64,000 nt of DNA, from assembly GCA_017405525.1 (NCBI GenBank), contig JAFRAH010000006.1, positions 62,001 through 126,000 of the forward strand, given 5' to 3'. Every line of letters begins with the position of its first letter. Position 1 is the first letter of the stretch. This document shows positions 1-64,000 of the stretch, piece by piece. The notes beneath the pieces were generated by a model. It saw nothing but the letters and a program-made list of their open reading frames with translations. It was not told the origin of the DNA and did no database searches. The DNA comes from Synergistaceae bacterium (GTDB lineage: Bacteria > Synergistota > Synergistia > Synergistales > Aminobacteriaceae). Made by a program: the position numbers and the translations under genes.

Positions 1-2157
1 GTCGGATGAAGTTGAAGGATCATTAACCACCATGACGCAATCAATGAGGCACGATCCTTCACTATTTGCTGCCTTGACCGTGAACGTGCTCATACCCAGC
101 TTGTAGTAGTCTGAGTTTTTGCCCGGCTTCTTGGGTGTTCCGCTGATTACTCCCGTTGTTGCGTTCAGTGCCAAGCCTGGAGGTAGCGTGCCTTTCGTGA
201 TGCTCCATGTCAGAGGGGCGGTACCTATGGCTTCGAGCTTCTTCGTGAACGCTTTGCCTGTCGTTGCTGTCAGCCTGTAGTCATCATGCTTTGATGGTGC
301 TATGCCCTTGATCTTCACGCTGATGTTCTTTGTGGAGCTTCCGAGCCTGTTCGTGGCCTTGACGCTGAAAGTCCATGTTCCACGCTTCGATGGTGCACCT
401 TTTAGCGTTCCGTCAGATGCTAGGGTGAACGATGTAGGAAGAGACCCTCCGGCAATGCTCCATGTTATGGGGGAAAGTCCTTTTGCCGTTAGCTTCTGTG
501 AATAAAGCTGTGTGATTGAGCCGTCGGGAAGGCTTGAACTTGTGGTGATTTCCGGCTTCCCTATAGTTACAGCAATTGTGAATTCCTTTGAGGCATTGCC
601 CTTTGAGTTCGTTGCTTTGAGCGTGAAGGTGAAGGTTCCTGCCTTTGTTGGTGTGCCGCTAATCCTTCCGTCCTGCGAAAGGGTGAGCCCGTCCGGGAGT
701 TTGCCGCTGGTGATGCTCTAGGTCATGGGTCTTGCTCCCTTTGCCGAGAGCCTGAGATCATATGCATCATCCGTTAGGCCGCTGGGGAGTGAGGTTGTCA
801 GTATTTGCGGCGGAAGGTTCGTTGCTACAGTCTCCTGCAAGGTCTGGAGTGCCTTCTTTGCATCAAGCAGCCCTTTGGCAGTGTAATCCTTTGCGTATTT
901 CCCGTTTGCACCTTTATTTATGGCGGCCTTTATCTGGCTTGCTGTGGCTTCTGGGAATATTGACTTCAGCAATGCCGCAACTCCTGAAACATGGGGGGTT
1001 GCCATTGATGTCCCACTGTATGATAAATACTCGTTGCCCGGCGTAGTACTGAGTATTTCTGTACCCGGCGCGGCAATGTCCACGTACGTTGTGCTGTAGT
1101 TACTTGATGAGCTCTTGGAGTAGGTCGAATCATTCTGTGCATTGGCTACTACGATCATGTTAGCGATGTTCTTGAATGATGCAGGATAGACATACATGCC
1201 GTTTACTGGCTTGCCGACCTCACAGGATTCATTTCCTGCCGCAACGCATATCACTGCTTTGTTTTTGTCGCTAAGGGCCTTGTATGCCAAGTAGGACGGG
1301 TCATTACTTGAGATCATTTCCTCCGGGCTCTTGCTCTGCCATCCACCAAGTGAGAGGTTGACCGCCGCAAGTGTCATTTCTGGGTGCTGGTCAATGAGTG
1401 TGCAAAGGTAGTTCAGTGCGTCAATAGTCCAAGAGATATAGCCGCTCCTGTCGTCATCAAGAACCTTCAGGGCAATGATTTTCGCCGTCCAGTTCACACC
1501 AACAACGCCTTTCCCGTTGTTGCCAACAGCCGCTATAGTTCCTGATACGTGGCTCCCGTGCCCGTCAGCGTCGGCATATGATGCGGCATCCTAGAAGTTC
1601 CTACTGTAGCTATTGGTCTCGAAGTTGGCCGCAAGGTCTTCATGTGTGCTGGCTATTCCCGTGTCGAGAACTGCAACGTAGACATTGCTCCCGCCTGTGA
1701 ACCCCTCATCCCAGAGCTTGTCGGCAGATATAGCGTGCATACCCCAGAGCTGGCTATAGTACGAGTCATTTGGTGTGGCGAAGGCATGTACCTTGTAGTT
1801 CAGCGACACACCCAGAACCTGCGGGTTGTTGCGGAGCTCGTCCATTAGTGCCGTCTCTGTTTTAGCGTCTGAATGGAGAAGTGCAAAGCTGTATCCTCCT
1901 GTCTCGGATAATGAGGAATAAGTTTTTGCCACTCTTGCCTCGTAACTTTCAGCAAGGGAGTTCAGCCTTACTTTTTCCGCAAGCGTCCCTAACTTTGAGC
2001 TTCCTGCGTATTCTGGCCTCTTGAAGACAACGAGGACATCCCCCGGAGCTACATCCGGTTTTACAGGTGATGCCCAAGAAATTCCTGTAATGAAAAGCAA
2101 CACGAACAAAATGAATGCGGGAAAGAGAAACGCTTTACATTTCCTGATCGCAAACAT
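1..2157 (-). pseudogene. Secreted subtilisin-like (S8) protease with putative Ig-type repeats, interrupted by two in-frame TAG codons; partial at left edge
   Basis: The sequence shows one continuous minus-strand frame from ATG at 2157 to the window edge, broken only by TAG at 1593-1591 (codon 189) and 720-718 (codon 480). A signal peptide (about residues 1-30) and a propeptide precede an S8 domain with the complete triad: Asp165 in AVLDTG, His200 in DGHGSH and Ser384 in GTSMATPH, plus the oxyanion Asn in AAGNE. Downstream lie repeats of the type GxxPxTWSIxxGxLP. The second amber stands where the two sister repeats (around 460 and 210) carry Trp. The first amber lies between the catalytic Asp and His, so termination there would kill the enzyme. 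No frameshift was found. It is either a recent pseudogene or is decoded by amber readthrough. The predicted role is extracellular proteolysis. Confidence 0.8.
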
Positions 2158-2230
2158 AATGAATCCCTCCTTGAAATTTTGCTGAAAACATGCAATTAAT
2201 GCCGGGATGAATATATTTTACAACAACGTG

Positions 2231-2261
2231 AAAAAATCCCCCTGCCATAAAGACAGAGGGA
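2231..2261 (-). terminator. Rho-independent terminator of the MatC-like/PrpF operon
   Basis: Read on the minus strand, arms TCCCTCTG and CAGGGGGA (one G-T pair) enclose a nine-base loop and are followed by six T. It lies about 30 bases past the stop of the carrier gene and closes that operon. Confidence 0.8.
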
Positions 2262-2292
2262 CAAAACTTTATATGAGGAGTTAAGTTGCCGC

Positions 2293-3558
2293 CTAGTAGA
2301 ACAGATGCCCAAGGTTGAACACACCAAGCCATGACATGAGCACGTTGATTAACACATTCGCCACACTCAGAAGGAACAAGGTCTTGAACATGTTGTTCAT
2401 CTCTTCAGTGGTTGTCTCCTTGCTTGCACTGTAGGATGACATGATGATTGCGCCGCCGGTTGAGAGTGGGCTTATTGCCGCCGCAAATGACGTTGCTATT
2501 ATCGCCGACATGAGCTCGACATAGCTGACCCCGAAGGTCTGAGCAACATTATGTGCAATGGGAAGGAGTGCGGGCATGACTACTCCGGTCGTTGAGCTGA
2601 CCCATGAGAGTATGCCCGAAGTCGCCGACATTATCGCTACTGCACTGTTCGCGCTCATCAGGCTGGAGAGGTAATCAGATACCAGCTTGATGCCGCCCAG
2701 CTTGTTGATGACGTTCACGAGGGCACCAACGCCGCAGATGAATACCAGAGTCCCCCAGGGGATTCCCTTGATGGCCTTCTTCTCGTCAGCACAGCCAGTG
2801 AGTATCAGGACGCTCGCCGCAAGGAACGCGAACAATCCTGTATCGAGCTTGAAGCCTATGCAGCAGATTACCACGATTACGATTACGATGATGGTTATTC
2901 TCTGCTGTTTGTTGAACGCCGGGATCTCTGACCACTTCATGGGGTTGTCGGCCTTCACCGCGTAGCCCTTGTAGAGAATGTAGACTACCAGAGTGAAGAT
3001 GAACCCAGATAACAGAGTGGACAGGAAGAGATGAAGCCCGAACCCTGAATATCCCATAGGGTTGGAGAGCTGAGCCGCAAGGATGCCCGTAATTGAGAGT
3101 GTTGAAGCACAGCCTGCATTAGCTCCGAGCTTGGCATATAGTGATGTCGCCATAGGGTTAATTTTCATCTCGAACGCCAGGAACATAGCGAACGTCGTCA
3201 TGAGGATACCAGCCGCTATATGTCCGGGCCCTATCGCTGAAATGAACGCCGAGAGTACAAACATAAGGATTGGGATTAAGACGGTGCGTTTTCCGACGAG
3301 GGCAACAACCTTCTTCGAGAAGAGCTCAAGCGTCCCGTTCTGAGATGCCATCCCGAACATGAAGGTAACGCCGACGAGCGTAACGAACATTGACGAGCTG
3401 AACCCTGCGGTGATCTGTGAGGCCTTCATTCCCCCGACAGTGCCGAGAACGAATGCCGCGCCAAGTGCGAAAAATCCGAGGTTGATCTTCTTGATGAAAC
3501 CGATAGCCACGACAACGGCCAGAACTAACAGCGATATTATGGGCAGATATTCCTGCAT
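2293..3558 (-). CDS. MatC-like dicarboxylate carrier (SLC13/ArsB-type ion transporter superfamily)
   Basis: This is a 421-residue, highly hydrophobic protein with about ten to twelve predicted membrane segments. The N-terminal block (VGGMKASQITAGF, then a hairpin with SAIGPGHIAAG) and the C-terminal TSFAAAISPLSTGGA stretch resemble the dicarboxylate carrier MatC family and related Na+-coupled organic-acid permeases. It follows the PrpF-like gene by 28 bases and shares its direction, so the two probably form one operon importing and isomerising a small di- or tricarboxylate, controlled by the divergent LysR gene. The stop is TAC TAG G and a TAA follows four codons later, so a slightly longer ancestral C-terminus is possible. 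The family is fairly clear; the substrate is not. Confidence 0.75.
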   Translation of the reverse strand: MQEYLPIISLLVLAVVVAIGFIKKINLGFFALGAAFVLGTVGGMKASQITAGFSSSMFVTLVGVTFMFGMASQNGTLELFSKKVVALVGKRTVLIPILMFVLSAFISAIGPGHIAAGILMTTFAMFLAFEMKINPMATSLYAKLGANAGCASTLSITGILAAQLSNPMGYSGFGLHLFLSTLLSGFIFTLVVYILYKGYAVKADNPMKWSEIPAFNKQQRITIIVIVIVVICCIGFKLDTGLFAFLAASVLILTGCADEKKAIKGIPWGTLVFICGVGALVNVINKLGGIKLVSDYLSSLMSANSAVAIMSATSGILSWVSSTTGVVMPALLPIAHNVAQTFGVSYVELMSAIIATSFAAAISPLSTGGAIIMSSYSASKETTTEEMNNMFKTLFLLSVANVLINVLMSWLGVFNLGHLFY

Positions 3559-3586
3559 TATGATTTACCCCCTTGAGTGTGAGAGA

Positions 3587-4732
3587 TTAGAGCCTTATCC
3601 TTGCGGTGCCTTCCATGAGGAAATTAGCCGTCCTGAACCCGAATGTGTCTATGATTTCCGGGACATTGCTGCCTGCCTCAAGCCGGAAGTCCGCGCCGCA
3701 TTCGAGTATTCCTGCCGCATGTCCTATCCTGATGAACTGGGTATCAGCATTCGGGGCTAAGACCTGGTTGACGATTGAGCCCGGAGTTACTGCCGCCGCC
3801 GCCGTGCACATTGCGCCGGTCATTGCGTAGGAGGGATGAGCCTTCTGCATCGACATCATTCGTGAGAGGAGATCTATCTTGTCCTTCGCGATTGCCTTAC
3901 CGTCCGAGGCTGTGTAGTCGTCAGGTTCAGCGACAAATGTCATCTTAGGGATTCCGGGAGTGTCCCATGCGGAGCGTTTGTAGTCGTCAATGAGTCCGAG
4001 CTTTACTGCCGCAAGCCCCCTGATTTTCTCCAGAAGGTCGAGTGTCTCAGGGTTGCCGTTTATCTCGTCAGGAAGTTCCTTGCCAGTAAGCCCAATATCT
4101 TTTGCCTTCGCGAACACCAGCGGGTTGGCCGCGTCAACGATGGACACGTCAACTTTCCCGAACCCCGGAACGTCAAGGGTATCTACAACGTTGCCGGTGG
4201 GAAGAAGTCCTTTGCCGAGAGTTCCTGCCGGGTTGACGAACTTCAGCTTTACGGGTGATGCTGTGCCTGGTACTCCAGCAATGGCGAAATCCCCGGAATA
4301 TTCGACCTCTCCGCCGGGGGTCTTAACGTCAGCAGCAATGATCTTGTTCGTGTTGGTGTTGAAGATTCGTACGGTTGTCGTTCCGTCTTTGGCCTCAATT
4401 AATCCTTTCTCGATGGCGAAAGGCCCGACACCTGAAGAGATATTCCCGCAGTTCCCCTTGTAGCTCACTAATGGCTTGTCCACGCTGACCTGTGCGAACG
4501 TGTAATCTACGTCAGCTTCAGGGTGTGATGACTTCTTGATGATGGCTACCTTGCTGGTTACTGAGTATGACCCTCCAAGCCCGTCAATCTGTTTTGCGTC
4601 CGGGCTTCCCATGAGCCTGAGCAGAAGGGGCTCCCATTCGTCGTGATTTTCGGGCAGGTCTGATTCGAGAATGTATACTCCCTTGCTTGTGCCGCCGCGC
4701 ATGATAGTTACCGGCAGTTTCTTCACTGTCAT
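3587..4732 (-). CDS. PrpF/4-oxalomesaconate tautomerase family isomerase
   Basis: The 381-residue protein opens with KKLPVTIMRGGTSKG and contains DGLGGSYSVTSKVA, YKGNCGNISSGVGPFAI and GHAAGILECGAD. These are the landmarks of the PrpF branch of the diaminopimelate-epimerase fold (2-methylaconitate cis-trans isomerase, 4-oxalomesaconate tautomerase), with the catalytic cysteine expected in the GNCGN loop. It would move a double bond in an aconitate- or oxalomesaconate-like tricarboxylate in the cytosol. Neighbours are the MatC-like carrier downstream and a divergent LysR gene. Neither prpBCD nor aromatic-degradation genes are in view, so the precise substrate is unresolved. Confidence 0.85.
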   Translation of the reverse strand: MTVKKLPVTIMRGGTSKGVYILESDLPENHDEWEPLLLRLMGSPDAKQIDGLGGSYSVTSKVAIIKKSSHPEADVDYTFAQVSVDKPLVSYKGNCGNISSGVGPFAIEKGLIEAKDGTTTVRIFNTNTNKIIAADVKTPGGEVEYSGDFAIAGVPGTASPVKLKFVNPAGTLGKGLLPTGNVVDTLDVPGFGKVDVSIVDAANPLVFAKAKDIGLTGKELPDEINGNPETLDLLEKIRGLAAVKLGLIDDYKRSAWDTPGIPKMTFVAEPDDYTASDGKAIAKDKIDLLSRMMSMQKAHPSYAMTGAMCTAAAAVTPGSIVNQVLAPNADTQFIRIGHAAGILECGADFRLEAGSNVPEIIDTFGFRTANFLMEGTARIRL

Positions 4733-4806
4733 TGCTTTTACCCTCCGTTATCTGTTGTTTATGTGTGGGATGTCTTTGTGATGGGCAAATAATAAATCAA
4801 GACTGC

Positions 4807-4812
4807 TATAAT
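4807..4812 (+). promoter_or_regulatory. Probable -10 box in the LysR/PrpF divergent intergenic region
   Basis: A perfect TATAAT lies about 65 bases before the LysR start in the 145-base AT-rich gap between the divergent genes. No convincing -35 at standard spacing was found, as is common for activator-dependent promoters. LysR operators would be expected in this gap. Confidence 0.4.
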
Positions 4813-4877
4813 GTGAAATATAGATTAGTCATGAAAAACATAACCTGAAATTATTTTCATGAAACGAGGAATTGTTG

Positions 4878-5774
4878 ATGGACTTCCGGGAAATATCCTA
4901 CATTGCCGCAATAGCCAAGCACCAGAATATCACCAAAGCCGCCGAAGCACTCTATATCAGTCAGCCGGCATTGAGCAAGTTCCTGATGAGCCTTGAGGAT
5001 GAGTTAGGGTTAAAGCTCTTTGACCGTGTTGAACGAAAATACATTCCTACATATACCGGGAAAAGATACCTCGAATATGCCCGGACTATCCTTGAGACCA
5101 AAGCGAGCCTTGACGCTGAACTTTCCGACATCATCAAGCGTGATATTGGCATCCTGAACATCGGCCTGCCTAATATGCGCTGCACCTTCATGCTCCCGAA
5201 GATACTTCCCGACTTCAACCGTAAGTATCCTAACGTTAAGGTGAATATCTTTGAGGGGACGAGTGCAATGATTGACGTTAAGCTGCTTGAGGGGGATATT
5301 GACTTGGCGTTCTACAGCAAGCCCCACGAGGTTAGCCCGCACATAGAGTACGAGACCTTAGCACATGAGGAGCTCCTGGTCTGCACGTGCCGTAACCACC
5401 CGGTAAAATCTTCGGCCATGAACGGGCACATAGAGCTGTCATCGCTGAAAGATGAGAGGCTGATACTCCTTTCGCCGGAGCAGAGGACCGGGCAGATTTC
5501 GCGGCACTACCTGAAGCAGGCAGGAATAGAGCTCACAAACTCGATAACGACAAACAACATGCCCGCCGTAATCTCACTGACTGAGCAGGGCTGGGGGGTA
5601 TCGTTCATCTTCGAGAGCCATTTACGCTGGCATTCCCCCAAGCCGGAGATTGACACCTACAGTTTCGGGAGCCCTAGGGTTACGAGTGATTTCGTTGCGG
5701 CCATGAGGAAGGGCAGCTATGTTTCGGCCTATGCGAGGGAGTTCGTGGAGGATGCCAGGAAGTTGTATGCGTGA
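4878..5774 (+). CDS. LysR-family transcriptional regulator
   Basis: The protein is about 298 residues and has the typical N-terminal winged HTH (MDFREISYIAAIAKHQNITKAAEALYISQPALSKFL) followed by a periplasmic-binding-protein-like effector domain. The ATG at 4878 is preferred to the TTG two codons upstream because the family starts at the MDF position. It is transcribed away from the PrpF-like/MatC-like pair, the classical arrangement for a LysR activator of a catabolic operon; the inducer would be the transported organic acid or an isomer. It ends in TGA at 5774. Confidence 0.9.
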   Translation: MDFREISYIAAIAKHQNITKAAEALYISQPALSKFLMSLEDELGLKLFDRVERKYIPTYTGKRYLEYARTILETKASLDAELSDIIKRDIGILNIGLPNMRCTFMLPKILPDFNRKYPNVKVNIFEGTSAMIDVKLLEGDIDLAFYSKPHEVSPHIEYETLAHEELLVCTCRNHPVKSSAMNGHIELSSLKDERLILLSPEQRTGQISRHYLKQAGIELTNSITTNNMPAVISLTEQGWGVSFIFESHLRWHSPKPEIDTYSFGSPRVTSDFVAAMRKGSYVSAYAREFVEDARKLYA

Positions 5775-5825
5775 GTGATAGTGTAGAATATGGAATGTGA
5801 AAATTTCCATTAAGGAGTGAAAATA

Positions 5826-6095
5826 ATGCCGGGATATTCCTACAACGCTACCTATAATGCATTGAGGCTTAACGAGTTGCTTTCCTCGCTCAACAATGAA
5901 GATCTGACGAAAGCTATAAGCTATGTTGAATTTCTCTCAGAACAGCGTGCAAAGGCTGAGGCTGACAGAACCGACAGAATAATACGTGAAATACAAGAAC
6001 TTATTGGGGATGATAAAGGCTGGGCCTCAGAAGAAGAGATGATTAAGGACATGGCCGAGTTCAGAAGGAGCAGGATGAGTGAAAATATTAGTTGA
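5826..6095 (+). CDS. Putative antitoxin partner of the PIN-domain toxin
   Basis: A small, charged, mostly helical protein (about 89 residues), with the segment NNEDLTKAISYVEFLSEQR similar to DUF2281-like antitoxins, whose N-terminal region packs helices. The ATG at 5826 is chosen because AAGGAG lies eight bases upstream; an earlier in-frame GTG overlaps that Shine-Dalgarno. The gene overlaps the PIN gene by 17 bases, implying translational coupling. Base composition is AT-richer than the neighbours, consistent with an acquired module. The antitoxin assignment rests on context and size rather than a diagnostic motif. Confidence 0.6.
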   Translation: MPGYSYNATYNALRLNELLSSLNNEDLTKAISYVEFLSEQRAKAEADRTDRIIREIQELIGDDKGWASEEEMIKDMAEFRRSRMSENIS

Positions 6096-6480
6096 TACCA
6101 ATGTGCTTATATCAGCTATGATATTTGACGGAAGGGTTTTGAGACTGCTGAAACATCTGCTGAAATTCACGCATCGCAACATTAACGTACTCGTCTCAGA
6201 ATATGTGGATAATGAGTTTAAAACAACGCTGTCAAAGAAATGGCCTGCTTCTGTTGCTAAAGTATACTCAGATTACCGCTCCATGAAGTTTATTTTTTGT
6301 GAAAGTAGTCCTAAATTAACAGGGATGCTCCGGGATACCAAAGACATCCCTGTTCTTAGTGATGCTATATATCATGATGCAGATATTATTCTTACGGGAG
6401 ATAAAGACTTCCTAGAATCAGGAATAACCCGCCCCTTGATATATTCCCCCGCAATGCTGGCTGACATTCTCAGAATCTAG
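6079..6480 (+). CDS. PIN-domain ribonuclease, VapC-like toxin (COG1569 type)
   Basis: The 133-residue protein starts with the PIN signature KILVDTNVLISAM (first acidic metal ligand in VDTN) and carries later acidic positions in VLSDAIYHDADIILTGDKDFLE, giving the expected carboxylate cluster for Mg2+-dependent RNA cleavage. The start is GTG at 6079 inside the upstream gene. With the upstream small gene it makes a two-gene toxin-antitoxin-like operon. Its stop TAG shares a CTAG palindrome with the stop of the convergent dehydrogenase gene, so the two genes overlap by four bases. Confidence 0.75.
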   Translation: MKILVDTNVLISAMIFDGRVLRLLKHLLKFTHRNINVLVSEYVDNEFKTTLSKKWPASVAKVYSDYRSMKFIFCESSPKLTGMLRDTKDIPVLSDAIYHDADIILTGDKDFLESGITRPLIYSPAMLADILRI

Positions 6481-7436
6481 ACTGCCTGCCTCATTCCCTG
6501 AGCATTCCCGTCGTGAATCTGTCTGAGTATCTCCACAGCAACCTCAAGAGCCTTCTTGCCGTCCCCTCCGCCAACAACAGGAGGACGATGCTCACGTACG
6601 CACCTCACGAAATCCGCAAGCTCCAGCTTCAACGGTTCACTCTTCGGGAATACGGGAGTCTCGCGAATCTCTACCTGGCCTTCAGGATTGTTCACACACC
6701 GGGAAATCTGCACGGTCTGTAGCTCATAGTTCACGGTAATCTGCCTCTCACGCTCCACTACTTCGAGCTGACGGCACTTCTTCTGTGCACACCTTGACGT
6801 GAGAATATGTGCGACCGTCCCGTCCTCGAACGTGATATGTGCGTCGGCTATGTCCTCGTGGTCTGTGAAGACACATCCCCCCGTCGCGGCAATCCTCGCA
6901 ATACGTGAAGGAACGAGGGACATCACTATATCTATGTCGTGAATCATCAGGTCAAGGACAACCCCAACGTCATTGATGCGCGGGGTGAAGGGTGCTGTAC
7001 GTCTGGCATCAAGATAGACGGGTCTGCAGGGTATCCCGGAAATGTAGCGTATGGCACTGTTGAAACGCTCAATATGTCCCACCTGAAGGACGAGGTTCTT
7101 TCTGTCGGCGATTTCGAGGAGTTCACCGGCCTCTGACGGTTTCACAGTTACGGGCTTCTCAACGAGCACATGAATACCTGCCTCAAGTGCGGTCTTCGCG
7201 ATCTCGTAGTGCTGGCTCGTGGGAACTACAACGGAGATTGCATCGGGAGACTGCCTGCGGATGAGCTCCTCAAGTGATGAGTAGGCAGGAACTCCCAAGT
7301 GTCCACCGATAAGCCGGGCTCTCTCTATGTCGCTGTCAGCAACCCCAACAAGCTGGGCATCAAGAAGCTCGGTGTATATCCTTGCGTGATGCTGTCCCAA
7401 ATGCCCGACACCTATAACTGCAACTCTCTCTGTCAT
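6477..7436 (-). CDS. Gfo/Idh/MocA family NAD(P)-dependent dehydrogenase, GnnA-like
   Basis: The roughly 319-residue protein opens with the Rossmann motif VAVIGVGHLGQHHARIY and contains LVEKPVT, the EKP motif of the Gfo/Idh/MocA family, then GHIERFN and the substrate-side HDIDIVMSL segment. Start ATG 7436 is chosen over an upstream extension because the family starts directly at the Rossmann strand and a purine-rich GGGGAAGG lies before it. The combination of GHIERFN and HDIDI resembles UDP-GlcNAc 3-dehydrogenases (GnnA) used to make 3-amino lipid A precursors, but no gnnB or lpx gene is nearby, so that role is inference only. Confidence 0.75.
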   Translation of the reverse strand: MTERVAVIGVGHLGQHHARIYTELLDAQLVGVADSDIERARLIGGHLGVPAYSSLEELIRRQSPDAISVVVPTSQHYEIAKTALEAGIHVLVEKPVTVKPSEAGELLEIADRKNLVLQVGHIERFNSAIRYISGIPCRPVYLDARRTAPFTPRINDVGVVLDLMIHDIDIVMSLVPSRIARIAATGGCVFTDHEDIADAHITFEDGTVAHILTSRCAQKKCRQLEVVERERQITVNYELQTVQISRCVNNPEGQVEIRETPVFPKSEPLKLELADFVRCVREHRPPVVGGGDGKKALEVAVEILRQIHDGNAQGMRQAV

Positions 7437-7490
7437 GATGAAAATCCTTCCCCTTAGTGAAATATCTTCATTGTTACTTATCACATAATA

Positions 7491-7516
7491 CGTAATTTTT
7501 GTGGCATAATATTACG
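7491..7516. promoter_or_regulatory. Inverted repeat in a divergent intergenic region
   Basis: CGTAAT and ATTACG form six-base arms around a 14-base AT-rich spacer, between the divergent dehydrogenase and the small gene at 7542. The spacer includes GTGGCATAAT, also seen nearly unchanged upstream of secA (TTGTGGCATAAAAT near 7934). It may be an operator or may overlap promoter elements. Confidence 0.35.
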
Positions 7517-7541
7517 AAATTTTCTAGGAGGCAATAAGGAC

Positions 7542-7853
7542 ATGACGAAACAGGAAATTCTCTCGAAGGTCAACGAGCTCATCAATGCCCCGTCAGTTTG
7601 CGCACCCGTGAAGTCAGCGGCAGAAGCATACGTTAAGGCTCAGGACAAGAAGACGGCTGAAGCACTCGTTAAGGAACTTGAGGCTGAGGTCTGCTCAGTC
7701 GATGAACTCATAGGGCTGTGTGAGTCCGACAAAGGCAGGCAGATATTCGGAGCTGAGAGGGCGGCAGGAATGATCGAGGCAGCCAGGAAGTCGAAAGAGT
7801 CAGGGAACAAGTACTGCATTTGCCCGGCATGTCAGGCAGGGGGAGTCATCTAG
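7542..7853 (+). CDS. Small conserved protein with C-terminal CxCPxC motif (often annotated Hsp90-like); possible TAG-shortened C-terminus
   Basis: A 103-residue helical protein ending in KYCICPACQAGGVI. A similar architecture (helical body, FGAE segment, terminal YCxCPAC) is common in anaerobes and is often annotated as a molecular chaperone Hsp90, although it is not true HtpG; its function is unknown. GGAGG sits upstream of ATG 7542. The stop is ATC TAG GAG, and after it six further codons read ENREAL before another TAG. As I remember the family, members continue with a similar charged tail ending in leucines, so this TAG may be a premature amber that removes only the tail. Confidence 0.6.
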   Translation: MTKQEILSKVNELINAPSVCAPVKSAAEAYVKAQDKKTAEALVKELEAEVCSVDELIGLCESDKGRQIFGAERAAGMIEAARKSKESGNKYCICPACQAGGVI

Positions 7854-7994
7854 GAGAACAGGGAGGCTCTTTAGCTCAGAGGCAGGAAGGTAGGTTGATG
7901 GCCTTGTCAGAATTGGCAGGGTCATTTTTTTTTGCGTTGTGGCATAAAATAATTCATGATAATCTTTTCACACTTCAAATCCAAAGGAGACAAT

Positions 7995-10658
7995 ATGTTA
8001 CTAGACAGCATAAAGAAATTATTGGGACTAGATCCGAATGACCGGGCATTGCAAAAATATTCCGGGCTCGTTGAGATAGTCAATTCATATTCGGAGGACG
8101 TTCACGGAAAATCTGACGCTGAGATAAAATCCCGTTTCCTCGAACTCAAATCACAAGTCCAGGAAGGAAGCTCAGAGCTTGATGATGTTCTCCCTGAAGT
8201 CTTCGCTATCGTCCGTGAAGTCAGCGAACGAACTATAGGCTTGCGTCATTATGACGTTCAGCTCATCGGAGGCATGGCACTTCATGACGGCAGGATTGCA
8301 GAGATGAAGACCGGTGAAGGCAAAACCCTAGTCGCTCCCCTCGCCATAGTCTTGAACGCAATGAAGGGTGAAGGTGTCCATCTCGTTACGGTGAATGACT
8401 ACCTCGCCAAACGAGACGCTGAATGGATGTCCCCGCTCTATGAGTTCTTGGGACTTACTGCCGGAGTGATTTACCCCTACATGCCCAATGACGAGCGAAT
8501 AGCCGCATACATGGCCGACGTTACCTACGGGACTAACTCAGAGTTCGGCTTCGACTACCTCCGGGATAACATGGTGCTCAACAGTCAAGAGATGGTACAG
8601 AGGGGGCATCACTTCTGCATTGTTGACGAGGTTGACAGCATTCTGATCGACGAGGCAAGGACACCGCTAATCATCTCAGGCCCAAGCGATGATGATGCAG
8701 GGTTGTACGTGAAGGCAGACAGTGCCGCCCGCAACCTCAAGGCAGGAACTGACTACGAGGAAGACGAGAAGGAACGGAGCATCTCAATGACCGAGTCAGG
8801 CATCCAGAAGTGTGAGGACTTCCTGAAGATGCCCGGCTTGTTCTCTGACGCTGCACACTCAGACCTTGCACACAGGATAGTTCAGGCTCTCAAGGCTCAC
8901 AGGCTCTACAAGCGCGACACTGATTATGTCGTGAAGGACGGCGAAGTGATCATAGTTGACGAGTTCACAGGAAGGCTCATGATTGGGCGGCGTTACTCTG
9001 ACGGTCTCCATCAGGCCATAGAAGCAAAGGAACGTGTGAAGGTCGGGCGCGAATCACAGACACTCGCAACAATAACACTGCAAAACTATTTCCGAATGTA
9101 CAGGAAATTAGCCGGGATGACAGGAACTGCCGCAACTGAAGCCGAAGAGTTCAAGGAGATTTACGGCCTCCAGGTTGTGAGCATTCCCACGCACAAGCCC
9201 ATGATACGCACCGACAACCCCGACGTGATTTACGCCACAGAGCACGAGAAGTTCAGCGCAGTAGCCGATGAGGTCCAGGAACGCCACAAGAACGGCCAGC
9301 CCGTACTGGTCGGCACAACGTCAATCGAGAACTCCGAGAGGGTCAGCAAGCTCCTCAAAGCCCGCAAGATTCCCCATCACGTCCTGAACGCCAAGTACCA
9401 CGAGAAGGAAGCATATATCGTAGCTCAGGCAGGCAGGGAGGGAGCAGTTACGGTAGCCACGAACATGGCCGGTCGAGGAACTGACATCATGCTTGGCGGA
9501 AACCCCGAATTTCTCGCGAAGGACAAAGCACAGAATGACCCCGCCGAATATGAACGCCTCCTGAAGGAGTTTACGGCCTCCTGCAAGGCTGAGCATGACC
9601 GCGTAACTTCAGCCGGAGGACTCGCAATTATCGGCACGGAACGCCACGAATCCCGACGAATCGACAACCAGCTGCGTGGACGTTCAGGCCGTCAGGGAGA
9701 TCCGGGAACATCGAGGTTCTACCTGTCGCTTGAGGATAACCTGTTGAGACTTTTCGGGTCAGAGAAGATTCAGCCGTTGATGGGAAAGTTAGGGCTGAAA
9801 GATGGCGAGGCTATAGAGTCCTCAATGCTCAGCAAGATAATCGAGAACTCACAGAAGAAGGTAGAGGAGCTCCACTTTGACATCAGGAAGCAGCTATTAG
9901 CCTATGACAACGTAATGAACCAGCAGAGGGAGGCCATATACTCCGAACGTTCAGCGATACTAGGAACATCAGAGGACGAAATGCCACAATACGGCTGGGA
10001 AGTCGTAGAGGGTGTTGTGAATGGCATCCTCGACAAGTATTTTCCCGAAGGACACGACGCAGAGCCTGACCCCTCACGCGCGGCCTCAAGGTTGCGGTCA
10101 TTGTTCGGGCCGGGAGCTGAGGGCAATATTGCTACTGTCGACAACCGCCTAGACATGGAGGGTATGAGGGACGAGCTCACCGACGGCATAAAGTCCCGCT
10201 ATGACGCAAAGATAGCCGAGCTCAATGCCGACAACATGAGCGGCCACAATATAGCCGGGTCTCTCGTGCGCTATATCCTCCTGAACACGCTGGATATTGC
10301 CTGGCGTGAACACTTGACAGGCATGGATGAGCTCCGACGGGGTATAGGTCTCCGTGCAATCGGGCAGAAAGACCCCCTGATTGAGTACCAGTTCGAGAGC
10401 TACAACCTGTTCACCGAGATGATGGACAGGGTAAAAGATAACTTCTGCGAACATGTCTTCAGGGTTAGGGTGCTCAGCGAAGAAACTCACCGTGAACGAA
10501 AAATGACGATGGAGAAGAGGGAGTTCCAGATGTTAGGTGCAGAGGCAGGCGGGGCAGTCCGCGAACCAGTCAGGAAGGTCGCTAAGGTAGGACGCAATGA
10601 CCCGTGCCCTTGCGGCTCAGGCAAAAAGTACAAGTATTGCCACGGAAGGGGGCTGTGA
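7995..10658 (+). CDS. secA: Protein translocase ATPase SecA
   Basis: The 887-residue protein has [13 protein letters not shown] (Walker A), [20 protein letters not shown] (DEVD Walker B region), [16 protein letters not shown] and [10 protein letters not shown] (helicase motifs V-VI), and a C-terminal SEC-C zinc motif [16 protein letters not shown]. SecA drives preproteins through SecYEG using ATP hydrolysis. ATG 7995 is selected because AAAGGAGAC precedes it and the [11 protein letters not shown] start fits the family. The next gene, encoding a secreted protein, starts immediately after the TGA stop. Confidence 0.98.
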
Positions 10659-12518
10659 TTGTTGGCACGTAAATTTCTGGCGTTGGCGTTGGTGATGATG
10701 CTGTGTTCCCCGTCATTTGCTGATGACCTCATGGACAGCTCACGCCTCAACATGCGTAGGATGGACAACCTCAACATGGGGAACGTCCTTCCCAGCTACA
10801 CAGGGACAGGCACTTTCACGTTCGGCGAAGACAACGGGCCGGGCTATAGCTTGTCGCGAATGAAGCAGATGAACCCGGACTTCACGACTTATCCGGCAGA
10901 ACAGGGCATAATCTGGCTCAAGCGCGCAACATTCTCACGTTCGGACAACGGCGGCACTGAGATAACCCGGCTCTATGTGATTCTTGGCCGTCAGGGTCTC
11001 GGCGGCAAGTGGCTGAACTGGAACATTCCCATTCCGGCAAAAGGAAGCGTTGACGTTCTGGAGGCTGACATTTACGACTTCAACACCCTCGCGAAAATCA
11101 GCAGTGCATCACCCGATGAAGACACAACCGCTGGCATTAAGTCGGTCAGTTTAATGGGGCTGCCTAATACGTTCATTATGGTGGTGTCATGGCGGGAGAA
11201 CTTGACCGAACAGCTCAGCATTGAGGGGCTCTTCTGGTTTCAGGATGAGCTCAGGGTATGGGAGTCAGTCCTGGAGGTAACATCACCGCAAAAACTCTCG
11301 TACAAGACGTTTCCCGACATTAGGAGCCCTGAGACTGAGGAGCTTGGCAATGAAACGTCATATTCTTGGCGGCGCGTGAACATTGAGCCGTATAATCCTT
11401 CAGGTGAGCTTGCACGTACGCAGAGGGCAGGGGCAGCATTCAGCACGAGGCAGGTAAATTCAGGGATTGATGGGATGCTCAAGGATGCAGAGAATGCTGG
11501 GAACATCACTGCACCAAGTGAAGCACTCTCAGGTTTCAGACGCTCGAAGAATGACGGGGCTATGAAGCTCGTTCAGTGGCTGGCCTCACAACCTGAAGCT
11601 GAATTGTCGGAAGGAACTCCCCGGAAAATCCCGGCCTCCGGGCCATGGACAAGGCGCGAAAAGGTATTGCTTTCCCGGTCGTGGCTCTCCTCACAGAAAA
11701 TTGATGCCTCGTTGTGCTGGAAGCTCCCGTTTGAGCCCGATGACAAGTCCCCAGTATGTCCGGCCATGTTCACGGACCCTGTTCTTTACGTTCAAGGCGT
11801 GAAGGGTCTTGAGTTCCACGACATGACAGATCCGGGGTTGCTTGCAGGCTCAAAGGTCTTCAGTGCCACGAATGACGGCAAACTAGTTTCCCGGCGTATA
11901 CCCTCCTCGAAGTCCGGCGATAACAGATTGAGCGCAGTAATGGATCTCAAGCTCTCGGAACAAGGTATGCTTAACGGCAACATCAGGGTGATTCTCAGAG
12001 GAGCATGGGGGGCATTGATGCTCGGAAGAAATCCTACGGACGGGACAGCTAGGGGGGCGTTGCTCTCACTTTTCCCCGGACTGACGAACTACAGGGACGT
12101 GAAGCTCAGGAACGTAAAAGGCACTCCCGAAATCTCGTTCACACTGACGAACAAGCCCGGAGTTGCCGGGAGCGGCCGGGGCATTCTCGCGATCCTGCCG
12201 GTCTTTGAGCCGGTGGCAATGAGGAAGCTCGGAGGATATGAGCCGCCCGTTGAGGTATTGTTCCCGTTCATTGTGGAGCAGAACATAACGCTGGGCTTTC
12301 CCAAGAAGGCAACTGAAGCCCTCGTCTCAGGAAAGACACCGAAGAACCCCGACAAGATAAATTATTCCGACAGCTACCAGAACCGAAGGCACAGGCTCGA
12401 AGCATCATCACGTTTTGAGCTGAACATGCAGAGCGTCAGTTCCGGGAACATGGCCTTGCTCAGGCGGCACTTGGACAACTGGCGGACGTTCTCATTCAGG
12501 CATATACCAGTAAGATAG
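10659..12518 (+). CDS. Secreted protein of unknown function, weakly DUF3857/transglutaminase-like at the C-terminus
   Basis: The 619-residue protein begins at TTG 10659 (or TTG 10662) directly after secA, with GGAAGGGGG upstream. A clear signal peptide (LALALVMMLCSPSFA) is followed by a mature domain rich in Trp, Arg and beta-prone sequence. The region ASLCWKLPFEPDD and a C-terminal block with RHRLEASSRFELNM followed by a DNWRTF segment vaguely recall the C-terminal half of DUF3857-transglutaminase periplasmic proteins, but no Cys-His-Asp core was seen, so enzymatic function is not claimed. It ends in TAG ten bases before argS and is probably co-transcribed with secA and argS. Confidence 0.75.
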   Translation: MLARKFLALALVMMLCSPSFADDLMDSSRLNMRRMDNLNMGNVLPSYTGTGTFTFGEDNGPGYSLSRMKQMNPDFTTYPAEQGIIWLKRATFSRSDNGGTEITRLYVILGRQGLGGKWLNWNIPIPAKGSVDVLEADIYDFNTLAKISSASPDEDTTAGIKSVSLMGLPNTFIMVVSWRENLTEQLSIEGLFWFQDELRVWESVLEVTSPQKLSYKTFPDIRSPETEELGNETSYSWRRVNIEPYNPSGELARTQRAGAAFSTRQVNSGIDGMLKDAENAGNITAPSEALSGFRRSKNDGAMKLVQWLASQPEAELSEGTPRKIPASGPWTRREKVLLSRSWLSSQKIDASLCWKLPFEPDDKSPVCPAMFTDPVLYVQGVKGLEFHDMTDPGLLAGSKVFSATNDGKLVSRRIPSSKSGDNRLSAVMDLKLSEQGMLNGNIRVILRGAWGALMLGRNPTDGTARGALLSLFPGLTNYRDVKLRNVKGTPEISFTLTNKPGVAGSGRGILAILPVFEPVAMRKLGGYEPPVEVLFPFIVEQNITLGFPKKATEALVSGKTPKNPDKINYSDSYQNRRHRLEASSRFELNMQSVSSGNMALLRRHLDNWRTFSFRHIPVR

Positions 12519-12528
12519 AAGGTACAAA

Positions 12529-14199
12529 ATGACAGGCGAAAATACAGCAGCAGTGAAACTTAATGAGGCACTTAACGAAGCGGTAAAGTCATTAGGCGTT
12601 GATGGCATTCAGGCAGGGTTTGAGCGTCCCAAGCATGAGGGGCATGGAGACCGTGCGGCAAATATCGCGATGAGGCTCGCAAAGGCACTCAAGGCTAACC
12701 CGTATGATATTGCCGTGAATATAGGTGAGGCTCTCAGTTCGGACGTTGTGGAGCGTTACGAGGTGGCTAGGCCGGGTTTCCTGAACGTCTTTCTGTCGGG
12801 GAAGTTCTATGCTGACGTTGTGGCAGATATTCTCAGGCAGGGCATGAACTACGGCGGGGTTAATCTCGGCAATGGCAGGAGCATTCAGGTTGAGTTCGTG
12901 AGTGCCAACCCTACAGGGCCGCTCCATATTGGGCACGGAAGGGGCGCGGCAGTAGGTGATTCTGTTGCGCGGATCCTGAAGTTCACGGGATGGGACGTTC
13001 AGCGGGAATACTACGTGAATGATTCGGGCCTCCAGATCACGAACCTGGGCAAGTCGACGCAGGCAAGATACTTTGAGCTTCTTGGGAGAAATATAGAGTT
13101 CCCGGAGAACGGCTACAAGGGAGCTTACTTGTACGACATTGCACGTGAGATTATTGACGCTGAGGGCGACAAGTTCCTTAACGTCCCACTTGATGAGAGC
13201 CTCGAATACTTCAAGAAATACGCCGCCGGTAAAATCATGGCCGGAATACGTGAAGACCTTGAGACCTTCCGGGTTGAGTTCGACAACTTTTTCCCGGAAG
13301 GATACTTGCACGCCAACGGCCTCGTGAAATCAGCAATGGATGAGCTCAAATCCGAAGGCTATGCATACGAGCAGGACGGTGCATTGTGGTTCAGGACTGA
13401 GAACACAATCGGCGACGACAAGGACAGGGTCTTAATCCGCGCTAATGGCATCCCGACATATTACGCCTCAGACATAGCCTATCACCGCGATAAATTCATC
13501 ACCCGGAAGTTCGAGAGGGTCATAGATGTTTGGGGAGCTGATCACCACGGATATATAGCACGTATGAAGGCCGCAATAAAGGCAATGGGTCGCAACCCCG
13601 ACGATTTTACGGTGCTCCTGATACAGCTCGTTAATCTCTTGCGTGATGGGAAGGTCGTAACCATGTCGACAAGGGCAGGGGAATTTATCACGTTGCGTGA
13701 AGTTCTTGACGAGGCAGGAGTTGATGCATCACGTTTCTTTTTCCTGATGAGGCGTTCGGACAGCCAGCTTGATTTTGACCTGTCCCTAGCAAAGAAACAG
13801 GGCAATGATAACCCCGTCTATTACGTCCAGTATGCACACGCAAGAATTTCCGGGATACTCCGCGAATACTCGAACAGGGGCGGCAATGTCGAGGCACTTG
13901 ACCCCGGCAACATACCCGCAGAGATTTTCGCCAATAAGGACGCTAAGGAGCTCGCTGATGCCTTGTCGTTCTACCCTGATGCAGTGCGTGAGGGCTCAGA
14001 AGATTTAGCTCCCCAAATTCTCACGGGGTACGTCCTGAATTTGGCGGGAGTGTTTCACTCGTTCTACAACACCAATAGGATAATTGACGAGCCTGACGAT
14101 AATATCAGAGCCGGAAGGATTAACCTTGTGAGGGCAGCAAGAATAGTGATTGCGTCATGCCTTGAACTTCTGGGGGTTAATGCCCCGGAGAGAATGTGA
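12529..14199 (+). CDS. argS: Arginyl-tRNA synthetase
   Basis: The 556-residue class I synthetase has SANPTGPLHIGHGRGAAVGD, the HIGH motif in its ArgRS form, and VVTMSTRAGEF, the weak KMSKS equivalent typical of ArgRS. An N-terminal Add-1-like domain and a C-terminal DALR anticodon-binding domain (YVQYAHARISGIL, later LNLAGVFHSFYN) are present. It charges tRNA-Arg with arginine in the cytosol. The start codon follows AGAAGG at close spacing. The TGA stop is one base before the next ATG. Confidence 0.97.
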   Translation: MTGENTAAVKLNEALNEAVKSLGVDGIQAGFERPKHEGHGDRAANIAMRLAKALKANPYDIAVNIGEALSSDVVERYEVARPGFLNVFLSGKFYADVVADILRQGMNYGGVNLGNGRSIQVEFVSANPTGPLHIGHGRGAAVGDSVARILKFTGWDVQREYYVNDSGLQITNLGKSTQARYFELLGRNIEFPENGYKGAYLYDIAREIIDAEGDKFLNVPLDESLEYFKKYAAGKIMAGIREDLETFRVEFDNFFPEGYLHANGLVKSAMDELKSEGYAYEQDGALWFRTENTIGDDKDRVLIRANGIPTYYASDIAYHRDKFITRKFERVIDVWGADHHGYIARMKAAIKAMGRNPDDFTVLLIQLVNLLRDGKVVTMSTRAGEFITLREVLDEAGVDASRFFFLMRRSDSQLDFDLSLAKKQGNDNPVYYVQYAHARISGILREYSNRGGNVEALDPGNIPAEIFANKDAKELADALSFYPDAVREGSEDLAPQILTGYVLNLAGVFHSFYNTNRIIDEPDDNIRAGRINLVRAARIVIASCLELLGVNAPERM

Positions 14200-14200
14200 G

Positions 14201-14533
14201 ATGTTCTCCCTCAAGAGGATAGTCATATTCGCGCTTTGTGTTCTTGGTCTGGCCATAACCTGGAGCTATTACCGTTTTGAGCTCGACAGGATAGCACAGA
14301 TACGTGAACAGATAAGCCGGAGTGAGGTTGTCCTGAAGCAGAAGCGCGACTCAGTACGGGACTACAAGGAGAAGGTAGCGTTCTACAAGACACAGGAAGG
14401 AATAGAGCACTTGGCACGTGAACAATATAACCTTGTGGGCAATGGTGAGCGTGTAATACTCCTGAGAAGTGAGGACGTACAGCAAGCCCCGCCTGAGATT
14501 GCAGAGCCGTCGCAGGAACTCCCCCACGAATAA
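14201..14533 (+). CDS. FtsL/DivIC-type septum formation initiator protein
   Basis: The protein is about 110 residues: a short cytoplasmic N-terminus, one membrane segment (IVIFALCVLGLAITWSYY), then a coiled coil (IREQISRSEVVLKQKRDSV) and the YKTQEGIEHLAREQYNLVG block that defines DivIC/FtsL-like proteins; a Pro/Gln/Glu-rich tail follows. The ATG at 14201 is preferred because it places the membrane segment near the N-terminus and abuts argS. It is a bitopic divisome component. DivIC and FtsL paralogues cannot be separated from sequence alone. Confidence 0.85.
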   Translation: MFSLKRIVIFALCVLGLAITWSYYRFELDRIAQIREQISRSEVVLKQKRDSVRDYKEKVAFYKTQEGIEHLAREQYNLVGNGERVILLRSEDVQQAPPEIAEPSQELPHE

Positions 14534-14551
14534 CGGAACACAGCACGAAAA

Positions 14552-14594
14552 ATCCCCCTCCATGTGTGAGAACGTGAAGGGGGATAAATTTTTT
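14552..14594. terminator. Rho-independent terminator after the secA-argS-ftsL-like run
   Basis: Arms ATCCCCCT and AGGGGGAT around a 17-base loop are followed by AAATTTTTT on the plus strand; the minus strand also has an A/T-rich flank, so it may act in both directions between convergent units. Confidence 0.75.
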
Positions 14595-14636
14595 CCCTTG
14601 AACCCTAAATATCCTTTACGATTTTTGCCGGGACAC

Positions 14637-14900
14637 CTACAGCCACGCAAGCCCGAACATTACGCCGTCCTCAATAGGGGATTTACCGATTGACATTGCA
14701 GTAAGGCCATGGTTGGCGAAAACATTACGTCCGAGCATCATTCTGCAGGCTATGTCAACCTGGAACGGCGGGGTGAAGAACGTACCTTCCGGGAGGTTCC
14801 CGCAGGAGAGTTCGCGTTCAAGTGTGATGATTGCGTCCCTGTCGTCCGGGTCTCTGATGTCGCAGGGTATTCCGTTCCTCAAGTCGTCAAATACACTCAT
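14637..14900 (-). pseudogene. Remnant of a maltose/galactoside O-acetyltransferase
   Basis: The 87-residue frame opens with FDDLRNGIPCDIRDPDDRDAI, the N-terminal Mac domain of LacA/Maa acetyltransferases, jumps after TLEREL to NLPEGTFFTPPFQVD, skipping roughly 30 residues of the usual linker, and continues through GRNVFANHGLTAMSIG to EDGVMFG. It then ends in unrelated sequence (LAWL, TAG) instead of the hexapeptide beta-helix that holds the catalytic His. Both an internal deletion and a C-terminal truncation are therefore visible. It lies next to the aldo/keto reductase in the decayed cluster. Confidence 0.8.
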
Positions 14901-14902
14901 AG

Positions 14903-15898
14903 CTAGAACGCGTGCTGCTTAGTGTGAGCCGTGTAGGGTGCTTCGAGTGCCGCAATCTCCTCATCACTCAGCTTGATGTCAACGGCTGAGGCTGCTTCCT
15001 CGACGTGCCTGACGCTGGTAGTTCCGACAACGGGCGAGCATATGTAGGGCTTGCTGAGCATCCATGCAAGGGCTTCCTGAGCCATTGAGCGGCCATTCTC
15101 ACGCGCTACACGTTCGAGGTTGTCCACTACGGCCTTGTCCTGCTGGGCTGTCTTGTCCGTCCAGACCATAGGGCTGACAGCGTCAATCTTCGTGCGTGCC
15201 GTCTGAGTTCCCCACGGGCGGGCGCATCTTCCACCGGCAAGGGGGCTCCATGGGTTCACGCCGACTTTGCGGTCAAGACACAGGGGCATCATCTCGTGTT
15301 CTTCCTCGCGGTAAATCAGGTTGTACTGGTTCTGCATGGTGATGAACTTTGTCCAGTTATGGCGTTCGGCGATGTTCTGAAGTCTCTCGAACTGCCACGC
15401 GTCCATTGTGCACGCCCCGATGTAACGTGCCTTCCCTGACTTGACCACGTCGTGAAGTGCCTCCAGTATCTCCTCCATTGGTGTGAACGCGTCAAGCCTG
15501 TGAATCTGGTACAGGTCAACGTAGTCGAGGCCTAAGCGTTTCAGGCTGTGGTCAATTTCAGCCATGATGTTCTTGCGTGATGACCCTGAACCGTTGGGCT
15601 TTCCTGCACGCATCTCGAAGTTTACCTTTGTCGCAACCACTATCTCATCACGGTTGAGCCCGAACTCACGGATTAACTTGCCGGTGATCTCCTCGCTTGT
15701 GCCTAACTGGTAGACGTTCGCGGTGTCGAAAAAGTTTATGCCGAGCTCTACTGCCTTCCTGAAGATTGGTTTAGCCTCCTCGAACGGTAACGCCCAAGGA
15801 AACACGCCGTTTTCAGTGCCGGGTTTTCCGAAGCTCATCATGCCGAGACATATGCGCGAGACATCAACGCCTGAATTTCCGAGTTTCACATACTTCAT
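14903..15898 (-). CDS. Aldo/keto reductase
   Basis: The 331-residue TIM-barrel oxidoreductase shows the full tetrad: Asp and Tyr in NFFDTANVYQLG, Lys in VVATKVNF and His in DLYQIHRLDAFT. The C-terminal SPVVGTTSVRHVEEA is the usual NADPH-binding segment. It should reduce aldehydes or ketones with NADPH in the cytosol. It is intact although all of its neighbours from 14637 to 18497 are broken, which suggests either independent selection or that decay has not yet reached it. The stop is TTC TAG C. Confidence 0.92.
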   Translation of the reverse strand: MKYVKLGNSGVDVSRICLGMMSFGKPGTENGVFPWALPFEEAKPIFRKAVELGINFFDTANVYQLGTSEEITGKLIREFGLNRDEIVVATKVNFEMRAGKPNGSGSSRKNIMAEIDHSLKRLGLDYVDLYQIHRLDAFTPMEEILEALHDVVKSGKARYIGACTMDAWQFERLQNIAERHNWTKFITMQNQYNLIYREEEHEMMPLCLDRKVGVNPWSPLAGGRCARPWGTQTARTKIDAVSPMVWTDKTAQQDKAVVDNLERVARENGRSMAQEALAWMLSKPYICSPVVGTTSVRHVEEAASAVDIKLSDEEIAALEAPYTAHTKQHAF

Positions 15899-16003
15899 TG
15901 CTGTCTACTCTCCTTCTTTGGGAATGGTAGTAATATTAGCCGCGAACAATCCAAATCTCAAATCGAAACATTCTATTGATGATTGGGAATGTTTATCGTT
16001 GCG

Positions 16004-16555
16004 TCAGTCTTCAGGTGTCCAGTCATTGAAGCGTTGGGAGCTCTCGAACGTCCCGGTGTAGAACCTCTCCTCACGGTCAAGGCCGCGAATCCTCTCCATG
16101 TCCTCTGGTGAAAGCTCAAACCCAAGCACCGAGATATTCTGCCGTATATGAGCCTCATTCCTTGAGCCCGGTATGGTGCTGAAGCCCTCCTGAACGTGCC
16201 AGCGCAGTATGATTTCCGCCGGGGTTTTCCCGTAACGCCCAGCAATCTCATTGATGACCGGGTCAGCAAAGAGCACCGAATTTCCGCCCAAAGGATACCA
16301 GCCCTCAACAGCAATATTATTCTCAGCACACTTCTGACGGAATGCCCTTCGTTGCGCGTAAGGGTGAAGCTCAATCTGTACTATTGCAGGCTTTATCTCT
16401 GCCCTCGCGATAACGTCATCAAAAAGTTTCTCGTTGAGGTCAAAGTTCGAGAGACCTATAGCCCGGACTTTCCCCGCCTTCACTGCCGCACCTACTCCGC
16501 GTTCCGATGCCGAACTGCGGAATGTCCAGGCCGTTGTTCAGGTGTATCTTTGCGG
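16004..16555 (-). pseudogene. Internally deleted aldo/keto reductase (DkgA-like) remnant
   Basis: The N-terminal stub KIHLNNGLDIPQFGIG (about 16500-16550) is followed, in a different frame, by AAVKAGKVRAIGLSNFDLNEK and the rest of the C-terminal half down to 16004. Roughly 120 residues carrying the catalytic Asp, Tyr, Lys and His are missing, so the gene cannot encode an active reductase. The C-terminal half keeps GWYPLGG and STIPGSRNEAHI. The stub abuts the tail of the next remnant, indicating a deletion that removed the end of one gene and left the start of the other. Confidence 0.85.
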
Positions 16556-17429
16556 TTGATTCTGGCTCGTGAATGGCTGATGACCCATCCCGAAGTTATA
16601 GCCGCCCAAGCCGTAAAGGTGGAGTTCAGCAATTCCCCTCTTCTGCCACGCCTGGATGACCTCGAAGCCGCTCTGCCCCGAAAGCTCATCATCTGAGGAC
16701 ATGGCCGCAAACAACGGAGGCAGCTTGTCGGGCATCTCACGCATAACCAACTGGCCATAGATTGACGCGATGAAGTCTGCCCTGCACTCAGCGGGTGCAC
16801 TCTCTGCATTGTAGACCGCCATCAACGCCACTGCAAAGAAGCCCACAATCCCGACTTTGTCCGGCCTGACGAGAAACTCTCCCGCCCTCGAACGTACCAG
16901 CCTCACAGCCGCGTTAATGTCCTCGAACGCATAATCAGGTGTTGCAGGCGCATAGTTCCCGCTGAGACCTCCCGCACGGTAGCCCGCCATCTTCTCCGCA
17001 ACATATGCCTGATATTCCGCCTCATCTCTCGGAGTAATCTCTACCCTGTACTGCGTAACTTCAACAGTATGAACGTCGCGACCCCCTGAGACTTTAACCC
17101 CCATTCCGCAGCCTCATAGCCGCCGCTGCCGTTGGTTTTGCGCACGTGTGGTGAAGGAACGCACCGCCCGGAGCAATGATTATTGCCGCACCGTTGGACT
17201 TTGCAGGGTCTGGAAGGTAGGGGATTAACGCAGGAGCTTTGACGTTGCGCACGAACTGTCCGCGTCCCTGTATCTCGTACCACTGCTCGAACTCTACATC
17301 CTCACTCTTGGGCTCGCCGTAAAGGTATATCTGCCCCTCGAAATTGGGAGCGTCAATATACTTCACTTCCTGAGCAATTGCTGATGATGCCAACAACATT
17401 ATGATTATTGCCGTGATTATCTCTCTCAT
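16535..17429 (-). pseudogene. Decayed secreted alpha/beta-hydrolase (acetylxylan-esterase/BD-FAE-like)
   Basis: A signal peptide (IITAIIIMLLASSAIAQ) and AAIIIAPGGAFLHHT, the HGG-like oxyanion segment, lie in the first frame. The family continuation YEAAEWGLKSQGVATF lies in a second frame, and YRVEITPRDEAEYQAYVAEK in a third, so at least two indels occur between about 17040 and 17130. The nucleophile elbow, expected as GFSAGG, reads GFFAVA, so the catalytic Ser is lost. The C-terminus stops after GGYNFGMG, where it runs into the reductase stub. It is a clear pseudogene. Confidence 0.85.
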
Positions 17430-18497
17430 TAGTCATCAAGTCCTTTCTCGTGAAGCCACTTAGTGAGGAGGTCAGCAATCTCAAGGTTATTCAGGTCTGA
17501 GAACATGAAGTGAGTATTACCCTTTATGCCAAGTTCAGGAAGGTGAATCACTGTGCAGTCCCCGCCGTATTTGTTGACGAGCTCGGCAAATTTCCGTCCC
17601 ATTGAGAGCTCAGCACGCCACTGGTCAGAACCGCAATTGTCCGTTGGCTCTGTAGCTATGTGGTCGCCGTAAAATATCACTATGGGGAATCTCGTGAACT
17701 TCCTGAACTCCTCAAGCGTTACAGCCGTACCCTCGATATAGCCCGAATGATGTAGTTATTGCTTCAGGCACTTCACCTTCCGGGAAAAGCCTGGGACTTC
17801 CTCCGGGCTCAAAGGCAGCTATAGCGCGTATCTTGTCCGTACGCAGTGCAGTGAGCCACCCCGCACCGCCACCCTGTGAGTGAGTTACGAGGATTGCCGG
17901 GCCTGTCCTCTCCAGTACTGCCGACATAGCATCAGCCACGACCTCAAAGTCAAGCGGGCCGGTGTTGGGAGTTCCCTGCCTGTAGAACTGCTCAAGGCTG
18001 TCATCATCCTTCGGAATTTGAGTGTCAGGGTAAAATTCCGGCCATCGTCCAAGCCTGAAGAGCGTGAACATCGTGCGGTCATAGTGCATTGGTGTCATCG
18101 CATCGCCTGACGCAAGACTGAAGCCTGCATCACCCCTTCTTGGCTGGTCAACAAGGTACGTACTGAAGCCACGACGGAGAAAGATATTCCCGAACCCCTC
18201 GCGTCCGTCCGGGGTTGTCTCCCATGTCTTCATGGACTGGCCGCCACCGTGAAGGAATACCATCGGGAGCTTTCGTGCGTTCACCGGGACCTGATACCTG
18301 ACGAAAGCATGATCCCCGTATGCTGTCTGTCCTGACTGGCTCCAGAGATCGGAGAATACGAATTGCCCGCTGTCCTTGAGGGTGCTGCCTCCTGCCGTAA
18401 AGCTGCCCTGTTCCTAGATGATGATAGGCTCTTGGGTTGCCAACGACACGAAAGGCAACGCAATAACCAACGCCACGCAAATAATGAGTTTCTTCAT
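17429..18497 (-). pseudogene. Decayed secreted alpha/beta-hydrolase with an in-frame TAG and a one-base frameshift
   Basis: ATG 18497 starts a signal peptide (KKLIICVALVIALPFVSLA), followed by EPIII, TAG at 18416-18414, then EQGSFTAGG. The frame continues with PMVFLHGGGQSMKTW and VTHSQGGGAGW (nucleophile Ser in HSQGG). Near 17735 a one-base insertion shifts the frame: FGLY should continue as EGTAVTLEEFRKFTRFPI and then FYGDHIATEP in the next frame, through LPELGIKGNTHFMFSDL with the catalytic His. With both lesions it cannot be translated whole. The amber is ATC TAG GAA, one transition from ATC CAG GAA. Confidence 0.85.
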
Positions 18498-18596
18498 GGA
18501 CTGCCTCCTGAGATTAAAATTGTGATGAGGTAATGCTAAGTGGGAGTAATATAATTTGCAAATCAAGTATACTATTGACAATCAGGAAATTTTATC

Positions 18597-19484
18597 ATGG
18601 ACACAAAACAGATTGACTATATATTGGAGCTCTCGAAGACAATGAACTTCAGCCGCGCCGCAGAAAACCTCTTCATCTCACAGCCTGCACTGACCTATCA
18701 GATTAAGCTCGTTGAGGAGGAATTACGGTTCAGGCTCTTTGACCGTTCACCGAAGGGAGCAGTCCTCACTCCGGCGGGGGAACAGTTCTGCATCACTCTC
18801 AGGAACATACGCGACGAACTCAGACTAGCCATAGAGCAGGGGCAGAACTTCAGCACACGTTACCGCGCAAACATCACGATAGGTCTTCCCATGAGGTCGG
18901 CAATATACTTCCTCCCGGGGGCAATCGAGGAATTCGGCAGGACGCATGAAGGTATCTCTGTTACTCCCCACTTCCTGGCACTCTACGACACTTCATCATT
19001 CCTTAAGGGCGAGGAGGATATATTGTTCGCGAGGCATAACAACGTAAAGCACATACCGGGCATAAAGATTCACCCGTTGTTCGAGAGCAGGATATACCTG
19101 ATTACGGAGAAGACTGACGAACTGGCCGGAAGGGAGATTGTTCACGCTGGGGATTTGAGGGGGCGCGTCCTCATGGTCGGGGGAGGTTCGCCGACTGAAC
19201 TCAAGGCAGTACAGCAGAGGATCATAGACACGGTGCACCTGGACTACTTCAACAGCAACGACCGCGAGACCACACTAACGAACATCAAGGCTCACAGGGG
19301 GATATGCCTAGCTCCCGGCTTCCTGAACGACCATAACGGCGAATTTGCCTGGACACCGTTCGACTGCCCGGAAAGGGTCAGGTGTGTATTGTGTACTCAT
19401 TCGGGCGACAAGAGGGAATGTGTCAGCGATTTCGTGAAGTTACTTCAGGGGATATACAGGGAAAACCCGGAGTTCATGGCCTGA
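18597..19484 (+). CDS. LysR-family transcriptional regulator
   Basis: The 295-residue protein has the N-terminal HTH (MDTKQIDYILELSKTMNFSRAAENLFISQPALTYQIK) and a full effector-binding domain. It is divergent from the decayed hydrolase/reductase cluster by about 100 bases, and such clusters are frequently controlled by an adjacent LysR gene, so its original target operon is probably the broken one. It converges on the DAACS carrier. No frame damage is seen, which is notable for an orphaned regulator. Confidence 0.9.
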   Translation: MDTKQIDYILELSKTMNFSRAAENLFISQPALTYQIKLVEEELRFRLFDRSPKGAVLTPAGEQFCITLRNIRDELRLAIEQGQNFSTRYRANITIGLPMRSAIYFLPGAIEEFGRTHEGISVTPHFLALYDTSSFLKGEEDILFARHNNVKHIPGIKIHPLFESRIYLITEKTDELAGREIVHAGDLRGRVLMVGGGSPTELKAVQQRIIDTVHLDYFNSNDRETTLTNIKAHRGICLAPGFLNDHNGEFAWTPFDCPERVRCVLCTHSGDKRECVSDFVKLLQGIYRENPEFMA

Positions 19485-19511
19485 CCTCCTGAAGCTCCGG
19501 GCAATTTACAA

Positions 19512-20738
19512 TCAGCCTAATATGTTTTCGAGTTTCTCCTCACCTATTCCGTGCTTTTCGGCATACCCTGTGAGTATCAGCGTCAATGCTCCGTCTCCCG
19601 TAACGTTGCAGGCCGTTCCGAAGGAGTCCTGAAGCGCAAATATCGTCAGCATCAAGGCAGTACCAGTAGCGTCAAACCCAAGAACCCCGGTAATCAGTCC
19701 CAATGAGGCCATGACCGTACCGCCGGGAACTCCGGGTGCACCGATGGCGAAAATTCCAAGCAAGAGGCAGAACAGTATCATGTTGCCCACTGTGGGGTAA
19801 ACGCCGTAGAGTATCTTTGAGACCGCCATAACGAAGAACGTCTCAGTCATTACCGACCCGCAAAGGTGAATGTTCGCGAAAAGAGGAATGCCGAAGTTCA
19901 CCATGTCATCACGTAGCGTTGGCTCAGACTTCCTTGCGCACTCAAGGGCAACGCTCAATGTAGCCGCACTCGACATTGTACCGACAGCCGTCATGTATGC
20001 GGGGCCGTAATGCTTGATGATGTTGAAGGGGTTTTTCCCGGAATAAACGCCCGCAATGAAGTAGAGCAATGCCATCCAGATATAATGTCCGGCCATGACG
20101 ATGAGGATTATTGCCACGAAAACAGGGAACTGCTTTGTGATTGAGCCCTCATATGCCAGCCCGCAGAATGTCGTACCGATGAGCCAGGGAAGCACAGGAA
20201 TCAGGAAGAACATTACGATGCTGAGCACGATTTTCTGGAACTCCTCAAGCAGGTTAATCACGTACTTGCTCTTGTTCCAGGCCGCCGCAAGGCCTACAGT
20301 TATTGACAGGAAAAGGGCAGAGATTACGGGCATTACTGGGTTAATGTTGAGCTTGAAGATGACATCAGGAAGAGCCTTCAGCCCCTCGACTTCGGACTCT
20401 ATGTTCATGAACGGAAGAATGCTGTAGCCCGCGAAAGTTGCCAGGAATGCCGCACCGATTGACGATATATAGGCCAGTGTGAGGGCAAGGAGCAACATTC
20501 TCGATGCGTTCTGACCGAGACGGGTTATTGACGGCGCAACGAAACCGATGATGATTAACGGAACGCAGAAGTTGATGAACTGCCCGGCTATGTAGCGGAC
20601 TGTTACTGCGATGTTCATTACGGCATTGGCGAATGAATTTCCCTCAAACGTGCTCAGGACAATTCCCGCGAATGTTCCCACTACCAGCGCAACAATCAGC
20701 TTGAACGGCAGCGAGCTCGTGAAACCTTTACTGCTCAT
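19512..20738 (-). CDS. Dicarboxylate/amino acid:cation symporter (DAACS family)
   Basis: The 408-residue protein with about eight membrane segments plus two hairpins shows the DAACS landmarks: a serine-rich hairpin (TAVGTMSSAATLSVA), a second hairpin region GAPGVPGGTVMASLG, and the substrate/Na+ helix FALQDSFGTACNVTGDGA. Family members import aspartate, glutamate, serine, threonine or cystine with Na+ or H+. The cysteine-desulfidase gene lies 60 bases upstream in the same direction, so cyst(e)ine or serine uptake is the contextual guess. Confidence 0.88.
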   Translation of the reverse strand: MSSKGFTSSLPFKLIVALVVGTFAGIVLSTFEGNSFANAVMNIAVTVRYIAGQFINFCVPLIIIGFVAPSITRLGQNASRMLLLALTLAYISSIGAAFLATFAGYSILPFMNIESEVEGLKALPDVIFKLNINPVMPVISALFLSITVGLAAAWNKSKYVINLLEEFQKIVLSIVMFFLIPVLPWLIGTTFCGLAYEGSITKQFPVFVAIILIVMAGHYIWMALLYFIAGVYSGKNPFNIIKHYGPAYMTAVGTMSSAATLSVALECARKSEPTLRDDMVNFGIPLFANIHLCGSVMTETFFVMAVSKILYGVYPTVGNMILFCLLLGIFAIGAPGVPGGTVMASLGLITGVLGFDATGTALMLTIFALQDSFGTACNVTGDGALTLILTGYAEKHGIGEEKLENILG

Positions 20739-20798
20739 GATGGATTTACCTCCTGAGAAAAATTTTTACTGCCTGAAAGTTTACACCATTGCGCAATA

Positions 20799-22109
20799 CT
20801 ACATGCACGAGTCGACATCAACGCGGTCAATCATGACGTTCAAGATTTCCCGGTCAGTCTCCTTCATTCCGATTTTGCCTATATAGCCCATGTTCTTGAT
20901 GGTTTCTTCAACGTCATCCTCAACGAACCCTTCACCCCCGCGGAACTCGTCATCATTCATGCTCATGTAGTGCGCGAGTAATGCGGCGTGAACCGACGAG
21001 GCGATCTTTGCGGCACAACTAGGTTTTGCCCCGTCGCACACAATGCCCCCGACATTGGCGAGTGTGTTCGTGATTGTCCGTGCAACCCCGGCGAACCCTC
21101 CTCCGGCCATGTAGGTTATTCCAGCCCCGGCACCGCATGAGGCACTGACAGCCCCGCAGAATGCAGACAGCGAACCTATATAGTGCTTAATGTATATGCT
21201 CACGAGGTTGCTGACGGCCAGGCACCTGTAGAGTTTCTCCCTTGAGATTCTCCACTGCTCCGAGTACTCGAGGACAGGCATCGTTACGGTTATACCCTGA
21301 TTGCCGCTCCCTGAGTTTATGATTACGGGCAGGGGGCAGCCGCTCATCCGGGCATCACTTCCTGCGGCGGCACGGGCACAGGCACATGAGCGAATGTCAT
21401 TGCCCCATGTCTCGATTATGGTTTTCCCGACACACGCGCCCCATTTGTTGTCGAGTCCTTCCTGTGAGATCCGGGAGTTGTACTCTATCTGCCGGTCAAA
21501 GAGTTCCTTAACGTCCTCAATCTTGAGGCTGTCGGCAAAGTCAATAATTCCCTTGAGGGTCATCATGTTTTTGTCTGTGGTCGAGGCTGAGGCTTCAGGG
21601 GTGGCCTGTAATTTTTCGGGGGCGTTCCTGCTCAGTGTCTCATTGTCGCGCTTGATTAGGGTTATGTTCGTGTGGTAGTGCTCAATCCTCACGAGTGCCT
21701 TGTGTTCCTTCCCCTCGGCAACGACCTCAATATACAGGTTAGGGACATCCTCAGCGAGTGAGACATCACAGAACCCCTCACGTGCCAGCTTCCTGGTGAC
21801 GCTCCGTGCCTCGTCCGTCGCTCCCGCAATGACCTCAAGCTCCCTAGCTGCGTCCCCGCCCACTGCTCCGAGTATTGCCGCCGCCTCAATGCCTTTCTGC
21901 CCGCCTGAGTTGGGGACGATTACGCCCTTGACGTTCTTGATGATATTCCCGGAACATGAGACATGAAGGCGCGTAACCTCCTCCCCAAGTTCCTCACGTG
22001 CCTTTGCTGATGCGTAGGCTATTGCTATTGGCTCCGTGCATCCCATTGCCGGGACTAGTTCCTCTTTCAGGATTGAGATGTAACTTTCATACTGGTCATG
22101 TGAAATCAT
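20799..22109 (-). CDS. L-cysteine desulfidase / L-serine dehydratase alpha-like (CyuA, UPF0597 family)
   Basis: The 436-residue protein matches the CyuA/YhaM family: N-terminal ELVPAMGCTEPIAIAYASAK, central NSGSGNQGI, and cysteine-rich CACARAAAGSDARMSGCPLP and GIVCDGAKPSCAAKIASS, which supply the probable [4Fe-4S] ligands. Such enzymes cleave L-cysteine to pyruvate, ammonia and sulfide, or dehydrate serine, and are oxygen-sensitive, consistent with an anaerobe. It is paired with the DAACS carrier downstream, analogous in logic to cyuPA. Start ATG 22109 gives the family N-terminus. Confidence 0.88.
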   Translation of the reverse strand: MISHDQYESYISILKEELVPAMGCTEPIAIAYASAKAREELGEEVTRLHVSCSGNIIKNVKGVIVPNSGGQKGIEAAAILGAVGGDAARELEVIAGATDEARSVTRKLAREGFCDVSLAEDVPNLYIEVVAEGKEHKALVRIEHYHTNITLIKRDNETLSRNAPEKLQATPEASASTTDKNMMTLKGIIDFADSLKIEDVKELFDRQIEYNSRISQEGLDNKWGACVGKTIIETWGNDIRSCACARAAAGSDARMSGCPLPVIINSGSGNQGITVTMPVLEYSEQWRISREKLYRCLAVSNLVSIYIKHYIGSLSAFCGAVSASCGAGAGITYMAGGGFAGVARTITNTLANVGGIVCDGAKPSCAAKIASSVHAALLAHYMSMNDDEFRGGEGFVEDDVEETIKNMGYIGKIGMKETDREILNVMIDRVDVDSCM

Positions 22110-22114
22110 TTTTG

Positions 22115-23308
22115 TTATTTCCGCTTCTTTCCTTTTGAAGGTACATCACGCCTCTGTTTTGCAGCTTCCTCTAAATTTGTAAGCTCCTGCTGAAAGTTTG
22201 CTATATCTTGTTCTGTCATGTCTTCCATGCGTTTTATGCCGTGCCGTTTCATGTAGCTTTGTAGCAACGACATAACTTGGGCTCTTGATCCCTGATCAGT
22301 CTCCCGAGATTGCTCTGCGGCCATGTTCATAACGTCTTCATCGGTCATTGTGTCATAAGTTTTTCCGTGCCGTCTCATATAGTCATCAAGAGAGGCTTTC
22401 TTTCTTTCCCTGAAACTGTTCATCATGGATGTGTAATGTTCTCGGTCAATGTCGCAGTATTTCATGTTATGCGCTTTCAGGTAATCAGGCACAAAATTTA
22501 TGTCTTCAGCAGTTGCAGTCTGAAGCATTCTGATTCTGGAGAAAAGAATAAAAATTTCCCCGTCATCTTCACTGGATATGCTCTCATAATTTGGAATGCC
22601 GTGCTTGCTCATGTAGTCATGTATGACTGAGGAAGCAAAGTTTATCTCACTTTGTGAAAGATCCGGATTTGAGTCCGTTGTGTACATTCTGAGGAGGACA
22701 TAATAATATTGCCTTTTGTTTCTGCCCCATTGGTAGCTAAACTCAAGGTAATAATTCTGAGGACTTCGGGAAATTTTTATTTCTGCCCTGTTGTCGTCAT
22801 ATGTTACTCTGCCGAGAGGGTTACCCTTTGAGTCAAGCATCCTCAGCTCATATGCGTCCAGAAACTCTTTTTTCTGCTTTTCAAGCCATAGTGTTATTTT
22901 CTCCCTGTTAGTCTGAACTATTACAGGCTTTCCGGGATTGAGAAGACCGTCTTTTTCTTTAGGAACGGAATTTTTTGCCACTGGTTTTGAGACAAGCTTG
23001 CCTTTCATATGAACAGCGGCTGACCATAACCCGCCCTTGTATATTTTCTAGACGTTTCTAGCGTAGGTCATTATCGGATTTTTTTTGTCATGGGGCGATA
23101 TGATGTTGAATGTTTCGGAATCGGAGTCTGTCACCATTCCCAACGGCGGTTCAGGAATTATTACGTTGCTGTTGCCGCCGGAAATTTCAACAATGCCGTC
23201 AAGACCAAAATAACCGGAATATTTATCAGACGTTGAACATTCCGAACATTCCGCGGTGAGAGCCAGAATCATAGTAACGAAGAATACAAAGCACATTAAC
23301 TTTTTCAC
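22115..23308 (-). pseudogene. Secreted protein with four degenerate DYMxxHG repeats, interrupted by an in-frame TAG
   Basis: ATG 23308 opens a signal peptide (KKLMCFVFFVTMILALTA). The frame reaches ARNV, then TAG at 23050-23048, then KIYKGGLWSAAVH and continues without break to TAA at 22115. Only the part before the TAG carries a signal peptide; the part after it has only an internal ATG (23008) without a good ribosome site, which argues for one gene of about 397 codons. The C-terminal half holds four repeats: DYMSKHGIPNYESIS, DYLKAHNMKYCDI, DYMRRHGKTYDTMT and SYMKRHGIKRMEDMT. The base composition is AT-richer than the flanks, suggesting acquisition. Function is unrecognised. Confidence 0.7.
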
Positions 23309-23388
23309 AAGTACACTGCCTCCTGTTGTGAGTTATTGGAATGAAAGTAATATAGCATCTCACTATAACAATTACAAGCAAGCTAATC

Positions 23389-23417
23389 TTGATAAAATTT
23401 GTAGGATATGTTATTCT
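23389..23417 (+). promoter_or_regulatory. Sigma-70-type promoter of the isc operon
   Basis: TTGATA (23389-23394), a 17-base spacer and TATTCT (23412-23417) lie about 40 bases before the iscR start. IscR-type autoregulation would be expected here, but I could not confirm an IscR box by eye. Confidence 0.6.
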
Positions 23418-23457
23418 TCACCGCGTCAAAATTGGTCAGAAGGGAGAAGAATTTTCG

Positions 23458-23937
23458 TTGAGGCTATCCACAACAGCACGTTACAGCCTTCGGGCATTAT
23501 CCGACCTCTGCACGCACTCACACGATGAGCCCGTCTCAGTCAGCGACATAGCATCACGCCAGAACATCCCCGTGAACTACCTCGAACAGCTCTTCAGGAA
23601 GCTCCGTTGCGGCGGAATACTCGACAGCGTCAGGGGTGCTCAGGGCGGCTACAGGCTTGCACGTCCAGCCGGTGAAATCACAATAGCCGGGATACTTCAG
23701 GCACTTGACGAGCCGTTCATCTTCGGGTCATGTCAGACAGAGAAAGGCTGTGAGAATGCCCCGACATGTCCGACGTTCAACCTTTGGCGGAAGGTCAAGG
23801 GCTCAGTTGACGAGATACTGAAGGCTACAACGCTTGAAGACATAGCCAGCGAGAAAATATCACTCCTTGAAGGTCTGACCACTGACCCGGAACGTGAAGA
23901 GGCCGCAACCAAAGCACTGAAACTAAAGGGGGAATAA
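23458..23937 (+). CDS. iscR: Rrf2-family Fe-S cluster regulator IscR
   Basis: The roughly 160-residue Rrf2 protein starts at TTG 23458 (LRLSTTARYSLRALSDL) behind AGGGAGAAG; extensions upstream do not resemble the family. It has a winged HTH (VSDIASRQNIPVNYLEQLF, GGYRLAR) and three cysteines spaced C-x5-C-x5-C in GSCQTEKGCENAPTC, the [2Fe-2S] ligand pattern of IscR. It probably senses Fe-S status and controls the downstream iscS-iscU genes, which begin six bases after its TAA. Confidence 0.88.
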   Translation: MRLSTTARYSLRALSDLCTHSHDEPVSVSDIASRQNIPVNYLEQLFRKLRCGGILDSVRGAQGGYRLARPAGEITIAGILQALDEPFIFGSCQTEKGCENAPTCPTFNLWRKVKGSVDEILKATTLEDIASEKISLLEGLTTDPEREEAATKALKLKGE

Positions 23938-23943
23938 TTCTAT

Positions 23944-25134
23944 ATGTTCGTATACATGGATCACACGGCAACAACACCGACAAGCCCGGAAGTCCTGCAG
24001 GCAATGATGCCCTACTTCGGGGAAATATTCGGCAACCCTTCAAGCGTCTACTCATTCTCACGGAAGAGCAGGCAGGCAATCGACAAGGCTCGCTCACAGG
24101 TAGCAGCTGCCCTCAATGCAGACCCGGCAGAAATATTCTTCACCGGTTCAGGGACTGAGGCCGACAACTGGGCACTGAAGGGAACTCTTGAGGCGGCGAA
24201 ACTCAAGGGCAAAAACCACCTCATCACCACCCAGATTGAGCACCATGCAATCCTTCACACTGCCGAATATCTGCACAAGTATGAGGGCGTTGAAGTAACG
24301 TATCTCCCGGTCAATTCTGAAGGTCTCGTGAGCATCGAGGACGTGAGGAACGCCATAACCGACAAGACCGCTCTGGTGTCAGTGATGTTCGCGAACAATG
24401 AAGTAGGGACGATTGAGCCGGTTGCGGAGATCGGGGCACTCTGCCGCGAGAAGGGTATACCGTTCCACACTGACGCAGTTCAGGCCGCCGCTCACCTGAA
24501 CATTGACGTGAAGGCCATGAACATAGACATGCTCTCAATGTCAGCGCACAAGATGTACGGGCCCAAAGGAGTCGGAGCGTTGTACCTTCGGAAGGGTCTT
24601 CACCCGGAGAACTTCATTCACGGCGGGGCTCAGGAACGAAAGCACAGGGCAAGCACTGAGAACATTGCGGGCATTGTGGGCTTTGGCGAGGCTATGGAGA
24701 TCCTCAAGGGCAGGATTGACGACGACAAGGCCACGAACTCAGCAAGGCGCGACAGGCTCATTTCCGGCATTCTTGAGCGGATACCTCACGCAAAGCTCAA
24801 CGGTGCGACGGGCGAAAAGAGACTCCCCAACAACGTGAACTTCAGCTTTATCGGTGTTGAGGGTGAGACATTGCTTCTTGACCTCGACGCTAGGGGCATC
24901 AGCGCGTCAACAGGCAGTGCGTGCTCATCAGAGAGCCTTGACCCCTCACACGTTCTTTTGGCGTTGGGGCTGAAACACGAGATGGCTCACGGGTCATTGC
25001 GTTTCACGATTGGGAGATTGACGGACGACTCACAGATCGACTATGTGCTTGACGTTCTGCCGGAGATAGTGGCAAGACGGCGGGCAATGTCGCCATTATG
25101 GGAAGACTACATGAAATCACAGGAGGGCAAATAG
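23944..25134 (+). CDS. iscS: Cysteine desulfurase (NifS/IscS family)
   Basis: The 396-residue PLP enzyme has MDHTATTPTSPEVL, TGSGTEADNWALKG, QIEHHAILH, the PLP lysine in SMSAHKMYGPKG, and the persulfide cysteine in STGSACSSESLDPSH. It extracts sulfur from L-cysteine for Fe-S assembly on IscU. The gene is the second of a compact iscR-iscS-iscU operon. It ends in AAA TAG three bases before the iscU ATG and in the same frame. Confidence 0.95.
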   Translation: MFVYMDHTATTPTSPEVLQAMMPYFGEIFGNPSSVYSFSRKSRQAIDKARSQVAAALNADPAEIFFTGSGTEADNWALKGTLEAAKLKGKNHLITTQIEHHAILHTAEYLHKYEGVEVTYLPVNSEGLVSIEDVRNAITDKTALVSVMFANNEVGTIEPVAEIGALCREKGIPFHTDAVQAAAHLNIDVKAMNIDMLSMSAHKMYGPKGVGALYLRKGLHPENFIHGGAQERKHRASTENIAGIVGFGEAMEILKGRIDDDKATNSARRDRLISGILERIPHAKLNGATGEKRLPNNVNFSFIGVEGETLLLDLDARGISASTGSACSSESLDPSHVLLALGLKHEMAHGSLRFTIGRLTDDSQIDYVLDVLPEIVARRRAMSPLWEDYMKSQEGK

Positions 25135-25137
25135 ATT

Positions 25138-25554
25138 ATGGCACTAGATTACAGCCAGAAGGTAATGGATCACTTCATCAACCCGCGAAATGTCGGGGAA
25201 ATCGAGAATGCTGACGGAATAGGCGAGGCAGGCAACCCCAAGTGCGGGGACATCATGAAGATATATCTCAAGGTCAACCCTGAGACGAATATCATCGAGG
25301 ACGTGAAGTTCAAGACGTTCGGCTGCGCGTCTGCTATAGCGTCATCGAGCATGGCTACGGAAATGATCAAGGGCAGGACGGTTGAAGAAGCCTGGAACCT
25401 CACGAACCGGGCAGTAGCTGAGGCACTTGACGGATTGCCGCCCATAAAGATGCACTGCTCGGTACTTGCGGAGGAAGCCATTCACGAGGCACTGAACGAC
25501 TACAGGGCCAAGCACGGAATGGACGTTATACCCGTTGAGCATCACGAGGACTAG
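25138..25554 (+). CDS. iscU: Fe-S cluster scaffold IscU/NifU-like
   Basis: The 138-residue protein carries the three scaffold cysteines in GNPKCGDIM, FGCASAIASSSM and KMHCSVLAEEAI, with Asp in the first motif. It receives sulfide from IscS and iron to assemble clusters. There is no hscBA, iscA or fdx downstream; a strong terminator follows, so this is a minimal three-gene isc operon of the kind common in anaerobes. The stop is GAC TAG A. Confidence 0.95.
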   Translation: MALDYSQKVMDHFINPRNVGEIENADGIGEAGNPKCGDIMKIYLKVNPETNIIEDVKFKTFGCASAIASSSMATEMIKGRTVEEAWNLTNRAVAEALDGLPPIKMHCSVLAEEAIHEALNDYRAKHGMDVIPVEHHED

Positions 25555-25568
25555 AAGAACAGCAATCG

Positions 25569-25602
25569 TCCCTCCTCTGATTTTTTGGGGGAGGGATTTT
25601 TT
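25569..25602 (+). terminator. Rho-independent terminator of the isc operon
   Basis: Arms TCCCTCC and GGAGGGA around a 14-base loop are followed by a run of six T. It separates the isc operon from the convergent glycosyltransferase. Confidence 0.85.
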
Positions 25603-25615
25603 GTACCTTGAACCG

Positions 25616-26614
25616 TCAAGCCCGTGAAAGTATCTCGGTGTCGTGTATTTCGTTGCGGTCGTGGTCATCAAAATCTGACATTGGCCTTATGCCTAAATTG
25701 TCAGCCATGCCGCGCTGCCTCTTGGCTTTGTATTCCTCTTTCGATTTCGTGAAGTAGTGGTTTATCCGTATAAGCCTGAAACTTACCTTGCTGGTGAAAG
25801 GGCCGCGGACTATTCCCCCGTTTTCGTCTATGCTGTAGAAGCCCCGGCGGTATGTCGGAAAATGGCAGTGCCCGTAATGAAATACTCTTATCGGGTCGCA
25901 GATTGTCTTGATGTGAAAATTAGCCCTGAAGTCATTTTCTGAGCGCATGGTGTAGTTTTCGAGCACTCCGCCTTCAGGTTTAGTGATGTGTCCAGCTGAA
26001 CCGAAGATGCACCAGTTCACCCCGATACCCCCGGCATTCTTATGTGAGGCAATAAGGCCGTCAATGAACTCATAAAGATTATACCCCCCCACCCCTATTG
26101 TATTATTACGTATGAACAAGAACTCATCAGCATCAAGGAATGCCATATACTTGAACTTCCGGCCATAGTCATTGATTGCCATGTTGTAGGCATCACACTG
26201 CCTGCATCTTCCCTTTATGACGTGGTAGGTTACAAGCCCCCGCTCAATGTAGGGCTTCAGGACTTCGTGAAGGTTGTCTGTGCTTTCGTTGTCGTAAATG
26301 ATGAAGTGAGATGCTCCCTGCTTATGGTGAAAGTTTATCCATTCCTCAATGTACGGTGCCTCGTTCTTGGCTATAAGTATGAATGCTAATCCTTTGCGTC
26401 CGGGTACGAGAGGGCGGCGGAAGTACCTGAAAACTGTTACAGGCAATACAAAAATCCCAATTAACTTGAGTATGTAGCGGTTGCTTGTCCATTTTCCCAA
26501 GTGGTATATGAGAGGGCTTGATGATGTCCCGGCAATAATATTCCTCAGAAAACGAATAATGTCTAAAATTTTTTGCTCCCTCCACAAAAAAACAGCAGGC
26601 CGCATGAAAATCAC
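25616..26614 (-). CDS. GT92-like glycosyltransferase (GT-A fold)
   Basis: The 332-residue protein has a basic/hydrophobic N-terminus and then GLAFILIAKNEAPYIEEWINFH, IIYDNESTDNL, MAFLDADEFLFI with the DxD metal/nucleotide-sugar site, GVNWCIFGSAGH and a late INHYFTKSKEEY block. This order matches family 92 (DUF23) transferases, which add galactose-like sugars. Start is uncertain; the conserved domain begins near residue 75. It is probably involved in surface polysaccharide or glycoprotein decoration. It lies alone, head-to-tail with copZ across a terminator. Confidence 0.8.
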   Translation of the reverse strand: MIFMRPAVFLWREQKILDIIRFLRNIIAGTSSSPLIYHLGKWTSNRYILKLIGIFVLPVTVFRYFRRPLVPGRKGLAFILIAKNEAPYIEEWINFHHKQGASHFIIYDNESTDNLHEVLKPYIERGLVTYHVIKGRCRQCDAYNMAINDYGRKFKYMAFLDADEFLFIRNNTIGVGGYNLYEFIDGLIASHKNAGGIGVNWCIFGSAGHITKPEGGVLENYTMRSENDFRANFHIKTICDPIRVFHYGHCHFPTYRRGFYSIDENGGIVRGPFTSKVSFRLIRINHYFTKSKEEYKAKRQRGMADNLGIRPMSDFDDHDRNEIHDTEILSRA

Positions 26615-26630
26615 ACAGCCTGCCGCAAAA
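26584..26630 (-). terminator. Rho-independent terminator after the cstA-copZ unit
   Basis: On the minus strand GCAGGC and GCCTGC enclose a 17-base loop and are followed by TGTTTTTTTG. It lies just after the copZ stop. Confidence 0.8.
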
Positions 26631-26634
26631 ATTC

Positions 26635-26850
26635 TTATGCCTTCTCGATGCTGCTTACAGTGTAGCCAGCTTCCTCAATTGCCGCCCTGATGTCAGCGTC
26701 CGAAATCTCCTCACTGCTCACAAGTTCGGCAGTCTTTGCCTCAAGGCTCACCGTTGCCTTGTCCGTTGCCTTGAAGTCCTCCAGAGCTTCCTTGACGTGC
26801 TTCGCGCAGTTCTGGCAACTCATTCCCTCGATGTGAATTACTTTCTTCAT
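26635..26850 (-). CDS. copZ: CopZ-like heavy-metal-associated domain protein
   Basis: The 71-residue single HMA domain has the metal loop HIEGMSCQNCAKHV (CxxC) and the terminal DIRAAIEEAGY segment with a ferredoxin-like betaalphabetabetaalphabeta order. It would bind Cu(I) or another soft metal and hand it to a P-type ATPase, which is not in this window. It starts five bases after the CstA-like gene stop and so is co-transcribed with it; the functional link between the two is unclear. Confidence 0.85.
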   Translation of the reverse strand: MKKVIHIEGMSCQNCAKHVKEALEDFKATDKATVSLEAKTAELVSSEEISDADIRAAIEEAGYTVSSIEKA

Positions 26851-26854
26851 GACG

Positions 26855-28372
26855 TTATCCCTTTCTGCTCTCAGGAGCGTATACTCTGACCCAGTAGATT
26901 ACGAAGAACAATACCGCAACACCGATTCCGATGCCGTAAGCAAGTGTACGGTCAAGCATCAGATAGCATTCGGGGGCAATGCAGAAGTAGGTTACGCTGA
27001 CTGCCGACATGAACGCCGCAGGTACCGCCGCAATGAATCCCTTTCCCGCGCCGACGTTCCTGCAGAGATACACAGCTCCTGCCCACAAGGCTATCATTGC
27101 CAGTGTCTGGTTTGACCACGAGAAGTAACGCCACACTATGCCATAGTCAAGGAACGAGATAGCATAGCCTGCCGCCAATAACGGAAGGGCAAGCGCAAGT
27201 CTCGGAGCAAATCCTTTCTGGTCAATCCCGAACCAGTCGGCAAGGGTCAATCTCGCACTCCTGAACGCCGTATCACCTGACGTAATCGGGCACGCGACAA
27301 CTCCCAGCAATGCCAGGATGCTCCCTACAGGCCCAAGAAGTCCCACTGAGATCTGGTAGACGCTCGTCGAGTTACCGCCACCGACCGCAAGAAGCCCCGC
27401 CGTCGAGAAGCCGCCGCCAGTCTCGTTGTAGAACGCTATACCTGCTGATGCCCAAATCAACGCGATGATGCCCTCAGCAACCATTGCACCATAGAACACG
27501 AAACGCCCCTGACGTTCGGACGTTAAGCACCGTGCCATCATTGGGGACTGTGTAGCGTGGAAGCCTGAGATTGCCCCGCAAGCTACCGTGATGAACATCA
27601 GCGGCCATATAGGCATTGAGTCGGCCTTCGGGTGCATGTTGTAGAGACCCTCCCAGAGCTCTATCATTGGTTTCGTGCCGTCAAGATGATGCATTACAGT
27701 AACGCCGCCGATACCGATTGCCATGAAGATTAGGCACAGCCCAAAGACAGGGTAGATTTTCCCGATGACCTTATCGATGGGAAGCAACGTAGCAAGGAAG
27801 TAGTAGACCAGAATAACGACCGTGAGAATCTTCGTCCAGTCAGCAGTAGTGTAGCCCATGAGGGTAGCCGCCGCTCCTGATGCCGTGCCTACTGCCCCGC
27901 TCGTTCCCTGAGTAACCATGAGGGCAAGAAGTCCAGCCGGGCCGACCATGAAGACTACTCCGACCATAACGAGCAACACGACCGAGAATATTCGCATGAT
28001 GAAGAGCATGAAGCCCCCCAAGTATTTGCCCGTAATCTCCGAGACACTCGCGCCGTCATTCCTGATTGAGAGCATCCCGACCAGGTAGTCATGGACAGCA
28101 CCCGCAAAGATTGTCCCGAAGACTATCCAGAGGTAGACCTGAGGCCCCCAGATTGCGCCGGTCAATGCCCCGAATATCGGCCCAAGCCCCGCAATGTTCA
28201 GGAGCTGGATGAGGAATGCCCTGCCTGCCGAGATGGGTACGAAGTCAACGCCGTCCGGGTGAACCGTGCAGGGTGTGGGTCTGTCGTCCGGCCCGAAGAC
28301 GCTGTTCACGATTGCGCCGTAAATCAAGTAGCCCAGTATGAGAAGCACAAGGCCGCCTAAGAACGAATACAT
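26855..28372 (-). CDS. cstA: CstA-family carbon starvation protein (peptide/pyruvate carrier)
   Basis: The 505-residue, about 13-14-segment membrane protein has family landmarks: FGPDDRPTPCTVHPDGVDFVP, GRAFLIQLLNIAGLGPIFGALTGAIWG, FAGAVHDYLVGMLSIRNDG and GAISGFHATQSPMMARCL. CstA homologues import peptides or pyruvate during carbon limitation. The length fits the short CstA form rather than the roughly 700-residue E. coli type. A 90-base AT-rich region separates it from the divergent racemase gene. Confidence 0.9.
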   Translation of the reverse strand: MYSFLGGLVLLILGYLIYGAIVNSVFGPDDRPTPCTVHPDGVDFVPISAGRAFLIQLLNIAGLGPIFGALTGAIWGPQVYLWIVFGTIFAGAVHDYLVGMLSIRNDGASVSEITGKYLGGFMLFIMRIFSVVLLVMVGVVFMVGPAGLLALMVTQGTSGAVGTASGAAATLMGYTTADWTKILTVVILVYYFLATLLPIDKVIGKIYPVFGLCLIFMAIGIGGVTVMHHLDGTKPMIELWEGLYNMHPKADSMPIWPLMFITVACGAISGFHATQSPMMARCLTSERQGRFVFYGAMVAEGIIALIWASAGIAFYNETGGGFSTAGLLAVGGGNSTSVYQISVGLLGPVGSILALLGVVACPITSGDTAFRSARLTLADWFGIDQKGFAPRLALALPLLAAGYAISFLDYGIVWRYFSWSNQTLAMIALWAGAVYLCRNVGAGKGFIAAVPAAFMSAVSVTYFCIAPECYLMLDRTLAYGIGIGVAVLFFVIYWVRVYAPESRKG

Positions 28373-28479
28373 GAAATAATATCTCCCTTCTGTGTGTATA
28401 TGAATGTGGTAGTATTATGACGATAAAATTTTAGTCCATTCACAATTTAAATCAAGCATTCTTGAAGGAGGTTGCAATT

Positions 28480-29184
28480 ATGTCCGCACGTCCCTTAAAG
28501 ACACTCGGAGTTCTTGGAGGAATGGGCCCGGCTGCCTGTGCCGAATTTCTCCGCATATTAGCCCGCGACTGCCCCGCAAAAAACGACTCAGAGCATCCAC
28601 GCATCATTATGCTGTCAGACCCCGACACTCCCGACCGAAGCGACGGCCTCATGGGTACAGGCCCAGACCCCCTGCCGGTAATCCGCAAGAACCTGTTGCA
28701 GCTCATAGAGTGGGGGGCTGATGTCCTCGCTGTTCCCTGCAACACTGCTCACTACTTCATTGACCGTTTCAGGGATGAACTGACCGTGCCGCTTGTCCAT
28801 ATCGTCGAGGCTACCGTTGAGGCCGCTAAAGAGTTGAGCCGGGGCAACTGCTCCTGGCTCCTAGCTACTGACGGGACGCAGAAGAGCATGATTTACCCCG
28901 AATGTGCCGAGAGAATGCACTACCACTTCCTCAAGCCCTCCCCTGAACAGCAGGACAGAGTCCAGTCATGCATCCGCTACGTCAAAGCTGGCGACATGAA
29001 GACAGCCGGGGAAGTCATGCATGATGTGGTCAGTGAGCTATGGCGTGAACGTGATGTGCCTGTTACGATGGGTTGCACTGAGCTCCCGCTGGCCTATGGT
29101 GCTTCAGGGCTTCCGGGTGAACGTCAGGTTTCGAGCCTTGAGGCACTGAGTGATGCATGTATTCATGTCCTATATGAAGGGTAA
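28480..29184 (+). CDS. Aspartate/glutamate racemase family protein
   Basis: The 234-residue protein has GVLGGMGPAACAEF at the N-terminus and the two catalytic cysteines in VPCNTAHYF and TMGCTELPLAY, the signature of PLP-independent Asp/Glu racemases. ATG 28480 follows AAGGAGG at eight bases. It would interconvert L and D enantiomers of aspartate or glutamate, or act on a related hydantoin or amino acid. The AspR type is favoured because of the GGMGP opening. Downstream is the Wzz-like gene. Confidence 0.88.
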   Translation: MSARPLKTLGVLGGMGPAACAEFLRILARDCPAKNDSEHPRIIMLSDPDTPDRSDGLMGTGPDPLPVIRKNLLQLIEWGADVLAVPCNTAHYFIDRFRDELTVPLVHIVEATVEAAKELSRGNCSWLLATDGTQKSMIYPECAERMHYHFLKPSPEQQDRVQSCIRYVKAGDMKTAGEVMHDVVSELWRERDVPVTMGCTELPLAYGASGLPGERQVSSLEALSDACIHVLYEG

Positions 29185-29232
29185 TGCTATAATCACACGG
29201 AAAATTTCACATGAAGGGATTTGATTTCACAC

Positions 29233-30408
29233 ATGCCGTATGACGATGACGAAGAGCAGGAACTGTCATTAATCGACATATTCAGTATTCTTTGGCGGAG
29301 GAAGTGGGCTATATTCTTCCTGACGTTTGTTTTCGGTACTATCGCCACAATATACGCCTTCACCTCCCCGTTCATCTACAGGGCTGAATGCAGGATACTT
29401 CCACAGCAGGGCGGAGGAGGAATTGCCTCAGCCTTTGGAGGGCTTGCTGCCTTCGCAGGGCTGTCAGCTACAGCAACACAGGGGCAAATGATGATTGGCG
29501 TGATAAAGGGCGACACGGTGGTTGATGCCATAATCGACAAGTTCAACCTGATGGAGGAGTTTTCGCTGGACATACGCCTTGACGCAAGAAGGAGGACTCT
29601 GCGCAACCTTGAAGCCGACGAGGACTCAAAGAGCGGTATAGTGAGCATTGCCTACCTGAGCAAAGACCCAAAGAAAGCCGCCGACATAGCCAATGAATTT
29701 GTCGCAGAGCTCCAGAAACAATTATGGACAATCTCATTCAACGATGCCCAGGCGAAAAGAAGATTCTTCCAGGCTCAGCTAGACCTTGCACAGCAGGAAC
29801 TTAGCGAGGCAGAAGAGGCCATGATGAACTACCAGCAGTCAAGCGGAGTAGTCGCCCTTGAGGCACAGACGAGGACAATCCTTGAGTCAATCGCTAGGCT
29901 CAAGAGCCAGATAGCCGCCAAGAATATCGAGATCTCCTCACTGAGCAGCTACACTCACAGGGACAACCCAAGACTTAAGCTCGCAAGAACACAGCTTGAG
30001 GCCATGAACAAGGAACTTCACAACCTCGAAGAAGAGCAGAGACGGACAAGCAGGGGAAGGAATGACGGGCTTCTATCAGGTGATGCAATGCTGTCGATCG
30101 GGCAGGTCCCGGAGTTCAGCCTTGAATACCAGCGTTACTACAGGAAACTTAGGGCGGCAAATGCAAAGTATGATAGCTTGCTCAGACAATACGAGACTGC
30201 AAGGCTCAGTGAGGCCAGCGACATATCCACAATCTCAATCATTGACAGGGCAACCCCTCCCGACTGGAAGTACAAGCCCAAGCGCGCGCAGATCATGATG
30301 ATCGGGACAATGGCAGGCTTTGCTTTGGGTGTATTCCTTGCGTTCCTTGCGGCACATTTGGCGGCACTTAAGGAATCTAGGGAGGCTCAGGAATACTACG
30401 ACGACTAA
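29233..30408 (+). CDS. Wzz/chain-length-determinant polysaccharide co-polymerase
   Basis: The roughly 391-residue protein has an acidic N-terminus (DDDEEQELSLIDIFSILWRRKW), a first membrane segment (AIFFLTFVFGTIATIYAF), a long periplasmic region rich in coiled coil (RFFQAQLDLAQQELSEAEE; IARLKSQIAAKNIEI), then PPDWKYKPKR and a C-terminal membrane segment. This is the classical Wzz architecture that sets the length of O-antigen or capsule chains. There is no tyrosine-kinase domain. An alternative start is TTG 29221. No other polysaccharide gene lies beside it. Confidence 0.85.
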   Translation: MPYDDDEEQELSLIDIFSILWRRKWAIFFLTFVFGTIATIYAFTSPFIYRAECRILPQQGGGGIASAFGGLAAFAGLSATATQGQMMIGVIKGDTVVDAIIDKFNLMEEFSLDIRLDARRRTLRNLEADEDSKSGIVSIAYLSKDPKKAADIANEFVAELQKQLWTISFNDAQAKRRFFQAQLDLAQQELSEAEEAMMNYQQSSGVVALEAQTRTILESIARLKSQIAAKNIEISSLSSYTHRDNPRLKLARTQLEAMNKELHNLEEEQRRTSRGRNDGLLSGDAMLSIGQVPEFSLEYQRYYRKLRAANAKYDSLLRQYETARLSEASDISTISIIDRATPPDWKYKPKRAQIMMIGTMAGFALGVFLAFLAAHLAALKESREAQEYYDD

Positions 30409-30413
30409 AATTA

Positions 30414-30447
30414 ATCCCCTCTGCCGTGAATGACAGGGGGGAATTTT
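30414..30447. terminator. Rho-independent terminator between Wzz-like gene and comM
   Basis: CCCCTCTG and CAGGGGGG pair around a ten-base loop with AATTTTT after it on the plus strand. It lies between convergent genes and may serve both. Confidence 0.75.
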
Positions 30448-30462
30448 TCTGCCCTCATGAAC

Positions 30463-31968
30463 TCAGCTCCGACCGTAAAACTGCCTGTACATCATGGCAT
30501 CGGCAAGGTGCTTCTTCTCGATATTCTCATCACCCGAAAGGTCAGCAATAGTTCTCGCAACCTTCAGGATACGGCTTAGCCCCCTCCCCGAAAAGTTGAG
30601 CTTCTCGGACATCATGACCAGATATGACCGGCTGGAATCGTCAAGAGTCAGGCACTTTTGCACCAGCTTCTCCGGGATTTCGGCGTTGCACACAAAACCG
30701 TACTCCTTCCAGCGTTCGGCCTGTATCTTCCTCGCACGCACCACACGTTCACGGATTGATGCACTGTTCTCCGGCTGTTTCCTGGCCGCGAATGACAGCA
30801 GTTCCTCAGGTGTCAGTCTCGGCACCTGGACGTGAAGGTCTATCCTGTCCATGATGGGGCCTGAGAGCTTCCGGCGGTAACGCTCAATGTCGGCCTGAGA
30901 GCACTTGCAGTGTATTACCGGGTCTCCGGCATAACCACAGGCACATGGGTTGGCCGCCAATACCAGAAGGACACGTGCAGGATACTTCACCGATCCAGAC
31001 GCGCGGCTAAGGGAAATTTCACCGTCCTCAATGGGAGCTCTGAGGCTCTCGGTAAGTTCACGCTTGAACTCGGTATACTCATCGAGGAAGAGAACGCCCC
31101 TGTGCGCAAGTGAGACTTCACCGGGACGTAGGTTGCTCCCCCCTCCGCAGACTGACACGGTGCTTGCCGTAAAGTGTACTGTCCTGAATGGCCTTTCACG
31201 GCCCGGCTTCATTTCAAGCCCCAAGGTGCTCCTGACTAGCAGTGTCTCAACTAGTTCATCATCAGTCAACGGGGGCAAAATCCCGGCCATTGCTTTGGCG
31301 ATTAGTGTCTTGCCACTTCCGGGAGAGCCGACAAGCAGCAAGTTATGATGTCCGGCGGCGGCTATCTCTGCGGCATGTTTGGCGGCTGACTGGCCTTTGA
31401 TGTCCGCAAAATCTGTCTCAACGTTCACGGGAAGGTCAGGAATGTACGCGGGAGGTACAGGCCGGGGCTTCTCCTCACCCGTGATCATCATGACGAGTTC
31501 GGCGAGGTTGTCGGCATAATAGGCTTCAACTCCCTGAACTAGCGCGACCTCTGAGGCATTTTCGGCAGGGACATAAAGGGGAATGCTCATTTTCCGGGCG
31601 AGGAACGCGGCAGGGACTGCACCCCTTACCCTCCGCAAACGTCCGTCAAGTGCAAGCTCACCCATGAACAAGGCTCGCGGGAAATCCTTAATCGTCCCCA
31701 TCGACTTCATCATTCCGAGTGCTATGGGAAGGTCAAGCAATGCCCCCTCCTTCGGAATGTCAGAAGGAGCAAGGTTCACGGTGATTCTGCCCTTGAGGTT
31801 GAGCCCCAAAGAACGCAAGGCTGCCCTGACACGTTCCTTTGACTCCTTAACTGCAACATCAGGCATTCCGCCAATCGAAATCGCAAAAAGCCCCCCCGTT
31901 ATCTCGACTTCAGCCTCAACCGGGAGGGCTTCCATTCCTCTCAAAGTAACGCCTAATATTCCGCTCAT
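30463..31968 (-). CDS. comM: Mg-chelatase-like ATPase, ComM/YifB family
   Basis: The 501-residue AAA+ protein has an N-terminal Lon-protease-like fold ([27 protein letters not shown]), Walker [20 protein letters not shown], Walker [12 protein letters not shown] and a C-terminal sensor/helical domain. ComM proteins are helicases that aid branch migration during natural transformation. ATG 31968 is chosen because it overlaps the DedA stop as ATGA and gives the family N-terminus [11 protein letters not shown]. Its presence fits the type IV pilus genes in the window and hints at competence. Confidence 0.9.
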
Positions 31969-32576
31969 GACCTGCGCCTTCTCCTGAGAATGAGCATGTA
32001 GCCCCCCGCAATCAGGACAGCAAGACCGACACATGCAAGCGTTATGACGTGCAGGTACTCTTTAAGGAGGTTCTGATGCTCGCCAAGCAAATACCCCGCA
32101 AAAGTCAGTACTACAACCCATGCACCAGCTCCTATTGTCGTGAAGAGAGTGAACGTTTTCATGGGCATTCTGGCGATTCCGGCAGGGAGTGAGATATATT
32201 GACGTATGACCGGCAATAATCTTCCTACAAGTGTGCTGACGTGGCCATGACGTGAGAAAAATTCATCGGCCTTGTTGATGCTTTCAGGCGACACAAAAAA
32301 ATATTTTCCGTACCTGAGCAGGAACGGACGACCCAGCTTTACGGCTATCCAGTAATTGAACAGCGCACCCAATAAGCTCCCGGCAATCCCTGCAAGAAGG
32401 ACAAGGGGCAGGGACATTTCACCCTTCCACGCAAGATAGCCCGCAGGAGGCATGACTACCTCACTAGGGAACGGGAAGAAGGAGGACTCAAGGAACATCA
32501 GCGAGATTATGCCCGTGTAGCCCATCCTGCCGATTGTGTTCACGAGCCATTCAGTGAGTGCGCTGATGATATGCAT
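31965..32576 (-). CDS. DedA-family membrane protein
   Basis: The 203-residue protein shows the DedA/SNARE-associated signature: [40 protein letters not shown] and [31 protein letters not shown] (the G-R-x-x-P-x-x-R core). Such proteins are proposed lipid flippases or scramblases, including undecaprenyl-phosphate carriers. It overlaps glpX (TAATG-type overlap) and comM (ATGA), so the three form a coupled operon. Confidence 0.9.
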
Positions 32577-33598
32577 TACAGGCCGAGCTCCTCTTTGACG
32601 CTGGGATCATAGGCGATATTCCCGCCCATCTCCTCAAGTTTCTTCTGTGAGTGTGTCGCTGATATGAACCTGATAGTGCCTGAACTGCTCCTCATGCAGA
32701 GTGAGTTTGTCTCAATATGTGCGCCGTGATAGTGAACGCCCCGGAGCAAATCGCCGTCTGAGCCTCCAGCCGCCGCAAAGAATACGTTGTCGCTCTTCAC
32801 GAGATCGTCAATCGTCAGGACAGTATCACGGGTTAAGCCGCGCTCTTTAGCTCTTGCCTCGTCCTCGTCATTCCTGAAGTAGGGCTGGCACTGCATGTTA
32901 GCGTCAAGGCACTTCATGGCACAGGCCGTGATTACCGCTTCAGGTGAGCCGCCGATACCGAGCAGCAAGTCAGCCGATTCATGGCCGGGTAAGCTCGTCA
33001 TCAATGCACCGGCAACATCGCCATCACCTATGAGCCTTACGCGTGCGCCCATTGCCCTGACCCTCTGGAGAATTTCCTTGTTACGCGGGCGGTCAAGCAT
33101 TACTACGGTGGTTTCTTCTACCTTTTTGCCTTTTGCCTTAGCGACTACCCTGACGTTGAACTCAATGGGTGCCTGAATGTCGATATACTCCGCCGCCTCT
33201 GAGCCGGTTACTATCTTGTTGAGGTAGAAGAGATTTTCCGGGCTGAACATTGTCCCTCTTGGTGCCGCCGCTATTACGCTGATTGCCCCGTCCTGACCCT
33301 GAGCTACCAGCCTCGTCCCGTCTATGGGATCGACGGCAATATCCATTTCCGGGCCCTCGCCTGTGCCTACCTGTTCGCCGTTGTAGAGCATGGGAGCCTC
33401 GTCCTTCTCACCCTCACCGATGACGACAACGCCCTTCATTGCCACGCCATGAAGTACGTAGCGCATTGCCTCGACTGCCGCACGGTCAACCTCGTTCTTG
33501 TCGCCGAGTCCGAACCAGCGGCCGGATGCCATTACTGCCGCCTCTGCAGAGCGTACGAGTTCCATAGCAAGGTTCTTGTCCTGTGCAAATAATGCCAT
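32576..33598 (-). CDS. glpX: Class II fructose-1,6-bisphosphatase
   Basis: The 340-residue protein has [41 protein letters not shown] and [20 protein letters not shown], the metal- and phosphate-binding motifs of GlpX. It dephosphorylates fructose-1,6-bisphosphate to fructose-6-phosphate with Mn2+, the committed step of gluconeogenesis, appropriate for an organism living on amino or organic acids. It is the first gene of the glpX-dedA-comM operon. Confidence 0.95.
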
Positions 33599-33670
33599 AG
33601 AGAATCTGCCTCCCTCAATAATTTTATGTGTCTTTGTGATTGGTGATGATGAGATTATATACTATATCCG

Positions 33671-33704
33671 CAAAAAAAATCCCCCCCGTTTTATTGGGAG
33701 GGCT
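33671..33704 (-). terminator. Rho-independent terminator of the PBP1A gene
   Basis: On the minus strand CCCTCCC and GGGGGGG (with G-T pairs) flank an eight-base loop and are followed by ATTTTTTTT, right after the PBP stop. Confidence 0.8.
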
Positions 33705-33710
33705 GTAACA

Positions 33711-36122
33711 TCACTCTAGTCCGTACTGCCTCAGCAACTGCCTGTAACGCTGTTCAACCTCACTAAGCTGGGGCTCCTGACGTTTTGGTGCAGGTGCTGC
33801 CGGTCTGGGGATTGCTGCCTGCGTTGATGGTGCACTGACCTGCTGGGGTGCCGGGGCTTCTTCCTGTGGCTTTGATGACTTCTTCCCTGAAGGCTCACTT
33901 GAACGCTCATACCTCCGCGCCAAATATGTATCATCCTGCTCAACTAGGAACAATCTCGGCCCTCTTGGGTCATTATCCGCCGCCCTGTAGCTCCCTCCAT
34001 GAACTGGACATGACGCAGTAGGAGACCTTCCTTTTGGGAAGAACAGCGGAACAGCCTGACAGCCTGACCTTGCCCTGTAGCCTGTAGCCCGGCATATAGA
34101 TACCTTGTCGACCTCAACCCATGACGGAGGGTTCTCGAAATTCGCCGGGGTATTCTGTTCCTGAACGGCATACTGCATGAACTTCTTCCAGACGGGAGCG
34201 GCCATAGTTCCGCCGAACGCACGCCTTCCCATTGTCTTATGGTCGTCCCTGCCGACGTAGACCGCCGTAGTGAGCCCTGGAACTCCGCCACAGAACCACG
34301 CATCAATGAAGTCATTTGATGTCCCGGTTTTCCCGAAGACGTTGACCTTTGCGATTGCAGCGGGCTTTCCTGTCCCTGCCCTCACTGCGTCCTGTAGCAT
34401 TGAGCGTATTGCGTAGGCTGTCTCCGGCCTCATTGCCTGGCTTATGGCTGTTTCACGGTGCTCTATTACGTTGCCGTCCCTGTCCTTAATCTCGCGTATC
34501 ATGAGGGGAACTATTCTTTTTCCGCCGTTGTTGAAGCAGTTGAACGCTACGGCCATTTCAAGCGGTGTCAGACTTGCAGAGCCCAATGCAATCGATAAAT
34601 CATTAGGTAGGTATTTTGTCTCAATGCCCATATTCCTGGCCATCTTCACGATTACGTCAGTCCCTATGTATGCCGCTACACGGACTGCTACGGTGTTATA
34701 GGAGCTCGTCAATGCCCGCTGAAGTGTAACCTCACCTGCATACCCCCCGCCTGAGTTGTGGGGAGACCATCCCTTGCTCCTGCTGCCCTTCTGCTTGAAG
34801 GTTATCGGTGCGTCAAGGAAGTGGTCGCTCGGCATTACGTCTTCCTCCATTGCGGCGGCGTAAACTATAGGCTTGAAGCTCGAACCCGGCTGACGGACTG
34901 CCTGAGTTGCACGGTTGAACTTGCTGTCCTTGAAGTCCTTGCCACCGACAAGTGCGAGGACTTCCCCGGTTTCGGCCTGAAGACACACCAGAGCACCCAT
35001 AACGTTCTTGCTGAGACCCTGTATTGCCTCCCGTGCCTTGTCCTGAAGGTTTATGTCGAGGGTAGTATAGATATGCATTCCTCCGCTGTAGACCTCATCC
35101 TTCCCGTACTTGGGCAACAAGTCGTTGAACAAAAGGTGCGACACAAAATAGGGTGCCCTGTTGAACTCCTCTATTCTGTTTGCCCTGCTCCTGAACTCAA
35201 GCTCCTCGTTGTATGCGTCCTGCCTCTGCTGTGAAGTGATCCATCCTAGAGTCTCCATTCGTCCGAGAACGTAATTCTGCCGGGCTTTTGCGTTGCTGAG
35301 GCTGGCCTGTGGGTTGTAGCGTCCGGGGTTGGCGATAAGTCCGGCGAGTATTGCCGCCTGTGCAAGGTCTAAATCACGTGCCGACTTGTCGAAGTATGTA
35401 TGTGCCGCTGTCTCTACACCCCATGCTCCATGCCCGAAGTTTATCGTGTTCAGGTAAAGCTCAAGTATCTTGTCTTTCGGGAAAAGTTTTTCGAGCCTCA
35501 TGGCAATAATAATCTCTTTGGCCTTCCTCGTGATGCTCTTTTCGTGCGTCAGGAACAAGTTTCGCGCAAGCTGCTGGGTTATCGTGCTTGCACCCTGTAC
35601 CTTTCCCCCCTCGACAACGTCAGTCCACAATGCCCTGAAGATTGAGCCGAGACGTATTCCACCATGCTGGTAGAACGCCGAGTCCTCCGCAGCGAGCACA
35701 GCCCTGACTATGTTCGGGGACATCTCGTGCAGTTCCAGCGGAGTCCTGTTCTCGATGAAGAGCCGGGCTATCACCTCACCGTTCCTGTCATAGAGTATTG
35801 AGGGAAGGCTGCTCTTTGGGTTGGCGAGCTCCATCATGCTGGGGAGGTCTTCCGAGAGCTTCACGACGTACCAAGCTACCCCTGCGCTTAGTGCCCCGGT
35901 CGCAAGAAGGACTACAAGCAATACTGTCATGCATAAAATCTTGAGGACTGATACCCTCTTTCTTTTGCGTGGCTTGGGCTTGGGCATCTGGCGTTCGGGC
36001 TCTTGTTCCTGAACTGGCTTTCTCTGCCTGTGCTGTGTCCTGTAATATATGTCGTCAATATCTATGCGGTAATTCGTGCCGTTGCTGCCGCGCGGACGAT
36101 GAGGATTGTTTCTCTCATTCAT
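33711..36122 (-). CDS. mrcA: Penicillin-binding protein 1A (bifunctional class A PBP)
   Basis: The 803-residue protein has a basic cytoplasmic tail, one membrane anchor (VLKILCMTVLLVVLLATGA), and a GT51 glycosyltransferase domain (AAEDSAFYQHGGI; GASTITQQLARNLFLTHE; KILELYLNTINFGHGAWGVE). A transpeptidase domain follows with SxxK in RQPGSSFKPIVY, SxN in TSSYNTVAV and KTG in FGKTGTSND. A Pro/Gln-rich C-terminal tail ends the protein. It polymerises and cross-links peptidoglycan. Length and order fit PBP1A well. Confidence 0.93.
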   Translation of the reverse strand: MNERNNPHRPRGSNGTNYRIDIDDIYYRTQHRQRKPVQEQEPERQMPKPKPRKRKRVSVLKILCMTVLLVVLLATGALSAGVAWYVVKLSEDLPSMMELANPKSSLPSILYDRNGEVIARLFIENRTPLELHEMSPNIVRAVLAAEDSAFYQHGGIRLGSIFRALWTDVVEGGKVQGASTITQQLARNLFLTHEKSITRKAKEIIIAMRLEKLFPKDKILELYLNTINFGHGAWGVETAAHTYFDKSARDLDLAQAAILAGLIANPGRYNPQASLSNAKARQNYVLGRMETLGWITSQQRQDAYNEELEFRSRANRIEEFNRAPYFVSHLLFNDLLPKYGKDEVYSGGMHIYTTLDINLQDKAREAIQGLSKNVMGALVCLQAETGEVLALVGGKDFKDSKFNRATQAVRQPGSSFKPIVYAAAMEEDVMPSDHFLDAPITFKQKGSRSKGWSPHNSGGGYAGEVTLQRALTSSYNTVAVRVAAYIGTDVIVKMARNMGIETKYLPNDLSIALGSASLTPLEMAVAFNCFNNGGKRIVPLMIREIKDRDGNVIEHRETAISQAMRPETAYAIRSMLQDAVRAGTGKPAAIAKVNVFGKTGTSNDFIDAWFCGGVPGLTTAVYVGRDDHKTMGRRAFGGTMAAPVWKKFMQYAVQEQNTPANFENPPSWVEVDKVSICRATGYRARSGCQAVPLFFPKGRSPTASCPVHGGSYRAADNDPRGPRLFLVEQDDTYLARRYERSSEPSGKKSSKPQEEAPAPQQVSAPSTQAAIPRPAAPAPKRQEPQLSEVEQRYRQLLRQYGLE

Positions 36123-36164
36123 GCAAATGGTTACCCCTTTCCTTTAGGATTTCGTCAAATAATA

Positions 36165-36791
36165 TCACAATGGACGCTCAATTATCCGTATCATTCCGCC
36201 TTTGCGGTCATACCCTGTAGCGTGAAGAAGCCTCAAGCTGAACCACTGGTACTCGCCATAAGTTACAGTGAGGACGTTCACATCACCGTCAAGTTCCTCA
36301 TAGCCTGCAAGGTTGAACCAGTGCCACTCGAAATCGTCAAGCCTCTTGTCCCTGTGGTTGAGCAGCAAGAACGGAACGGGTATATTCCTGTCTATCTGGT
36401 CAGTTACTGCCTCAGCAAAGAGATCATAGCCGACACTCCCGGAAATTCCTTCAAGTGTGAGCGAATTTGTCCCTACTCCGGCCATGTAGTCATAGAGGCC
36501 GCAAATGTACGTCTCCAGAAAGTCAATGCCATGATAGCGCGGTGAAAGGTAGGGTTTCATGAATGAGGCGAACCTCACGAAGTCATTGCGTGAGAGTCTT
36601 TCGGGGTTGAAGGGGTATAGTTGCCGGTACTCGTCGCGGCGTGAGAGGAATATGCATGTGTCGCAGGCAGTAACGGCGGCACAACCTCCCATGTTCATGT
36701 CCCATTCGGGGAGCCAGTCCTGATTTCCGCCGGGAGCTCCCTCAATTGTGAAGTAGCCGAGAATTTTTCTGCGTGTCAATGTGTCAATCAC
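36165..36791 (-). CDS. Peptidase C39-like cysteine protein, cytoplasmic
   Basis: The 208-residue protein has no signal peptide. QDWLPEWDMNMGGCAAVTACD places a Cys after a Gly-Gly turn at the start of a helix, as in papain/C39-like folds, and DFEWHWFNLAGYEEL could supply the His. These suggest a C39-like peptidase or transglutaminase-like fold, but a complete catalytic triad is not proven by eye. The start is probably GTG 36791. It lies upstream of the PBP1A gene on the same strand with a 42-base gap. Confidence 0.6.
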   Translation of the reverse strand: MIDTLTRRKILGYFTIEGAPGGNQDWLPEWDMNMGGCAAVTACDTCIFLSRRDEYRQLYPFNPERLSRNDFVRFASFMKPYLSPRYHGIDFLETYICGLYDYMAGVGTNSLTLEGISGSVGYDLFAEAVTDQIDRNIPVPFLLLNHRDKRLDDFEWHWFNLAGYEELDGDVNVLTVTYGEYQWFSLRLLHATGYDRKGGMIRIIERPL

Positions 36792-36846
36792 CTTCTGCGA
36801 AAATTTTACGCCCGATATTCTACAGCTTAAGTGAAGAATGCAACCA

Positions 36847-37833
36847 TCAACCTAACAACGAACCAGCCCCTTCCTTCATTTCCTCAAGCAGATGCCGCGC
36901 CGTTATGCTGCCCTGTTCTGCCGCCATACTGTACCACCTCACAGCCTCCCCGAAGTCCTGAGCCACCCCGTCGCCTAGCTCGTACATCCGCCCAAGCCTG
37001 AGCTGTTCGTTCACGTCTCCTTGTTCTGCGGCCATGACGTGCCACCTTACGGCCTCCCGGTAATCCTGAGCGACACCCTCGCCGTGTTCATATGCCGAAG
37101 CAAGACAGCCCTGCGCGTTAATGTGCCCATGCTCCGCCGCAATACGATACCACTTCACAGCCTCTGTGCAGTCCTTCCCGACTCCCTTGCCGAACCTGTA
37201 CATCCTCCCAAGCCAGAACTGGGCCTCAGAATTTCCCTGCCCTGCCGCCGCCTGATACCACCTCACAGCCTCCGCGTAGTCCTGCGTAACTCCCACGCCC
37301 TTCCTGTAAATCTCCCCAAGCCTGAGCATCGCCCCGGTGTCTCCCTGCCCGGCAAGCTCCTTGTAGTGCCCCAGTGCCTCAGCGTACCACCTCAAGGCCT
37401 CCTTGCTGTCAGCCCCTACACCCTCACCGCAACTGTACATGTCCCCCAGCCTGATCTGAGCCTCAGCGTCTCCCTGCAAAGCAAGCTCCCTGTAGTGCTC
37501 AAAGACCCGGTGATACCACTTCAAGGACTCTTCCTTGTCCCGCCATACCTCACACTCCCAGCCCCGCAAGTCCCATTCTTTCCCGTGCCCGTACGCAAAA
37601 GCCAGATAGTATTGCGCCTCAATGTATCCCTGTTCTGCCGCCTTGAGCCTCCACCTGAGAGCCTCTGAGTCATCCTGCCCAACCCCAAGCCCCGAAAGGT
37701 ACATTTCCCCAAGCATGAACTGCGCCGGAGCATAGCCCTCACCTGCCGAAAGACGGTAGAGCCTCAATGCCTCCCCGTAATTCCCAAGCCTGTGATATTT
37801 TCTTCCTGCCTCGTAATTTTCTTTTGCATCCAC
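36847..37833 (-). CDS. Sel1-like (TPR) repeat protein
   Basis: The 328-residue protein consists of about eight Sel1 units of roughly 36 residues, each following the pattern AQFxLGxMYxxGxGVxxDxxEAxRWYxxAAEQG (for example NSEAQFWLGRMYRFGKGVG). Two units are expanded by the insert KEWDLRGWECEVWRDKEES or by KEALRWYAEALGHYK spacers. There is no signal peptide, so it is probably a cytosolic adaptor for protein-protein contacts. High unit similarity at the DNA level makes it prone to recombination. It is transcribed away from rpmG. Confidence 0.92.
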   Translation of the reverse strand: MDAKENYEAGRKYHRLGNYGEALRLYRLSAGEGYAPAQFMLGEMYLSGLGVGQDDSEALRWRLKAAEQGYIEAQYYLAFAYGHGKEWDLRGWECEVWRDKEESLKWYHRVFEHYRELALQGDAEAQIRLGDMYSCGEGVGADSKEALRWYAEALGHYKELAGQGDTGAMLRLGEIYRKGVGVTQDYAEAVRWYQAAAGQGNSEAQFWLGRMYRFGKGVGKDCTEAVKWYRIAAEHGHINAQGCLASAYEHGEGVAQDYREAVRWHVMAAEQGDVNEQLRLGRMYELGDGVAQDFGEAVRWYSMAAEQGSITARHLLEEMKEGAGSLLG

Positions 37834-37935
37834 GAATGAACTCCTCCTGCCAGAAAAATTTTCATGGGACGGGAAAAATTATACTGTGCTAAAATACTTC
37901 CCGTTTTCACATTTCATCAGGAGGCATAATTTCAC

Positions 37936-38085
37936 ATGGCAGACATAATCGGACTCACCTGCACACAGTGCAAGAGGCGCAACTACACTACGACCGTCAA
38001 CAAGAAAAAGCAGTCCAAGAAACTCGAACTCAAGAAATATTGCAAGTGGTGCAACGCCCCGACAGTTCACAAGGAATCAAAGTAG
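37936..38085 (+). CDS. rpmG: 50S ribosomal protein L33
   Basis: The 49-residue protein starts [17 protein letters not shown] and ends [16 protein letters not shown]. The two CxxC pairs (CTQC, CKWC) form the zinc ribbon of the zinc-containing L33 paralogue. AGGAGG precedes ATG 37936. It heads the cluster rpmG, tRNA-Trp, secE, nusG, rplKA, rplJL, the usual bacterial order. The stop is AAG TAG. Confidence 0.95.
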
Positions 38086-38089
38086 AAAG

Positions 38090-38118
38090 TTGCTAAAGAG
38101 TTAAACCTGTTGTAAAAT
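38090..38118 (+). promoter_or_regulatory. Sigma-70-type promoter for tRNA-Trp and secE-nusG
   Basis: TTGCTA (38090-38095), a 17-base spacer and TAAAAT (38113-38118) lie about 22 bases before the mature tRNA 5' end. Its position right after the rpmG stop gives the tRNA-secE-nusG unit its own promoter. Confidence 0.7.
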
Positions 38119-38140
38119 TCAGCGCGGTAAAAATTCACGC

Positions 38141-38216
38141 AGGTCCGTGGCTCAATTGGCAGAGCACTGGTCTCCAAAACCGGGGGCTGCAGGTTCGAGT
38201 CCTGCCGGGCCTGCCA
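38141..38216 (+). tRNA. trnW: tRNA-Trp (CCA anticodon)
   Basis: A 76-base cloverleaf: acceptor AGGTCCG/CGGGCCT (one G-T pair), D arm GCTC/GAGC, anticodon arm CTGGT-CTCCAAA-ACCGG with anticodon CCA at 38174-38176, T arm GCAGG-TTCGAGT-CCTGC, discriminator G and encoded CCA. The anticodon is standard and not an amber suppressor. The gene lies between rpmG and secE, as in many bacteria. Confidence 0.98.
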
Positions 38217-38241
38217 TTTCGTTATCATAAGGACAAAGCAA

Positions 38242-38457
38242 ATGGCAAAATCAGCAGCAGAGAAACCCACAAAAATGTCTTCGCTAATGAACTTCATACG
38301 TGAAGCCAAAGCCGAGCTCAAGAAAGTTACTTGGCCGACTAGGAGGCAGATATGGTACTGGACGCTCATAGTGATAGTCTTCACATTGGTTGTGTCGCTG
38401 TACTTGGGGCTTGTTGACTTCCTTCTTGCGTGGCTCTTCAGCGCACTCTTGGGTTAG
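38242..38457 (+). CDS. secE: Preprotein translocase subunit SecE
   Basis: The 71-residue protein has the conserved amphipathic stretch NFIREAKAELKKVTWPTRRQI and one C-terminal membrane helix (LIVIVFTLVVSLYLGLVDFLLAWLF), the single-helix SecE form. It stabilises SecY in the translocon. It ends GGT TAG nine bases before nusG, in the same reading frame. Confidence 0.96.
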   Translation: MAKSAAEKPTKMSSLMNFIREAKAELKKVTWPTRRQIWYWTLIVIVFTLVVSLYLGLVDFLLAWLFSALLG

Positions 38458-38466
38458 AGCGTCATC

Positions 38467-39003
38467 ATGCCGGGCGAACGAAAATGGTATGTCGTCCAGA
38501 CCTACGCAAGCTATGAGAAACGCGTAAAGGACGACCTCACCCAGCGCATCAAGGCCATGAAGATGCAGGACAAGATCTTCAACATCCTGATACCCACTGA
38601 GACCACTATAGTCGTGAAGGACGGGAAGAGCCGCGAGGTTACCCGAAAACTTTACCCCGGCTATGTGATGATTGAGATGGTTCTTGATGAGCCCTCATGG
38701 TACACTGTCAGGCACACTCCGGGGGTAACGGGCTTCATTGGCGCAGGAACTCACCCCATGCCGCTGTCTCAGGAAGAAGTCGACAGGATCATGTCCGGCA
38801 TGAAGAAGTCCGAAGACGCTCCCAAACTCGAAATCGGCATAAAGCCCGGCGACACAGTGAGGGTAACAGCTGAGGGAGTGAGGAAGGGATTTACCGGCCC
38901 GGTTGTCGAGGTGAACCAGAAGAGCGGAAAAGTGAAGTTCAGGCACGACATGCTAGGCGGATCAATCATCGATATAGATTACAAAGACCTTGAGAAAATA
39001 TAG
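38467..39003 (+). CDS. nusG: Transcription antitermination/termination factor NusG
   Basis: The 178-residue protein has the NGN domain (KWYVVQTYASYEKRVKDDL; YPGYVMIEM; VRHTPGVTGFIG) and a C-terminal KOW domain (GDTVRVTAEGVRKGFTGPVVEVN). It binds RNA polymerase and couples it to Rho and the ribosome. It lies between secE and rplK, the universal location. The stop is ATA TAG. Confidence 0.97.
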   Translation: MPGERKWYVVQTYASYEKRVKDDLTQRIKAMKMQDKIFNILIPTETTIVVKDGKSREVTRKLYPGYVMIEMVLDEPSWYTVRHTPGVTGFIGAGTHPMPLSQEEVDRIMSGMKKSEDAPKLEIGIKPGDTVRVTAEGVRKGFTGPVVEVNQKSGKVKFRHDMLGGSIIDIDYKDLEKI

Positions 39004-39038
39004 GCCTTGAGTAATAGACAGAAAGGAAAATTTTTATC

Positions 39039-39464
39039 ATGGCTAAGAAAGTAGTAGGGCAGGTAAAGTTACAGCTGCCAGCCGGAAAGGCAACGCCCGC
39101 ACCCCCTGTAGGCCCGGCATTAGGCCAGCACGGCGTGAACATTATGGAGTTCGTCAAGCAGTTCAACGCAAAGACAGCAGACCAGGTCGGCCTGATCATC
39201 CCCGCAGTAATCACGATATATGCGGACAGGAGCTTTACGTTTGAGCTGAAGACCCCTCCCGCCGCTGTTCTCCTCAAGAAGGCAGCAGGCATTGAGTCAG
39301 GTTCAGGAGTACCGAACAAAACCAAAGTCGGGAAGATAGCCCGCGCAAAGGTGAAGGAGATTGCCGAGCTCAAGATGAAGGATCTCAACGCCAACGATGT
39401 AGAGGCCGCTATGCGAATGATTGAAGGCACAGCGCGCTCAATGGGTCTTGAGGTTACGGACTAG
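39039..39464 (+). CDS. rplK: 50S ribosomal protein L11
   Basis: The 141-residue protein begins [36 protein letters not shown], the canonical L11 N-terminus, and ends with [10 protein letters not shown]. It forms the GTPase-associated centre with 23S rRNA. GAAAGGA precedes the start. The stop is GAC TAG G. Confidence 0.98.
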
Positions 39465-39520
39465 GCACAGTACAAAGCGGAAGGGTTAATCAGCCCGTTA
39501 ATGACCGCAGGAGGCAGAAC

Positions 39521-40225
39521 ATGAAGAGAAGCAAGAGATACAGGGAAGCCGCAGAAAAGATAGAGGCCGGGAAGCTCTACGGTCTCCGTGAGGCTGTCGA
39601 GCTGTTCAAGCAGGTAGCTACGGCAAAGTTCAACGAGAGCATAGAGGTACACGTCAGGTTGGGGATTGACCCGCGCCATGCAGACCAACAGGTCAGGAGC
39701 ACGGTATCACTTCCACACGGAACGGGCGTAACGAAGAAGGTCCTCGTAATCACTCAGGGCGAGAAAATCAAAGAGGCTCAGGACGCAGGAGCTGACATAG
39801 TTGGTGGAGATGACATAGTCCAGCAGATTCAGGGTGGGTTCATGGATTTCGACGCGGTAATAGCCACACCCGACATGATGAAGTCAGTAGGTCGTCTCGG
39901 TAAGGTCTTAGGCCCTCGTGGATTGATGCCCAGTGCGAAGACCGGCACAGTTACGTTTGAGCTTACCAGTGCAGTGAAGGAGATCAAGGCAGGACGTGTT
40001 GAGTTCCGCGCGGACAAGACGGGAATAACCCACAATGCCGCAGGTAGAAGGGATTTCAGCGTTGATGACCTCTACGACAACGTCAAGGCACTACTTCAGG
40101 CGATATACAGGGCAAGACCGGCATCCGTCAAGGGTACTTACGTCCGAAGCATAGCGATTGCTCCGACGATGGGCCCCGGAATTGCTGTTGACCCGGCACT
40201 TGCTCAGAAAGAATTGGCCCTATAG
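39521..40225 (+). CDS. rplA: 50S ribosomal protein L1
   Basis: The 234-residue protein shows [32 protein letters not shown] and [20 protein letters not shown], the L1 signature. It binds 23S rRNA at the L1 stalk and usually represses its own operon by binding a leader mimic. It follows rplK by 56 bases and precedes the L10 leader. Confidence 0.98.
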
Positions 40226-40231
40226 ACACTA

Positions 40232-40399
40232 AAAGCACTGTAAAAATTTTTCGTCAGTCATAAAAATCTTCCGAAGACAGCAGGGGCTTAACGCTTAAAC
40301 TGACACCCTGCCCAGGAGTGAGAGAACAAAGGCAGTAATGCTCCTCCTGTGTTATCATGGAGGGGCTTTTTTGAGCATGAAGGAGGTGAAATACAGAAC
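40232..40399 (+). ncRNA. Ribosomal L10-type leader upstream of rplJ, with an attenuator hairpin
   Basis: A 174-base gap between rplA and rplJ contains CTGCCCAGGAGTGAGAGAAC-like leader sequence and a hairpin, GCTCCTCC and GGAGGGGC (40340-40366), followed directly by six T (40367-40372). This is a Rho-independent attenuator placed just before the rplJ ribosome site. L10 leaders of this type bind L10(L12)4 to lower rplJL expression. I infer that role from position; I have not matched the full consensus. Confidence 0.7.
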
Positions 40400-40945
40400 A
40401 TGCCAGCAACAATAAAATTCGGTCTTGTTGACGGCCTGAAGGAGAAGCTATCACGGTCTAAGGCGGTCTTTGTCGGCGAATATCGCGGAATGACGGTTGC
40501 ACAGAGCACGGCACTGCGCCACAAGGTACGCGAGGCAGGCGGTGAGCTCAAGGTCGCGAAGAACACACTCTTTGCCATCGCCATGAAGGAGGCCGGTCTT
40601 GAGGCACTCCCGGAGGACATGATGAAGGGGCCCAACATCTACGCACTCTGCTATGATGACCCCGTAGCAGTCGCAAAAGTCCTCAAGGAATATGCCAACG
40701 ATAAGACACAAAAAGCGTTCATCCTCAAGGGAGGGTTGCTCGAAAGACAGCAGCTCAACCTTGCGCAGTTAATGGCACTTGCGGATCTTCCCTCGAAGGA
40801 AGTCATGCTCAGCCAAGTTGCCAGGACACTTGCCGCTCCTTTGTCGGGAATGGCCACAGTACTTTCGGGCGTTCTCAGGAATTTCGTTACCTGCCTCGAC
40901 CAGTTACGCGCAAAGAAGGCAGAAGAAGAAGGATCAGCGGCATAA
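40400..40945 (+). CDS. rplJ: 50S ribosomal protein L10
   Basis: The roughly 181-residue protein with VDGLKEKLSRSKAVFVGEYRGMTVAQ and LRHKVREAGGELKVAKNTLFAIA matches L10. ATG 40400 follows AGGAGGTG (40381-40388) and gives the family N-terminus MPATIKF. L10 anchors the L7/L12 stalk. It ends in TAA 45 bases before rplL. Confidence 0.96.
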   Translation: MPATIKFGLVDGLKEKLSRSKAVFVGEYRGMTVAQSTALRHKVREAGGELKVAKNTLFAIAMKEAGLEALPEDMMKGPNIYALCYDDPVAVAKVLKEYANDKTQKAFILKGGLLERQQLNLAQLMALADLPSKEVMLSQVARTLAAPLSGMATVLSGVLRNFVTCLDQLRAKKAEEEGSAA

Positions 40946-40990
40946 GGATTCATTCAGCAAAATCATAATATTACGGAGGAAAAAATTACC

Positions 40991-41368
40991 ATGACCAAAG
41001 AAGAAATCATCGAAGCTATAGGAACAATGACAGTGCTCGACCTTGCGGAACTCGTGAAGGCATTCGAGGAGAAGTTCGGCGTATCAGCATCAGCCGCGCC
41101 CGTTATGATGGCCGCCATGCCCGGAGCAGCCGCAGCTGCAGCACCCGCAGAGGAGAAGACAGAGTTCGACGTTGTCTACAAGGGGCCCGGTGCAAACAAG
41201 ATCGCAGTCATCAAGGTAGTACGTGAGCTGACATCACTCGGCCTCAAGGAAGCAAAGGAACTCGTGGACAACCCGCCCAAGAACGTCAAGGAAGGCGTGT
41301 CGAAGGAAGAGGCTGAAGAGATCCGCAAGAAGCTCGCCGATGCTGGTGCAGACGTGGAGGTAAAGTAG
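40991..41368 (+). CDS. rplL: 50S ribosomal protein L7/L12
   Basis: The 125-residue protein has an N-terminal dimerisation domain ([19 protein letters not shown]), an Ala/Pro-rich hinge ([19 protein letters not shown]) and a C-terminal domain with [21 protein letters not shown]. It recruits translational GTPases. It ends in tandem stops TAG TAA. rpoB does not follow, unlike the usual order. Confidence 0.98.
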
Positions 41369-41445
41369 TAATCTCGTGATTTACGGGGGCTCAGGAAGAA
41401 ATTTCAGGGCCTCCTTTGTTTATTGACATGGAGGAAAATTCTACA

Positions 41446-41826
41446 ATGAGCGCACAGAATAACAAGAATAATCCCCAGAAGCCCAACAACACAAAGAAAA
41501 TCATAATCGGAGTAGTCGCCGTTATAGTCCTGCTCAATGTCATGTGGACGATAATGCAGAACAAGTTTACCCCCAAGCTCAACGAGGTAAATTCAGCGAT
41601 GGCGGCACTTGAGCAGAGGATCGCGAAACTTGAGCAGGGAGGAATTCCTGATGTCGCTGACCTGAAAGAGGACTTTGCGGCACTCAAGGCAGTATCAGAC
41701 AAGCTCACGGAGAAGCTGAGCCAGTCGGTGAAGGCAGAGGAAGACCAGCTTGCGTACCTTGAGGCTCAGGTTGAGGCACAGAAGGCAAGGGTTGAAGCGG
41801 CGAGGAAAATGGCGGCCTCAGAGTAG
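41446..41826 (+). CDS. Single-pass membrane protein with coiled-coil domain, unknown function
   Basis: The roughly 126-residue protein has a short Asn/Lys-rich cytoplasmic N-terminus, one membrane segment (IIIGVVAVIVLLNVMWTIM) and a long heptad-rich region (NSAMAALEQRIAKLEQ; VSDKLTEKLSQSVKAEEDQLAYLEAQVEAQ). ATG 41446 is chosen because GGAGGA lies nine bases before it; upstream ATG 41428 overlaps that site. It sits where rpoB would be expected and is followed by a terminator. The family is unrecognised. Confidence 0.75.
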   Translation: MSAQNNKNNPQKPNNTKKIIIGVVAVIVLLNVMWTIMQNKFTPKLNEVNSAMAALEQRIAKLEQGGIPDVADLKEDFAALKAVSDKLTEKLSQSVKAEEDQLAYLEAQVEAQKARVEAARKMAASE

Positions 41827-41860
41827 GCACGAAGTCCAACGCATCAGCCTCCTTGAAGGG

Positions 41861-41891
41861 AAAAGCCCCGGATTTACCGCCGGGGTTTTAT
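41861..41891 (+). terminator. Rho-independent terminator closing the ribosomal-protein cluster
   Basis: GCCCCGG and CCGGGGT arms with a short loop are followed by TTTATT. It marks the 3' end of the rpmG-to-coiled-coil transcription block. Confidence 0.8.
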
Positions 41892-41922
41892 TGTATACTC
41901 TCACACGAAAGGATAGATATTC

Positions 41923-42528
41923 ATGAACTGTTCAGGATGCGGTGCACCACTTGAGGCCGGAGCTGAGGTTTGCCCGTACTGCGGGAAAATGACGGCTTAC
42001 GGTGAGGAGAAATTCAGGGAACGTGAAGAACACAGGCATGAAGACGAGAAACGCAAGGAATACGAGAACCTGCCGCAGATGAAGTACGTTGCCGATGCGT
42101 TTATCCCGGTGCTCTATATCTTCACGCTGGGGCTCTACTCGCCTTACTGGTATGCTGTCAGGATGAAGTCCATCAACGGCCTCAACTCGGAGGCTAAACT
42201 TCCTGCATGGCTTGCGGGAGCTTTTGCGCTCGTGATGATGGCTGTGTTCCTCGTCCCGTCGCCATATGACGCTGATATGAATGTTACTGACGAGAACTTG
42301 CAGTACATCTCTAACGTCATCTTGAGCTGTGTAATTCTTCTTTCAGGGTACATAGCCTACACTGTGAGAAGGGTGTTTCAGGAACATGCGAGCCACTACA
42401 TGGAGAGAAATACGGCGATACAGTCAATTGCACCGTCAAACGTGATGCTTTTCCTTTTTGGGGCGGCATATCTCCAATACAGCGTGAACAGAATGATAAA
42501 GATGAAGATACTTGCTCCCAAAATCTGA
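41923..42528 (+). CDS. Zinc-ribbon membrane protein (DUF4234-like)
   Basis: The 201-residue protein begins with a zinc ribbon (NCSGCGAPLEAGAEVCPYCGK), then a highly charged linker (EEKFREREEHRHEDEKRKEYE), then about four membrane segments including FIPVLYIFTLGLYSPYWYAVRM, which resembles DUF4234, and AWLAGAFALVMMAVFLV. Zinc-ribbon plus membrane architectures often act in membrane stress or envelope organisation; the function here is unknown. It converges on the SPFH cluster, with which it shares the zinc-ribbon theme. Confidence 0.7.
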   Translation: MNCSGCGAPLEAGAEVCPYCGKMTAYGEEKFREREEHRHEDEKRKEYENLPQMKYVADAFIPVLYIFTLGLYSPYWYAVRMKSINGLNSEAKLPAWLAGAFALVMMAVFLVPSPYDADMNVTDENLQYISNVILSCVILLSGYIAYTVRRVFQEHASHYMERNTAIQSIAPSNVMLFLFGAAYLQYSVNRMIKMKILAPKI

Positions 42529-42543
42529 CCGACATTAACGCAC

Positions 42544-42580
42544 AAAAAATCCCCCGGCATTTTCCCACACCGGGGGCAAT
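42544..42580. terminator. Bidirectional terminator between zinc-ribbon gene and SPFH cluster
   Basis: CCCCCGG and CCGGGGG arms enclose a 12-base loop with AAAAAAT on the left flank, so on the minus strand it ends in ATTTTTTG. Confidence 0.75.
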
Positions 42581-42591
42581 CACTAATCCGT

Positions 42592-43308
42592 CTACTTTGA
42601 GCTTTTCACGTACTCGTTGCGCTCATTCAGTGAACGTTCCGCCAAAGCACACGCCTTCATGACCGCCTGAGCATCCCCACTTGAAGCGGCATCCTCAAGT
42701 CCCTTCACGGCATCCTCAAGTGCCCGCTCTAGCCTCCCAGATGCTGGCGAGGGGTCAGAGAACTTCAGGGCATCCGCGAAATTCACGACACGCATAACGT
42801 CAGGCTGAGGCATTCCCGCATTCTTGAGGTCTCCGGCAATATACCCGACACGTGAGGCAAGACCCGCAAGATTCGCCCGGCCTTCGGACTGCTGTCGTGC
42901 TGTTGCGTCTGTGAGCTTGAGTTCGGCCATGTTGATGAGCATCATCGGCACGAGGAAGACCACCAAGCCCCCGACATGAGTCAGGATTAGCCGGGTTGTG
43001 CCCCAATCCGAACGTGCATTCCAGACGGCAATCACTATCACGAACACGAAATATAGCCCGCCAAGTATCGCCTTCGAGAAACTGACGGGAATATTTCTGC
43101 CCTTGTTGGAGCGCATGGCAATTCCCGAAAACATCAGCGTCTCAAGGACGAGAGCGAACACGATAAACCCCGCCGAAATCCAGAAGGTCAAGCCTCTCTG
43201 TCCCGGGGTTGTGAGGTAGTAGGTGAAGACAGCCGCCGCAAGACCGATTAACGCCATAAGCAGGAAAATGTTGAAGACCTGCCGCAACTTGCTGAAGAAT
43301 TTTCCCAT
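42592..43308 (-). CDS. Membrane protein with about four TM segments, unknown function
   Basis: The roughly 238-residue protein starts at ATG 43308 (GKFFSKLRQVFNIFLLMALIG) after a weak GAGGG; about four membrane segments fill the first half (YYLTTPGQRGLTFWISAGFIV; ILGGLYFVFVIVIAV; LTHVGGLVVFLVPMMLI). The cytoplasmic C-terminal half is helical with ALEDAVKGLEDAASSGDAQAV. It is 20 bases downstream of the SPFH gene and surely co-transcribed. The stop region holds two TAG codons three codons apart. Confidence 0.65.
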   Translation of the reverse strand: MGKFFSKLRQVFNIFLLMALIGLAAAVFTYYLTTPGQRGLTFWISAGFIVFALVLETLMFSGIAMRSNKGRNIPVSFSKAILGGLYFVFVIVIAVWNARSDWGTTRLILTHVGGLVVFLVPMMLINMAELKLTDATARQQSEGRANLAGLASRVGYIAGDLKNAGMPQPDVMRVVNFADALKFSDPSPASGRLERALEDAVKGLEDAASSGDAQAVMKACALAERSLNERNEYVKSSK

Positions 43309-43328
43309 GATATTAGCCCTCCCTTGAG

Positions 43329-44432
43329 TTATAGCTGTTTCCCGCAGTTCATGCAGAATTTCGCGCCCGGAACCACCGCCGCCCCGCATTCAGGACACGT
43401 GAGACGAGCCCCGCAGTTCATGCAGAACTTCGCACCCTGTACCACTGGCTGGCCGCATGACGGACACACCGAGCCCCCCGACTGTGGAGCTGACGGAGCA
43501 GGTGATGCCGCCGGAGCTGCCGGGGTAGGAGCTATGTACTGCCCCATCTGAGCCGCCATCTGACCGAACGCCTGACCCATTCCCATACCTGCACCGAGTC
43601 CCGCGCCCGCACCCAGAAGTGAGCTTCCGCCCTCATTCTTTGCCGCCGCCTCCATAACATCAAACGAGCGAGCCTGCTGGTAGTTGTAGCCCATTACGTT
43701 CATTGCCGCACGCTCAGACATGGCCGACTTGAGCTTCTTGATGCCCTCGTCCTCGTCAGCAACGTTCACTGAGCCGAAGTAGAAGTTCAGCGGTTCAATC
43801 CCGTATGATGCAAATTCAGGACGTATCTTCTCCACCGCATCGTTCGACATGTCTTCAAGGTACGCGCTGATCTCGAAGATATTCACCTTCTTGTGTGCAA
43901 TGTAGGTTGAGATCATGTCGCCCATACGTGAGAGTATCAGCCCCTTGAAGTAGCTCTCAATGTCAGCACGCGTTATTGACGGCTTGTTTCCCGCGAGCTT
44001 GAGGACGAACTTGCGGCTCTCCTTGACTCTGATACCGAACTGCCCGAATGCACGGACGTATATCGGTATCTGGTACTCAGGATCCCTCAAGAGTATAGGG
44101 TTCTGAGTCCCCCACTTGATGTCGGGGATGTCGGCCATGTTCACGAACCATACTCCCGCCTTGAACGCACTTTCCCCGCCGGTCGCAAGGTTGATCAGCC
44201 GCCTCAGCATGGGTATATTGTTCGTGGAGAGGGTATGCCTTCCCGCGCCGAAGAGGTCAAGAGCCTGGCCGTCCTTGAAGAGTATTGCCTCCTGTGCCTC
44301 ACGGACGATTAACTGCGTCCAGTTGCCGAGTTCGTCGCTTTTTGCGGGGTTCTTGCGGTCAACGTAACGCCAAGCTAATATGTCGTTGGTGCTTAGTGCC
44401 TCGTCCCATTGAACTATCTGTACTATTGCCAT
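43329..44432 (-). CDS. SPFH-domain protein with C-terminal double zinc ribbons (YdjI-like)
   Basis: The roughly 367-residue protein has an N-terminal SPFH/band-7-like module (IVQIVQWDEALSTNDILAWRY; GRHTLSTNNIPMLRRLINL; IPIYVRAFGQFGIRV), a Gly/Ala/Met-rich linker (LLGAGAGLGAGMGMGQAFG), and two zinc ribbons in the last 50 residues, each ending GAKFCMNCG. This order matches Bacillus YdjI, annotated as a virion-core-like protein, which is linked to membrane protein YdjH/phage-shock-type complexes. ATG 44432 has AAGGAG eight bases upstream. Confidence 0.85.
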   Translation of the reverse strand: MAIVQIVQWDEALSTNDILAWRYVDRKNPAKSDELGNWTQLIVREAQEAILFKDGQALDLFGAGRHTLSTNNIPMLRRLINLATGGESAFKAGVWFVNMADIPDIKWGTQNPILLRDPEYQIPIYVRAFGQFGIRVKESRKFVLKLAGNKPSITRADIESYFKGLILSRMGDMISTYIAHKKVNIFEISAYLEDMSNDAVEKIRPEFASYGIEPLNFYFGSVNVADEDEGIKKLKSAMSERAAMNVMGYNYQQARSFDVMEAAAKNEGGSSLLGAGAGLGAGMGMGQAFGQMAAQMGQYIAPTPAAPAASPAPSAPQSGGSVCPSCGQPVVQGAKFCMNCGARLTCPECGAAVVPGAKFCMNCGKQL

Positions 44433-44445
44433 TCTTTGCACTCCT

Positions 44446-44907
44446 TTACTTGAGTAAATTGCTGAGAATTATATCCCAGCTCCCGCTCATCTTGAGGATA
44501 ATATAGCCTGCAAGGACAAAAAGGAATGATGCGGTTATGCCCTGAAGGACTCCGTACCAGAATGAAGGTTTTGCGGAATCTGCAAGTTTCCTGTAGCTCT
44601 CCATGTATTCGCGTGAAAGCCTCTGTTTTTCCTCCGCAATCTCATCACCGTATGAAGAGTTCAGAAATTCCCGGAACAAATCTTCTGCCTAGTTACGGTA
44701 GAGTTTAAGTGTGTAATCAGTCTGGTCATTAACGAACTCATTTACTACATCTTCAGGAATGCTTGATGTGCCGAGCTCTATCTGCTTGCGTATGATAAAT
44801 TCGCGCTTACGTGTCTTGTAGATGGAATATGCCGCATGACCGAGAAAATCATGCTCATCTGCCACAAGACGCTCATATACTCCCGAATGTTTTACCTGTT
44901 TAGTCAT
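44446..44907 (-). pseudogene. Helical membrane-anchored protein interrupted by one in-frame TAG
   Basis: ATG 44907 starts a frame with DEHDFLGHAAYSIYKTRKREFI. TAG occurs at 44691-44689 after KLYRN; translation then continues AEDLFREFLNSSYGDEIAEE and runs to TAA at 44446, ending in a membrane segment (GVLQGITASFLFVLAGYIIL). The two parts together make about 153 residues, and I recall an architecture of soluble helical region, HxAYSIYK motif and C-terminal TM in unnamed firmicute proteins. The amber is AAC TAG GCA, one transition from AAC CAG GCA (Gln). No other damage is visible, so it is either freshly inactivated or read through. Confidence 0.7.
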
Positions 44908-45070
44908 TTTTCATGCCTCCGAAAACTTTCATTGATGCCTCACGCAAAGCCCGCTCAATATCCTCACTTGAGAGTTTATCACTGATACGGTGCTCAGGCT
45001 TAACCCCAAGAATCATGTTGACATTAGCCCGCCTCACTGTCTCAATGCTGAATCCCTCACGTTCCTTCAT
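44900..45070 (-). CDS. Small 56-residue protein, unknown function
   Basis: ATG 45070 to TAA 44900 encodes KEREGFSIETVRRANVNMI, then a charged helical tail rich in Glu/Arg (SSEDIERALREAS). GGAGGCG precedes the start. Its stop overlaps the next ATG (ATGACTAA), so it is translationally coupled to the amber-interrupted membrane protein. Size and coupling would fit an antitoxin or accessory subunit, but no family was recognised. Confidence 0.6.
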   Translation of the reverse strand: MKEREGFSIETVRRANVNMILGVKPEHRISDKLSSEDIERALREASMKVFGGMKND

Positions 45071-45092
45071 GTGTCCCGCCTCCTTCCGTGTG

Positions 45093-45608
45093 TCAACGTA
45101 TCTTCATTATCACGTAGCTGTCCTGCCTGTTATACTTTCCGGCCTTGCTGAGGTTTGAGCTGTTCCCGTCATACCCCAAAACCCCGGCAAGCTCCCCTTC
45201 ATGTATCACCCTGTCCATGAGTTCATATCTTATGTCGCCGGTCTTCCTGTCCTGCCCGATGTTATACCTTGCGTACCAGCTCCCTGTAGTGGCATCCGCG
45301 ACAATATCATACTTCTCACGGTCTGGAGTCCTCAATCCGCCGTCAATGTAGTGCCTGATGGGATATTGACTGTTGGAGCTGAACCAGTCGCTAATTTCCT
45401 GCCTCGTCATTTTTCCGAGCTTGTCCGCACTGTTGAGGTAGAATGCCTGCGCCGCCATGCCTATACTGCTTAGGTTGGCTATTATGTTGTCAGCCCTTGC
45501 TATGGCCTCCGAGCTGGTCATAGAGAACGTCATGAACGTCATCAAGATACCAATGATTATTATCACTATGAGGAGCTCCCAAAGAGTGAAACCCTTTCGT
45601 GTTTTCAT
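45093..45608 (-). CDS. Type IV prepilin-like protein (pilin 4 of the operon)
   Basis: The 171-residue protein starts at ATG 45608 with the leader KTRKG and hydrophobic helix FTLWELLIVIIIIGILMTF. Cleavage by prepilin peptidase after Gly would expose Phe1, with Glu at position 5. The remaining region includes ARADNIIANLSSIGMAAQAFY, a pattern repeated in its paralogues. The start is chosen so that the leader is short; the upstream extension is not pilin-like. It is the last gene of the pilus operon. Confidence 0.88.
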   Translation of the reverse strand: MKTRKGFTLWELLIVIIIIGILMTFMTFSMTSSEAIARADNIIANLSSIGMAAQAFYLNSADKLGKMTRQEISDWFSSNSQYPIRHYIDGGLRTPDREKYDIVADATTGSWYARYNIGQDRKTGDIRYELMDRVIHEGELAGVLGYDGNSSNLSKAGKYNRQDSYVIMKIR

Positions 45609-45621
45609 GTCAATACCTCCC

Positions 45622-46335
45622 CTAGCTGCCCGGTGCAAAGTCAACCATCATCATCCAGACTTTCTCGCCGCCATTATAGAGCGCGCACCCTTTGGCCTTG
45701 TCCGAGATGAGGTTTTGGGATTTTGCCATTGCTGCCAGCTTCTTCCTCACCAGATCGCCCATCAGTCCTTGAGGAATGACGTAGCCGACAAACCAAGCCG
45801 TTCTTCCCTGCTTTGAGCCGGACTGCTTGTCGTTGTCGTTCAGAAGGTAGCCGTCATACACCATAGGAGCAACTTTTGCCGCCCAGCCTGAGCCGCTGAC
45901 CTTGATGCTCCCGTCCTTGCCCTCGATTATGCTCAGTATCGATGCCTTGAAGAGCTCACGGTTGGCCCTGCTGGCACCGGTCCTGTTCTCCCACCATTCC
46001 TGAATAGGTTTCCAGCCTCCGTTTGCGTCGCCGTCCCTGTAAGTTGTCGGGGTAAGGTACGCATACGTTACGCCGTTTTCAGTGTACGTTTGGTAGTTGG
46101 CACATATACCGTACTCGGTTTTTGTGTTGTTGGTCATCACCAGGTCTTTGTGTTTCGTGTACCAGTAGTTCACCGCCTTCTTGAACGCGTTGAGGTTCGA
46201 CACAATCACCCTAGCCTTAGCTGTTGCCACAAACTCAACGGCCTTCAGTGAGGTCATGGCCGCAAGAACACCTATAACGGCAATCACTACCATGAACTCA
46301 ACAAGAGTAAAGCCCTTGCGTTTCTGAAACTTCAT
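45622..46335 (-). CDS. Type IV prepilin-like protein (pilin 3 of the operon)
   Basis: The 237-residue protein has leader KFQKRKG and helix FTLVEFMVVIAVIGVLAAM, Glu5 present. It is longer than the other three, with a Tyr/Trp-rich globular domain (YGICANYQTYTENGVTYAYL; GWKPIQEWWENRTGA). This could be a minor pilin or adhesin-type subunit. The stop is AGC TAG G. Confidence 0.88.
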   Translation of the reverse strand: MKFQKRKGFTLVEFMVVIAVIGVLAAMTSLKAVEFVATAKARVIVSNLNAFKKAVNYWYTKHKDLVMTNNTKTEYGICANYQTYTENGVTYAYLTPTTYRDGDANGGWKPIQEWWENRTGASRANRELFKASILSIIEGKDGSIKVSGSGWAAKVAPMVYDGYLLNDNDKQSGSKQGRTAWFVGYVIPQGLMGDLVRKKLAAMAKSQNLISDKAKGCALYNGGEKVWMMMVDFAPGS

Positions 46336-46356
46336 GATGATTCCTCCTTACTGTAC

Positions 46357-46384
46357 AAAAATTGCCCTCCCGTTAAGAGAGAGC
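46357..46384 (-). terminator. Hairpin between pilin genes 2 and 3
   Basis: On the minus strand GCTCTCTC pairs with GGGAGGGC (two or three G-T pairs) across a short loop and is followed by AATTTTTG. It may attenuate read-through from pilin 2 into pilin 3. Confidence 0.55.
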
Positions 46385-46407
46385 ATCATATAGTGTGAAA
46401 AGTTATC

Positions 46408-46932
46408 CTAGTGTGTGTTTGTCCGTATCATGAGCCACACTACAGCCTCCCCGTTGTAGCTGGCGGTGGAATTTGGAGCAGGGTATGTGCTCTCACTCGC
46501 CGAGCCCTTGAGCCCGGAGGTGATTGCCCGGCCTTTGAGCTTCTTCTTCACCGAGTCAGCATCCGCCGTAGTCGGTATCTTGTAGCCTGCCCACCATGTC
46601 CCTGAATTGTTCCTGACGTAGTAGTCGCTGCTGTCCTGAACTGCCCATTCATTCCGCAGGTGTCTGAATACGTAGGGCTTAAGGTCTCCTTTGGGCTTTG
46701 AGCCTTTTTGCGGGGGGCCGTCAAAATTCCTGATGAAGTAGTCTGCGCTGTCGACGTAGTACATCATTGCGGCAGAGGCTAAATTGCGGAGGTTGTTGAC
46801 GATATTCCCGGCCTTTGTGGTTGAGACCGACTCACTGCTTGAGAGCATCATCATTGACGAGAGAATACCTATAAGCAATACGACTATGAGCAGTTCTGTA
46901 AGCGTGAAGCCACTTCGAGCGTATCTGCCCAC
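46408..46932 (-). CDS. Type IV prepilin-like protein (pilin 2 of the operon)
   Basis: The 174-residue protein starts at GTG 46932 (GAGGAG nine bases upstream) with leader GRYARSG and helix FTLTELLIVVLLIGILSSM, Glu5 present. The segment SSSESVSTTKAGNIVNNLRNL is clearly homologous to the equivalent region of pilin 1 (SSTEAVTSAKASNIVSNLRNL), showing tandem duplication and divergence. Confidence 0.9.
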   Translation of the reverse strand: MGRYARSGFTLTELLIVVLLIGILSSMMMLSSSESVSTTKAGNIVNNLRNLASAAMMYYVDSADYFIRNFDGPPQKGSKPKGDLKPYVFRHLRNEWAVQDSSDYYVRNNSGTWWAGYKIPTTADADSVKKKLKGRAITSGLKGSASESTYPAPNSTASYNGEAVVWLMIRTNTH

Positions 46933-47032
46933 CGAAAATTTCTCCTCTCACTTTAAGTTTGTGGATATGGGGAAATTTTAAGCCTATCTTATCCCTAATT
47001 CAACGCCTTCTTGATTTTGGCTGTCATTGGGG

Positions 47033-47073
47033 CAAAAAAAACCCTCTCCCCTGAATGAACGAGGGAAGAGGGA
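47033..47073 (-). terminator. Strong hairpin after pilin gene 1
   Basis: On the minus strand CCCTCTTCCCTC and AGGGGAGAGGG flank an eight-base loop and are followed by eight T. It sits directly after pilin 1, so a high level of pilin 1 relative to the distal pilins is likely. Confidence 0.85.
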
Positions 47074-47092
47074 ATGTTTACGGGATTAGTAC

Positions 47093-47575
47093 CTAGCGGA
47101 CGAGAACATATACCTCATCACCATCTGTATATTCGGCGGAGGTTGACGATGGTGTAGCGAGGAGTCCCACAGACTTGGCGCGTCCCTTGAGCTTGGTCTT
47201 TATCTGCGCTTTCTCGTCTTCTGTTCCTGTTATTGTGTGCTTGATGAACCATGAGGCAGCTGTGGGGTCTGCGCCTGTAGACAACACAATTGTATACTGG
47301 CCTATGTCAGGAATATTTGTCCCGCCGTTCAGGTACTTCTTCGTCAAGTTAAAGAGCGTCGTCACTGTCGTGCTAGAAGTAATTAGATCCCCGCTGTCAA
47401 TGGACAATGACAATGCCGCCGTCTTGAGGTTGCGGAGGTTGCTCACTATGTTGCTGGCCTTCGCTGAGGTTACAGCCTCAGTGCTGGAGAGCATCATCAT
47501 TGCTGACAGAATACCAATTACCACGATTACGATAAGGAGCTCAACGAGGGTAAAGCCTTTACGATTAGTCTTCAT
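47093..47575 (-). CDS. Major type IV pilin candidate (pilin 1 of the operon)
   Basis: The 160-residue protein has leader KTNRKG, helix FTLVELLIVIVVIGILSAM with Glu5, and a compact globular domain rich in Thr, Ser and Ala. It is the pilin nearest the assembly genes and the only one followed immediately by a strong terminator, which favours a major-subunit role. AGGAGG precedes the ATG. The stop is CGC TAG G. Confidence 0.9.
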   Translation of the reverse strand: MKTNRKGFTLVELLIVIVVIGILSAMMMLSSTEAVTSAKASNIVSNLRNLKTAALSLSIDSGDLITSSTTVTTLFNLTKKYLNGGTNIPDIGQYTIVLSTGADPTAASWFIKHTITGTEDEKAQIKTKLKGRAKSVGLLATPSSTSAEYTDGDEVYVLVR

Positions 47576-47681
47576 GTTCTATTTTCCTCCTAGTGTGTAT
47601 TTGAACTGCTTTCCTTAAACTTCTGCCTTCTAGCGCACAGTATATTTCTCGGCAACCACCCCTCCAAAATTTACCTGCACT

Positions 47682-48965
47682 TCATGACAACTGAACTATA
47701 GCCGACGTTACGGGCGCAAATATCGAGGTTGCTATGATGGCTATTATACCCCCAACGAACACAATAAGCATCGGTTCAAGAAGTGAGATTGTAGCCTTCA
47801 CCTGCTCATCAAGCTCTTGGTCATACCACGTAGCCACACGCTCAAGCATGTTGTCGAGATGTCCTGTCTCCTCGCCGATCCTCATCATCTGTGAGACCAG
47901 TACCGGGAATATCCCCGCCTGGCGTGCCGAATCCCCCAGTGATATGCCCCTGATTACCCCCTGACGGAGTGCCGCATACCCGTCCTGTACCGCCGAGTTC
48001 CCCGCTGTACCCTCCGCCATCTGGAGAGCCCGGACTATTGGGACACCCGCCGCAGTCAGTGCCGAGAGCGTCCGGCTTGAACGCGCCATTGATGCCTTCA
48101 TGACGAGGTCCTTCATGACCGGGATCTTCAGCTTGACCCTGTCCACGACTACCTTGGTGTGCTTGTTCGTTGAGACTGCATACAGCCCGGCAATAATCAG
48201 GACAACGCCCAGTGCCACAAAGTGCCAATTGCTGGCGAACCACTTTCCTACCCCGAACATTACCAGCGTTATTTGAGGAAGCTCTATGTTCAGGGACGCG
48301 AAAGTCTCCTCAAATTTCGGCACAAGGAAAAGGAAAAAGAATATCAGTATTGCGACCGCGAACAACATTATGAACGCCGGGTAGAACATTGCGCTCTTTA
48401 TCTTGCTCCTGAGTGCCTCCTGTTTCTCCAGAAGTACCGCCGCCTGATCCAGTGATGAACCCAGCAGCCCGCCTTCCTCCCCTGCCTCGATAAGCGACAC
48501 TATGAGGGGGCTGAATGCTTTTTCCTGGCTCATGGCCTGACTTAGCGGCATTCCCCTGTCCAAGCGTCCCTTTATCGCCAAGAGGGATTTCTTGAGGGCT
48601 ATGTTCTTTTCACCGCCTGCAATAACATCAATCGAGGTTGCAAGACTGAGACCTGCATTCTCCATTGTGGCAAGCTGACGGAAAAAGACCATCAAGACCT
48701 TGTTGGGTACTTTCCCGCCGGTCAGGAGTGAACCAATATCGAGGGCAAGAAGGGACTTCAGCGATACACTTCCGCCTTTTGCGCCGGGTTTCTTTGCCGG
48801 TGCCTGTGGTGTGGATGCCGAACGTCCTCCGCCCTGAGCGTTAAGGCTGATTACTATCATTCCCCTGTTGCGGAGCATGTCGAGGGCTGTTTTCTGGGTG
48901 TCCGATTCTATCGATCCTTCAGAAATAGTGCCGTCGGAAGCTCTTGCACGGTACTTGAAGTTCAC
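47682..48965 (-). CDS. pilC: Type IV pilus inner-membrane platform protein PilC/GspF
   Basis: The 427-residue protein has FKYRARASDGTISEGSIE at the N-terminus (typical PilC opening), two T2SSF domains (FFRQLATMENAGLSLATSIDVI; ARSSRTLSALTAAGVPIVRAL) and membrane segments at AFIMLFAVAILIFFFLF and near the C-terminus. It anchors the PilB and PilT motors. GTG 48965 is the start. A Pro/Lys-rich linker follows the first strand. Confidence 0.93.
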   Translation of the reverse strand: MNFKYRARASDGTISEGSIESDTQKTALDMLRNRGMIVISLNAQGGGRSASTPQAPAKKPGAKGGSVSLKSLLALDIGSLLTGGKVPNKVLMVFFRQLATMENAGLSLATSIDVIAGGEKNIALKKSLLAIKGRLDRGMPLSQAMSQEKAFSPLIVSLIEAGEEGGLLGSSLDQAAVLLEKQEALRSKIKSAMFYPAFIMLFAVAILIFFFLFLVPKFEETFASLNIELPQITLVMFGVGKWFASNWHFVALGVVLIIAGLYAVSTNKHTKVVVDRVKLKIPVMKDLVMKASMARSSRTLSALTAAGVPIVRALQMAEGTAGNSAVQDGYAALRQGVIRGISLGDSARQAGIFPVLVSQMMRIGEETGHLDNMLERVATWYDQELDEQVKATISLLEPMLIVFVGGIIAIIATSIFAPVTSAIVQLS

Positions 48966-49066
48966 ACTGCCTCAGCTCACTTTCATTTTGTTCATTCCCT
49001 GTGCCTGTGAAGCATTATAGACCATCGGAATTTAATTGCAAGTTTCTCACAATTCACTACAAATCA

Positions 49067-50146
49067 CTAGATGCCCGCCGAAATTACCCGGTCTATTTCC
49101 GCTTGGTCATAAGCGAAGTCCTTAGCGGTTGACTTTGAGATTTTCCCGTCCCTGAACCAGCGAACTAGGTCCTGTTCCATTGTGTGCATTCCGAAGCTCA
49201 TTCCCGTAAGCATGGCGTTGCGTATGCTGCTGATCTTCCCCTCCCGTATGCTTGCCCTGATTGCCGGGGTGGTGATCATGATCTCAGTTGCGCAGACCCT
49301 GCCCTTGATGTCGTCTCTGGGGATTAGCTGCTGTGAGCAAATTCCTATGAGGGTGTAGGCTAGCTGAAGGCGTACCTGATTTTGCTGGTGTGGCGGGAAA
49401 ACGTCAACGATGCGTTCAATCGACTGTGAAGCGTCCTGAGTGTGGAGCGTCCCGAAAACCAAGTGCCCGGTTTCGGCGGCGGTTATTGCTGCCCCGATTG
49501 TCTCAAGGTCCCGCATTTCTCCGATCATGATTACGTCCGGGTCCTGTCTCAGAACGTGCCTGATGCCTGACGCGAAGTTCTCGGTGTCATGGCCTATCTC
49601 GCGCTGGTGGATGACTGAGATTGCCGGGGTGTGAATGTACTCTATCGGGTCCTCAATCGTAACGATGTGAGCCTTTCGGTTGTGGTTGATCTCACTGATT
49701 ATTGCCGCAAGGGTTGAGCTCTTCCCGTGTCCTGTCGGGCCGGTCGCAAGGAACAAGCCCCTGTGTTTCTGTGAGATTGTCTTGAGGATGGGAGGCAGTC
49801 CCAGCTCGTCAAGCGAACGTATCAGTGTCGGGACAAGCCTGAAGGTCAGTGATACGCCGTTCATCTCACGGTATGCGCTGCCCCTGAACCGCTGGGTGCC
49901 GTAGGTGAACGCAAAATCAAGGTCTCCCGTCCTGGTGAACCTCTCGTGCTGTGCCTCCGTCAAAATCTCGCTGATGAACTTTTCGAGTGCCTCTTTCGTG
50001 AAGACAGGGGAGCTCTCTATGTAGTCAAGTGAGCCGTGAACCCTCAAGGCAGGAAGACAGCCAGAGCTTAGGTGAATGTCGCTTGCCCCGTCGTTTATTG
50101 CCAGCTTTATGAGCTCCTCTAAATCAAGGTTGTCAAATCGTTGCAC
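49067..50146 (-). CDS. pilT: Type IV pilus retraction ATPase PilT
   Basis: The 359-residue secretion ATPase has GASDIHLSSGCLPALRV, Walker A ATGPTGHGKSSTLAAII, the Asp box VTIEDPIEYIH, and AAETGHLVFGTLHTQDASQSI. The first Gly-rich loop has His in place of the usual Ser (GPTGHGKS). It hydrolyses ATP to retract pili. GTG 50146 overlaps the pilB stop by 14 bases, so the motors are coupled. Confidence 0.93.
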   Translation of the reverse strand: MQRFDNLDLEELIKLAINDGASDIHLSSGCLPALRVHGSLDYIESSPVFTKEALEKFISEILTEAQHERFTRTGDLDFAFTYGTQRFRGSAYREMNGVSLTFRLVPTLIRSLDELGLPPILKTISQKHRGLFLATGPTGHGKSSTLAAIISEINHNRKAHIVTIEDPIEYIHTPAISVIHQREIGHDTENFASGIRHVLRQDPDVIMIGEMRDLETIGAAITAAETGHLVFGTLHTQDASQSIERIVDVFPPHQQNQVRLQLAYTLIGICSQQLIPRDDIKGRVCATEIMITTPAIRASIREGKISSIRNAMLTGMSFGMHTMEQDLVRWFRDGKISKSTAKDFAYDQAEIDRVISAGI

Positions 50147-51815
50147 TTAATATCTCCTCCAATGATGTATTGCCCTGAAGTGCCGCATTTATTCCGGCTC
50201 TTCTGAGTGTCTTCATTCCGCCTTCTATTGCCGCCTCACGGAGCTCCATTGCGTCAGCCCCCTTGATGATCATCTCGCGAAGGTAGTCGTTGAGTACCAT
50301 GATCTCATAGATGCCGCGCCTTCCCTTGTAGCCGTGCCTGCATTTGGGGCAGCCAACGGGCTTGTAGGCAGTGCTTCCCGGAGGAACTCCCAGTTTCTCG
50401 CAGGTATTGTCGTCAAGCTCGTACTCTTCCTTGCAGTGAGGACACAAGCACCTCACGAGCCTTTGAGCCACAACCCCGGTCAGTGATGCCGCAAGAAGGA
50501 ACGGTGCTATCCCCATGTCAATGAGCCTTGTTGCCGCGCTCGGAGCATCGTTAGTGTGTAGGGACGAGAGGACAAAGTGCCCGGTCAGTGCCGAACGTAT
50601 GGCTATCTGTGCGGTCTCGGTGTCGCGTATCTCTCCGATCATGATCTTGTCGGGATCCTGCCTCAAGATTGAGCGCAATGCACTCCCGAACGTAAGCCCG
50701 GCCTTCTCGTTCACGTTGACCTGATTTATTCCGTTGATGTAGAACTCTACAGGGTCTTCAACCGTTACTATGTTGATGTCGGGGTTGCTTATTTTCTTGA
50801 GCATTGAGTATAGCGTTGTGGATTTTCCTGAACCTGTCGGGCCTGTGGCTAGCATCATTCCCCAAGGTGTCTTGCAGAAGTTGTCGATGTGTTCCATGTC
50901 ATCATCTTCAAGACCAAGGTGTTCAAGCTCAACGAACGAATTATCACGGTCAAGGATACGGAGCACTATCTTTTCGCCGCTCATTGTTGGCAGCGAGCTG
51001 ACGCGAAGGTCTATGTGCCTGCCGTCAATTATGGTGAGTATTCTTCCGTCCTGTGGCTTACGTTTCTCGGCGATGTCCATTCCTGACATGATCTTTAGGC
51101 GCGAGACTACGGCGGGCTGAACTACGGCGGGATACTGGTTGTGCACGTACAGTGCACCGTCAACCCTGAAGCGTATTCGGCTCATCTGCTCGTAGGCCTC
51201 GAAGTGAATATCTGAGGCGTTCTCCCTGACGGCCTGCTGTATTGCGTTGTTCACGAGCTCAATCAGCGGGGCATCATCCGGGTTCATTGTATTCGTTGTT
51301 GCGGCAAGGGGGGTATATGCGTCGCCTGCCTCCAGTGTGTCGGACATTGCACCCTGAATGTTCGCGGAGAAGTCGTACATTCGCGAGAGGTTGCGGTCTA
51401 TGTCGTCCTCACCTGATGCGGCTATTCTCAGGTCGTGGCCGGTTATCATTCTTATTTCGTCCTGTGCAATGATGTCAAGGGGGTCTGACATTGCCACGAG
51501 GAGGGTATCATCATCATCAAGTTTCAGGGGGATTAACTGGAGGCGTTCGGCAACGTTCCGTGGGATCATCTTTATGGCCTCGTCTTCAGGCTGGTATCTG
51601 TCAAGCTGTATGAACTGGAGCTCAAGCTGGACTGCGAGGGTTTCGGCGACCTGTGTCGGGGTTAATGCTCCAAGAGACACGAGGATTTCACCAAGCCGCT
51701 TTTCGGATGTCTTCTGTAGCATTAATGCCTTGTCTAGTGAGTCCTGACTGACAAGTTCATATTCACGTAGGATTTCGCCGAACATCTTGCGTTGTGTGTA
51801 AAATATATCCTGCAA
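50133..51815 (-). CDS. pilB: Type IV pilus assembly ATPase PilB/GspE
   Basis: The 560-residue protein has an N-terminal MshEN-type domain (LGEILVSLGALTPTQVAETLAVQ), Walker A ATGPTGSGKSTTLYSML, Asp box VTVEDPVEFYI, LRQDPDKIMIGEIRD, and a tetracysteine zinc site (CLCPHCKEEYELD and VGCPKCRHGYKGR). It powers pilus extension. TTG 51815 is supported by AAGGAGG eight bases upstream. It is the first gene of the pilus operon. Confidence 0.94.
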   Translation of the reverse strand: MQDIFYTQRKMFGEILREYELVSQDSLDKALMLQKTSEKRLGEILVSLGALTPTQVAETLAVQLELQFIQLDRYQPEDEAIKMIPRNVAERLQLIPLKLDDDDTLLVAMSDPLDIIAQDEIRMITGHDLRIAASGEDDIDRNLSRMYDFSANIQGAMSDTLEAGDAYTPLAATTNTMNPDDAPLIELVNNAIQQAVRENASDIHFEAYEQMSRIRFRVDGALYVHNQYPAVVQPAVVSRLKIMSGMDIAEKRKPQDGRILTIIDGRHIDLRVSSLPTMSGEKIVLRILDRDNSFVELEHLGLEDDDMEHIDNFCKTPWGMMLATGPTGSGKSTTLYSMLKKISNPDINIVTVEDPVEFYINGINQVNVNEKAGLTFGSALRSILRQDPDKIMIGEIRDTETAQIAIRSALTGHFVLSSLHTNDAPSAATRLIDMGIAPFLLAASLTGVVAQRLVRCLCPHCKEEYELDDNTCEKLGVPPGSTAYKPVGCPKCRHGYKGRRGIYEIMVLNDYLREMIIKGADAMELREAAIEGGMKTLRRAGINAALQGNTSLEEILSATI

Positions 51816-51840
51816 CGATAATTCCTCCTTTAGGACATTA

Positions 51841-52956
51841 TTATAATATTATCGACTTGTAGGGCCATGTGCGTGAATTGTTGCCGCGAACGAAAAGCCA
51901 TAACCAATAGAACGCCATTACGAACAATACGGACACCATTACGAAAGCCCTGAAGTACTTTTCTTTCACGAACCTCGGCATTGCGGCAAGGACAAGGACA
52001 TTTACCAGCTCAGAATAAAATAGAACCCTCTCAATGAAGAACTTCACGAACAATTGGAAGATGAGGCAGAAAACTAGGTTGAACCTGTAGAACTCTATGT
52101 TGTTCCGGCAAAATGAATCCCCTTTGAGTGTCCGGGCGGCCTTCCTCCTGTACAGTGTGAGCATGATAATTTCCGCAAACATTATCAGGGCCATGAAGGC
52201 AGTAGCTTGCACCTCGTTGTACTTGTTGTTCAGGTAGTGAATATATCTTGACAGGAGGGGGATCATTCCGGCTGCGATGGCTATTATTGTCCGGGTTAAG
52301 AGAAGTCCTCCTGCTGAGCCATAAAAGACCAAAATCTTCGTCCATATATTTTTTTTGATGAAGTCTGAGGTCATGACGTAGTGCATTGCCACAAGAAGCA
52401 CAATAGTTATAGCGGCCGAGCGGTGAAAGAACGTAGCAAAAAAAACATAAGGCAAGAACCTGAGATATTTTTTCTCTTCTATGTTGTTGAACCCCATGAA
52501 AATTATTGACCCTGCCATGTTCTGCCTCATGTTGTTGTATGTTGTGTTGTAGAACATGAGAAACCATACGGTCATAATCATGGGTAGTGATATATTCTTC
52601 CTGTGCTTGTATGCTCCTATGTAGAAGCAGCTTATCGTTATGAGCTGGTAGAAGAAGTAGCACCAGTTTTCTGAACCGAGGGTATTCATGACGGTATAGC
52701 AAAGAAGTCCATAGCCCCACTCCCTTCGGCATACAGACCTGAAAGCATCAAAACTTGAGGAGTGGAGAGCAGCATCGCAGTCCGGCCTTCCGTATGTTCT
52801 TGTGTCTGTTCCTATACCGTGAGCCCTGAGCCCCCCAAGTATGCAGGGTATTAAGATGCACAGGAGGGAGCAAAGAAATATTACCCCCTTGTTTTTCGAG
52901 CGTGAGGCTGCGTACGAGAGCGATATAGATACTAAGAAACAGGCTATGTATACCAC
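51841..52956 (-). CDS. EpsG/Wzy-like polysaccharide polymerase, polytopic membrane protein
   Basis: The roughly 371-residue protein has ten or more membrane segments and a periplasmic-loop motif CILGGLRAHGIGTDTRTYG, similar to the RxxxGxDxxxY start of EpsG polymerases, with YNTTYNNMRQNMAGSIIFMG, an (N)MRQ motif also characteristic of that family. GTG 52956 is chosen because GGGAGGAG lies seven bases upstream; the longer open frame extends into hisS. It has no polysaccharide neighbours here except the distant Wzz-like gene. Confidence 0.75.
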   Translation of the reverse strand: MVYIACFLVSISLSYAASRSKNKGVIFLCSLLCILIPCILGGLRAHGIGTDTRTYGRPDCDAALHSSSFDAFRSVCRREWGYGLLCYTVMNTLGSENWCYFFYQLITISCFYIGAYKHRKNISLPMIMTVWFLMFYNTTYNNMRQNMAGSIIFMGFNNIEEKKYLRFLPYVFFATFFHRSAAITIVLLVAMHYVMTSDFIKKNIWTKILVFYGSAGGLLLTRTIIAIAAGMIPLLSRYIHYLNNKYNEVQATAFMALIMFAEIIMLTLYRRKAARTLKGDSFCRNNIEFYRFNLVFCLIFQLFVKFFIERVLFYSELVNVLVLAAMPRFVKEKYFRAFVMVSVLFVMAFYWLWLFVRGNNSRTWPYKSIIL

Positions 52957-53060
52957 ACGAAAACTCCTCCCTGTTATTTGTCCTGAAAATAAATTCTCCG
53001 TGAATTTGAAGTGAGTTATATTATATATCCTGAAAAATTCAGCAAGGAGTGATTTACTAC

Positions 53061-54317
53061 ATGCCGGCAATAAGCGCACCACGAGGGACAAGAGACATTC
53101 TTCCTTCCGAGTCGTGGAAGTGGTCATATATCGTTCAGACAGCATCAAAGGCAATGAAGGACTTCGGATTCAGTGAGATACACCTTCCCATTTTTGAGCA
53201 CACTGAACTTTTCTCACGGGGAGTTGGCGAGACTACTGACATTGTCGAGAAGGAAATGTACACATTCAACGACAGGGGAGGAAGGAGCATCACCCTCCGG
53301 CCAGAAGCGACCGCCGGGGTAATGAGGGCAGCAATCGAGAACAACCTATGCGCACAAGGAGCAAGTGCCAAGCTCTGGAACTGGGGGCCAATGTTCCGGC
53401 ACGAACGACCACAGAAGGGACGTTACAGGCAGTTCTACCAGATTGATGCTGAATGTCTGGGGATTGCCGGGCCAATGGCTGACGTTGAGGTTATCGCCCT
53501 GAGCATTGAGATTTTCCGGCGGCTTGGCCTGAAGAACCTTGAGGTAGTCATCAACTCGGTAGGCTGTGAGAAATGCAGACCTGTTTACCGCCAGAAGCTG
53601 ATCGACTACTTCACTTCCCGGAAATCCGAACTCTGCGGGACATGTCTTGACCGTCTTGACCGCAACCCCCTCCGAATCCTCGACTGCAAGAACGAATCCT
53701 GCGGCCGTGTCTCAGACGGAGCACCCGACATCTTCGACTCACTCTGCGACGAATGCCGGGAACACTTCGCGGAGGTTAGGGCCGGGCTTGAACGTCTGGG
53801 CTTCACGTACACGCTCAACAAGAGACTTGTCAGGGGTCTGGACTACTACACCAAGACTGCCTACGAGATATTATCCGGCGACTTGGGGGCACAGAACGCA
53901 GTTGCCGGGGGAGGACGTTACGACAACCTTGCTTCAGCGATTGGCGGCGGGAAGATTCCGGGCGTTGGGTTTGCGTGCGGGCTTGACCGTGTGGCTCTCG
54001 TCATGGAGGAACAGGGCTGCTCGTTCGGGAATATGCCGGGCGTTAGTGTGTACGTAGCGGCACTCGGTGATGACGTGAGGGGAGCTGTTCAGGCACTGAC
54101 CTATGAGCTGAGGAAGGCCGGAATTTCTGCGGAATGCGACACGTCAGGAAGGAGCTTCAAGGCTCAGATGAAGAGTGCGGGGACTTGCAGGTTTGCGTGC
54201 ATCATTGGTGCTGACGAGGCGGCGAATGACACAGTGTCGGTGAAGGACATGGAGGACGGCTCACAGGTAAGTATTCCGGCAGGTGAGGCAGTGAGTTACC
54301 TGAAGGGAAGAATATAG
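53061..54317 (+). CDS. hisS: Histidyl-tRNA synthetase
   Basis: The roughly 418-residue class II synthetase has SAPRGTRDILPSE, RPEATAGVMRA, GPMFRHERPQKGRYRQFYQID (motif 2), RGLDYYTKTAYEI (His A) and GGGRYDNLASAIGGGKIPGVGFACGLDRV (His B/motif 3). ATG 53061 follows AAGGAG. It attaches histidine to tRNA-His. The stop is ATA TAG. Confidence 0.97.
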   Translation: MPAISAPRGTRDILPSESWKWSYIVQTASKAMKDFGFSEIHLPIFEHTELFSRGVGETTDIVEKEMYTFNDRGGRSITLRPEATAGVMRAAIENNLCAQGASAKLWNWGPMFRHERPQKGRYRQFYQIDAECLGIAGPMADVEVIALSIEIFRRLGLKNLEVVINSVGCEKCRPVYRQKLIDYFTSRKSELCGTCLDRLDRNPLRILDCKNESCGRVSDGAPDIFDSLCDECREHFAEVRAGLERLGFTYTLNKRLVRGLDYYTKTAYEILSGDLGAQNAVAGGGRYDNLASAIGGGKIPGVGFACGLDRVALVMEEQGCSFGNMPGVSVYVAALGDDVRGAVQALTYELRKAGISAECDTSGRSFKAQMKSAGTCRFACIIGADEAANDTVSVKDMEDGSQVSIPAGEAVSYLKGRI

Positions 54318-54343
54318 AGAGCAAAAAACTCAACAAAAACTCA

Positions 54344-54380
54344 ACAAAAACCCCCGGCCATGTATCAGACTGGGGGATTT
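54344..54380. terminator. Hairpin between hisS and speE (convergent genes)
   Basis: CCCCC and GGGGG arms with A-rich left flank and ATTTTCTTT right flank, preceded by the direct repeat ACTCAACAAAAA twice at 54328-54350. On the minus strand it is followed by TTTTTG and closes the speE transcript. Confidence 0.7.
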
Positions 54381-54384
54381 TCTT

Positions 54385-55236
54385 TCACTGTATGAGCTCC
54401 TCAAGGAATGGCGGCAAAATGAAACTTGCCCGGTGTATCTCGTTCGTGTAGTATCGCGTGGGCTTGACCGTCCTCACTGGCACGGAAGGATCTTCACGCA
54501 TTGAGGCAACCCCGTACGTCCACATTCCTGAAGGGTACGTAGGCACTGCCCCCCAGTACATTCGGACAACGGGAAAGACCTTCCGCATCTCACGGATTGC
54601 CTGACGCATCAACGCAGTATCAGTGAATGGCGACTCTGTGAGTTCCGAGAGCATGGCCGAGTCCGTCATCACTCGCTTAACGTCCCCGTAAAATCCCGAC
54701 TGGAACAACCCCGCCGCAAAGTCCACAGGGTCAGTGCTGTCGACGATAACGACATCATAGCGTTCACTGGTCTCACGAATGAACTTCATTGCGTCCATGC
54801 ACCTGACATCAGCCCGTGAATCACTGAACGAGCAGCCCGCAAAAGGCAAGTACTTCTTCGAGGCTTCTATCACTCTCTCGTCAATGTCAATCAATGTGCA
54901 TCTCTTCACGCATTCATGTTTGAGGACTTCCCTCATTATTGCCCCGTCGCCTCCGCCAATGATGAGGACGTTCTCAGGTTTTGGGTGAGCACAAAGCGGA
55001 ACATGAGCCATCATCTCGGAGTAAGTGAACTCGTCCTTCTCCGTGAGCTGATAGGCACCGTCAAGCATCATCACCCGGCCATACTGGAACGTGTCCGCAA
55101 TAAGGAGCTCCTGATAGGGCGTTCTCTCTGAGTGGACGCACTCCTTGACCCTCATTGAGAGCTTGAGGTTGTCGGTACTGAACTCACTAAGCCAGAGTTC
55201 ATTCTTGCGCTTGGGGCGGGTAACGTACTCAGTCAT
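54385..55236 (-). CDS. speE: Spermidine synthase (polyamine aminopropyltransferase)
   Basis: The 283-residue protein has MMLDGAYQLTEKDEFTYSEMM, NVLIIGGGDGAIMREVLKHE (SAM site), DIDERVIEASKKYLP and DVVIVDSTDPVDFAAGLF, the SpeE signature with catalytic Asp. It transfers aminopropyl from decarboxylated SAM to putrescine. It overlaps the flavodiiron gene stop by four bases (ATGA) and ends the minus-strand run. Confidence 0.95.
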   Translation of the reverse strand: MTEYVTRPKRKNELWLSEFSTDNLKLSMRVKECVHSERTPYQELLIADTFQYGRVMMLDGAYQLTEKDEFTYSEMMAHVPLCAHPKPENVLIIGGGDGAIMREVLKHECVKRCTLIDIDERVIEASKKYLPFAGCSFSDSRADVRCMDAMKFIRETSERYDVVIVDSTDPVDFAAGLFQSGFYGDVKRVMTDSAMLSELTESPFTDTALMRQAIREMRKVFPVVRMYWGAVPTYPSGMWTYGVASMREDPSVPVRTVKPTRYYTNEIHRASFILPPFLEELIQ

Positions 55237-56423
55237 TCGAGGGCTTCCCCTAAGTTTTTGCCGAGCTCTGAGAGTTTCGCGAGGTCTTCAGGAGTTGGCG
55301 AGGTGTAGACTTCAACCTCCGGGCCTATGAGTTCGAGCTTGCTTTTTGCCGCGTAATCTTGGAGTGCCGTCAATGCTCCCTTGCTCCACGTGTAACTTCC
55401 TGCAAGGCCGATAAACTTGTTCTTTGGCATACGGCTGAGGAGCTTTGAGCACAACGCTTCCATCGGGGGGAAAAGCTGGGTGTTGTACGTGCAGGCCATG
55501 AGAGCAAACGCCCGGAACTTCCAGATGTCCCGCAGAATGTATGACGCGTCAGTCCGTGAAACGTCATAGAGCCTTACGTCCTTGATTTTCGCCTCACTTA
55601 GGCCAGAGCAGACAGCCTCAGCCATTCGCCGGGTATTTCCGTACATTGAGCCGTAAACTACAACAGCTCCCTTCTCGCCTTCGTACCTGCTCCACTTGTC
55701 ATAGAGTGAGATTACCTGCTTAATGTCCTTCCTGAAGAGCGTACCGTGTGAGGGGAATATGTTAGTGATTGGGAGGCCGCCCAACTTCTTCAAGGCAACC
55801 TGCACAATGTTCGAGTATTTCCCGACTATGCAGGCATAATACCTTAGCATCTCGTCCTGCCAGCGTTCAGGGTTCTTCTCGTCGTCGAATATCCCTCCCT
55901 CATGAGCACCGAAGCCCCCGAATGAGTCGTTCGAGAAGAGAACGCCCGTTGTTGTGTCGAACGTAACCATGCTTTCAGGCCAGTGCAGCATCGGGACGGT
56001 GAAGAAGCGCAATACATGGCCGCCAAGGTCGAGGGTGTCGCCGTCCTTCACGCTGATTGTGTCTTCAGTGATTCCGTGATAGCCCTTGAGCATGGGGAGG
56101 GTCTTTGCGTTGCCTATGAACTTCAGGGAGGGCCATATGCCTTTGAGCTGTGCGATCAACCCGGCATGGTCGGGCTCCATGTGGTTGACGACGAGGTAGT
56201 TCAGCGTCCTGCCTCCGAGTGCCTGAGTGAGCTTGCTGATGTATTCGTCATGATAGGGGCCTTTCACTGTGTCGATTGCGGCGGTTGCTGTCGTGCCTAT
56301 TACCGCGTATGAATTGTATGCGACACCCTGCGGAAGAGGCCAGAGGGACTCGAACAAGTCAGTCTCATGGTCATTAACGCCGAGCCAGTAAGTTTCTTTA
56401 TTGGCAAGTATGGGTTTATACAT
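55233..56423 (-). CDS. Flavodiiron protein (FprA-type O2/NO reductase)
   Basis: The 396-residue protein combines a metallo-beta-lactamase domain, with the diiron ligands in NHMEPDHAG, HWPESMV and PSHGTLF, and a C-terminal flavodoxin domain (AVVVYGSMYGNTRRMAEAV; LAGSYTWSKGAL). It reduces O2 to water or NO to N2O, protecting strict anaerobes. No rubredoxin domain is fused. It is coupled to speE, an arrangement I do not associate with a known pathway. Confidence 0.95.
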   Translation of the reverse strand: MYKPILANKETYWLGVNDHETDLFESLWPLPQGVAYNSYAVIGTTATAAIDTVKGPYHDEYISKLTQALGGRTLNYLVVNHMEPDHAGLIAQLKGIWPSLKFIGNAKTLPMLKGYHGITEDTISVKDGDTLDLGGHVLRFFTVPMLHWPESMVTFDTTTGVLFSNDSFGGFGAHEGGIFDDEKNPERWQDEMLRYYACIVGKYSNIVQVALKKLGGLPITNIFPSHGTLFRKDIKQVISLYDKWSRYEGEKGAVVVYGSMYGNTRRMAEAVCSGLSEAKIKDVRLYDVSRTDASYILRDIWKFRAFALMACTYNTQLFPPMEALCSKLLSRMPKNKFIGLAGSYTWSKGALTALQDYAAKSKLELIGPEVEVYTSPTPEDLAKLSELGKNLGEALE

Positions 56424-56492
56424 TTCTGAATTTTCCTCCTTTGTGGGATTTTTTCGTGAGTGTCATTGTATCATGCCTGATTTGTGAATATC

Positions 56493-58847
56493 CTACTTGA
56501 ACTCAACTATAGTAACTCCGTATCCTCCCTCGCCCTCACTCCCAAGCCTGAAGCTCTTCACGTACTGAAGCCTCGAACACAGCGCATGAACTTCACGCCT
56601 GAGTATTCCCTCACCCCGTCCGTGAATCACCGTAACTACAGAGTGGTTTGACCGATATGCCCGATCCAGGTAGTTCTCGACCAGTGGCATGGCCTCAGCA
56701 ACAAGCATTCCCCTGACCATGATCGAGGAAGGGACACTGTCAGGTCTCGGAAGTCTCGTAGTGTCTTGCGGGGGTGTGGCAACCTGAGCCTTCTTGTCGG
56801 TGGCTATGAGCTGGCTCAACGGGACATCAATACTCATCGGCCCGGCTGTCATGTATGCGCGTCCGTTGCGTATCTCGTTGATGATGCCAACAATCCCGCT
56901 CCCTGCTACCATCGCAGTAACTCCCGGTGCGGGCTCAAAGGGCTTGGGGCTGTTCTCGATCTCACGTTCAGTGCGTTTCTGGTGTCGTTTGTCGATTGCT
57001 CCCCGTAACGTCCTGAGCTCCCTTCGTTTAACGTTGTAGCCACGTCTCGCCATGTCCCGCGCTGTCTCCTCCATGCTCCTGATTATGTCCTTCGAGGTCT
57101 CTTCTGCCTGGGCAATGAACTTCTCGGCCTTCCTGTCTGCCGCCTGCATGATTTTGTCCCTCTGGTAGTCTATCTCCTTCACGCGGCTCTGGTATGTCCT
57201 CCTCAAGTCCTCAGCCTCCTTCATGGCCGAATGCACTTCACGTTCTGCCGTGTCGAGTGCTGCCCTTCGTTCGTTGAGCTCGCTCATGATGTCCTCTGCC
57301 GTAACCTCACGGGAGTCAAGCTCACCCTGCGCAAGTTCAAGGACGCTTTCAGGCATACCGTAACGCCGGGCAATGAGCAACGCGCTGCTTCGTCCTGGTA
57401 TTCCCATCAAGAGCCTGTAGGTTGGTTCAAGCCTCTCAATGTTGAACTCCATGCTTGCGGTCTCTACTCCTTCAGTAATGAGGGCATATTGCTTCACGGG
57501 GTTGTGATGTGTCGTTGCGAGGGTGATACAGCCTTTCTCCTTGAGGGTCTGGAGGATCGCCACACCCAACGCCGCGCCTTCATGCGGATCTGTACCTGCT
57601 CCGAGCTCGTCAAGAAGTATCAGTGATGAGGCTGTAGATTCCTTGAGGATGTGAATGATTTTCTGGAGGTGTGCGCTGAACGTCGATAGGTTCTGCTCTA
57701 TGCTCTGTTCGTCGCCAATGTCGGCATAAATTGCGTCGAACGTCCCGATCAGCGTCCCGTCCCTTGCAGGCAGGGGCAGACCTAGCCACGCCATAGCCAC
57801 GAGTACCCCGGCAGTCTTGAGGGTTACGGTCTTTCCGCCAGTGTTCGAGCCTGTGATTACGAGGGTGCTGAACTTTTCCCCGCACTCGAACGTTACGGGT
57901 ACGGCCTTGTCTTTCAGCATGGGATGACGGGCATCAATGAGTCTGAAAACTTTTTGCCCCGTGAGCTCAGGAATGACCCAGTGCTTGTTGCGTATGAGGT
58001 CATCACAGACACAGAGAAGGTCTAGAGTACCTATGACCCTTTCAGCGTTGATGATGGCGTTTTCGCGGGACAATATGCTTCGTGTGAGGGCTAAGAGTAT
58101 TAGGCGTTCCTCGTCCTGTTCGTCCTTCGTGCGGATGATGAGGCTGTTGTTGACGCGGCTTAAGGCTTTGGGCTCCATGTATACGGAGTTCCCGGAGGCT
58201 GAACGCTCGACAGCAAGCCCGGGGAATCTGTTGATGTACTCCTGACGAACGAGCACCAGAAACCTGCCATCACGCCACGACAATGAACGCTCCTGAAGCA
58301 TGTTGCTGGTGTCCGGGTCCTCAAAGAGTTTTTGCGCAAGTCTCCTGCCTGTCTTCTTGAGGGTTTCGAGTTCCCCGCGAATGTCCCGCAGCTTAGGCGA
58401 TGCGTTGTCCGAGAGCCTCCCGGAGTCCTCAACGACATTCAGCGCGTCAATCTCTGGGGTGAAGTCCCCTAATCCCCGTCTCAGCCTGTCGATGCTCCCA
58501 TAGTTCCCGGAAATCCCAGCAAGCCCCTCGCGTATATGCCTCGCACACTGGAGGACTGCCCTGACCCGCAAGAGCTCTGAGCCTGAGAGTATGCCGCTCC
58601 TTTTTGCGTTCACGAACATGGGGGATACTGCCTCAAGCCCGGCGTTGAACGAGAACTCGCCGTTGTGGTCGGTCAAGTCGAGCCATTCACGGAGGAGTCT
58701 TTCGCGTTCCTTGAGGGTGTCGTAATCCTCAGCAGGCTTCAATGAGGCCAAAATTAACTCCCCTAATCCGCCGCGCAGTCTTTCACGGAAGGGGAGCAAA
58801 TTTTTTTCCAGCTCTAATATGTCTGAAACACTCTGTGAGATTCTCAT
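56493..58847 (-). CDS. mutS2: Endonuclease MutS2
   Basis: The 784-residue protein lacks the mismatch-binding domain I and has Walker A LVITGSNTGGKTVTLKTAG, Walker B SSLILLDELGAGTDPHEGAAL, TTHHNPVKQYA, a long coiled coil (RRAALDTAEREVHSAMKEAED) and a C-terminal Smr domain with VTVIHGRGEGILRREV. MutS2 suppresses recombination or rescues collided ribosomes. The length is normal for the family. The gene lies four bases after cvpA. Confidence 0.96.
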   Translation of the reverse strand: MRISQSVSDILELEKNLLPFRERLRGGLGELILASLKPAEDYDTLKERERLLREWLDLTDHNGEFSFNAGLEAVSPMFVNAKRSGILSGSELLRVRAVLQCARHIREGLAGISGNYGSIDRLRRGLGDFTPEIDALNVVEDSGRLSDNASPKLRDIRGELETLKKTGRRLAQKLFEDPDTSNMLQERSLSWRDGRFLVLVRQEYINRFPGLAVERSASGNSVYMEPKALSRVNNSLIIRTKDEQDEERLILLALTRSILSRENAIINAERVIGTLDLLCVCDDLIRNKHWVIPELTGQKVFRLIDARHPMLKDKAVPVTFECGEKFSTLVITGSNTGGKTVTLKTAGVLVAMAWLGLPLPARDGTLIGTFDAIYADIGDEQSIEQNLSTFSAHLQKIIHILKESTASSLILLDELGAGTDPHEGAALGVAILQTLKEKGCITLATTHHNPVKQYALITEGVETASMEFNIERLEPTYRLLMGIPGRSSALLIARRYGMPESVLELAQGELDSREVTAEDIMSELNERRAALDTAEREVHSAMKEAEDLRRTYQSRVKEIDYQRDKIMQAADRKAEKFIAQAEETSKDIIRSMEETARDMARRGYNVKRRELRTLRGAIDKRHQKRTEREIENSPKPFEPAPGVTAMVAGSGIVGIINEIRNGRAYMTAGPMSIDVPLSQLIATDKKAQVATPPQDTTRLPRPDSVPSSIMVRGMLVAEAMPLVENYLDRAYRSNHSVVTVIHGRGEGILRREVHALCSRLQYVKSFRLGSEGEGGYGVTIVEFK

Positions 58848-58851
58848 CCGG

Positions 58852-59379
58852 CTAATTTCCGCCCGTCAGTGCCGTGAAGTCGATTATCCCGCGTTCCTGA
58901 AGCAAGTCGCGTATGTGAGGCCACACGTAAGATGCTCCCTTCATGCTCCAGCTATCATTCATCCACTCAGTAGGTACGAACTTCGGGAATGTCGAGAGGA
59001 GGGCATATACTATCAGGACGATGAAGCAGGTTTTCAGGAAGCCGACGATCATACCGAAAATGTGATCCGTAACTGAGAGCTTGGTAACCTTCACGAGCAA
59101 TGACAGAATGAACCCTACCACTGCAAATATTATCTCTACCCCAAAGAATATTGAGACCGAACAAATCAGTGATAGAAGCGTCCTGTCAAAGGCAGGGTTA
59201 TTGATGTAGCGTGAGGCAAGTTCTACGGCAGGGTCAAGGAAATTCCATGCGCAGAAGGTGCTCACGAAGAAGCCAACAAGCCCGATAACTTCCCCTGAAA
59301 ATCCATTGACCAAGCCACGGTAGAGAAAGAATATCAGGATTACGCCAAAAATTGCATCAACGATTAAAGCAGTATTCAT
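58852..59379 (-). CDS. CvpA-family membrane protein
   Basis: The 175-residue protein with four membrane segments begins LIVDAIFGVILIFFLYRGLVNGFSGEVIGLVGFFVS, the standard CvpA N-terminal pattern, and ends in an acidic/aromatic tail. It is often adjacent to mutS2, as here, and belongs to envelope homeostasis. The stop AAT TAG is four bases ahead of the mutS2 ATG. Confidence 0.85.
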   Translation of the reverse strand: MNTALIVDAIFGVILIFFLYRGLVNGFSGEVIGLVGFFVSTFCAWNFLDPAVELASRYINNPAFDRTLLSLICSVSIFFGVEIIFAVVGFILSLLVKVTKLSVTDHIFGMIVGFLKTCFIVLIVYALLSTFPKFVPTEWMNDSWSMKGASYVWPHIRDLLQERGIIDFTALTGGN

Positions 59380-59403
59380 AGAAGTATCTTCATTCCTTTC
59401 TAT

Positions 59404-60030
59404 TTAGCTCACTCCCTGAGGAGCACGGTAATACGAAATCTTGAGCTCCATAGGGCTGACAGCAAGACTAACCTTTTCCCCAGCAATCTCACACAACGAA
59501 ACTATATCCGGCCTCACCTGAAGCATTCCGGGAATGTCCAGTGCTGTACGTTCCGGGTCATCAGAGATCACGGAGGCATCATCATTCCCCTCAAGCCACG
59601 AGAGAACTTCAGCGTGTGAGTATTCCCCGGCCTCAAGGAAGCCATCACATGACGCATAGACCCAGCCATGACCGGCATAAATCACCGTCAGGATTTTGCG
59701 CCCCGCCCTGTCATTCTTCCTGTGGGTGAAGGCCAGCATGTCGAGTGCTGAGACGGGAATAACCTTTGCCCCCGAAGCATAGGCAAGCCCCGAAGCATAG
59801 GCTGCCCCGACACGTATACCCGTGAAGTAACCCGGCCCGTTCGTGATGGCTATGTAGTCGAGTTCAGGCCACGAGAGACTTGCGGCATTCATGAGGCGTT
59901 CACACATTCGGGGAAGCTCTGAGGTCTGCCTCCTCCCTAAGTCCTCCTGTTCATGGCCGGAGATTACACCGTCAAGCATTAAGGCGGCTCCTGTTAGTTT
60001 CAGGCAGCAGTCAATCGCAAGAATATTCAC
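59404..60030 (-). CDS. tsaB: tRNA threonylcarbamoyladenosine biosynthesis protein TsaB
   Basis: The 208-residue protein has ILAIDCCLKLTGAALM, DYIAITNGPGYFTGIRVGAAYASGLAYA and VIPVSALDMLA, typical of TsaB (YeaZ) with an ASKHA fold. It stabilises the TsaD-TsaE complex that makes t6A at A37 of ANN-decoding tRNAs. It overlaps tsaE by four bases. TsaD is elsewhere. Confidence 0.93.
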   Translation of the reverse strand: MNILAIDCCLKLTGAALMLDGVISGHEQEDLGRRQTSELPRMCERLMNAASLSWPELDYIAITNGPGYFTGIRVGAAYASGLAYASGAKVIPVSALDMLAFTHRKNDRAGRKILTVIYAGHGWVYASCDGFLEAGEYSHAEVLSWLEGNDDASVISDDPERTALDIPGMLQVRPDIVSLCEIAGEKVSLAVSPMELKISYYRAPQGVS

Positions 60031-60488
60031 AGCCTCTTGATGACCTCCTCAGATTTCGCACCGTAAGCAGAGATTCTTATCTCACGTTCAGCCTCATTCA
60101 GTGCGGTAAAATATACCCTCACAACGTCATCAACGGGAGGATTAGCCCAGCGTTCCGGCCACTCCACAAAAAGGACTGCATCATCAGCCCCGGCGTATTC
60201 GTCAAGCCCAAGTGCACAGACACCTTCAGGGTCAAGCCTGTATAGGTCGGCGTGAATGATGTATATTCCTGTTCCTGATGTGTATTCGTTGATGAGTGTG
60301 AATGACGGACTTCGGACCCCGGTAATCCCGAATGCCTCAGCAGCACCCCGAACTAGTACGGTCTTTCCTGCCCCCAAGTCGCCATAGAGCAGGACAGTAA
60401 CGCCGGGCATTAAGGCATCACCCAGAGAATGGCCGAACTTCCGGGTGTCGTCCTCAGAGTGTGAGACGAAAATTTTTGCGTCATTCAT
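60027..60488 (-). CDS. tsaE: tRNA threonylcarbamoyladenosine biosynthesis ATPase TsaE
   Basis: The 153-residue P-loop protein has LLYGDLGAGKTVLVRGAAEAFGI (Walker A), GVRSPSFTLINEYTSG, IIHADLYRLDP and VLFVEWPERW. ATG 60488 gives the family N-terminus, and the upstream open frame is unrelated. It supports t6A synthesis with TsaB/TsaD. It overlaps the 60481-60744 gene by eight bases. Confidence 0.94.
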   Translation of the reverse strand: MNDAKIFVSHSEDDTRKFGHSLGDALMPGVTVLLYGDLGAGKTVLVRGAAEAFGITGVRSPSFTLINEYTSGTGIYIIHADLYRLDPEGVCALGLDEYAGADDAVLFVEWPERWANPPVDDVVRVYFTALNEAEREIRISAYGAKSEEVIKRL

Positions 60489-60744
60489 GGGGCTGTGAGT
60501 TCCTGCGTTTCTCGGCACGGTGCTTGACGACTGCACGGAAGACCACACACGACACGCAGAATATTACGGCGAAAAGTACGGCACGGGGTATCTCTATGTC
60601 TGCCCCGGTTGAGCGGCTTATCCCGAATATGAACGCTATGGCCATCCCGAAACTCAATATGCTCATGAACAGACCCTTGCGGCGAATCTTCTCGGTCTTC
60701 TCGATTTCAGCGTCCCAGTCTACACGCTTTCGTTCAGTCCTCAT
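60481..60744 (-). CDS. Small membrane protein with two TM segments, unknown
   Basis: The 87-residue protein has a basic N-terminus (TERKRVDWDAEIEKTEKIRRK), two membrane segments (MSILSFGMAIAFIFGI; AVLFAVIFCVSCVVFRAVV) and a basic tail. It overlaps nnrD upstream (ATGA) and tsaE downstream, so it is clearly translated within the operon. No family was recognised. Confidence 0.7.
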   Translation of the reverse strand: MRTERKRVDWDAEIEKTEKIRRKGLFMSILSFGMAIAFIFGISRSTGADIEIPRAVLFAVIFCVSCVVFRAVVKHRAEKRRNSQPHE

Positions 60745-61577
60745 TTTCCGGCTCTCAACCCGTGGATTACTTTCCTTATTGTTCCGGCAATCTCTGAGGC
60801 AAGTATCCCGTCAATCCCATCACGTGCTAGGACTTGACCAGCGAGGCCATGAACTGACGCTCCCAGTACTGCCGCATCAAACGCCTCAAGCCCTCCCGCA
60901 AGGAACGCACCGATACAGCCCGAAAGTACATCACCAGAGCCCGGAACTGAGAGCTCAGGCCCTCCGTAGGGTATCTCGGCGAACTTTTCCCCGGAGGCAA
61001 TCAGAGTGTGATGACCCTTCAGGACGACACAGCCCCAGCGTTCGGACAACTCACGCACTGCACCGGGACGGTCAGACCTCACGGCTTCGGCAGGAATCCC
61101 AAGCAGTCGCCCGGCTTCCCCTTCATGTGGTGTCATCACTGAGTCTTTACGGGGCTTAAGGTCATCCTTCGACACAGCAAGAGCATTCAGGCCATCACCG
61201 TCAACAAGGATTTTCTCCGGCCATTCGCGCCACATTCTGGACGTGAATATCTCGGCGGCAACACTTCGGTCAAGTCCGGGGCCAATAACTAGGGCATCAA
61301 TATTCTTCTGCGAGAGTGCAAGCTCCTTCCACCTGAAAGTGTCATCATCGAAACAGTAAATCACTTCAGGAAGACGGGAAGCGCAAGCCTCACATACCTT
61401 CTGTATTGAGAGGAGGGTAACGACACCCGCGCCAGCCCTTAACGCTCCCAATGCGCTCAATGCAGGAGCACCCGGATAACGCACCGAGCCTCCCGCGATG
61501 AGTACCCTTCCCCTGTTGCCCTTGTGCATATCTTCAGGACGCGGGGGCAGTAACTTCTTGAGTTCTTCAGCCTTCAT
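60741..61577 (-). CDS. nnrD: ADP-dependent NAD(P)H-hydrate dehydratase NnrD (single domain)
   Basis: The 278-residue ribokinase-like protein has RGRVLIAGGSVRYPGAPALSALGALRAGAG, VIGPGLDR, ILVDGDGLNAL, MTPHEGEAGRLLG and GGPELSVPGSGDVLSGCIGAFLAGG, the YjeF C-terminal-domain signature. It repairs hydrated NAD(P)H. The usual N-terminal epimerase domain (NnrE) is absent; fused bifunctional forms are about 500 residues. It starts directly after the dehydrogenase stop. Confidence 0.92.
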   Translation of the reverse strand: MKAEELKKLLPPRPEDMHKGNRGRVLIAGGSVRYPGAPALSALGALRAGAGVVTLLSIQKVCEACASRLPEVIYCFDDDTFRWKELALSQKNIDALVIGPGLDRSVAAEIFTSRMWREWPEKILVDGDGLNALAVSKDDLKPRKDSVMTPHEGEAGRLLGIPAEAVRSDRPGAVRELSERWGCVVLKGHHTLIASGEKFAEIPYGGPELSVPGSGDVLSGCIGAFLAGGLEAFDAAVLGASVHGLAGQVLARDGIDGILASEIAGTIRKVIHGLRAGK

Positions 61578-62537
61578 TTACACCCTCACCATCTGGGGCG
61601 GTTCTTTCCCGGCAAATACGGCCTCAATGTTGCGGATCACCATAAAGCCCATCTCCTTGCGTGTCCCGAATGTCGCTGTCCCTATGTGTGGCAGCAATAC
61701 CACGTTCTGAAGTGCCTTGAGTTCGGGCAGTACGTCGGGTTCATTCTCGTAGACATCAAGCCCAGCCCCGGCAATAACCTTCCTGCTCAGGGCATCAGCT
61801 AGTGCCTTCTCGTCAACTACTGGGCCTCTTGACGTGTTGATGAGGATTGCGTCAGGCTTCATTTTTGCGAGCTCCTTTGCACCTATCATGTGTCGTGTCG
61901 CGTCTGTAAGTGGCACATGGAGGCTCACGAAGTCCGAACGTTCGAGCAACTCCTCAAGGCTTGTCCTCTGTGCTCCGACTGACTCAAGGTGAAGTGAGTT
62001 GCTCCTGCTGTAGTAGAGCACCTTCATGTTGAAGCCACGTGCTGCCTTGATGCCGAAGTTTGCGCCTATACGTCCCGCGCCGATTATGCCGACTGTTCTG
62101 CCAGTGATGTCATAGCCGAGCATGTATTTGGGTGCCCAGAGGAATGAGCCGGTACGAACTATGTTGTCGCACTCGATTACCCGCCGAGCACACGCGAACA
62201 TTAACGTGAACGCCGTATCTGCCGTAGCATCCGTGAGAACGTCGGGGGTGTTGGTTACGTAGATACCCTTTGCCTTTGCCGCCTGAATGTCTATGTTGTT
62301 GAAGCCTACTCCGTAATTCGCTATGAGCTTGAGGTCAGGCCCGGCCATGCTGATTAGTTCCGCGTCTATGGGGTCATTCAGCATTGTGATCACTGCCGCG
62401 TAATTCTTGAAGGCGTTGATGAGTTCCTCACGTGTCGCGAGCCTCTCCTCATGGTTCACGTCATATTCGCAGATATTTCCGAGCATCTTCATCACGGAAG
62501 CCTGAAGCATTCTTGTTACGTATACTTTCTTGTTCAT
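61578..62537 (-). CDS. D-2-hydroxyacid dehydrogenase, glyoxylate/hydroxypyruvate reductase-like
   Basis: The 319-residue protein has the NAD(P) site TVGIIGAGRIGANFGIKA, VSLHVPLTDATRHMIG, LINTSRGPVVDEKAL, GLDVYENEPDVLPEL, and the catalytic His in VLLPHIGTATFGTR with Arg/Glu expected earlier. It should reduce 2-oxo acids such as glyoxylate or hydroxypyruvate. ATG 62537 gives MNKKVYVTRML. Its stop abuts the nnrD start. Confidence 0.9.
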   Translation of the reverse strand: MNKKVYVTRMLQASVMKMLGNICEYDVNHEERLATREELINAFKNYAAVITMLNDPIDAELISMAGPDLKLIANYGVGFNNIDIQAAKAKGIYVTNTPDVLTDATADTAFTLMFACARRVIECDNIVRTGSFLWAPKYMLGYDITGRTVGIIGAGRIGANFGIKAARGFNMKVLYYSRSNSLHLESVGAQRTSLEELLERSDFVSLHVPLTDATRHMIGAKELAKMKPDAILINTSRGPVVDEKALADALSRKVIAGAGLDVYENEPDVLPELKALQNVVLLPHIGTATFGTRKEMGFMVIRNIEAVFAGKEPPQMVRV

Positions 62538-62542
62538 GGTGA

Positions 62543-63079
62543 TTACTCCTCTATTATGATGGTCTTTATGACTACGTCCTTTATGGGTTTGTCCTGCCTG
62601 TTGGTCTCAGTGTGGCCTATTGCCTCGACGATGTCCATTCCCTCGATGACATGGCCGAATATTGCGTGATGTCCGTCAAGCCACGGTGTAGGCACTAGGG
62701 TGATGAAGAACTGTGAGCCTCCAGTGTTCGGGCCAGCGTTCGCCATTGAGAGGATGCCGGGAGCGTCATGCCTGAGACCTTCGCCGAACTCGTCAGGGAT
62801 AACGTAGCCGGGGCCTCCGCGTCCTGTACCTGTTGGGTCGCCGCCCTGTATCATGAAGTTGTCGATTACCCTGTGGAAGATTACGCCGTCATAGAAATTC
62901 TTTGCGGCAAGGTCAGTGAAGTTCTTGACGGTGTTAGGGGCAAGGTCGGAATAGAGCTCAATCCTGAAATCACCCATTGAGGTCTCGAACTTTGCGACGG
63001 GTCTTTTTGCGGGCTCGTCAGCGAATGCCGGGGAACATACGAAAGCGAGTGCGAGGACTTCACATATGAACTTGTACAT
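62543..63079 (-). CDS. Secreted cyclophilin-type peptidyl-prolyl isomerase
   Basis: The 178-residue protein begins at ATG 63079 (AAGGAGG in good position) with signal peptide YKFICEVLALAFVCSPAFA, followed by the cyclophilin fold: FETSMGDFRIELY, VIFHRVIDNFMIQGGDPTGTGRGGPGY, GILSMANAGPNTGGSQFFITLVPTPWLDG and HAIFGHVIEGMDIVEAIG. The catalytic Arg lies in FHRVI. It probably folds proteins outside the cytoplasmic membrane. It is the first gene of the ten-gene minus-strand run. Confidence 0.93.
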   Translation of the reverse strand: MYKFICEVLALAFVCSPAFADEPAKRPVAKFETSMGDFRIELYSDLAPNTVKNFTDLAAKNFYDGVIFHRVIDNFMIQGGDPTGTGRGGPGYVIPDEFGEGLRHDAPGILSMANAGPNTGGSQFFITLVPTPWLDGHHAIFGHVIEGMDIVEAIGHTETNRQDKPIKDVVIKTIIIEE

Positions 63080-63159
63080 GGTGAAATATTTTCCTCCTTC
63101 AAATCTGGAATGCCTGATTATAATATCACTATTCACAATCTCAAAAAGGACAATGAGCA

Positions 63160-63930
63160 ATGAATCTCTTTCTGCCTGAAATGACAGCCTCAAGGTATAA
63201 GAGCAACTCCCAGATAGTGAGGGTACTTAGTGAGGCATGGATGAAGAACGAGATGTACTGCCCTTCCTGCGGGAATGAAAGCCTGGTGAAGCTCCCGAAC
63301 AACTCAAGGCTTGCGGATTTCCAGTGTGAGGCCTGCGGTGAAATATACGAGCTCAAGAGCAAGGGAAGCCCAATCGGGAAGAGCATACTTGACGGGGCAT
63401 ATTACGCCGCGCTTGAACGGATAATGAGCAGCACTAACCCTAACCTTTTCGTGATGCGTTACAGTGCCGGACGTGTCGAGGCTCTGACGGTGATACCCAA
63501 GCACTTCTTTACGCCCGGTGTCCTGAAGATTCGGCCTGCACTTTCTCCCACTGCAAGGCGTGCGGGGTATGTAGGCTCGTGGATAATGTATGACGAGATA
63601 CCTGACGGCGGGAAAATCCCGGTAATCGAGGCACATACTGAACGGGACAAAGGCAGGGTGATTGAGGATTATGCGCGGGCTGTGAGGCTGAAGATTGGGA
63701 ACATAGACCTGCGGGGCTGGCTTATGGACATTCTGAGATGCACTGATAAGATCGCTGACGAAATATTTTCACTGGATGACATTTACGCCTTTGCTGGTGA
63801 GCTCAGAGAGAAGCACCCTGACAACCACAACGTAAGGGCAAAAATCCGTCAGCAGATGCAGTTTCTCAGGGACAAGGGATTTATTGAGTTTCTTGGCGGA
63901 GGAAGGTACAGGAAAATCGCAAGGAGGTAA
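63160..63930 (+). CDS. dpnI: DpnI-like type IIM restriction endonuclease (predicted to cut methylated GATC)
   Basis: The 256-residue protein is colinear with DpnI. It shows YKSNSQIVRVLSEAWM, zinc cysteines C34, C37, C56 and C59, and the PD-(D/E)xK set D53, E64 and K66 in ADFQCEACGEIYELKSK. It continues with LSPTARRAGYVGSWI and a C-terminal winged helix KIRQQMQFLRDKGFIEFL, the m6A-reading domain of DpnI. It would cleave Gm6ATC in incoming DNA. AAGGACAATGAGCA precedes the ATG. No methyltransferase is beside it, as expected. It is followed by a DpnD/PcfM-like gene start. Confidence 0.93.
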   Translation: MNLFLPEMTASRYKSNSQIVRVLSEAWMKNEMYCPSCGNESLVKLPNNSRLADFQCEACGEIYELKSKGSPIGKSILDGAYYAALERIMSSTNPNLFVMRYSAGRVEALTVIPKHFFTPGVLKIRPALSPTARRAGYVGSWIMYDEIPDGGKIPVIEAHTERDKGRVIEDYARAVRLKIGNIDLRGWLMDILRCTDKIADEIFSLDDIYAFAGELREKHPDNHNVRAKIRQQMQFLRDKGFIEFLGGGRYRKIARR

Positions 63931-63934
63931 TGAC

Positions 63935-64000
63935 ATGCCAAAGTTTAGAGTTCTCATAACAGAAATATTGACAAAAATTGTTACTGTTGAGGCCAAAGAC
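63935..64000 (+). CDS. Start of a DpnD/PcfM-like protein (partial, cut by window edge)
   Basis: ATG 63935 with AAGGAGG overlapping the dpnI-like stop encodes PKFRVLITEILTKIVTVEAKD, which matches the opening beta-strands of DpnD/PcfM proteins (K-F-x-V-x-I-T-E-x-L-x-x-x-V-x-V-E-A). DpnD is encoded with DpnI or DpnC in pneumococcal Dpn systems and its role is unclear. Only 22 codons are visible. Confidence 0.65.
   Translation, partial: MPKFRVLITEILTKIVTVEAKD

Follow-up and report, generated by a model that had tools for sequence, protein, structure and literature searches.

A DpnI-type restriction unit that probably displaced a resident DpnA-methylase/DpnII system in a Synergistaceae genome

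How a gene for a DpnI-type enzyme came to lie between a ppiB-like and a ymdB-like gene of a Synergistaceae genome, and whether it is a working one, is the question raised by the window analysed here, a stretch of 64,000 nt. DpnI is an enzyme that cleaves DNA only when GATC is methylated. The best explanation, to which we assign a probability of roughly 0.87, is that the window carries a working DpnI-type unit that would have displaced a resident DpnA-methylase/DpnII system at the ppiB-ymdB slot. The host is a Synergistaceae bacterium of the ruminant gut, with a genome (G000; other G-numbers denote relatives) of 2.17 Mb that is 99.4% complete. Those relatives that carry names belong to the same family and habitat and are MAGs ('uncultured Fretibacterium', Synergistaceae bacterium RGIG). 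The relatives compared below are mostly metagenome-assembled genomes, in which single stops may be assembly errors.

The gene (dpnI, dpnC-like) occupies 63160..63930 on the plus strand with its stop codon at 63928-63930, and encodes a complete DpnI of 256 aa, consisting of a PD-(D/E)XK catalytic domain, a zinc ribbon and a C-terminal winged helix. The predicted product matches Pfam DpnI (PF06044) with 195.3 bits (E=9e-58) over residues 1-177, Pfam DpnI_C (PF17726) with 106.1 bits over residues 185-252, the solved R.DpnI (4esj/4kyw) with 208.9 bits (E=8e-61) over residues 10-253, and the PADLOC mREase_II model for type II methyl-directed restriction enzymes with 264.6 bits; these matches are far above chance level and confirm the DpnI identity predicted for the ORF. 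An alignment with 20 relatives showed that the catalytic residues D53, E64 and K66 and the zinc cysteines Cys34/37/56/59 are kept at the DpnI positions, confirming the numbering that the sequence-only reading had given, and that Q18, L128, R134, G139, K228 and R230 are also DpnI residues. The reader domain, which the same reading had called intact, does keep both winged-helix residues (K229 and R231 of DpnI, K228/R230 in the window protein); Trp138 of the methyl pocket, however, is Tyr137. Of the methyl-binding cleft of DpnI (L129, R135, W138 and G140), L, R and G are kept. The window protein resembles R.DpnI in its full length, both domains and D53/E64/K66 and differs in this Tyr, the sole change at the mapped methyl contacts. 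Tyr is fixed at this position in all 14 DpnI proteins of the family, and Trp is found in five other Synergistota.

This substitution, together with the broken copies in G036 (a stop and C37Y) and G050 (212 aa), could be taken to mean that the window DpnI is a decaying or inactive passenger homologue without restriction function, a possibility that we consider very improbable on the following grounds. In R.DpnI, W138A almost abolishes activity, whereas replacement of W138 by Phe, His or Tyr leaves the enzyme partly active (Mierzejewska et al. 2014, PMC4117772), and His or Tyr at position 138 is found among natural DpnI homologues (PMC4117772); the change to Tyr is, as far as these comparisons indicate, a tolerated one. 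The remaining catalytic, zinc and DNA-reading residues tested are all kept, and dN/dS against the slot-mates is about 0.12, the deeper pairs being near saturation in synonymous divergence. Purifying selection acts on DpnI.

Behind the dpnI stop lies the 5' part of a DpnD/PcfM-like gene on the plus strand (63935..64000 in the window, running to 64189 past it; 84 aa), which matches PF14207 with 39.2 bits (cut-off 25). The sequence-only reading had correctly named this partner but had counted five bases between stop and start; there are four between the stop codon and the dpnD ATG at 63935. DpnD adjoins DpnI in nine of the 14 family loci and is missing from the adjacent position in five, and PF14207 genes are also present away from DpnI. 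An AlphaFold2 model of DpnD had a mean pLDDT of 50 and no confident fold, and the gene is frame-broken in G061.

The ppiB-like peptidyl-prolyl isomerase gene forming the left flank of the slot (62543..63080, minus strand) was identified from its ORF and the slot survey, and the left edge of the replaced segment, beside this divergent gene, was placed at 63138..63159 by blastn of locus L002 against L188 (window coordinates are L002 positions plus 60999). Inspection of the genes beyond 64000, as the sequence-only reading had advised, revealed the end of dpnD and, directly 3' of it, a dpnII pseudogene on the plus strand (about 64196-64495), followed by a ymdB-like gene in the opposite orientation (64549-65349, minus strand). 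The pseudogene matches PF04556 with 107.8 bits over profile positions 167-265 of 278 and is interrupted by stops; the presence of this pseudogene, just past the window end, explains why dpnI sits at the ppiB-ymdB slot. We surveyed this slot in 30 ymdB loci of the genus. It is empty, with ymdB and ppiB directly adjacent, in 13 loci; in G036 the order is ppiB, DpnA-type methylase, full DpnII and ymdB, and G046 has an intact DpnA-type methylase and DpnII pair beside ymdB. The arrangement of DpnI, with or without DpnD, followed by a dpnII fragment is found at this slot in three genomes (G000, G061 and G062). DNA homology between G000 and G036, as detected by blastn, ends at about 63138 and returns at about 64221 within dpnII. 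These junctions and the content of the G036 slot indicate that DpnI-DpnD took the place of the methylase gene together with the front portion of dpnII. By the DpnII and DpnI trees described below, the replacement at the ppiB slot looks old and single, other slots having apparently been replaced separately. Farther along the same locus (L002:7123-8817, window coordinates 68122-69816, past the window), we noted a gene whose 565-aa product has an Mrr_N domain and an Mrr catalytic domain separated by a long acidic Pro/Glu-rich linker; it matches a PADLOC type IV methyl-directed enzyme model, and a homologue occurs near the ppiB-ymdB slot in G061 and G062.

The presence of R-M debris of the GATC type beside DpnI is not confined to this slot. 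Strong matches to such debris were found at 10 of the 14 family loci (G000, G022, G026, G035, G036, G044, G061, G062, G065 and G066), while none was detected next to DpnI in G025, G034 and G047, or within 1.5 kb of DpnI at five loci elsewhere in the phylum; the loci of G025 and G047 and these five speak against the displacement. At the remaining family locus, that of G050 (L102:7501-8139), DpnI ends at 212 aa with most of the winged helix missing and a 28-residue dpnII trace adjoining it. In G066 of genus g11 (L103:5411-6820), the order is reversed, i.e., methylase fragment, DpnD, DpnI and dpnII fragment.

Because the order DpnI-(DpnD)-dpnII fragment is seen at several loci, one may suppose that these genes travel as a single mobile unit, which inserts at various sites and carries the dpnII fragment along, and that no resident R-M system was displaced, and to this disfavoured view we give about as little credit as to an inactive DpnI. 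In the DpnII tree, the remnants of G000, G061 and G062 cluster with intact DpnII proteins from the slot that they occupy (99/97), the G026 remnant clusters with DpnII of G051 (100/99), and a single clade for the seven dpnII remnants tested, as a single origin would have it, was rejected (p-AU 0.001). The same slots hold intact R-M systems in relatives: DpnI-DpnD-dpnII fragment of G026 comes after the same gene of about 400 aa as intact dpnA-dpnII in G053, G042 and G051. The truncation points of the dpnII remnants vary from locus to locus, and the debris at the uvrC slot is that of a different methylase and nuclease. In G031, the methylase at this slot is intact and DpnM-like (E=2e-73 against DpnM, 2dpm) and is accompanied by a DUF6996/6997/7226 nuclease; in G035 and G036, DpnI lies there between debris of a DpnM-like methylase and of a DUF6996/6997 nuclease. 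Judged from these trees and gene neighbourhoods, the data show that the swap to DpnI took place several times, independently, in the family. The DpnM-like methylase followed by the DUF6996/6997/7226 nuclease (L117:6168-8127 in G031) recurs as a pair in several other members of the genus, and probably constitutes an R-M system for GATC whose nuclease belongs to an unnamed family.

If DpnI is active, a GATC-methylating system should not be found with it. Among the 43 genomes of the genus, an uninterrupted DpnI is present in 11 and an intact DpnII or DpnM-like system in 18; both are intact in one genome against 4.6 expected (Fisher p=0.011, kinship ignored). This sole overlap, G034, combines an intact DpnI with a DpnM-like methylase, also intact, in a bin that is 64% complete, and a piece of rpoD on the contig of the methylase is 97.7% identical to another rpoD of the same bin. 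The bin is probably of mixed strains, and this second rpoD copy weakens G034 as proof of coexistence. In G036, which has an intact DpnII system, DpnI contains a stop and has lost zinc cysteine 37.

For the host itself, the sequence-only reading had claimed that GATC must not be adenine-methylated, and the gene content of the genome supports this: searches with the listed families found no DpnM-, Dam-, DpnA-like or phage-Dam methylase. The best DpnA-like match (62 bits) is the partner of an MvaI/BcnI-type nuclease, and the N6_N4 methylases either pair with nucleases of the MvaI/BcnI and CfrBI types, or resemble type III Mod proteins, or are fragmentary. The single strong D12 methylase matches NCBIfam 'dam' (TIGR00571) with 187 bits; it is encoded next to a nuclease of the EcoRV type (PF09233, E=2e-110), from which the expected target of the methylase is GATATC, and we rejected it as a candidate GATC methylase. 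The pair is located beside a coaD-like gene (G000:C26:46469-48199; L017:628-2358), and the 'Dam family' label on an EcoRV-type partner is a likely annotation trap when DpnI hosts are checked. That host GATC is nevertheless methylated by an unrecognised or phage-borne enzyme, with DpnI restrained by DpnD or through weak expression, is the least probable of the alternatives, since the frequent neighbourhood of DpnD and the 'Dam family' call, which might favour it, are set against the EcoRV-type partner, the lack of any other such homologue in the host searches, and the five family loci where DpnI has no adjacent DpnD. Of the 16 four-base palindromes, GATC shows the strongest depletion in window positions 1-64000 (102 seen, 189 expected, observed/expected 0.54); the motif is also scarce in relatives with either GATC system, and its depletion is therefore no test of DpnI alone.

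DpnI is present in 14 of 83 family genomes and in 19 of 188 phylum genomes, and this patchy spread agrees in part with the earlier suggestion of horizontal transfer. The phylogeny that had been proposed as a check gave no sign of a recent streptococcal import: the DpnI proteins of the family form one clade (100/99), within which the five ppiB-slot copies form a subclade (97/92). On account of these two clades, the window DpnI is best read as a copy passed down in its lineage since an old replacement in situ. A recent transfer marked by anomalous GC content was not seen (51.1% for DpnI, 51.9% for the window), and with regard to a plasmid or phage vehicle, full-length matches to DpnI were found only in two chromosome-sized Neisseria records filed as plasmids, and none in phages. 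Outside the phylum, one DpnI from Saccharibacteria shows 36% identity, and no DpnII or DpnM debris was found beside it.

The displacement of a resident system by a working DpnI unit may be pictured as follows. DpnI would cleave incoming Gm6ATC DNA, i.e., that of phages, plasmids and strains with Dam- or DpnII-type methylation, and would be harmless to the host because GATC of the host is presumably no longer methylated. Self-toxicity would act in two ways, DpnI killing methylating cells and DpnII killing non-methylating ones; a cell could neither keep an active GATC methylase together with DpnI nor drop the methylase while DpnII is active. One exchange that took out the methylase along with the 5' portion of dpnII would have disarmed both lethal enzymes and left the dpnII 3' end behind as a pseudogene, and the scars fit the shape of such a single exchange. 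Similar scars would be expected of an alternative course, in which DpnII decayed and DpnI entered afterwards. The activity of DpnI, the unmethylated state of host GATC, the one-step swap and the defence role are thus what we infer.

In Streptococcus pneumoniae, the DpnI cassette consists of dpnC-dpnD and the DpnII cassette of dpnM-dpnA-dpnB. The two are described as alternative cassettes of one chromosomal slot (PMC3573125, citing Lacks 1986). The present locus is similar in that DpnI is accompanied by DpnD and that GATC systems of opposite methyl-dependence alternate at one slot. Unlike in pneumococcus, a dpnII pseudogene persists behind DpnD in the window genome, the slot system of relatives is DpnA and DpnII without DpnM, the swap is visible at several slots of one genus, and Trp138 is Tyr in the window DpnI. 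In Neisseria, the DpnI homologue Drg (product of the dam-replacing gene, drg) is encoded within a GATC methylase locus in which dam is truncated, and the exclusion between dam and drg is exact (PMC4269198, PMC516771). The window protein is only 36% identical to Drg. In both cases (NmeBII and gonococcal Drg on the neisserial side) remnants of a displaced GATC system adjoin the DpnI homologue, whereas the lost system here includes a DpnII nuclease and replacements occurred at several slots. In Neisseria gonorrhoeae NZ_CP119142.1 (L210:5029-5757), we also observed, directly following drg, a frame for a DpnA-like methylase that is interrupted by one in-frame stop and shares 55% identity with Synergistaceae DpnA. 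It represents debris of the same type in another phylum and agrees with the 'DPNIIB-like enzyme' of the drg literature (PMC4269198, PMC516771).

A more general view, to which we give even chances, is that DpnI settles only where a resident GATC methylase and its nuclease fall together, self-toxicity dictating the sites, and that three kinds of GATC R-M system have been hit repeatedly in one bacterial family, namely DpnA with DpnII, DpnM-like with DpnII, and DpnM-like with the DUF6996/6997/7226 nuclease. If this is true, the DUF6996/6997/7226 protein would be a GATC-specific restriction enzyme, which offers a tentative specificity for nucleases of this unnamed family. While the pneumococcal DpnI/DpnII alternation and neisserial drg are known, the occurrence in the phylum Synergistota and the repeated, well-preserved scars are new. 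The alternation is thereby widened from streptococci and Neisseria to Synergistota, where remnants of the displaced system point to the direction from DpnII to DpnI as well as to its repetition; they suggest a simple rule for the sites at which methyl-dependent nucleases can enter, and make the order of the swap events testable.
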